Source of the DNA: Planctomycetota bacterium
GTDB taxonomy: Bacteria; Planctomycetota; Phycisphaerae; UBA1845; Fen-1342
Assembly: GCA_016235145.1 (NCBI GenBank)
Contig: JACRLV010000055.1
Span: 1 to 33,009 of the forward strand
Direction of reading: 5' to 3'
DNA: 33,009 nucleotides
This document shows, piece by piece, positions 1 to 33,009 of this stretch. Both the position numbers and the translations under genes were made by a program. Below the pieces are notes generated by a model. That model worked only from the letters and a program-made list of their open reading frames with translations. It searched no databases and had not been told where the DNA came from. Numbering within the stretch: the stretch's first letter is position 1; each line of letters begins with the position of its first letter.

Positions 1-3401
<3,401 letters not shown>

Positions 3402-3799
3402 GGTCAATTCCCTCGAACTTCGATAATCGAAAAACGCGGAGAAAGGCCGATCCAGATGCCGCCAACGTTCATCTTCACCGCCTGAGCACCGAGCCGCCGC
3501 CAGCCGACAACTCCGGCCGCGAGGCTCCCCGACCTCGATGCCGCGTGTCCGAACTGACGATCAGCGAACTACGCAGTATATTTCCGCGGCATCCGGTCGC
3601 AAGGGCTGTCAAGCAAAAACTTCGAGATTTTCAGAAAAATGGCATTCGGCTTGCAGTAAACGGTTATCGGACCAATGCATTCTGTTTTGGATTGGGCTGC
3701 TTGCGCGCGTGGCCTCAGCCCCAAAGCGGGAGGGAGTTGCAGGGGACGCCGAGTTCCTATACTCCTCGCAACAGGGGTCCTCCTAAAAGGAGAAGCTCT

Positions 3800-5029
3800 A
3801 TGCGTACACTTCCATTTGTTCCTGCCATGTCGCTCCTGCTGTTGGTCCCACTTACTCGAGCGGATGCGGTGCTTTACGCGGTCCATGCACCGCCGCCGAA
3901 CATCCTGCCCGAACTTGACAGCCTCTCCAGCGATGGAACCGCAGCTGCCGGGTGGTTCCATCTGAACGGCGGAGCGAGGGTAATGCGCTGGACGATTGCC
4001 AACGGTAGCGAAGCCCTGACGGGGTCTGACACTGGGTTCGCAGAAGGATTAGGGTGCTCCGGCGCCGGACGGGTCGTGACGGCGTTCGGAGGGCTTTACG
4101 CCGGTCAGACGGGCTATCGCTGGACCCAGGCCACCGGCTGGATCGTCTTGCCGATGCCGCCTGATACATGGTTTATCGTGCCGCGCGCCATCTCCGAAGA
4201 CGGCATGGCGATCGCGAGTTGGGTTATCGGTTATCCGTCGGGAAATGTCCGTCCTGCCCGGTGGACCGAGAGCCTGGGTTATGAAATCCTGCACGACGTG
4301 CCCGCAGACGATGCTTACCCGGTGGTAATTAGCGGCGACGGCTCGACGATCGTAGGACAAAGCTACCCCCGACCGTTCTATTGGACTCAGGCGGACGGCT
4401 ACACGCTGATTCCGGTTGGTACCTCTCTGGCGATTCGGTTTGGCGTCTCGCATGATGGACGATTCGTCGTGGGATCAGATGAGCAGAGTGTTTGGCGGTT
4501 TGAACGCGTCCAGCAGAACTTGCTGCGATTGCAGCGAAGCGACGGCACGCCGCTGCGCGGCTATCCGCGTGGTGTGAGCGGTGATGGTTCCATCGTTGTC
4601 GGAAAAGGAAGTGCGAGCGCTTTCATTTGGGATGAGGCACACGGGGCGCGTGACCTCGCCGCCGTGCTCACAGGCGAATACGGCGTCGATCTATCGGGCT
4701 GGACGCTGACGGAGGCGATCGGAATCTCCACGGACGGCAACGTTATCGCGGGGAACGGCCTGCTGAACGGACAGCAAACCTCTTGGGTGGTCGCGCTTCA
4801 AACGCCAGTCCCGTACACTGGGCGGCCGCCTTGCCAAGGCGATGTCGACGGCGATCACGCCGTCTCGCTGGTCGATTTGGCGTTGGTGCTGTCGGAGTTC
4901 CGTTTGCCCGTGGAATTCGCGAGGTACGATTGCACGGGCGACGGCGTCGTGGATGCACTGGATGTGGACGTCGTGCTGCACGATCAAGGGCAGCGTTGCG
5001 GGCGCAGGCTGCATATCGCAACTCCTTAG
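3800..5029 (+). CDS. Secreted HAF-repeat (extracellular repeat) protein with C-terminal dockerin-like tail
   Basis: Internal ATG at 3800 preceded by AAAAGGAGAAG; signal peptide MRTLPFVPAMSLLLLVPLTRADA; repeated DG-x-VVG units (SGDGSTIVGQS, SHDGRFVVGSD, SGDGSIVVGKG, STDGNVIAGNG); C-terminus GDVDGDHAVSLVDLALVLSEF...DCTGDGVVDALDVDVVL resembles paired dockerin type I Ca-binding loops. Confidence 0.8.
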   Translation: MRTLPFVPAMSLLLLVPLTRADAVLYAVHAPPPNILPELDSLSSDGTAAAGWFHLNGGARVMRWTIANGSEALTGSDTGFAEGLGCSGAGRVVTAFGGLYAGQTGYRWTQATGWIVLPMPPDTWFIVPRAISEDGMAIASWVIGYPSGNVRPARWTESLGYEILHDVPADDAYPVVISGDGSTIVGQSYPRPFYWTQADGYTLIPVGTSLAIRFGVSHDGRFVVGSDEQSVWRFERVQQNLLRLQRSDGTPLRGYPRGVSGDGSIVVGKGSASAFIWDEAHGARDLAAVLTGEYGVDLSGWTLTEAIGISTDGNVIAGNGLLNGQQTSWVVALQTPVPYTGRPPCQGDVDGDHAVSLVDLALVLSEFRLPVEFARYDCTGDGVVDALDVDVVLHDQGQRCGRRLHIATP

Positions 5030-5050
5030 AATGCCAAAACGAGCACCGCG

Positions 5051-5536
5051 ATGACTGCCGGCCAGGAGATTGAGGGAAGCAAGCCCCGGCGCGGCCGCGT
5101 CGCCGGCGTTGACTACGGAACAAAGCGGATCGGGCTGGCCCTGAGCGACGATGAGCAACGTCTTGCAGCCCCGGCCGAGACCCTCGCCGCGACGGGCTCG
5201 GTTCAGCAGGACGTACGCCGAATCCTGGAGTGGGGCCGGCAGAACGACGTCGTCCGCTTCGTGGTGGGTTTGCCGCTGAACATGGACGGTTCTGCCGACC
5301 CGCAGGCTCAGCAGACGCAACGATTCATCGAGGCCCTCTCCAAAGCCGCCGCGACATTACAGGTGGTTGCGGCGGACGAACGGCTCAGCAGCTTTCAAGC
5401 GGACCAATGGCTGCGCGAAGCCGGGGTGCGCGGGTCGCGCACGAAACGCGATCCGCGCCGAGACGCGCTCGCCGCCGCCGCGATTCTGAGGGCGTATCTT
5501 TCGTCATCCAGTGACGAACCGCACGCCGATGAATGA
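5051..5536 (+). CDS. ruvX: YqgF/RuvX family putative pre-16S rRNA nuclease / Holliday junction resolvase
   Basis: Motifs GVDYGTKRIGLALSD, VVGLPLNMDGS, DERLSS and RRDALAAAAILRAYL are typical of YqgF. Confidence 0.9.
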   Translation: MTAGQEIEGSKPRRGRVAGVDYGTKRIGLALSDDEQRLAAPAETLAATGSVQQDVRRILEWGRQNDVVRFVVGLPLNMDGSADPQAQQTQRFIEALSKAAATLQVVAADERLSSFQADQWLREAGVRGSRTKRDPRRDALAAAAILRAYLSSSSDEPHADE

Positions 5537-5571
5537 CGGTTCTGGATGCGAATTCGAGAATCGCCTCGGAG

Positions 5572-5622
5572 CAAAAAAGTAGCGGGCGTTTCGCCGGCCG
5601 CATGACCCGCAAAACGCCCGCT
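5572..5622 (-). terminator. Intrinsic terminator for the minus-strand operon 5657..6715
   Basis: Inverted repeat AGCGGGCGTTT (5581..5591) / AAACGCCCGCT (5612..5622). Read on the minus strand the hairpin is followed by ACTTTTTTGC (T6 tract). Confidence 0.8.
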
Positions 5623-5656
5623 TGGGATATCTGTTTGCGGAAACAACCCTACTCGA

Positions 5657-5827
5657 TTAACTGCCCCCGGGCGGGATGACGCTGCCGAAGAGCGAGGTCG
5701 CGCGATAGGCGACGTAGATCGTGGCGGTCAACACGAAGAGAAAGCCGACGAGTTGCAGGGCCGTATAGATATCATTGTCAGCCGTCGGTCGCGGACCACC
5801 GGACCCGGATGAAGGCATGCTGGACAT
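5657..5827 (-). CDS. Small single-pass membrane protein (56 aa)
   Basis: Manual reverse translation: MSSMPSSGSGGPRPTADNDIYTALQLVGFLFVLTATIYVAYRATSLFGSVIPPGGS*; GGAGG about 8 nt upstream of the ATG; just downstream of the coiled-coil gene and just before the terminator. Below the size cut-off of the supplied ORF track. Confidence 0.65.
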   Translation of the reverse strand: MSSMPSSGSGGPRPTADNDIYTALQLVGFLFVLTATIYVAYRATSLFGSVIPPGGS

Positions 5828-5860
5828 CGAAAACCTCCGTTCTTAGTCGGGCTCCGGACC

Positions 5861-6715
5861 TTAGTTGTTGATTCCACTGCGAACCGAGTCGCCGCTGCGC
5901 ACGCCGTCGGCGCCCATCATCGCGAGCTTGCCGACCGCCTCGCCGGGACGAACTCTTTCAACCACCAGGTCGCCCAGGTACTGGCTTCCGCGATAAACGA
6001 GAAAGGTCATGCCCGAAGTCACGCCCGAGGATTCGCCGATGTTCACGCTCGCGTACGTGCCGTCCACGTTCGTGATCTCGCCCTTGATCGTCCCGGCGAC
6101 GCGCGGAGCGGGCAGAGCGACCGTTCCCGGAACGCTATCGACCGCGGCCCGGGCCGGCGACGAGACGCCGCCGCGGCCGGTCTGGCAGGCGTAGAGCTTT
6201 TCCTGGATGTTGCGGTTTTCTTCCTGGAGGATCGTCACGTTCGTCGTGAGTTCGAGCGTGCGGTTGTTCAGGCGGGCGTTACGCGACTGGAGGTCGATGT
6301 TCTGCTTGAGGAGTTCCCCGTTCTGCGCCCGCACCGACTTCACTTCGCCGGTCAGGGTGTCAACCGTCTCCTGCAACTTGGCCCGACCGGCCTCAGCCGA
6401 GATGCCCTGGTTCTTGACCTGGGTCAGCTCGCTGGTGTTCTTGGCGAGCTTCTCCGTCAGATCCTGGATCTGGCTCTGGGCCTGACCGAGCTCGTTGCCC
6501 TTGGAAGCCAGGGCTTCATCCTTCAGAGCCGAAGCCGCCAGCCCGCTGGCCACCGCGCTCTGGTATTGGGCAGTCGCCGCGTCGCGTTCGGACTGGTACT
6601 TCCCTGCCAGATCCTTCCAGTTGGCCCACTGGGCCGCGGCTGCGATGAAGAGGCACGAAAGCGCGATCGACATCACCGCGTTGAGAACAGTGAAGACCTT
6701 CGTCAGTGTGCTCAC
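5861..6715 (-). CDS. N-terminally anchored coiled-coil protein with a C-terminal beta-rich (FlgT-C-like) domain
   Basis: GTG start at 6715 within the longer ORF; MSTLTKVFTVLNAVMSIALSCLFIAAAAQW transmembrane helix, long heptad-rich region (ALKDEALASKGNELGQAQSQIQDLTEKLAKN...), then YVNIGESSGVTSGMTFLVYRGSQYLGDLVVERVRPGEAVGKL. Confidence 0.7.
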   Translation of the reverse strand: MSTLTKVFTVLNAVMSIALSCLFIAAAAQWANWKDLAGKYQSERDAATAQYQSAVASGLAASALKDEALASKGNELGQAQSQIQDLTEKLAKNTSELTQVKNQGISAEAGRAKLQETVDTLTGEVKSVRAQNGELLKQNIDLQSRNARLNNRTLELTTNVTILQEENRNIQEKLYACQTGRGGVSSPARAAVDSVPGTVALPAPRVAGTIKGEITNVDGTYASVNIGESSGVTSGMTFLVYRGSQYLGDLVVERVRPGEAVGKLAMMGADGVRSGDSVRSGINN

Positions 6716-6950
6716 GAGAACGACTCCTTCAGGTTGTCTCAGAATGCTCGCTCGGTGGAAGGCGATCCGCACCGCTATTGCGCACCGCCACCGCCGCAGA
6801 CCGGCTCGCCCGCATTGCGGCCGGCGGTCCGAAGCGCGAGGTATTGTACGCCGTGTCCGGCGGTCTGCAAATGGTATTCGGGCAGCCGGAAGTCGGGGCA
6901 TCGAATAGGATTGGGATGTGGGGTGAGTCTCCGAGCCCGTGAATTTTCTC

Positions 6951-7013
6951 AGTGGAGCGGGCCTCCGTGCCCGCTTTTGGCCTGAAGGGGCGGGCAGGGA
7001 CGCCCGCCCCACT
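6951..7013. repeat. 63-bp dispersed element with palindromic ends, copy 1
   Basis: AGTGGAGCGGGCCTCCGTGCCCGCTTTTGGCCTGAAGGGGCGGGCAGGGACGCCCGCCCCACT; ends AGTGG/CCACT; same length as and about 86% identical to copy 2 at 25171..25233. Confidence 0.85.
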
Positions 7014-7092
7014 GATCGACACACAGGCCCCAATCCCGGCTCGGCATTAGGAGACCAGGCTCCCGACCCACGTCCGCCTTACAATCCCCGCC

Positions 7093-8073
7093 GTGGGTTG
7101 GTTCCTGCTCAGGCGACTGGTCGCGTTCCCCTTGCTGCTATTGGCGGTCTACACGGGCGCCGTGCTGTTGGTGATGGCCGCACCCGGAGACCCGCTGGAA
7201 ACCGGCGAGAAAGACCTGCCGCTGGAAGTGATCCAGGCTCGCCGCGTCGCGTACAACTACGATCGCTATGTCACCGACGCAAATGGCATCCGCCGCGTGG
7301 AACCGGTGCCGTGGTGGGAGCGGTACTACTGGCTGTGGCCCAAGCGGCTTCTGTGGGATGGGGATCTCCCCGCCCATCGCTACGAGGATTGGACGGTTAC
7401 GGAAATCCTCCGATCCGCGTTGCCGGTTTCGCTGCAACTCGGCGTGCTGGCGCTGTCGCTGTCCGTGCTGATCGGCCTGTCGGTCGGCGTGCTTTCCGCG
7501 GTCGGGCGCGGCGGGTGGCTTGATCATCTGTCCGTAGCGCTCGGGTTGATCGGGATTTCATTGCCGACGTTTGTCGTCGGATCGGTCCTGGTGATCGTGG
7601 TGGGGCTTTGGCTGAAGGCTGTGCCGGTGGTCGGCTGGGGCCGGCCGTCGCAGGCCCTCCTGCCGGCGCTCACGCTGGCGCTGCCGTACGCCGCTTACAT
7701 CGCGCGGCTGACGCGGGCGGCGCTGCTCGACGCCTACGCTGAGGATTTTGTTCGAACCGCCCGGGCCAAGGGGCTTTCCGAGTCGCGCGTGCTGCTGGAT
7801 CATGCGCTGCGTCACGCTTTGCTGCCGGTTTTGAGCTACCTCGGGCCGGCGGCGGCCGCGATCTTCACCGGGTCATTCGTCGTCGAACGGGTGTTCGCGA
7901 TTCCGGGGATGGGCACGCATGTGGTCGAGTCGATCAACAATCGCGACCAGAGCCTGATTCTGGCGACGGTGCTCGTCTATGCGTCGTTCTTGGCGACGTT
8001 CAATCTGATCGTTGATTGTCTATACGCTTTCGTCGATCCGCGAATCCGTGTCGGCGCCCGCGCCGGCGCGTGA
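7093..8073 (+). CDS. ABC transporter permease, OppB/DppB family
   Basis: GTG start; hydrophobic segments and EAA-like loop YAEDFVRTARAKGLSESRVLLDHALRHALLPVLSYLG; C-terminus VERVFAIPGMGTHVVESINNRDQSLI typical of DppB/OppB. Confidence 0.88.
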   Translation: MGWFLLRRLVAFPLLLLAVYTGAVLLVMAAPGDPLETGEKDLPLEVIQARRVAYNYDRYVTDANGIRRVEPVPWWERYYWLWPKRLLWDGDLPAHRYEDWTVTEILRSALPVSLQLGVLALSLSVLIGLSVGVLSAVGRGGWLDHLSVALGLIGISLPTFVVGSVLVIVVGLWLKAVPVVGWGRPSQALLPALTLALPYAAYIARLTRAALLDAYAEDFVRTARAKGLSESRVLLDHALRHALLPVLSYLGPAAAAIFTGSFVVERVFAIPGMGTHVVESINNRDQSLILATVLVYASFLATFNLIVDCLYAFVDPRIRVGARAGA

Positions 8074-8091
8074 GCGGGGCCGCTACCATCT

Positions 8092-8895
8092 GTGAGCGGC
8101 GCGGCGCCGCCCGTGAGGAAGAATATGGCCCCGAAACGTCGGACTCTCGCAAAGCCGGTCCGCAGTCGGCCCGCCCGACCTGCCGCAAAGCGTTCGCGCG
8201 AAACGCAACAGGCGCGGACCGCACGAGCCGGCCGCGTGCTGGCGGGCTTGCGCAGCGCGTATCCAGACGCCGATTGCGCCCTGACCCACGGCAGCGCGCT
8301 GGAGTTGCTCGTGGCGACGATCCTGTCGGCTCAATGCACCGACGAGCGCGTCAACAAGGTGATGCCCGACGTGATGCGGCGATATCCCGACGCGCGGGCC
8401 TTCGCCAATGCCGATCCGGAAGCGCTCGAATCCGTCATTCGCTCGACCGGCTTCTATCGAAACAAGACCCGCAGCCTGATCGGGATGGGGCGGCGCGTGG
8501 TCGAGGCGTATCGCGGCGAGATTCCGGGCGAGATGGACGCTCTGCTGACGTTGCCGGGCGTCGCTCGAAAGACGGCCAACTGCGTGCTGGGGACGTGGTT
8601 TCGCAAGAACGAAGGCGTCGTGGTAGACACGCACGTCGGGCGGTTGGCCTTGCGGCTGAGACTGCTTTCGACGGCTCGCGACGACAAGGACGCCGTCCGG
8701 ATCGAGAACGACCTGATGCAACTTTTCCCCCTAGAGTCGTGGACGTTCCTGTCGCACGCCCTGATCGAGCACGGCCGGCAGGTTTGCGCCGCCCGCAATC
8801 CGCGATGCGCAGCGTGCTCGCTCTCGGCGGATTGCCCGTCGGCTGGGGATTTCGCAAAGCCGCCGCGGAAGGCGAAGTCTGCGGCACGGACATGA
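8092..8895 (+). CDS. nth: Endonuclease III (DNA glycosylase/AP lyase); start could be the ATG at 8125
   Basis: LVATILSAQCTDERVNKVMP, LPGVARKTANCVLG, VDTHVGRLALRL; C-terminal 4Fe-4S motif C-x6-C-x2-C-x5-C (CAARNPRCAACSLSADC). Confidence 0.93.
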   Translation: MSGAAPPVRKNMAPKRRTLAKPVRSRPARPAAKRSRETQQARTARAGRVLAGLRSAYPDADCALTHGSALELLVATILSAQCTDERVNKVMPDVMRRYPDARAFANADPEALESVIRSTGFYRNKTRSLIGMGRRVVEAYRGEIPGEMDALLTLPGVARKTANCVLGTWFRKNEGVVVDTHVGRLALRLRLLSTARDDKDAVRIENDLMQLFPLESWTFLSHALIEHGRQVCAARNPRCAACSLSADCPSAGDFAKPPRKAKSAART

Positions 8896-8908
8896 GGACG
8901 ATCCGATC

Positions 8909-10051
8909 GTGAGCGCCGACGTGATCTACCTGGACAACAACGCGACCACGCGGCTCCGCCCGCGCGTGCTCGAAGCGATGCTGCCCTATCTGACCGAACA
9001 GTACGGAAATCCGGCGAGCATCCACCATTTTGGCGCGCAGATCGGCGCCCGGATCGAAGAGGCACGCGAGAAAGTCGCCGCGGCGATCGGCGCCCGCACC
9101 AGCGAGATCATCTTCACGAGCGGCGGCACCGAGTCCGACAACACGGCCCTCCGCGGCGTGACGGCCGCGCGGCCGAATCGCAAACGCGTAGTCATCTCCG
9201 CCGTTGAACATCATGCGATTCTGGAACCGGCGGAGGCGTTGGCCCGCGAAGGTTTTGACGTGGTTCGCGTCCCGATCGATGGCGACGGCCGGCTCGATCT
9301 GGAGCAGCTTGCCGCGGCAGCCGATCAGCGGACCGTGCTGGTGTCGGTCATGCTCTCGAACAACGAGACCGGCGTGATCCACCCTGTGCAGGCGGCGGCC
9401 GAGATCGCCCACCGCTGCGGGGCGGCGTTTCACACGGACGCGGTCAACGCACTTGGAAAAACCGCGATCGACGTCGAATCGCTCGGCGTCGACCTGCTCA
9501 GCCTTTCGGCTCACAAGATTCACGGTCCGAAAGGCTGCGGGGCGCTCTACGTCCGCCGCGGAACCGCCATACGCCCGCTGCTGCTCGGCGGCGCACAGGA
9601 GCGTCAACGCCGCGGCGGCACGTCAAACGTAGCAGGCATCATCGGCCTGGCGGCGGCCTGCGAGGCGATCGACCTGCCGGAGATGGAGCGAGTCGCGGCG
9701 CTGCGCGACCGCCTCGAGCGCGATCTGGCCGCGCATGCGCCGGACATGCGGATCATCGGCGCGCCCAACTCCCGGGTTCCGAACACATCGTGCGTCTGTT
9801 TCCCGGGCGTCATGTCCGAAGCTGTGCTGCTGTTGCTGAGCGAAGCGGGGATCTGCGCGTCCGCGGGCGCCGCGTGCAGCAGCGGTTCGCTCGAACCGTC
9901 GCACGTCCTTGCGGCGATGGGCGTCGATGCACACATCGCCCAGGGGCAGATTCGCCTTTCGCTCAGCCGCGAGACGACCAGCGACGAGATCGACCGTGTC
10001 GTCGAACTTCTGCCGCCGATCGTGCGGCGCGTCGCGGGCGTGAGAGCGTAA
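8909..10051 (+). CDS. Cysteine desulfurase (NifS/IscS type)
   Basis: YLDNNATTRLRPRVLEAM, NPASIHHFGAQ, TSGGTESDNTAL, SAHKIHGPKGCGALY (PLP lysine), catalytic-loop SSGSLEPSHVLAAMG. GTG start 13 bp after the nth stop. Confidence 0.93.
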   Translation: MSADVIYLDNNATTRLRPRVLEAMLPYLTEQYGNPASIHHFGAQIGARIEEAREKVAAAIGARTSEIIFTSGGTESDNTALRGVTAARPNRKRVVISAVEHHAILEPAEALAREGFDVVRVPIDGDGRLDLEQLAAAADQRTVLVSVMLSNNETGVIHPVQAAAEIAHRCGAAFHTDAVNALGKTAIDVESLGVDLLSLSAHKIHGPKGCGALYVRRGTAIRPLLLGGAQERQRRGGTSNVAGIIGLAAACEAIDLPEMERVAALRDRLERDLAAHAPDMRIIGAPNSRVPNTSCVCFPGVMSEAVLLLLSEAGICASAGAACSSGSLEPSHVLAAMGVDAHIAQGQIRLSLSRETTSDEIDRVVELLPPIVRRVAGVRA

Positions 10052-10242
10052 GCACGAAACCGCCGCGGCACAGGCGTCTCGCCTGCGTAATTCTGCGCCC
10101 AACTTCGAATCACGGAAATCTCGGCGTCCTGCCGACTCGAACAGCCGTTGGCTGGGCATCCGGACTTGCCGATCGTGCCTACGCGGCTTCGTGCCGCACC
10201 ATTCGGCCCCGCGCGGTGGTTCGCGGAGATATGCGGGTATTC

Positions 10243-10971
10243 TCAGCCGTCCTCGGCCGCCGGTTCGTCTTCCGGCTCGACCGCGAGGACGCCGAGCGAT
10301 TCCAGCGCCAGGCGGGCGGCCTTCTGCTCGGCTTCCTTCTTGCTCGGGCCCCACGCGCCGGGAAAAGTGCGCGATCCGATCGTCACTGCAATCTCGAAGC
10401 ATTTGGCGTGGTCGGGCCCCTTCTCGTCCAGGAGCTCGTATTCCGGCGTCTGATTGAGCTGGCGCTGGGCGTACTGCTGGAGCTGCGACTTGAAGTTGAA
10501 CTGATGCTCCGACCCGGCGACGGAGTCGATCTTCTCCGCGAAGTGCTCCAGAATGAACTTGCGGGCGGCCTCGATTCCGCCGTCGATGTAAATCGCAGCG
10601 AGGATCGCCTCGATGGTGCCGGCCGCCAGCGAACGCGGCAGCAGCTCGCCCGGCGACATGCCCTGGCCCAGCATGAGCGCGTCGGTCAGCCGCAGCTCGT
10701 CGGCGACGTCGGCGCACACTCTGCGCGAGACGACCGCCGACTTGATCTTGGTCAGCTCGCCTTCCATCGCCGAGGGGAGACGGTCGTACAGCTCCCGGCA
10801 AATCACGAGCCCCAGCACCGCGTCGCCGAGGAATTCCATCCGCTCGTTGCTGTCCTGGCGCGTATCGGCGGAGGAAGAGTGCGTCAGCGCTTCGTCGAGC
10901 AGCTTGAGGTCGGTGAACGAATAACCGAGCCGTTGCTGGCAAACCGCCAGGCGTTTCACGTCGTCATTCAT
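10243..10971 (-). CDS. rnc: Ribonuclease III
   Basis: MNDDVKRLAVCQQRLGYSFTDLKLLDEALTHSS...NERMEFLGDAVLGLVICRELY and C-terminal dsRBD (FEIAVTIGSRTFPGAWGPSKKEAEQKAARLALESLG). Internal ATG at 10971 preferred over the ORF-track start at 11052. Confidence 0.93.
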   Translation of the reverse strand: MNDDVKRLAVCQQRLGYSFTDLKLLDEALTHSSSADTRQDSNERMEFLGDAVLGLVICRELYDRLPSAMEGELTKIKSAVVSRRVCADVADELRLTDALMLGQGMSPGELLPRSLAAGTIEAILAAIYIDGGIEAARKFILEHFAEKIDSVAGSEHQFNFKSQLQQYAQRQLNQTPEYELLDEKGPDHAKCFEIAVTIGSRTFPGAWGPSKKEAEQKAARLALESLGVLAVEPEDEPAAEDG

Positions 10972-11202
10972 GCGGTGCGGCTCACGAGCCGGGTCGGTGT
11001 CGCAGGGCGTCCGGCGCCGCTGCCGGGCGGGCTGCGTCAACGACTCAGGCAAAGATCAAACCCGTTCAATCGACATGCCAAGTCGGCAATACACGCACAA
11101 TCGTAGCATACCCACATTCCGCGGATCCGGAAACAGCCCGCCGCTCCTCTTCAGGCCGCCGCGGCTCAACCGTTTCGAATGGAGCGCGTATACTCGCGGC
11201 GC

Positions 11203-12867
11203 ATGCCGAGTTTGTTCGACCGAGCCATCGCCCGAATCGCCGAGTTGCACGCCGCGGGCGTGTATCGCCGCTTCCTGCGCTGCCTCGATCGCATCGACGA
11301 TATGCAGCGGCTCGCGCTCCGCCGGACGATCGCCGGCATGAAAGGCAGCGAGCTGTCACGGCGATTCAGCCTGGACGGCGTGCGTGATCTGAGCGACCTG
11401 AGGCGGGCCGCACCGCTTCTGCGTTACGCCGACCTGTCGCCGTACATCGAGCGCGTCCGGGAAGGCGATTTTGCGGCGATGTTTGCGGCCAGGCAGCGGC
11501 CGCTGATGTTCGCGACCAGCAGCGGCACTACATCCGCCCGCAAGTACATCCCCGTGACGCCGGAATTCGTTCGCCAATACCGCCGCGGCTGGAACACGTT
11601 CGGGCTGAAGATGCTCCGCGACCATCCGCGCGCGATCCTGCGGCCGATTCTGCAAAGCAGCGGGCGCTGGGACGAGTCGCGCAGCAGCGCGGGCATTCCG
11701 TGCGGGGCGATCACGGGGCTGCTGGCGCGCACGCAGAAGGGAATCGTGCGGCGGTTCTACGTCGGCGCGCCCGAAATCGCGGAAATCGACGACGCTGCGG
11801 AGCGATACTACGCGCTGGCGCGATTCGCGATCGTTCACGACGTCGCCTTCGCAGTGACGGCCAACCCGGCGACGCTGATCCGCATCGCCCAGGTGGCCGA
11901 CGAACGATCCGAGACGCTGATCCGCGACGTTCACGACGGGACGCTGAGCGTTGATTCGCCGGCGGGAGGAATCCTCCGCGGAAAGTACTCGCGAAAGCTC
12001 GCCGCCGATCGCCAGAGAGCTGCGGCGCTCGCGGCGGCTCGCTGTCGGGATGGGCGGTTGAAGCCGTGCTCATACTGGCGGATGGAGTTTGCGGCGTGCT
12101 GGACCGGCGGCAGCATGGGGCACTATCTGCCCCGATTGCGCGATTGGTACGGACCGATTCCCATTCGCGACGTCGGACTCCTCGCAAGCGAAGGCCGGGT
12201 TTCGATTCCGCTCGATGACGACGTGCCGGTCGGCGTGCTGGACGTTGAGGCGGCGTGCTTCGAGTTCATTCCTGCGGAAGCGGCTGATGCCGCGAGCCCG
12301 ACTGTGCTCGCCCCCGGTGAATTGGAACGCGGCCGCGACTATGTCGTCGTGCTGACCAACGACGCGGGGCTGATACGCTATCGCCTCGACGACGTGGTTC
12401 GCGTTCACGGGCACCTGTCGCGTACGCCGCTGGTTGAATTTCTGCATCGCGCCGGGCGCGTATCGTCAATGGCAGGCGAAAAACTCACCGAACATCAGGT
12501 CGTACAGGCGGTGAACCTGGCGCGCGAGCGGCAGAGGTTGCCGGCATTCGATTTCCTCCTCGCAGCGATTTGGGCCGATCCGCCGTTCTACCGGCTCTAT
12601 GCTGCGCTGCCGCATGCGGCCGGTGTCGCGGAGTCAATTGACGAGGAATTGGCGCGACAGAACGATGAATACGCTTCGCGTCGCAAGTCGGTTCGGCTCG
12701 ATCCAGTTGAAGTGACTTTCGTCTCCAGCGCGTTTTTTGCGTCGTTGGACCGCCGACTCCTGGAGGCCCGGGGGTCAACCGCCGAACAATTCAAGCGGCC
12801 GACCCTCCTGCTTGACAGAGACCGTGAGCTGCTTGCGCATGTGGACGAGATATCGTCAGATCGATAG
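11203..12867 (+). CDS. GH3 (auxin-responsive-promoter) superfamily acyl-adenylase
   Basis: MPSLFDRAIARIAEL...RRTIAGMKGSELSRRF; ATP-loop-like FATSSGTTSARKYIPVT; DYVVVLTNDAGLIRYRLDDVVRVHG and FLHRAGRVSSMAGEKLTEHQV resemble GH3-fold motifs. ATG at 11203 preferred over 11179. Confidence 0.85.
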   Translation: MPSLFDRAIARIAELHAAGVYRRFLRCLDRIDDMQRLALRRTIAGMKGSELSRRFSLDGVRDLSDLRRAAPLLRYADLSPYIERVREGDFAAMFAARQRPLMFATSSGTTSARKYIPVTPEFVRQYRRGWNTFGLKMLRDHPRAILRPILQSSGRWDESRSSAGIPCGAITGLLARTQKGIVRRFYVGAPEIAEIDDAAERYYALARFAIVHDVAFAVTANPATLIRIAQVADERSETLIRDVHDGTLSVDSPAGGILRGKYSRKLAADRQRAAALAAARCRDGRLKPCSYWRMEFAACWTGGSMGHYLPRLRDWYGPIPIRDVGLLASEGRVSIPLDDDVPVGVLDVEAACFEFIPAEAADAASPTVLAPGELERGRDYVVVLTNDAGLIRYRLDDVVRVHGHLSRTPLVEFLHRAGRVSSMAGEKLTEHQVVQAVNLARERQRLPAFDFLLAAIWADPPFYRLYAALPHAAGVAESIDEELARQNDEYASRRKSVRLDPVEVTFVSSAFFASLDRRLLEARGSTAEQFKRPTLLLDRDRELLAHVDEISSDR

Positions 12868-12934
12868 TCTGTTTCTGCGCAAGAACCACACCTGACGCCG
12901 CTTCAAATTCCCATGTGCGCAAATCAACCAGAAT

Positions 12935-13025
12935 CATGCGCTTAGGTACCCAAACGGTAATTTAGATAATATTTTTCGACCTTCGACTTGGCAATTTGAG
13001 ATATTTGGGTAAGGATGATAATTGT
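12935..13025 (+). promoter_or_regulatory. AT-rich putative promoter/5'UTR island upstream of the sigma-factor gene
   Basis: Local AT-rich stretch (AATTTAGATAATATTTTTCGACC...AATTTGAGATATTTGGGTAAGGATGATAATTG) in otherwise GC-rich DNA. No confident -35/-10 pair identified. Confidence 0.3.
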
Positions 13026-13126
13026 CAGATCAAGCAAAGCCACGCGGTCTGGTCACATTGAGAACGGAGAGACGGATCGGCGTCTCATGTCATGACGCCG
13101 GCAGCCAAATCGAAGGAGCCCCTGCA

Positions 13127-13894
13127 ATGCCAAGGACGGCAAAGAACGATCTCACCGCCACATGGAAACGCCTGCGGAGGACCAAGAGCGTAACGATTCG
13201 CAACGAACTCGTTGAACGCTATCTACCCCTCGTGGACAAACTCGCGGAGGTCCTCGCCAGACGCCTGTGGCCACGCGTGACCTCGGACGAGCTCGCGAGC
13301 GCGGGCTACGACGGGCTGATCGCCGCCGTCAACTCGTTTGATCCGAACCGCGGCGTGAAGTTCGAGACGTATTGCCGCCAGCGCATTCTGGGGGCGATTC
13401 GGGATTGGCAGCGCGAGATCGATCCGCTCGGGCGCTCCGGGCGCAATTTCGAGCGTACGTTGAACGCGGTCGAGGACCGGTTCAGCGCCGAGAAGGGCCG
13501 GGCGCCGACCACCCAGGAAATGGCCACCAAGCTCGGCCTGACACACACAAAATTCATGCGAATGAAGCGGACGGTGCTCGCCTCGCATTGCGTTCCGCTT
13601 GAGGCGCCGAACGAACGCCGCGAAACCTCGCGCAGCGCTTCGTTCATCCCCGCGGACCCCGGTCCCAGCCCGATCGACTACACCGAGCGCGAGCTGATCC
13701 GCGAGTACCTGACGCGCGGCCTCAAGGAGCAGGATCGCCTCATCATCACACTGTACTACTACGAGCGTCTGACGATGGCGGAGATCGGCTCGGTGCTGGG
13801 CGTGAGCGAATCGCGCGTTTGCCAGCGGCACACGGAAATCGTCGAGCAGTTGCGGGCCCGCTTTTCCAGCAGCGCTTGCGATCTGGTGGCCTGA
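13127..13894 (+). CDS. Sigma-70 family factor, FliA/WhiG-like
   Basis: ATG at 13127 after GGAG; region 2 LVERYLPLVDKLAEVLARRLWPRVTSDELASAGYDGLIAAVNSFDPNRGVKFETYCRQRILGAIRDWQRE; region 4 LKEQDRLIITLYYYERLTMAEIGSVLGVSESRVCQRHTEIVEQLR. Confidence 0.9.
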   Translation: MPRTAKNDLTATWKRLRRTKSVTIRNELVERYLPLVDKLAEVLARRLWPRVTSDELASAGYDGLIAAVNSFDPNRGVKFETYCRQRILGAIRDWQREIDPLGRSGRNFERTLNAVEDRFSAEKGRAPTTQEMATKLGLTHTKFMRMKRTVLASHCVPLEAPNERRETSRSASFIPADPGPSPIDYTERELIREYLTRGLKEQDRLIITLYYYERLTMAEIGSVLGVSESRVCQRHTEIVEQLRARFSSSACDLVA

Positions 13895-14325
13895 GCCGCG
13901 GGGCCCCTCCATCGCAGTCAGCCGACAAGCGGCCGGTGGGTCGTCGCGCATTCGATTTTGGGTCGTTCACCCCCAGAACGACTGAGCGACGATCCGCCTG
14001 GTCCGCACACATCACGCCGCGGCGATCCTTCTGCGCGTGTCAGGTCCGGCGGACGGCCGACCTCATGCAGTTATCCGGTTCAACGCCGACCGCCGAGGAT
14101 CGCGCGGCACGGAGAATCGACGAGATCGCACCAAGACCCCGGGCGACGTGAACAACATCCAGCAGATGGGAGGCGCCGCGAGAGTCGCCTGCGTCGCACC
14201 CATTGTCGCCTTGGGCAGCTCGCCGGCTGCGCAGCAGTCGCCTGCCGGCGTTTCGCGCACCGCGCCTTCGCCCTATGATCTGCAACCCCGAAGCACTGGG
14301 TTTGCGAAAGGACGCGAGCGAATCG

Positions 14326-15243
14326 ATGGGGCTGTTTGATCTCTTCAAGAAAGGTCTTTCGAAGACCCGCGACAAGCTCGTCGCCGGATTTCGCCGGGTG
14401 CTGGCGTTCGGCCGGCGGATCGACGAGGCCCTGCTGCAAGAGCTGGCCGACACGATGCTGGCCGCCGACATGGGGCCGCGCGCCGTGCAGAGCCTTCAGA
14501 ACGAAATTCGCACCGCCTGGAAGGCCGGAGAGATCAGCGAAGCACAGGAGATCGTGCCCTTTCTGAAGCGCCGCATCGCGGGGACCTGGAGCGCCGGCGA
14601 TCGGGCGTTGCGCATGGCCGCTTCCGGCCCGACGGTCATCTTCGTCGTCGGCATCAACGGCTCGGGCAAGACCACCAGCACCGCCAAGATCTGCAACCAC
14701 CTGCGCAAGCAGAAGAGATCCGTGCTGCTGGGCGCCTGCGACACCTACCGCGCGGCAGCCATCGACCAGCTCGTCATCTGGGCCGACCGCTGCGGCGTGG
14801 ACATCGTCAAGCATCAGCCGGGCAGCGACCCCGCGGCGGTGGCGTTTGACGCCTGCGAAGCCGGAATCGCGCGCAAGGCCGACGTGATCATTCTCGATAC
14901 TGCCGGCCGCCTGCACACGCAGGACCACCTGATGCGCGAGCTGAACAAGATCTTCCGCGTGGTGCAGAAGCGCATTCCGGAAGCCCCGCACGAAACGCTG
15001 CTCGTGCTCGACGCGACCATCGGGCAGAACGCGATCAACCAGGCGAAGGTTTTCAGTCAGGCCTGCCGCGTCACCGGCCTGATGCTGGCCAAGCTCGACG
15101 GCAGCGCCAAGGGCGGAATCGTGGTCGGCATCCGCGATCAGCTCGACATCCCGGTGAAATTCGTCGGCCTCGGCGAGACAATCGACGACATCGAGCCGTT
15201 CGATCCGGACACATTCGTCGAGGCGCTTTTTTCCGACCTGTGA
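14326..15243 (+). CDS. ftsY: Signal recognition particle receptor FtsY
   Basis: MGLFDLFKKGLSKTRDKL; G1 VGINGSGKTTSTAK; CDTYRAAAIDQL; VIILDTAGRLHTQ; AKLDGSAKGGIVVGI. Start moved from ORF-track 14203 to 14326. Confidence 0.95.
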   Translation: MGLFDLFKKGLSKTRDKLVAGFRRVLAFGRRIDEALLQELADTMLAADMGPRAVQSLQNEIRTAWKAGEISEAQEIVPFLKRRIAGTWSAGDRALRMAASGPTVIFVVGINGSGKTTSTAKICNHLRKQKRSVLLGACDTYRAAAIDQLVIWADRCGVDIVKHQPGSDPAAVAFDACEAGIARKADVIILDTAGRLHTQDHLMRELNKIFRVVQKRIPEAPHETLLVLDATIGQNAINQAKVFSQACRVTGLMLAKLDGSAKGGIVVGIRDQLDIPVKFVGLGETIDDIEPFDPDTFVEALFSDL

Positions 15244-15282
15244 GAATCGCTGTCAGACGCGGTTGCGTTGGGCTGTACGCCC

Positions 15283-15379
15283 GGCCCCACGCGCGGGCGC
15301 TTGGGATCCCGATGTACCGCAGCCGCCCTCGGCTGCTCCCCTCTCCCCGGCCCTCTCCCGGACTACCGGGAGAGGGAGT
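15283..15379 (+). repeat. Composite intergenic repeat, copy A
   Basis: GGCCCCACGCGCGGGCGCTTGGG + GTACCGCAGCCGCCCTCGGCTGC + CCCTCTCCCGGACTACCGGGAGAGGG. Confidence 0.85.
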
Positions 15380-15400
15380 GGCGACCGTGCGAATCGTAGC

Positions 15401-15420
15401 GTCGGACCTCCGAGTCCGAC
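15401..15420. repeat. Short palindromic module between copies A and B
   Basis: GTCGGAC-CTCCGA-GTCCGAC, 7-bp perfect arms. Confidence 0.6.
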
Positions 15421-15429
15421 GACGAAACC

Positions 15430-15525
15430 GGCCCCGCGCGCTGGCGCTTGGGGTTCTGATGTACCGCAGCCGCCCTCGGCTGCACTCCTCACCCCACCCT
15501 CTCCCGGAGTACCGGGAGAAGGAGT
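15430..15525 (+). repeat. Composite intergenic repeat, copy B
   Basis: GGCCCCGCGCGCTGGCGCTTGGGG + GTACCGCAGCCGCCCTCGGCTGC + CCCTCTCCCGGAGTACCGGGAGAAGG; same module order as copy A, starting 147 bp after it. Confidence 0.85.
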
Positions 15526-15616
15526 CAGGCGCTCCCGGCCGCATCGTGCGATCCCCGCTATCATGCGCCGTTTCGCACTAACGGCGGAATTCTGAGCACG
15601 AAACGGAACGGCGACC

Positions 15617-18600
15617 ATGAGCACCGGCTACGATCCAAAGGCATTTGAAAACGAGATTTACGCGGCGTGGGAGGCCGGCGGGTATTTTCACGCCGAGCCG
15701 GATCCGAGCCGCCAGCCCTACGTCATCACGATCCCGCCGCCGAACGTCACCGGCGCTCTGCACCTCGGTCATGCCCTGAACAACACGCTTCAGGACATCC
15801 TGATCCGCCGCAAGCGCATGCAGGGATTCAACGCCTGCTGGCTGCCGGGGACGGACCACGCGGGCATCGCGACGCAGGCGGTGGTGGAGCGGCGGTTGAA
15901 GGAAGAGCAGGGCCTCAGCCGGCACGAGGTCGGCCGCGAAGGGCTCGTCAAGAAAATCTGGGAATGGAAGGAAGACTACAACGCCCGCATCCTGAACCAG
16001 CTCCGGCGGATGGGTTGCTCGTGCGACTGGCAGCGGACGCGCTTCACACTCGACGAGCAATGCGCGAAGGCGGTGTACGAGACGTTCTTCCGGTTCTTCA
16101 AAGACGGGCTCATCTATCGCGGGCTGCGGCTGGTGAACTGGGACACGCAATTGCAGACGGCCGTCGCGGACGATGAGGTGTACCACGAGACGGTTCGCGG
16201 GAACTTGTGGCATATTCGGTATCCGATCGTGCGGGGACAAGGAAACAAGGAAACAAGAGAACAAGGGAGCAAGGGGAGTGCGGGCGTCTCGCCCGCAGGT
16301 GTGGCTAGCACAACGAGCGCGGGTGGCATGGCGAATGCGGGTGGGGCGGGCAAAGCCCACCCATTTTGTGTTGCTGCCGCTGATGAACCGGCCGATTCCG
16401 ATCGTCGCCGACGGAATGTTGGTGAAAAAGGAATTCGGCACCGGCTGCGTGAAGGTGACGCCGGGACACGATCCGAACGACTATGCGTGCTATCAGCGGA
16501 AGCTGGGGCAGCCGGACGAGATCGGGATCATCGATTTGCTGACGCCGGACGGGAAAGTCAATGAAAACGGAAACGCAAGGGTAGGAGATGTGGGGCCGGC
16601 CTCTGGCCGGTCTCATACCCTGGACGCGTCCGATCACCGAAGAGACCGGCCAGAGGCCGGCCCCACATCTTCCCAGGCTGGATCCGCATGTGCGGAACCG
16701 GGTAGTTACGCGGGCATCAAGAAAGAGGAGGCCCGCAAGAAGGTCGTCGCCGACCTCGAAGCACTCGGCCTGCTGGAGAAGATCGAACCATACGAGACCG
16801 AAATCGGCCACAGCGACCGCAGCAAAACGCCGATCGAGCCGCTGCGCAGCGAGCAGTGGTTCGTGAAGATGGACAAGCTGGCCGAGACGGCGATGGAGGC
16901 GGTGCGCGACGGCCGCGTGCGGTTCTTTCCAGAGCGCTATGCGAAGACCTACCTCGACTGGCTCGGCGAAAAACGCGACTGGTGCATCAGCCGGCAGCTC
17001 TGGTGGGGGCATCGGATACCGGTGTGGACGAAGCGGATGTCGCTGGCTGAGTGGTCCGCGCTGTGCGACCACGATATCTGGGCGTCCATGTTGCTGGGTT
17101 GCGGCCAAGACAAAAGCGTCCGCGTAGAAACCGAAAGTGGGCAGTCGTTCTTGATATCAGGCAGCGACCGTGATTGCGAGTCCGCATTTCTGATGCGCGA
17201 CAGCGTTCCGCGCAGCGAGGCTCTGACTTGGCGTGTCTGTCTTCGCGATTCGGCGATGACATGGGCTGTCGAAGCCAGACCTGAAGACAAGAACTGGGTG
17301 CCGCCGAGGCAGCAGCTCATCACGGCGAAAGATTGGCTCGAGCGTAATGGGTTTGAACAAGACGCTGACGTGCTCGACACCTGGTTCAGCTCCGCGCTTT
17401 GGCCGCACAGCACGTTTGGATGGCCATCCGAACAGGCACGAAGGCACGAAGGCACGAAGGCACAAAGGGAACAGAAAGAGGCCGCGTCTTCACCCTCCGT
17501 GCCTCCGTGCCTCCGTGCCTCCGTGCCTTCCGACCTGGACTATTTCTATCCCACGAGCGTCCTCTCGACCGCCCGCGAGATCATCACCCTCTGGGTCGCG
17601 CGGATGGTGATGACCGGGCTGTACAACGTCGGCCGCGTGCCGTTTCAGCATGTGTACATTCACGCGGTCATTCAGGACGGCCACGGCCGCCGCATGAGCA
17701 AGTCCGCCGGCAATGGCGTCGACCCGCTCGACATCATCGACGCCTACGGGGCGGACGCCCTGCGTTTCACGCTGGCCCAGCTCGCGACTGAGACGCAGGA
17801 CATCCGCATTCCGGTGAAGCCGATGCAGCTTCCCGACGGCCGCACGGTGAACACGAGCGAGAAATTCGAACTCGGCCGCAACCTGGTCACCAAGCTCTGG
17901 CAGGCCGCGACGGGGTTTTTGATCCCCACGTGCAGAGATGTGCGAATCAAGGCAAGTCCGGTGACCGCGGTGTCTCCGGCACTGCCGAAGGGTTCTGCAA
18001 TAGAAACCGGGCAGGCCGGGAAAGTGTGGAACCGGCCAATGGCCGGTGATCTGGGCGGGTCGGCGAGCACAGCGATCAGTGGTCAAGACCATTCGGCGGT
18101 GGGCTCGCACCGGCCATTGGCCGGTGCCACACCTCCACACAATGCCACACCTCCACACAATGCCACACCTCCACACAATGCCACATCCCCACACAATGCC
18201 ACACCCCCACAGAATGCCACACCCCCACACAAGGCCACAGCTCCACATAATACCACGGCTCTACACAATGCCACAGCTCCACACGGTGCCGCACTTCCAG
18301 ATGGCGGCACTTTGCAGCTGCACACCGCGCGCCGCCCCGGCGAAATGCCGCTCTTCGAGAAATGGATTCGGGTGAAGCTGCTGGCCTGCATTCGCGAGGT
18401 CGATCGGCGGCTGGAGCAGTACGAGTTTTCCGCCGCGGTCGATGCGATCCGCACGTTCTTCTGGAACGACCTGTGCGACTGGTACATCGAAGAGGTGAAG
18501 AGCCACCTGCGCGACGCCGGCGCCGACGAGGACGAGAGGAACGACGTCAAGATCACGCTGCTCCAGGTCTTCGACATCGTGCTGTGCCTGTTCCACCCGG

Positions 18601-19505
18601 CGATTCCGTATGTGACGGAGGCGGTCTGGGCGGAGATCGGCCGCGAGATTCCGCGGCACCATGAGCTGATCTGGCCGGAAAATGCGCCCTCACCTCGACC
18701 CTCTCCCGGAGTACCGGGAGAGGGGGTGCCTCAAGTACCGCAGCCGCCCTCGGCTGCCAATTCGGCCCCGCGCGCTGGCGCTTGGGGCTCGGATTGCCCG
18801 GATAAGGCGCCGATGCTGATTGCGATGCCGTGGCCCAAGGTCGCGACGGATCGACAGATGAGCTCGGCGGACGCGGGCTGGCTGAACGAGGTCGCTGGCC
18901 AAACCGCCGCTGAGCGCGAGGTTGACGCGTTTCTGGCGGTCATTCGCGGCCTGCGCGAGATTCGCACCAGCCTCAACGCGATCCGCTCGCAGGCCAGGCA
19001 GCCTGCCCTGCGCAACTTGCCCGCCGCCGTGATTCGCTGCGACGCGGCGACGGCAGCCCTGCTGCGCGAAGGCGAGGCGACGATCACGCGGCTCGGGCAG
19101 GTGGAGAAAGCGGACGCGGCCAAGCCGGGCTGCGGCCTGACGATCAGCCCCGACGCCGCGAAGCCGCCCCAATCGATGAGCCGCGTGCTCACGCTCGCGT
19201 GCGCCGATCCCGGCGAGCGAACCGCAACGGTCCGAGCCCGAAGCGCAAGCGAGGGGACCGCATCAACCACGATCGAAATCTTTGTGCCGATCGCCGGGCT
19301 CGCGGACATCGAAATCGAGCGCAAGCGGCTCGGCAAGGAACGCGACGAGGCCTCCGCCGCGCTTCAGCGCCTCGACGCGAAGCTGGCGAATCAGGGTTTT
19401 GTGGCGAAAGCCAAGCCCGAGGTGATCGAGGCCGAGCGAGCCCGCCAGAGCGAGCTGAAGGAAAAGCTGGCGGCGATCAAGCGCAATCTGGCGGAGTTGG
19501 GATAG
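15617..19505 (+). CDS. valS: Valyl-tRNA synthetase, split over two frames (15617..~16235 in frame 2, ~16366..19505 in frame 3), with multiple embedded repeats
   Basis: Frame 2: MSTGYDPKAFENEIYAAWEAGGYFHAE...PPPNVTGALHLGHALNNTLQD...PGTDHAGIATQAVVERRL...LVNWDTQLQTAVADDEV...WHIRYPI. Frame 3: VLLPLMNRPIPIVADGMLVKKEFGTGCVKVTPGHDPNDY...DWCISRQLWWGHRIPVW...DVLDTWFSSALWPHSTFGWP...MSKSAGNGVDPLDIIDAYGADALRF...C-terminal coiled coil IERKRLGKERDEASAALQRLDAKLANQGFVAKAKPEVIEAE. Confidence 0.93.
16233..16366 (+). repeat. valS module 1: purine-rich ~8-bp repeats plus GCGGGCG-TCT-CGCCCGC palindrome
   Basis: ggacaaggaaacaaggaaacaagagaacaagggagcaaggggagtgcgggcgtctcgcccgcagg...; palindrome at 16280..16296. The valS homology changes frame across this segment. 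Confidence 0.75.
16586..16670. repeat. valS module 2: 29-bp perfect inverted repeat
   Basis: AGATGTGGGGCCGGCCTCTGGCCGGTCTC (16586..16614) and its exact reverse complement GAGACCGGCCAGAGGCCGGCCCCACATCT (16642..16670), 27-nt loop. Confidence 0.95.
17435..17528. repeat. valS module 3: opposed 8-bp minisatellites
   Basis: (GGCACGAA)n at 17435..17464 and (GTGCCTCC)n at 17496..17528; the arms are near reverse complements, one mismatch per 8-bp unit. Confidence 0.85.
18025..18131. repeat. valS module 4a: 24-bp inverted repeat, each arm itself near-palindromic
   Basis: TGTGGAACCGGCCAATGGCCGGTG (18025..18048) versus CACCGGCCATTGGCCGGTGCCACA (18108..18131): reverse complements with one mismatch. Confidence 0.9.
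18126..18305 (+). repeat. valS module 4b: ~10 tandem copies of an 18-bp unit encoding ATPPHN
   Basis: GCCACACCTCCACACAAT x3, then progressively diverged copies; peptide GATPPHNATPPHNATPPHNATSPHNATPPQNATPPHKATAPHNTTALHNATAPHG. Confidence 0.95.
18685..18803 (+). repeat. valS module 5: same modules as the ftsY-valS spacer, different order
   Basis: CCCTCTCCCGG-AGTA-CCGGGAGAGGG (18699..18724), GTACCGCAGCCGCCCTCGGCTGC, then GGCCCCGCGCGCTGGCGCTTGGGG; read in-frame as SPRPSPGVPGEGVPQVPQPPSAANSAPRAGAWGSD. Confidence 0.9.
19215..19270 (+). repeat. valS module 6: short insert encoding RARSASEG
   Basis: CCGAGCCCGAAGCGCAAGCGAGGGGACCGC at ~19232..19261, just before the conserved IFVPIAGLADIEIER segment. 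I recall RARSASEG-type translations in planctomycete hypothetical proteins, but no second copy was found in this window. Confidence 0.5.
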
Positions 19506-19512
19506 CGCGGCG

Positions 19513-21339
19513 TTACTTGATTGTGCGGTCCTGCACGTCGATGTTTGCGAGCAGCCAGACCTCGGGGTCGGCGAGCACAGACGACGGTTGGCCCGGCAGG
19601 GGGATCTCCACGGTCGTCTTGCGCGACGTGATCCGCATGCGCTCGTCATGATCCGTGTCGCCGACTTTGAATCGCAACTCCAGCGGCAGGTCGAACGGCG
19701 GGTGAGCGTCATCGATTCGCTGTCGCTGCTCGATCTCGACGCGCAGCGATTTCTCCTCGGCGTTCCACGCATGCGTCACGAGCAGCCGCGGCACGCCGTC
19801 GCGATACGACCACTGGTCAAAGAACGGCCGAAGATCGCGCACGCTGACGTATTCAAACGCGGAGCGCAGGTCCGCCGTGTCGATCGCGTCGAAGCGGTGT
19901 TGTTCGAGTAGGCGATGCACGCCGCGCCAGAATGTTTCGTCGCCGAGTTCCCGACGGAGCATGTGCAGCACCCACGCGCCCTTCCAGTAAATCAGGCCGC
20001 CGCCGAACCCATAGATATCCACCGGCCGCGCGATCTCCTCGTTGACCATCGGGCGCGACCGTCCGGCCCGGTCGAATCGCCCCACCATGCCGCGGCTTCG
20101 GGCAAGTTCGCGTCGCAGCGCTTTCGGTCCGTCGATCTCCGCCTGCCAGAGCATGTGCAGGTACGTTCCGAAGCCCTCGTTCACCCAAGCCTCGGTGATG
20201 TGCCGGTAGTTCACGATTCCCGCGAACCACTGGTGCGCCGCCATGTGCGCCAGATACGAATACCGAACCCAATCCGCCCGCGGATTCGCCGTGAATGACG
20301 TCGGAGCGATCATGTCCAGGCCGGCGTGCTCCATCCCGCCGTGAAAGTGCTTCGGCACGACGACGTGCGAATACCGCGGAAACGGGTATGGCGTACCGGT
20401 CAGCTTGGCGAAGTGCGCCAAGGTCGCCGGGGCGTCGGCGAACGCTTCCTTCGCCTGTTCCGCGTACTCGGCCTGCGTGTACATGAAGATCGGGACGCCC
20501 GCGGATTCGCATTGAATCTCCTCGTAGCGCCCGATCGCGAACCCGAACAGGTGCGGGTCGATCGGAACATCGAGCCGCCAGGCGAAACGGGCCTCATTTG
20601 TCGGAGGCGGTTCGGCCTTCGCCGGCTCGCCGACCGCGACGCAGCGCAGACCCGTGGGGACGGTGAAAATCGCGTCAATGCCGCGCCAGCGCGTGTCGGG
20701 CCAGTCGTGGCAAGGCAACCAATAGCGGGCCTGAAGCGGCTCGGCGTTGCTGTAGATCACGAAATCGTCGTCCGCAAGCTCGCCGACGAAGTGCAGCCCG
20801 AGCCTCGGGTTTTCCACTCGATACTTGATGCGGATGTGCTCCTCGTCGCCGACGCGCAGCCGCCGCGGCAGCCGAATCGTGAGCTGATCCTCGTCGTAGG
20901 AGAATTCAGCGGGCTTCGGCGGCTCGCCAACCGCGACGGTTTGGATGGTCATTCCGACCGCGTTCAACTCGACGGACGCGACGCCGTCGCGCCGGGCGCG
21001 GATGGAATGCGTGACCGTCGCGGACATCGCTTTTTCTGCGATATCGCCGGCGGTGAAAACCGCTTCGAAGCGCATGCGACCGAAGTCAAGATCGCAAGGC
21101 GGTGATCGAAATTCGCTCCCCTTCGGCGCCGACGCGGGAGCAGAGGCGGGCGCGGAAGCGGCGGGCGCCGTGGCGGGGGCACTGGTTCGATTGGGCGTGT
21201 CGTGAACCGGCGGCATGCCGGCGGGAATTTCACGCGGCTGGTGCCGGCAACCGGCAAAGTGGATCGTGATCAACAGAACGAAGATTCGTGAGAAAAGAGC
21301 CGGTGGCGCGGGGCGTCTTTCGGATTTCATGCGGATCAT
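19513..21339 (-). CDS. M1-family (aminopeptidase N-like) metallopeptidase homologue, putative lipoprotein, with altered catalytic motif
   Basis: Lipobox-like IHFAGC; FHGGMEHAGLDMIAP; HMAAHQWFAGIVNYRHITEAWVNEGFGTYLHMLW; YWKGAWVLHMLRRELGDETFW; FFDQWSYRDGVPRLLV. Confidence 0.85.
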   Translation of the reverse strand: MIRMKSERRPAPPALFSRIFVLLITIHFAGCRHQPREIPAGMPPVHDTPNRTSAPATAPAASAPASAPASAPKGSEFRSPPCDLDFGRMRFEAVFTAGDIAEKAMSATVTHSIRARRDGVASVELNAVGMTIQTVAVGEPPKPAEFSYDEDQLTIRLPRRLRVGDEEHIRIKYRVENPRLGLHFVGELADDDFVIYSNAEPLQARYWLPCHDWPDTRWRGIDAIFTVPTGLRCVAVGEPAKAEPPPTNEARFAWRLDVPIDPHLFGFAIGRYEEIQCESAGVPIFMYTQAEYAEQAKEAFADAPATLAHFAKLTGTPYPFPRYSHVVVPKHFHGGMEHAGLDMIAPTSFTANPRADWVRYSYLAHMAAHQWFAGIVNYRHITEAWVNEGFGTYLHMLWQAEIDGPKALRRELARSRGMVGRFDRAGRSRPMVNEEIARPVDIYGFGGGLIYWKGAWVLHMLRRELGDETFWRGVHRLLEQHRFDAIDTADLRSAFEYVSVRDLRPFFDQWSYRDGVPRLLVTHAWNAEEKSLRVEIEQRQRIDDAHPPFDLPLELRFKVGDTDHDERMRITSRKTTVEIPLPGQPSSVLADPEVWLLANIDVQDRTIK

Positions 21340-21413
21340 GCTATTACGACGACTCCGCGGACGCGAACGGAGCGGACGAGGGGGTTTTGCAGGTTTCGCT
21401 CAGATCGACGCGG

Positions 21414-22193
21414 CTACAGTTCAGGCCGATCGGCCTGTTTTTCAAACGTGCGCGACCATTGCAATGCCCAGAGTTTTCGCAGCGGAATCAGGGCTGCGTG
21501 GCCGTCCATGAACGCGATGTTCACGTTGCGATCGTGCCGCGCGATGCAGAACCGGCCCATGTGGTAGGGGTATTCGCCGTTGCCGCGCCAGCCGATGGCC
21601 AGATCGGTGGGAATCGTGTCGGTGTGCGTCGGCCATCCGTCGACCCAGTTGCCGTCGGCGAAGGCCGGCACCTCCGACGCGTTTGGAACGCTCGATATCG
21701 TCAGCCACCACGACCGCGTATACGGCGCGGGCGTGAAGTTGGGTTGCGGATCGCCGCGATAGGGCGTGTAGAGGAATCCGTTCATCGTGTAGCTGCCGGT
21801 CTGAAGCTGGAAACGCCAGCCCTGGTCGGCGGAGCCGAAGATGTACGCACCCGCACCGGGATACTGGGTTTTCGCGTTCGGGCAGAAGCGCAGGTCGGTG
21901 ATGTTCAGGTGGTAGGGTTGAAGGGCCTTGAGGTAGATGTGGTTCGGGTCGTAGGGAAAACACCGGTCCTTGAAGTCGTCGCCATACTGCCGCAGCGCGA
22001 TCGTGAGCTGGCGGACCTGCGAGGAGCAGACCGCCCGTTTGCCGCGTTCGCGCGCGGCGGACATCGCGGGCAGGAGGATGCTGATCAGGAGCGCCAGAAT
22101 CGCGACCACGACCAGAAGCTCGATGAGCGTGAACGCGCGCGAGTCGCCGGATTGCAGCAACTGCGACGGCGGACGTCTGGTCCCAAGGCACAT
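21414..22193 (-). CDS. Prepilin-type N-terminal cleavage/methylation domain protein (pseudopilin-like)
   Basis: ATG at 22193 inside the longer ORF; SRAFTLIELLVVVAILALLISILLPAMSAARERGKRAVCSSQVRQLTIALRQYGDDF; C-terminal NVNIAFMDGHAALIPL. Confidence 0.88.
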   Translation of the reverse strand: MCLGTRRPPSQLLQSGDSRAFTLIELLVVVAILALLISILLPAMSAARERGKRAVCSSQVRQLTIALRQYGDDFKDRCFPYDPNHIYLKALQPYHLNITDLRFCPNAKTQYPGAGAYIFGSADQGWRFQLQTGSYTMNGFLYTPYRGDPQPNFTPAPYTRSWWLTISSVPNASEVPAFADGNWVDGWPTHTDTIPTDLAIGWRGNGEYPYHMGRFCIARHDRNVNIAFMDGHAALIPLRKLWALQWSRTFEKQADRPEL

Positions 22194-22439
22194 GTCTGGC
22201 TTGCCTCTCGTGGAACGAAATACGCAGCGGACTTGCGTCAGGTCGGCCGCCCAGCAGCGGCGCGACCCGAATCCAGTATAGCTGAAAGCACCGCCATCGC
22301 GGCTGGGACGGCGATGATGCGCGGTTTTCCGGCCGAAAACCTGAAAATAGCGTTGACCCGCGCTTCGGAGGCCACGATACTTTGGCGCAGGAGAAGGAGT
22401 CGATGCGCCAGTAACGCATCGGCCTGAGGAGGAGTTCCC

Positions 22440-23186
22440 ATGCGTCATTGGATTATCGCGGTCTCTGTCTGCGCGCTCGTTAGCGCTCCCGCCACGGCGG
22501 ACATTCTGTACTTCACCGATCACGGGGCCTTCACGCAACACAACGAAGCCGTCGGAAAGTTCCTGAAGGGAGTGGAGGATTTCGAGGAATCGAGCGCGGG
22601 CCCGCAGGAGAAGATCCCATTCCCCAACTCCTTGCAGAACGGCGTGCCGCGGCCGACGTTTCCGAACGGCATCGACGCGACCAACCTCATCATCCAGACG
22701 AACATCACGCCGGGGCCGTGTCCACCGACGCCGAACCCGTCGACGAACGACCGGGCGCTTTGGGTGAATGGACCCGGATTCATCGGCTCGAACAGCATCA
22801 AGATCGGAACGGATGAGTTTCTGTACGGCCTGTTTTCGAGCATCGATTTGATCTTCACGTCGCACGACAAGACCGCCGTCGGCGTGGATGTCTCGACCTT
22901 CACCGGCTACAACCAGGGCCACCAGGGTTTTGTGTTCTGCGTGTACGACGACAGCGACAATGTTCTCGGCACGTACACCATGTCCGGCCCGACGCCGACC
23001 GAACCCGCCAAGAACTTCTTCGGCGTCTGGTCGAGCACGCCGATCGGCCGCGTGAACATCTGGGGCATTTTTGATGCGCCGCAGCCGTTCGCCGTCGACA
23101 ACATCGAAATGTGGGTTCCCGAGCCGAACAGCCTCGTGCTGCTCGCGGCTTTGGGCGCCGTGGCGGCGCAGCGACGCCGGAACTGA
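22440..23186 (+). CDS. PEP-CTERM sorting-domain protein
   Basis: Signal peptide MRHWIIAVSVCALVSAPATA; C-terminus VPEPNSLVLLAALGAVAAQRRRN (PEP + hydrophobic helix + Arg-rich tail); GGAGG upstream of the ATG. Confidence 0.85.
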   Translation: MRHWIIAVSVCALVSAPATADILYFTDHGAFTQHNEAVGKFLKGVEDFEESSAGPQEKIPFPNSLQNGVPRPTFPNGIDATNLIIQTNITPGPCPPTPNPSTNDRALWVNGPGFIGSNSIKIGTDEFLYGLFSSIDLIFTSHDKTAVGVDVSTFTGYNQGHQGFVFCVYDDSDNVLGTYTMSGPTPTEPAKNFFGVWSSTPIGRVNIWGIFDAPQPFAVDNIEMWVPEPNSLVLLAALGAVAAQRRRN

Positions 23187-23277
23187 ACGGGGCGCTTGAC
23201 TTTCTTGCCGTCCGGATCGTACGTTGAGCCCGAGACGACCGGGCCCATCGTGTGATTTCGGTTGCGGAGTCGAGCGC

Positions 23278-25134
23278 GTGAATTCACTTTGGCTCATTCT
23301 GGGCAGTCTGGCGGCGTTCGCGATCGCCTATCGGTTCTACGGAGCGTTCCTGGCCGCGAAGGTCGCGGTGCTCGACGACCGTCGCGCCACGCCCGCGCAC
23401 CGTCTGAAAGACGGCGTCGATTATCACCCGACGAACAAGTGGGTGCTGTTCGGGCATCACTTCGCCGCGATCGCCGGTCCGGGACCGCTGATCGGCCCGG
23501 TGCTCGCCACGCAGTGGGGTTTCCTGCCGGGGTTCGTGTGGATCGTCATCGGCGCGTGCCTGGCGGGCGCGGTGCATGACTTCGTGATCCTGCTGGCGTC
23601 CGTGCGGCAGGACGGTCTTTCGCTGCCGCGGCTGGCGCGCGACAACATCAGCCCCTTCTCCGGCGGGATTACTTCGCTGGCGACGCTGTTCATCATCCTC
23701 ACCACGCTTGCCAGCGTCGCGATCGTAGTGGTCAACGCCCTGGCCGAGAGCTCCTGGGGCATGTTCACCATCCTGGTAACGATCCCCGCGGCGCTGCTTA
23801 CGGGCCTGTGGATGTACAAGGTGCGCCCCGGTCGCGTGGCCGAGGCGTCGATCATCGGCGTGGTGATCGTCCTGTTGGGCGTCTATTACGGTAAGCCGTT
23901 CGCCGAATCGCAGCTCGGCCCCTCGCTGCTATGGAGCAAGCAGACGCTTTCGCTGGCGCTGCCGGCGTACGCGCTGGTCGCGTCGATTCTGCCGGTCTGG
24001 GTGCTGATGTGTCCGCGAGATTATCTCAGCTCGTACATGAAGATCGGCGTGATGGTCGTCCTCGCCGCGGGGCTGGTCTTCGCGGCGCCGCCGCTGAAGA
24101 TGCCGGCGACCACGCCCTGGCTGGGCGGCGGAGGGCCGGTGATCAGCGGAGCCGTGTGGCCGTTTGTGTGCATCGTGATCATGTGCGGGGCGGTTTCCGG
24201 CTTTCACGCCCTGATCGCCAGCGGTACGACGCCGAAGATGATCGAACGCGAAAGCCACATCCGCCCGATCGGCTACGGCGCGATGGTGGTGGAGGGCTTC
24301 GTCGCCGTCGCCGCGCTGGTCGCCGCGTGTGCCCTGGAGCCGGGCGATTACTTCGCGATCAACGTCAACCCGCAGAAGCACGACGTCTTCGTGCAGCAAA
24401 CCGCCGCGCAGCACGGCTGGGACGTCGCGCCGTGCGAGCTCTCGATGCTCGAGGCGGGCACGCAGGAGAAGAACCTGGCGGGCCGCGTCGGCGGGGCGGT
24501 GACGCTGGCGGTCGGGATGGCGAAGGTCTTTGCGAGCCTGCCCGGCATGCAGACGCTGATGGGCTATTGGTATCACTTCGTGATCATGTTCGAGGCCTTG
24601 TTCATTCTCACGCTGCTCGAAACGGGCACGCGCGTCGCGCGGTTCGTATTTCAGGATGCGCTGACGCAGTTTTCATCGACGCGGCAGGAAGCCGGACGAC
24701 CGAACTGGCTGATGAACGTCACGCTGAGCGTGCTCACCTGCGCCGGTTGGGGATACCTGCTCTACAACGGCAACCTCAACAAGCTCTGGAGCATGCTCGG
24801 CATCGCCAACCAACTGCTCGCCGCGATCGCGCTGGCCGTCGGCACGAGCTATCTGCTGCGGCACGCGGCGAAACGCGCATACGCCCTTTGCACCGGCGTG
24901 CCGTTTGTTTTCGTGATCGTTACGACCGTCTGGGCGGGAGTGATCCGCGTCAACGAATGGTGGCACGAGATCGATCGCTTGCAGGGCAACGAGCGGTTTC
25001 TGACGCAACTGCTTTGTGCGATCGCCGCGGCCATGATCGGCCTGACGGCCGTGATCGCGATGGACGCCGTACGACGCTGGTTCGGACTCGCGCTGCGGCC
25101 CGCGCGACAGGCGGAGGCGGCGTCGGCGGGGTGA
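23278..25134 (+). CDS. cstA: Carbon starvation protein A family transporter
   Basis: GTG at 23278; VNSLWLILGSLAAFAIAYRFYGAFLA; DGVDYHPTNKWVLFGHHFAAIAGPGPLIGPVLATQWGFLPGFVWI; GFHALIASGTTPKMI. Confidence 0.93.
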   Translation: MNSLWLILGSLAAFAIAYRFYGAFLAAKVAVLDDRRATPAHRLKDGVDYHPTNKWVLFGHHFAAIAGPGPLIGPVLATQWGFLPGFVWIVIGACLAGAVHDFVILLASVRQDGLSLPRLARDNISPFSGGITSLATLFIILTTLASVAIVVVNALAESSWGMFTILVTIPAALLTGLWMYKVRPGRVAEASIIGVVIVLLGVYYGKPFAESQLGPSLLWSKQTLSLALPAYALVASILPVWVLMCPRDYLSSYMKIGVMVVLAAGLVFAAPPLKMPATTPWLGGGGPVISGAVWPFVCIVIMCGAVSGFHALIASGTTPKMIERESHIRPIGYGAMVVEGFVAVAALVAACALEPGDYFAINVNPQKHDVFVQQTAAQHGWDVAPCELSMLEAGTQEKNLAGRVGGAVTLAVGMAKVFASLPGMQTLMGYWYHFVIMFEALFILTLLETGTRVARFVFQDALTQFSSTRQEAGRPNWLMNVTLSVLTCAGWGYLLYNGNLNKLWSMLGIANQLLAAIALAVGTSYLLRHAAKRAYALCTGVPFVFVIVTTVWAGVIRVNEWWHEIDRLQGNERFLTQLLCAIAAAMIGLTAVIAMDAVRRWFGLALRPARQAEAASAG

Positions 25135-25170
25135 ATGGGCGCCGGTGACAGCCTTCCGCAGGGGCTTTCC

Positions 25171-25233
25171 AGTGGAGCGGGCCTCGGTACCCGCTCTCAG
25201 TCTGAAAGGACGGACAGGGACGCCCGCCCCACT
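25171..25233. repeat. 63-bp dispersed element with palindromic ends, copy 2
   Basis: AGTGGAGCGGGCCTCGGTACCCGCTCTCAGTCTGAAAGGACGGACAGGGACGCCCGCCCCACT; followed by ATTCACGGGCTC (25239..25250), the reverse complement of GAGCCCGTGAAT (6933..6944) next to copy 1. Confidence 0.85.
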
Positions 25234-25240
25234 ATTCGAT

Positions 25241-25966
25241 TCACGGGCTCTCCGATCTACTTCGCGAGAGCCGCAGCAGCAGCAACATCGGCCAGCCCTC
25301 ATATTTCGCCGCGCGAAGGCTTTTTGCCGCCTGCTCGCGGCCGACCGCGTGTTCGCTGATGTGGTCGATCGTCCAGCCGGACTGGAGCGCGGCCGAGACG
25401 TAGTCGCTGATCTGGTTGCGGGCGCTCGCCGGATACACGTCGCCGCCGGTGCGCGGATCGCTGAAGTGGGCCGTGATGCCGCGCAGGATCATCGCCGGGT
25501 GCATGACGGACGCAATCAGCCGCCCGCCCGGCCGACACACGCGGCGACATTCGCAGAAGAAATCACCTAATTTCGAAAGGTGGTCGAGCACCAGAAACGT
25601 GCACACCCGGTCGAACGCGGCGTCCGCCAGCGGCAGCGGTTGCGACAGATCGTGTCGCACGAATCGCACGTGCTCCCAGCCGGGCTTCGCGCGGGCTTTC
25701 GCGACCATCTCTTCCGCGAAATCAACCGCGACCAAACGCGCCCCACCCGCGGCCAGCCGCACCGTGTGCCGCCCGGTTCCGCAGCCGAGTTCGAGCACGT
25801 CGAGCCCAGCGAAAGCGCCCAACAATGCGTCGATGTGCATTTCCTCGAGCGCGATGAGCGGATTGTCTTCAACGTCGTAGATCTCGGCCCAGCGGTCGTA
25901 GCCGGCGCGCGTCGAGAGGTGCTCGTCGTCGCCGTCGGCCGTCGGTTTGCGCGCGTCGAAGTTCAT
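25241..25966 (-). CDS. Class I SAM-dependent methyltransferase
   Basis: VLELGCGTGRHTVRLAAGGARLVAVDFAEEMVAKA; FDRVCTFLVLDHL; RVCRPGGRLIASVMHP. Confidence 0.88.
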   Translation of the reverse strand: MNFDARKPTADGDDEHLSTRAGYDRWAEIYDVEDNPLIALEEMHIDALLGAFAGLDVLELGCGTGRHTVRLAAGGARLVAVDFAEEMVAKARAKPGWEHVRFVRHDLSQPLPLADAAFDRVCTFLVLDHLSKLGDFFCECRRVCRPGGRLIASVMHPAMILRGITAHFSDPRTGGDVYPASARNQISDYVSAALQSGWTIDHISEHAVGREQAAKSLRAAKYEGWPMLLLLRLSRSRSESP

Positions 25967-26029
25967 TTCGGCGTCCAGAAATACGGCAAATCCGGGGGAT
26001 GAGGCTGCGGATGCGCGGCCCGGCGGTGC

Positions 26030-27157
26030 CTACTGCCGCAACACATCCGCGACGGCCGGCGCAGCGGCTTCATCCGCCGCGCCCGGAGGCAGCGCTTCGA
26101 GCACCGCGTCGATGATGCGGTCCGCGTCGTAGCCTTCGGCCTCGGCGGCGTAGTTGGTGATGATGCGGTGCCGCAGCACGGTGTGGGCCAGCGCCCGGAC
26201 GTCCGCGATCGACACGTATTTGCGTCCGTTCATCACCGCGCGGGCCTTGGCGCCCAGCAGCAGGAATTGCACGGCCCGCGGACCCGCCCCGAACGTCACC
26301 AGCCGATTCACCAGATCCAGCCGGCTGAAATCTGGATGTCCCGAGGCGTCGGCCGCCGCGCGCCCGTCACGATCCGCCGGCGCCGGCCGCGTCATGCGCA
26401 CCAGTTCGAGCGTGTAGTGAATCACCCGCGGCGCGGCGGGCACGCGCCGCACCACGTCCTGAAGGTGCAGGATCTCGGCCTGGGTCAGCACCGTTTGCAG
26501 CTCGGCCTGCGCCCCGCCGGTGGTCTGCTCCGCGATCTGATATTCCTCGTCATAGCCGGGATAGCGGACGAAGACCTTGAACATGAAGCGATCCTGCTGC
26601 GCTTCGGGCAACGGATAGGTTCCTTCCTGCTCGATGGGGTTCTGGGTGGCGAGCACGAAGAAGGGCGGCTCGATCGGGTGGCGCGTTCCGCCGATGGTGA
26701 CGTTCAGCTCCTGCATGGCTTCGAGCAAGGCGGCCTGCGTCTTGGGCGGCGTGCGGTTGATTTCGTCCGCCAGCAGGACGTTGGTGAAAATGGGGCCCTG
26801 GAGAAAGCGGAAGGCCCGCTGTCCGGTGCGCTTGTCCTCCTGAATCACTTCCGTGCCGGTGATGTCCGCGGGCATCAGGTCGGGCATGAACTGCACGCGG
26901 CGGAATTGCAGGCCCAGGCAGCGCGAGAGGCTGCTGATCATGAGCGTCTTAGCGAGCCCCGGGACGCCTTCGAGGATGACGTGCCCGCGCGCGAACAGCG
27001 CGATCAGCAACTGATCGATCACCTCGTCCTGGCCCACGATGATCTTTTTGAGCTCCGCCCGGATGAGCGTATACGCGTGATGCAATCGCGCGACCGACTG
27101 CACATCGTCGAGCGGCTGAAACGTCGGCGCCGCGGCGTCGGCGGGAAACTCGGCCAT
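26030..27157 (-). CDS. MoxR-family AAA+ ATPase
   Basis: [123 protein letters not shown] at 27157. Confidence 0.93.
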
Positions 27158-27291
27158 CTGCGGACCTCCTGGCTGCTTTCGCGCATCGTGAGCGAGAGGT
27201 CCGGCCGGGTCAACCGAACGACCCACAAACGCCGCGGCCCGCCGATCTCAACGAAACCGGCGGGCCGCACGCGAACATTGACACGTGTCGA

Positions 27292-28695
27292 TCAGCGTTG
27301 CGCGAACGCTCCGCCGCGCTCGCCGGTCAGGTAGAGAAATTGCGTCTGCGTCAGAATCGGGATGTTGCGCGCCCGGGCCGCCTCGATCACGGCCAGCCAG
27401 GCGGCGCGGTCCTTCGCGCGGGTGTTCGTCAGATCCTCGACCACCGCGCTGGTGGGCTTGCCCGACAGAACTTGCGGCAGTTGCGGTCCCGTGCCGAGCA
27501 CGACGAAATCCACCGATTCGTCGACTTCCGGCACCACCTGCCCGCCCCACTCGCGAACCAGGCCGGAAACGCGCTCCACGCCGTCCCAGTCGATTTCGTC
27601 GTTGTAGTCGAGGTCGAAATCGCCCTGCACGACGAACTTCGTCTTGCGATTCCGCTCGAATGCGACGTTGACGACGATGTCGCCCTCCACGATCGGCTTG
27701 AGGGCCGTCGAGCGGGTGATGCGGCACTCGGCCGTCGTGTCGAGCACCGTGACGACTTCGACCGACGCCTTTCCGCGGTATTCGCTGTCGAGCCGTTCGC
27801 CGGTGGGCGAAAAGACTTCAAATCCCATGCCGGCCCGCAGCTTGTCGTGGCTGCCGAGGTCGATGTAGACCACGTCGCTGCCGGGGATCGCCCGCATGAT
27901 GCGGCCGTCCGCCCGAGTCAGGATCGCATTGGCGTCGAATGCGCTGGGTTTCAGCTCGTCGATCTTGGCCTGAAGGTCGTTGATCAGCTTCTTGCTGCGG
28001 GCGATTTCGATCTCGGTATTGCGGTCCTGCGTCTGGCGCTCGACGCGCTGGCGATTCATCTCTTCCGTTTGGGATTCGGACGCCGTCTGAAGCTCCGTGA
28101 ACTGCTTGTCCTTGGTCGCGATCGCCTCGTCCTTTTCGCGCTCGATGCGCGAAAGGTCGTCCCGAATTTCGGCGATCTTCTCCTCGAATTCCTTGCGGGC
28201 GGCCATGTTGCCGGCGGCGAGTTGCTGGTTCTCGTTGGCGAGCTCATCGCGCTCGGCCTGAAGCGCCGCCTTGGCCTGCGTCAGCTTGCCATATGCCGAG
28301 CTCAGGCTGGTCAGCGCTGTGAACAGCGTATGCTCGGGATTTACGACGCCGCCCTGCTCAGCGGCGACCTGTTTCAGCATGCGGCGCGACTCGGCCTCGA
28401 TGGCGGGCTGCAAAATGTCGTCGTGGCCCGAGACAAGCAGGGCGAGCTTCTTCAGATGGTCCGCCATCGTGTCCGCTTCGGTGCTGCCGCGATTGGCCGC
28501 CTCGACGCTGTAGAACTCCGGCGCCGTTCCGAACTTCCTCGCCCGCTTCTCCGCCGTGTCGAGCTTGTTTTGCAGATCCTTGTTGTTCGTGAGCTGCCAG
28601 ATGAAAGCACCGATCGCGGCAACCGCGATAATGACGAGGGCGACGAGGGCGTTGCGATTCCCGTCTCCGCCTCGGCTGATTGGTCGAACGGCCAT
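27292..28695 (-). CDS. N-terminally anchored coiled-coil protein with FlgT-C-like segment and C-terminal BRCT-like segment
   Basis: NALVALVIIAVAAIGAFIWQL helix; heptad-rich region; VVYIDLGSHDKLRAGMGFEVFSPTGERL; C-terminal TKFVVQGDFD...VSGLVREWGGQVVPEVDESVDFVVLGTGP...AARARNIPILTQTQFLYLTG with BRCT-like spacing. Confidence 0.7.
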   Translation of the reverse strand: MAVRPISRGGDGNRNALVALVIIAVAAIGAFIWQLTNNKDLQNKLDTAEKRARKFGTAPEFYSVEAANRGSTEADTMADHLKKLALLVSGHDDILQPAIEAESRRMLKQVAAEQGGVVNPEHTLFTALTSLSSAYGKLTQAKAALQAERDELANENQQLAAGNMAARKEFEEKIAEIRDDLSRIEREKDEAIATKDKQFTELQTASESQTEEMNRQRVERQTQDRNTEIEIARSKKLINDLQAKIDELKPSAFDANAILTRADGRIMRAIPGSDVVYIDLGSHDKLRAGMGFEVFSPTGERLDSEYRGKASVEVVTVLDTTAECRITRSTALKPIVEGDIVVNVAFERNRKTKFVVQGDFDLDYNDEIDWDGVERVSGLVREWGGQVVPEVDESVDFVVLGTGPQLPQVLSGKPTSAVVEDLTNTRAKDRAAWLAVIEAARARNIPILTQTQFLYLTGERGGAFAQR

Positions 28696-29121
28696 TCGGT
28701 CTGCTCCTGCGACTTCCTTGGGTTTTCAGGGGTTCGCTGCGAAGCTCCAGGCGTCCGCCCGCAAGCCCGCGTTCCGCAGCAACTATGCGCCTGCAAAGCG
28801 GGAGTATGTGGCAGCCGTCCCCGCTTGTCAAAGCGATTGCGGAGGCCGGTTTTCTCCCGCGGGACCGCCGGAATCGGGGGCCGGCCGGAACTCAATCGAC
28901 CTGCGGAAGACGAACCGCAATCGAGCGCATGGCCCGCCGCCGGCCCGGCTGGCTTCGCCGGGTGCCGCGGGATTGTCGCAACCGCGATTCCGCCGTCCGC
29001 GGCGAAGCGCCGGACGGACGAGAATCATCGTCCGGAGGCTCCCGTGCTGCGGAGCGGCCTTGCGGGCATGCGAATGGGGTTCGCATTGAATAGGACTTGC
29101 TAGTTACTTGCCAGCACGGCC

Positions 29122-29149
29122 TTGTGCTTTCTTGCGTCAAGCGCATAAT
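29122..29149 (+). promoter_or_regulatory. Candidate sigma70-like promoter of the small RHH-like gene
   Basis: TTGTGC - 16 nt - CATAAT, about 58 bp upstream of the ATG at 29208; the -35 match is weak. Confidence 0.3.
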
Positions 29150-29207
29150 GTAAATTGGCAGGGCGAATGCCGAGCCAAGAAAAAACGAAGAACTGCGAGG
29201 AAACACA

Positions 29208-29483
29208 ATGAGCGCCCAAAAAGCAAAACAGCGCAAGCGGCAGAACATCGTCAGCGTGCAACTGGCGGAGGACGCCAAGTCGCAACTCGACGCCGTGAGC
29301 GACAACCGCGGCATGACCATCAAGATGCTCATGGGCAAGCTGCTGGCCTGGTTCGTCAGCCTGGATCGGACCGAGCAGTCGATCGTGCTGGGACAGGTCG
29401 AATCCCAGGACATCAAGACCTTGGCGCAGCTTGTGATTGATCGCCAGGTCAAGAGCCCGTCCAGCGGCGCGGCGCGGCGCTAG
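29208..29483 (+). CDS. Small (91 aa) ribbon-helix-helix-like protein
   Basis: RBS-like GAGGAAACACAATG; basic N-terminus and QNIVSVQLAEDAKSQLDAVSDNRGMTIKMLMGKLLAWFVSL resembles Arc/CopG beta-alpha-alpha organisation. Confidence 0.55.
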   Translation: MSAQKAKQRKRQNIVSVQLAEDAKSQLDAVSDNRGMTIKMLMGKLLAWFVSLDRTEQSIVLGQVESQDIKTLAQLVIDRQVKSPSSGAARR

Positions 29484-29574
29484 GATCAAACCTCATCCCA
29501 CGGCGGCAGCGGATCGCACAACGCTCCTGCGCGCGAGCGCGGCCGGCGTGTGCGCATGCGGCTGGGGTCTGGGT

Positions 29575-30840
29575 CTAGGAACCGCACACGTTCCCGAAAT
29601 GCGCCAGGAAATAACTCAAGTCCGCGAGGTTGATCGACTGGTTGTAGTCGAAATCGGCCCGCTCGTTGTATAGCGCGCTGGCCCCGGTGGACCCGAACGC
29701 CGACAGCAGGGTCGTCAGATCGACCAGATCGACGTCCCCGTCGCAGTCGGTATCCGCGGGGCAATCGCAGTTGAGCCCGATCGCCCAGGCGCTGACGCAC
29801 CCGAGGATGTTCTGGCAGCGTGCGAAATCGAGTGCGTCAATCGGATCCGAGGGGAAAAGCCCAAGCTGTTGCGCCGGACACCAGAGCGTGAACGTGCCCG
29901 CGCCGCGCGACGACAACACGTCGCCGGGTCCCAGGCTTCCGCCGAGGCTCGGCGAACCCGGCCGCAGCGTAAAGACAATCCGGTCGGCGAACGGCTCAAA
30001 AAACAGATTGCCGCTGTCGAACACGATCAGGCCGTCGATGTCGTCGAGGTGGACCAGGCCCAACTGCTCCGGGCTGATGTAGAGTTCCTCGCCTCCAAAC
30101 TGGTTGGGAAGAAAATCAACGTAGATCATGCCCGGCAGCGGACCGGCCAGAGACGGACTGTCCGAAGTCACGCTGAAGAAAAATGGCGACAACGTGGTAC
30201 GCCCGTTCAGCGCGGACGGAGCGGATCCTGCCGACGCCTCCACTTCGCTCGTCGGCGTTCCGGGGGGAACGGGAGTTTCAGGGCTTACGGTGGTCGGTGA
30301 AACGTTGTAATCCACGCCGCCCGCGTCGTTCTGGTTGAAGACCAGCGTGTTGTTGGGAACGGCGCGGAAGGGCGTCGGCAGCGGTCCCGTTTGATCGAAC
30401 AGCGTCAGCGACATGAACTCGTCGCCGGGCGCCTGCCGCTTGGCCGCCTGATCCTGCGCGTTGAACGGGAAACCCAATCCGACGAGAGTCGGGTCCGGCG
30501 GCGTCATGCCGACGGCAGTCCGGCTCACCGAAAAGAGAAGCGCGAACGTCGCGGTCGGATCGACCACGTCCGAGGTCGATAGCCCATCAAGGTCGTCCGA
30601 AGGCGACAACAGCGCGTGCTCAACGGCGGCGCTGGCCAGTCCGGGGATTCCAAGCGGCCCGGGCGGGATCAAAATATCGCCGGCTTTGCGAAAGCCCGCG
30701 AGAACCTCCGGCGAACTGCGATCCGTGGAGAAATAGGGATCAGACAGCGGCCGGCGGGCCGTGGGGTGGATCGGGTTGTCTGCGTATGCCGACAGCGCAA
30801 GCGCCGCCATAAACGCGATGGTCTGGTTTCTTGCGCGCAT
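29575..30840 (-). CDS. Secreted protein with C-terminal dockerin-like tail
   Basis: MRARNQTIAFMAALALSAYA signal peptide; C-terminus DTDCDGDVDLVDLTTLLSAFGSTGASALYNERADFDYNQSINLADLSYFLAHFGNVCGS (two dockerin-like loops). Confidence 0.75.
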   Translation of the reverse strand: MRARNQTIAFMAALALSAYADNPIHPTARRPLSDPYFSTDRSSPEVLAGFRKAGDILIPPGPLGIPGLASAAVEHALLSPSDDLDGLSTSDVVDPTATFALLFSVSRTAVGMTPPDPTLVGLGFPFNAQDQAAKRQAPGDEFMSLTLFDQTGPLPTPFRAVPNNTLVFNQNDAGGVDYNVSPTTVSPETPVPPGTPTSEVEASAGSAPSALNGRTTLSPFFFSVTSDSPSLAGPLPGMIYVDFLPNQFGGEELYISPEQLGLVHLDDIDGLIVFDSGNLFFEPFADRIVFTLRPGSPSLGGSLGPGDVLSSRGAGTFTLWCPAQQLGLFPSDPIDALDFARCQNILGCVSAWAIGLNCDCPADTDCDGDVDLVDLTTLLSAFGSTGASALYNERADFDYNQSINLADLSYFLAHFGNVCGS

Positions 30841-30957
30841 GTTCAGCCCTCCGCGATCGGACATCGCGTCGCTCCGTGCCCGAGTCGCTTGTCGGAGCCC
30901 TGATTGTAGACGATGAAGGGCGTCGTCCGGCTACTCTTTTTCGAAGATATTTCCCGC

Positions 30958-33009
30958 TTATCGGGCGGGCAGCCAGTCTGGCCAGGCGGGGTCCATCCGC
31001 ATTTTCAGCAAGAGAAACTTGGCTAGAAAGCAATACAGCTCGAAATCCCTCATCTCCCACGCTTCAGCGAAAGACCGCTCGGCCGCGGCTCGATCTCCCG
31101 CCGCCAGTTCCAGCACGCCACGGTGAAAATAGGCTCCCGCCAGCCGCCGGCGCTCGTCGCCGGGCCAGATTACGTCGCGGTGGGCCGCCGCGAGCAGCGA
31201 TTCCCATTCGGACGTTCCATGCACATAGTCGATCAACGTGCTCAACCACTCCTCCGTCCAGCCGTCGGAAAGCCGCTGGTAGTTGATGACTCCCGGCGGC
31301 CAGAAGGCTTCCGGCGGCGCGCCGTCCGTCAAACGCCAAGCCGCCTCGATCAGAAGGAGTTGCTCGCCATATGTCGTTCGGGCTGAGGCGAGCCAGTCTC
31401 GCGCCGCGAGCGGCCGATCTCGCGTGCGCTCCAGAATCGCGTGGATGAGCCGCCCTTCGCAATCGAATTGCGTCGTGATCGGCGCCTTCGGATCGCCGCC
31501 GTAGCGCTCGTTCACAACCCGCGCCGTCTTCTCCATGTCGCCGAGCCAGAAGCAAACCCGTGCTTCGTAGCGCTCGCGCTCCTGGCGGTCAGACGTTCTC
31601 GCCACAGCGGCGATCGTGGGCTCGTCGAGCCGGTCGTACGCCGCGGCCGCACTCGCCAGCCGCTCCTGGGTCTGCCCGCTCCAGGCCTGGCTCTCGCGGC
31701 ACTGGGCTTCGGCGATGTAGCCGCGCGAATCGCTGGGCTTGGCCTGCTGGGCAAGTTGCGCCCAGTGAAGCGCCCGTTCGTAGGCCTCGTCGCGCTCCTC
31801 GGCCTGGCCCTTCTGGTCGTAAATTTCCGCCGCCAGGTAGTGCGTGATCGAAAGGAGATAGCGCGGATACGCCTCATTGGGCTGCAAATCGTTGCAGATG
31901 AACTCCAGGGATCGCTGGCAGTCCGCGTAGTAATCGAGCGTTCGCCGGAAGTAGATCGTGTAGTTGTAGGCGCGGGCCTTGTGTAGCGCGGCTTGCGTGA
32001 ATCCCGATCGTTTGCTGATTGCAGCCTCGAAACGCGTCAGCGCAGCGACCGGATCCCGGCCGACCAGCGCCTGACCATGGAAGAATTCTCCAAGCGCCGA
32101 AACCTCGCTCGGCGACTGATCCGCCGAAAGCAGCGATTCGCGCGCCTTTGCCCAATAAACCGGACCGTCATCCTGGGTGCGCCGCACGTATGCCCATGTC
32201 AGCAGGTAGCGCGCGTCTCGATCGTCGGGCCGCCGCGCGAGCCGCCGTTCCAGGATGTTGCACGTTCGTCGCGGCGGATCATCGGGGTTGTAGATCCACG
32301 CCAGCAGCAGTTCCGCCTGGTCGCGCCGGCCGCCGAAGTGCTGTGCCCAGCCGAGCGCGTCCAACGCGCGCTGCGGCTGTCGATAGTCGTCGAACATTAG
32401 ATTTTCGGCGGCCTCGATTCGCCGGTTGGCCAGCGCCTGGATCAAGAACCACGTGAGCGGTGCGAGTACGGCTACGACGAGGGTCGCCCCCAGAGCGCCG
32501 GCCAGGGCCGGGTTTCGCCGCACCCAGCGAACCGTGCGGCCGACCGCCCCGACGCGCCGGCTGGCGATCGGAAAATCCTCGGCGTAGCGCCGCAGATCGC
32601 GGGCCATTTCGGCCGCCGTCGCGAAACGCCCGCCAGGCTCTTTCTCCATCGCCCGCAGGCAGATGGTTTCAAGATCGATCGGAATGGAGGCGTCGATCCT
32701 TCGCGGCGGGCGCGGCTCCTTGCGCATGACCTGGTCGATCAGCCGCTCGTAGGTGTCGGCGACGAAAGGCCGCTCGTGTGTCAGCAGCTCATAGAAAGTC
32801 ACGCCCAGCGAATAGAGATCGGCCCGCGCGTCGATGCGGCGGCCTGATTGGATCTGCTCCGGCGGCATGTACGCGGGAGTGCCGACCATCTCGGTGGAGA
32901 GCGTCAGCCCGGGCTCGTCGAGAATTCTGGCCAATCCAAAATCGGTAACATGCAGCCGGTCGTCGCTGCCCAAAAGCAGGTTTTGCGGCTTTATGTCGCG
33001 GTGGACGAT
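30958..33009 (-). CDS. Serine/threonine protein kinase with transmembrane helix and TPR-like C-terminal region (N-terminus cut by the window edge)
   Basis: Reverse translation from the right edge: IVHRDIKPQNLLLGSDDRLHVTDFGLARILDEPG...VGTPAYMPPEQIQSG...RADLYSLGVTFYELLTHERPF; TM helix LVVAVLAPLTWFLIQAL; long helical repeat-rich C-terminus. Confidence 0.92.
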   Translation of the reverse strand: MVHRDIKPQNLLLGSDDRLHVTDFGLARILDEPGLTLSTEMVGTPAYMPPEQIQSGRRIDARADLYSLGVTFYELLTHERPFVADTYERLIDQVMRKEPRPPRRIDASIPIDLETICLRAMEKEPGGRFATAAEMARDLRRYAEDFPIASRRVGAVGRTVRWVRRNPALAGALGATLVVAVLAPLTWFLIQALANRRIEAAENLMFDDYRQPQRALDALGWAQHFGGRRDQAELLLAWIYNPDDPPRRTCNILERRLARRPDDRDARYLLTWAYVRRTQDDGPVYWAKARESLLSADQSPSEVSALGEFFHGQALVGRDPVAALTRFEAAISKRSGFTQAALHKARAYNYTIYFRRTLDYYADCQRSLEFICNDLQPNEAYPRYLLSITHYLAAEIYDQKGQAEERDEAYERALHWAQLAQQAKPSDSRGYIAEAQCRESQAWSGQTQERLASAAAAYDRLDEPTIAAVARTSDRQERERYEARVCFWLGDMEKTARVVNERYGGDPKAPITTQFDCEGRLIHAILERTRDRPLAARDWLASARTTYGEQLLLIEAAWRLTDGAPPEAFWPPGVINYQRLSDGWTEEWLSTLIDYVHGTSEWESLLAAAHRDVIWPGDERRRLAGAYFHRGVLELAAGDRAAAERSFAEAWEMRDFELYCFLAKFLLLKMRMDPAWPDWLPAR

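Follow-up and report, generated by a model that had tools for sequence, protein, structure and literature searches.

The window analysed here, a 33,009-nucleotide stretch of a Planctomycetota genome (contig JACRLV010000055.1), carries on its minus strand a gene for a homologue of the M1 metallopeptidases in which the HExxH motif reads HMxxH. The protein exceeds the Pfam cut-offs for both M1 domains, scoring 103.9 bits for Peptidase_M1 (cut-off 27.7) and 30.4 bits for Peptidase_M1_N (cut-off 25.8), and GC content by codon position in the open reading frame is 0.67/0.47/0.80. The gene and its features are:

19513..21339, minus strand: M1-family homologue with HMxxH, 608 aa, ATG to TAA (Pfam PF17900 and PF01433, codon-position GC, AlphaFold2 model)
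21247..21339, minus strand: N-terminal hydrophobic segment ending FAGC31, a probable export or lipoprotein signal (from sequence; the lipobox is a match by eye only)
20692..21042, minus strand: Peptidase_M1_N domain, residues 100-216 (Pfam)
19810..20433, minus strand: Peptidase_M1 catalytic-fold domain, residues 303-510 (Pfam)
20740..20742, minus strand: E200, clade-invariant, aligned within YxxxEPLxARxWxPC with the Glu that in M1 enzymes holds the substrate amino terminus (alignment)
20551..20553, minus strand: H263, a clade-fixed His, Tyr in 30/30 HExxH relatives (alignment)
20326..20349, minus strand: HFHGGMEH, residues 331-338, the GxMEN equivalent, with E337 and the clade-fixed H331 and H333 (alignment)
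20233..20247, minus strand: HMAAH, with zinc-ligand histidines H365 and H369 and with M366 in place of the catalytic Glu (translation, alignment)
20242..20244, minus strand: codon of Met366, ATG (nucleotide sequence)
20176..20178, minus strand: E388, equivalent of the third zinc ligand (alignment)
20155..20157, minus strand: H395, a clade-fixed His seven residues past the zinc Glu (alignment)
19987..19989, minus strand: Y451, equivalent of the M1 transition-state tyrosine (YWKG) (alignment)

The initial annotation had described an HMAAH motif with a Met codon at the catalytic position, a distal Glu 18 residues further on and retained GGMEHAG and FFDQW segments, and each of these readings is confirmed. 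HMAAH (20247-20233) occupies residues 365-369 of the minus-strand frame, the codon at 20242-20244 reads ATG, E388 follows H369 at the described spacing, and GGMEHAG (residues 334-340) and FFDQW (506-510) are both present. The window protein is predicted to adopt the M1 fold, as an AlphaFold2 model from a 34-row alignment has a mean pLDDT of 86 (exceeding 90 over most of the folded region, weaker at 58-85 around residues 331-360), and its best PDB matches by Foldseek are IRAP and ERAP1 (E ~1e-40, query TM ~0.77). Sequence matches are obtained to IRAP, ERAP1 and LTA4H; in contrast to these structures, the protein has no general base and no long helical domain IV, and identity in the structural alignment is ~19%. 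It is probably exported, membrane-anchored or periplasmic. C-terminal HEAT repeats are found in three clade relatives, whereas the window protein lacks them and ends at the M1 core. Its stop (19513) adjoins the convergent stop of valS at 19505.

In a search yielding 60 relatives, the closest by far are proteins from three genomes that share the window's Phycisphaerae-affiliated family but represent other genera, with the aligned motifs HMLAH, HMIAH and HMLGH. The window protein is ~40-43% identical to these three, pairwise identities among all four range from 40 to 50%, and 139 of 516 columns are invariant in the clade alignment. Conservation of Met in close homologues, which the initial annotation had proposed to examine, is borne out in 4/4 clade members, whereas the other aligned relatives have Glu at this position without exception (30/30). 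Given that the four proteins agree in this Met while differing at most other positions, this sharing is more than chance. In a maximum likelihood tree of 34 proteins from which the HMxxH columns were left out, the four proteins lie on one side of a 100/99-supported branch, with a long stem (0.92 substitutions per site), and adjoin 24 HExxH proteins. As the four form one clade, the data are explained if Glu was lost once and never regained.

The distribution of this clade appears to be narrow. A scan of ~85,000 species genomes, keyed on two other conserved peptides so that divergent members could escape, retrieved the three relatives again and no further members; their genomes are the MAGs Planctomycetota CSMAG_2679, Planctomycetota Modern_marine.mb.222 and Phycisphaerae Bin_15R. 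When 114 genomes of the order were searched with a profile, the four HMxxH proteins scored 1016-1464 bits and the next protein 505 bits. In sampled sets with one genome per species, where strongly diverged sites would be missed, the pattern H-M-x-[GA]-H-x-W-F retrieved exactly the four proteins among 27 family genomes, and a looser HMxxH pattern had matches only in the window's family among 392 phylum-wide and 397 class-wide genomes. A wider HMxxH distribution was rejected within the genomes covered, as pattern searches and genome scan gave the window's family only. At least one HExxH M1 paralogue is encoded in each of the four clade genomes and could supply the peptidase work. Judged from the aligned sequences, a narrow lineage of planctomycetes has naturally lost the M1 general base, and the loss is real and conserved.

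The remainder of the active site combines retention with extensive replacement. The zinc ligands, which the initial annotation had considered to be kept, are invariant across the four members (H365, H369 and E388), as are E337, E200 and Y451. The HExxH sister group has 101 positions conserved at ≥90%; the clade keeps 47 of these, is fixed for a different residue at 14 and varies at 40. The fixed switches within active-site motifs include E366M, D374G, T377N, C378Y, F331H, N338H, L362Y and T343M, while Y263H sits in the N-terminal domain. Fixation in the clade extends to H333, H395 and W452. The GxMEN motif is GGMEH in all four proteins, Asn being replaced by His, a state also found in HExxH relatives (L029-L034) and thus not specific to the clade. 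H333 immediately precedes GGMEH and, read from the gapless motif, corresponds to Tyr267 of LTA4H, a residue that packs against the substrate (PMC8954237). HExxH homologues from the same order (e.g. L009, L049 and L050; ~30% identity) share the Peptidase_M1_N and Peptidase_M1 layout, the zinc ligands, GGMEN or GGMEH and the catalytic Tyr. These homologues have a long C-terminal region, as do three of the four clade members but not the window copy, which has no HEAT tail, and they retain HExxH, D374, T377 and C378 where the clade has HMxxH, G374, N377, Y378 and extra histidines. Taken jointly, the changes (D374G, T377N, C378Y, Y362, W452 and four or five histidines) exceed the needs of a simple loss of catalysis.

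We favour, with a probability of roughly 0.6 and by analogy with characterised M1 enzymes, the interpretation that the protein is an exported M1 pseudo-aminopeptidase which binds peptide N-termini. The putative zinc site, the two glutamates that would hold the amino group (E337 and E200) and the tyrosine that would polarise the scissile carbonyl (Y451) are kept, so that a peptide N-terminus could still dock. With Met replacing the general base that would activate the zinc-bound water, hydrolysis would be abolished or proceed very slowly, and the protein would act as a binder of peptide or protein N-termini, possibly in sensing, buffering or presenting exported peptides. In M1 enzymes the Glu of HExxH is the general base (PMC9177663, PMC5648829). 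Its replacement in Ap-B (E326A/Q/D/H) leaves 0% activity (PMC2241622), in agreement with the loss of normal peptidase activity predicted in the initial annotation, and LTA4H E296Q is inactive yet binds tripeptides in crystals (PMC9177663, PMC5648829). By analogy with these mutants, peptide N-termini should be bound by the clade proteins but not turned over. Like the clade, the LTA4H E296Q and Ap-B E326 proteins lack the general base and have intact zinc ligands, peptide binding having been shown for LTA4H E296Q; however, they are engineered single changes, whereas the loss in the clade is natural, fixed and surrounded by further fixed changes.

A precedent is yeast Tma108, the single M1 pseudopeptidase given in a review of inactive metallopeptidases, in which HExxH is still present (PMC11266112). 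It is likewise proposed to bind protein N-termini non-enzymatically through the M1 pocket (PMC11266112). In contrast to Tma108, which keeps HExxH and lacks one substrate-binding residue, the clade has lost the catalytic base and kept the binding residues, and it is bacterial, probably exported and of a different lineage. No paper on HMxxH metallopeptidases was found in a literature search. If correct, the binding interpretation would provide a clear-cut example of a peptidase converted to a binder with zinc site and amino-terminus pocket preserved, and the four clade proteins would allow testing of what else changes once M1 catalysis is given up.

A less probable, tentative explanation of the additional replacements is that the protein is still an enzyme with altered chemistry or an altered metal site, in which E337 or His 263, 331, 333 or 395 polarises water, a non-peptidase reaction is performed, or Met and His residues aid a different metal. 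In or near its active-site motifs the clade has four fixed histidines that none of the 30 HExxH relatives has, together with M366 and M343, and H333 occupies the substrate-packing position noted above. Furthermore, both Glu271 and Glu296 of LTA4H form hydrogen bonds with the zinc water (PMC8954237), suggesting that this water could still be polarised by the retained E337, and LTA4H is an example of an M1 site performing non-peptidase chemistry. Set against this, Ap-B shows no peptidase activity even when its Glu is changed to Asp or His (PMC2241622). More doubtful again is a rebuilt M1 zinc site, in which Met has replaced the base and active-site motifs have gained a further Met and four or five histidines, and which would accommodate a different or second metal or catalyse a reaction beyond the N-terminal peptide bond. 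That the protein is an ordinary aminopeptidase which tolerates Met and is slow would fit the retention of every other catalytic residue but is improbable, as the Ap-B Glu mutants are dead (PMC2241622), Met is unable to serve as a base and the residue is fixed rather than drifting.

Loss of function through decay of the gene is less probable still. The absence from the window copy of the HEAT region found in three relatives would be consistent with decay; however, the reading frames are intact in four genera, the protein is conserved while silent sites are near saturation, and conservation is highest at the active site. Invariant positions constitute 46/83 (55%) of the active-site segments, which we picked around known motifs, compared with 93/433 (21%) elsewhere (p=1.7e-9). 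Between clade members, identity is 0.59-0.69 at second codon positions and 0.40-0.52 at fourfold-degenerate sites, against 0.34-0.37 expected from third-position composition. With the active site most conserved and silent sites approaching saturation, the clade is under protein-level selection and not decaying, and pseudogene decay was rejected on codon-position constraint. By these substitution patterns, the pocket without a general base is one that remains under purifying selection. A sequencing, assembly or frame error at the Met codon, which the initial annotation had allowed for in case relatives carried HExxH, is scarcely credible even in a fragmented assembly (392 contigs, 82% complete) with a broken valS frame alongside, as a change from GAG or GAA to ATG takes at least two base changes and the error is ruled out by HM[LI][AG]H in genomes from three other genera, each assembled independently.

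Gene context was compared across the four HMxxH loci, and no conserved operon partner was found; thus, context points to no ligand. In the window the M1 gene is neighboured by valS and by a gene for a DUF1559-type protein with an N-methylation (pseudopilin) motif (21414-22358, minus strand), which adjoins the M1 gene region, and a PEP-CTERM protein is encoded nearby at 22440-23186 on the plus strand. In two of the four genera only, the HMxxH gene is flanked directly upstream (L035:1608-5071 and L036:5512-9032) by pcm, coding for a protein-isoaspartate methyltransferase (PCMT) with a signal-like N-terminus, followed by a gene for an 850-aa multi-spanning membrane protein with a weak match to polyamine aminopropyltransferase. 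A functional link to this pair was considered and rejected, as the aminopropyltransferase-like gene is absent from the window's genome (G000) and from G011 and is present in many genomes that have no HMxxH protein. At the remaining locus, L037, the neighbours resemble recR and secA as read by eye.

The adjacent valS gene (15617-19505, plus strand) is split, its profile match covering 15620-16246 and resuming at 16365 in another frame with profile positions 210-243 missing. No match in the 82%-complete assembly reached the valS cut-off, and the break may be a real disruption or an assembly fault. Between the two parts lies a dispersed repeat with 23 partial matches in the genome. Further downstream, at 18125-18299, an 18-bp unit is tandemly repeated in 9.7 copies, in frame within valS, so that an ATPPHN-type peptide is repeated.
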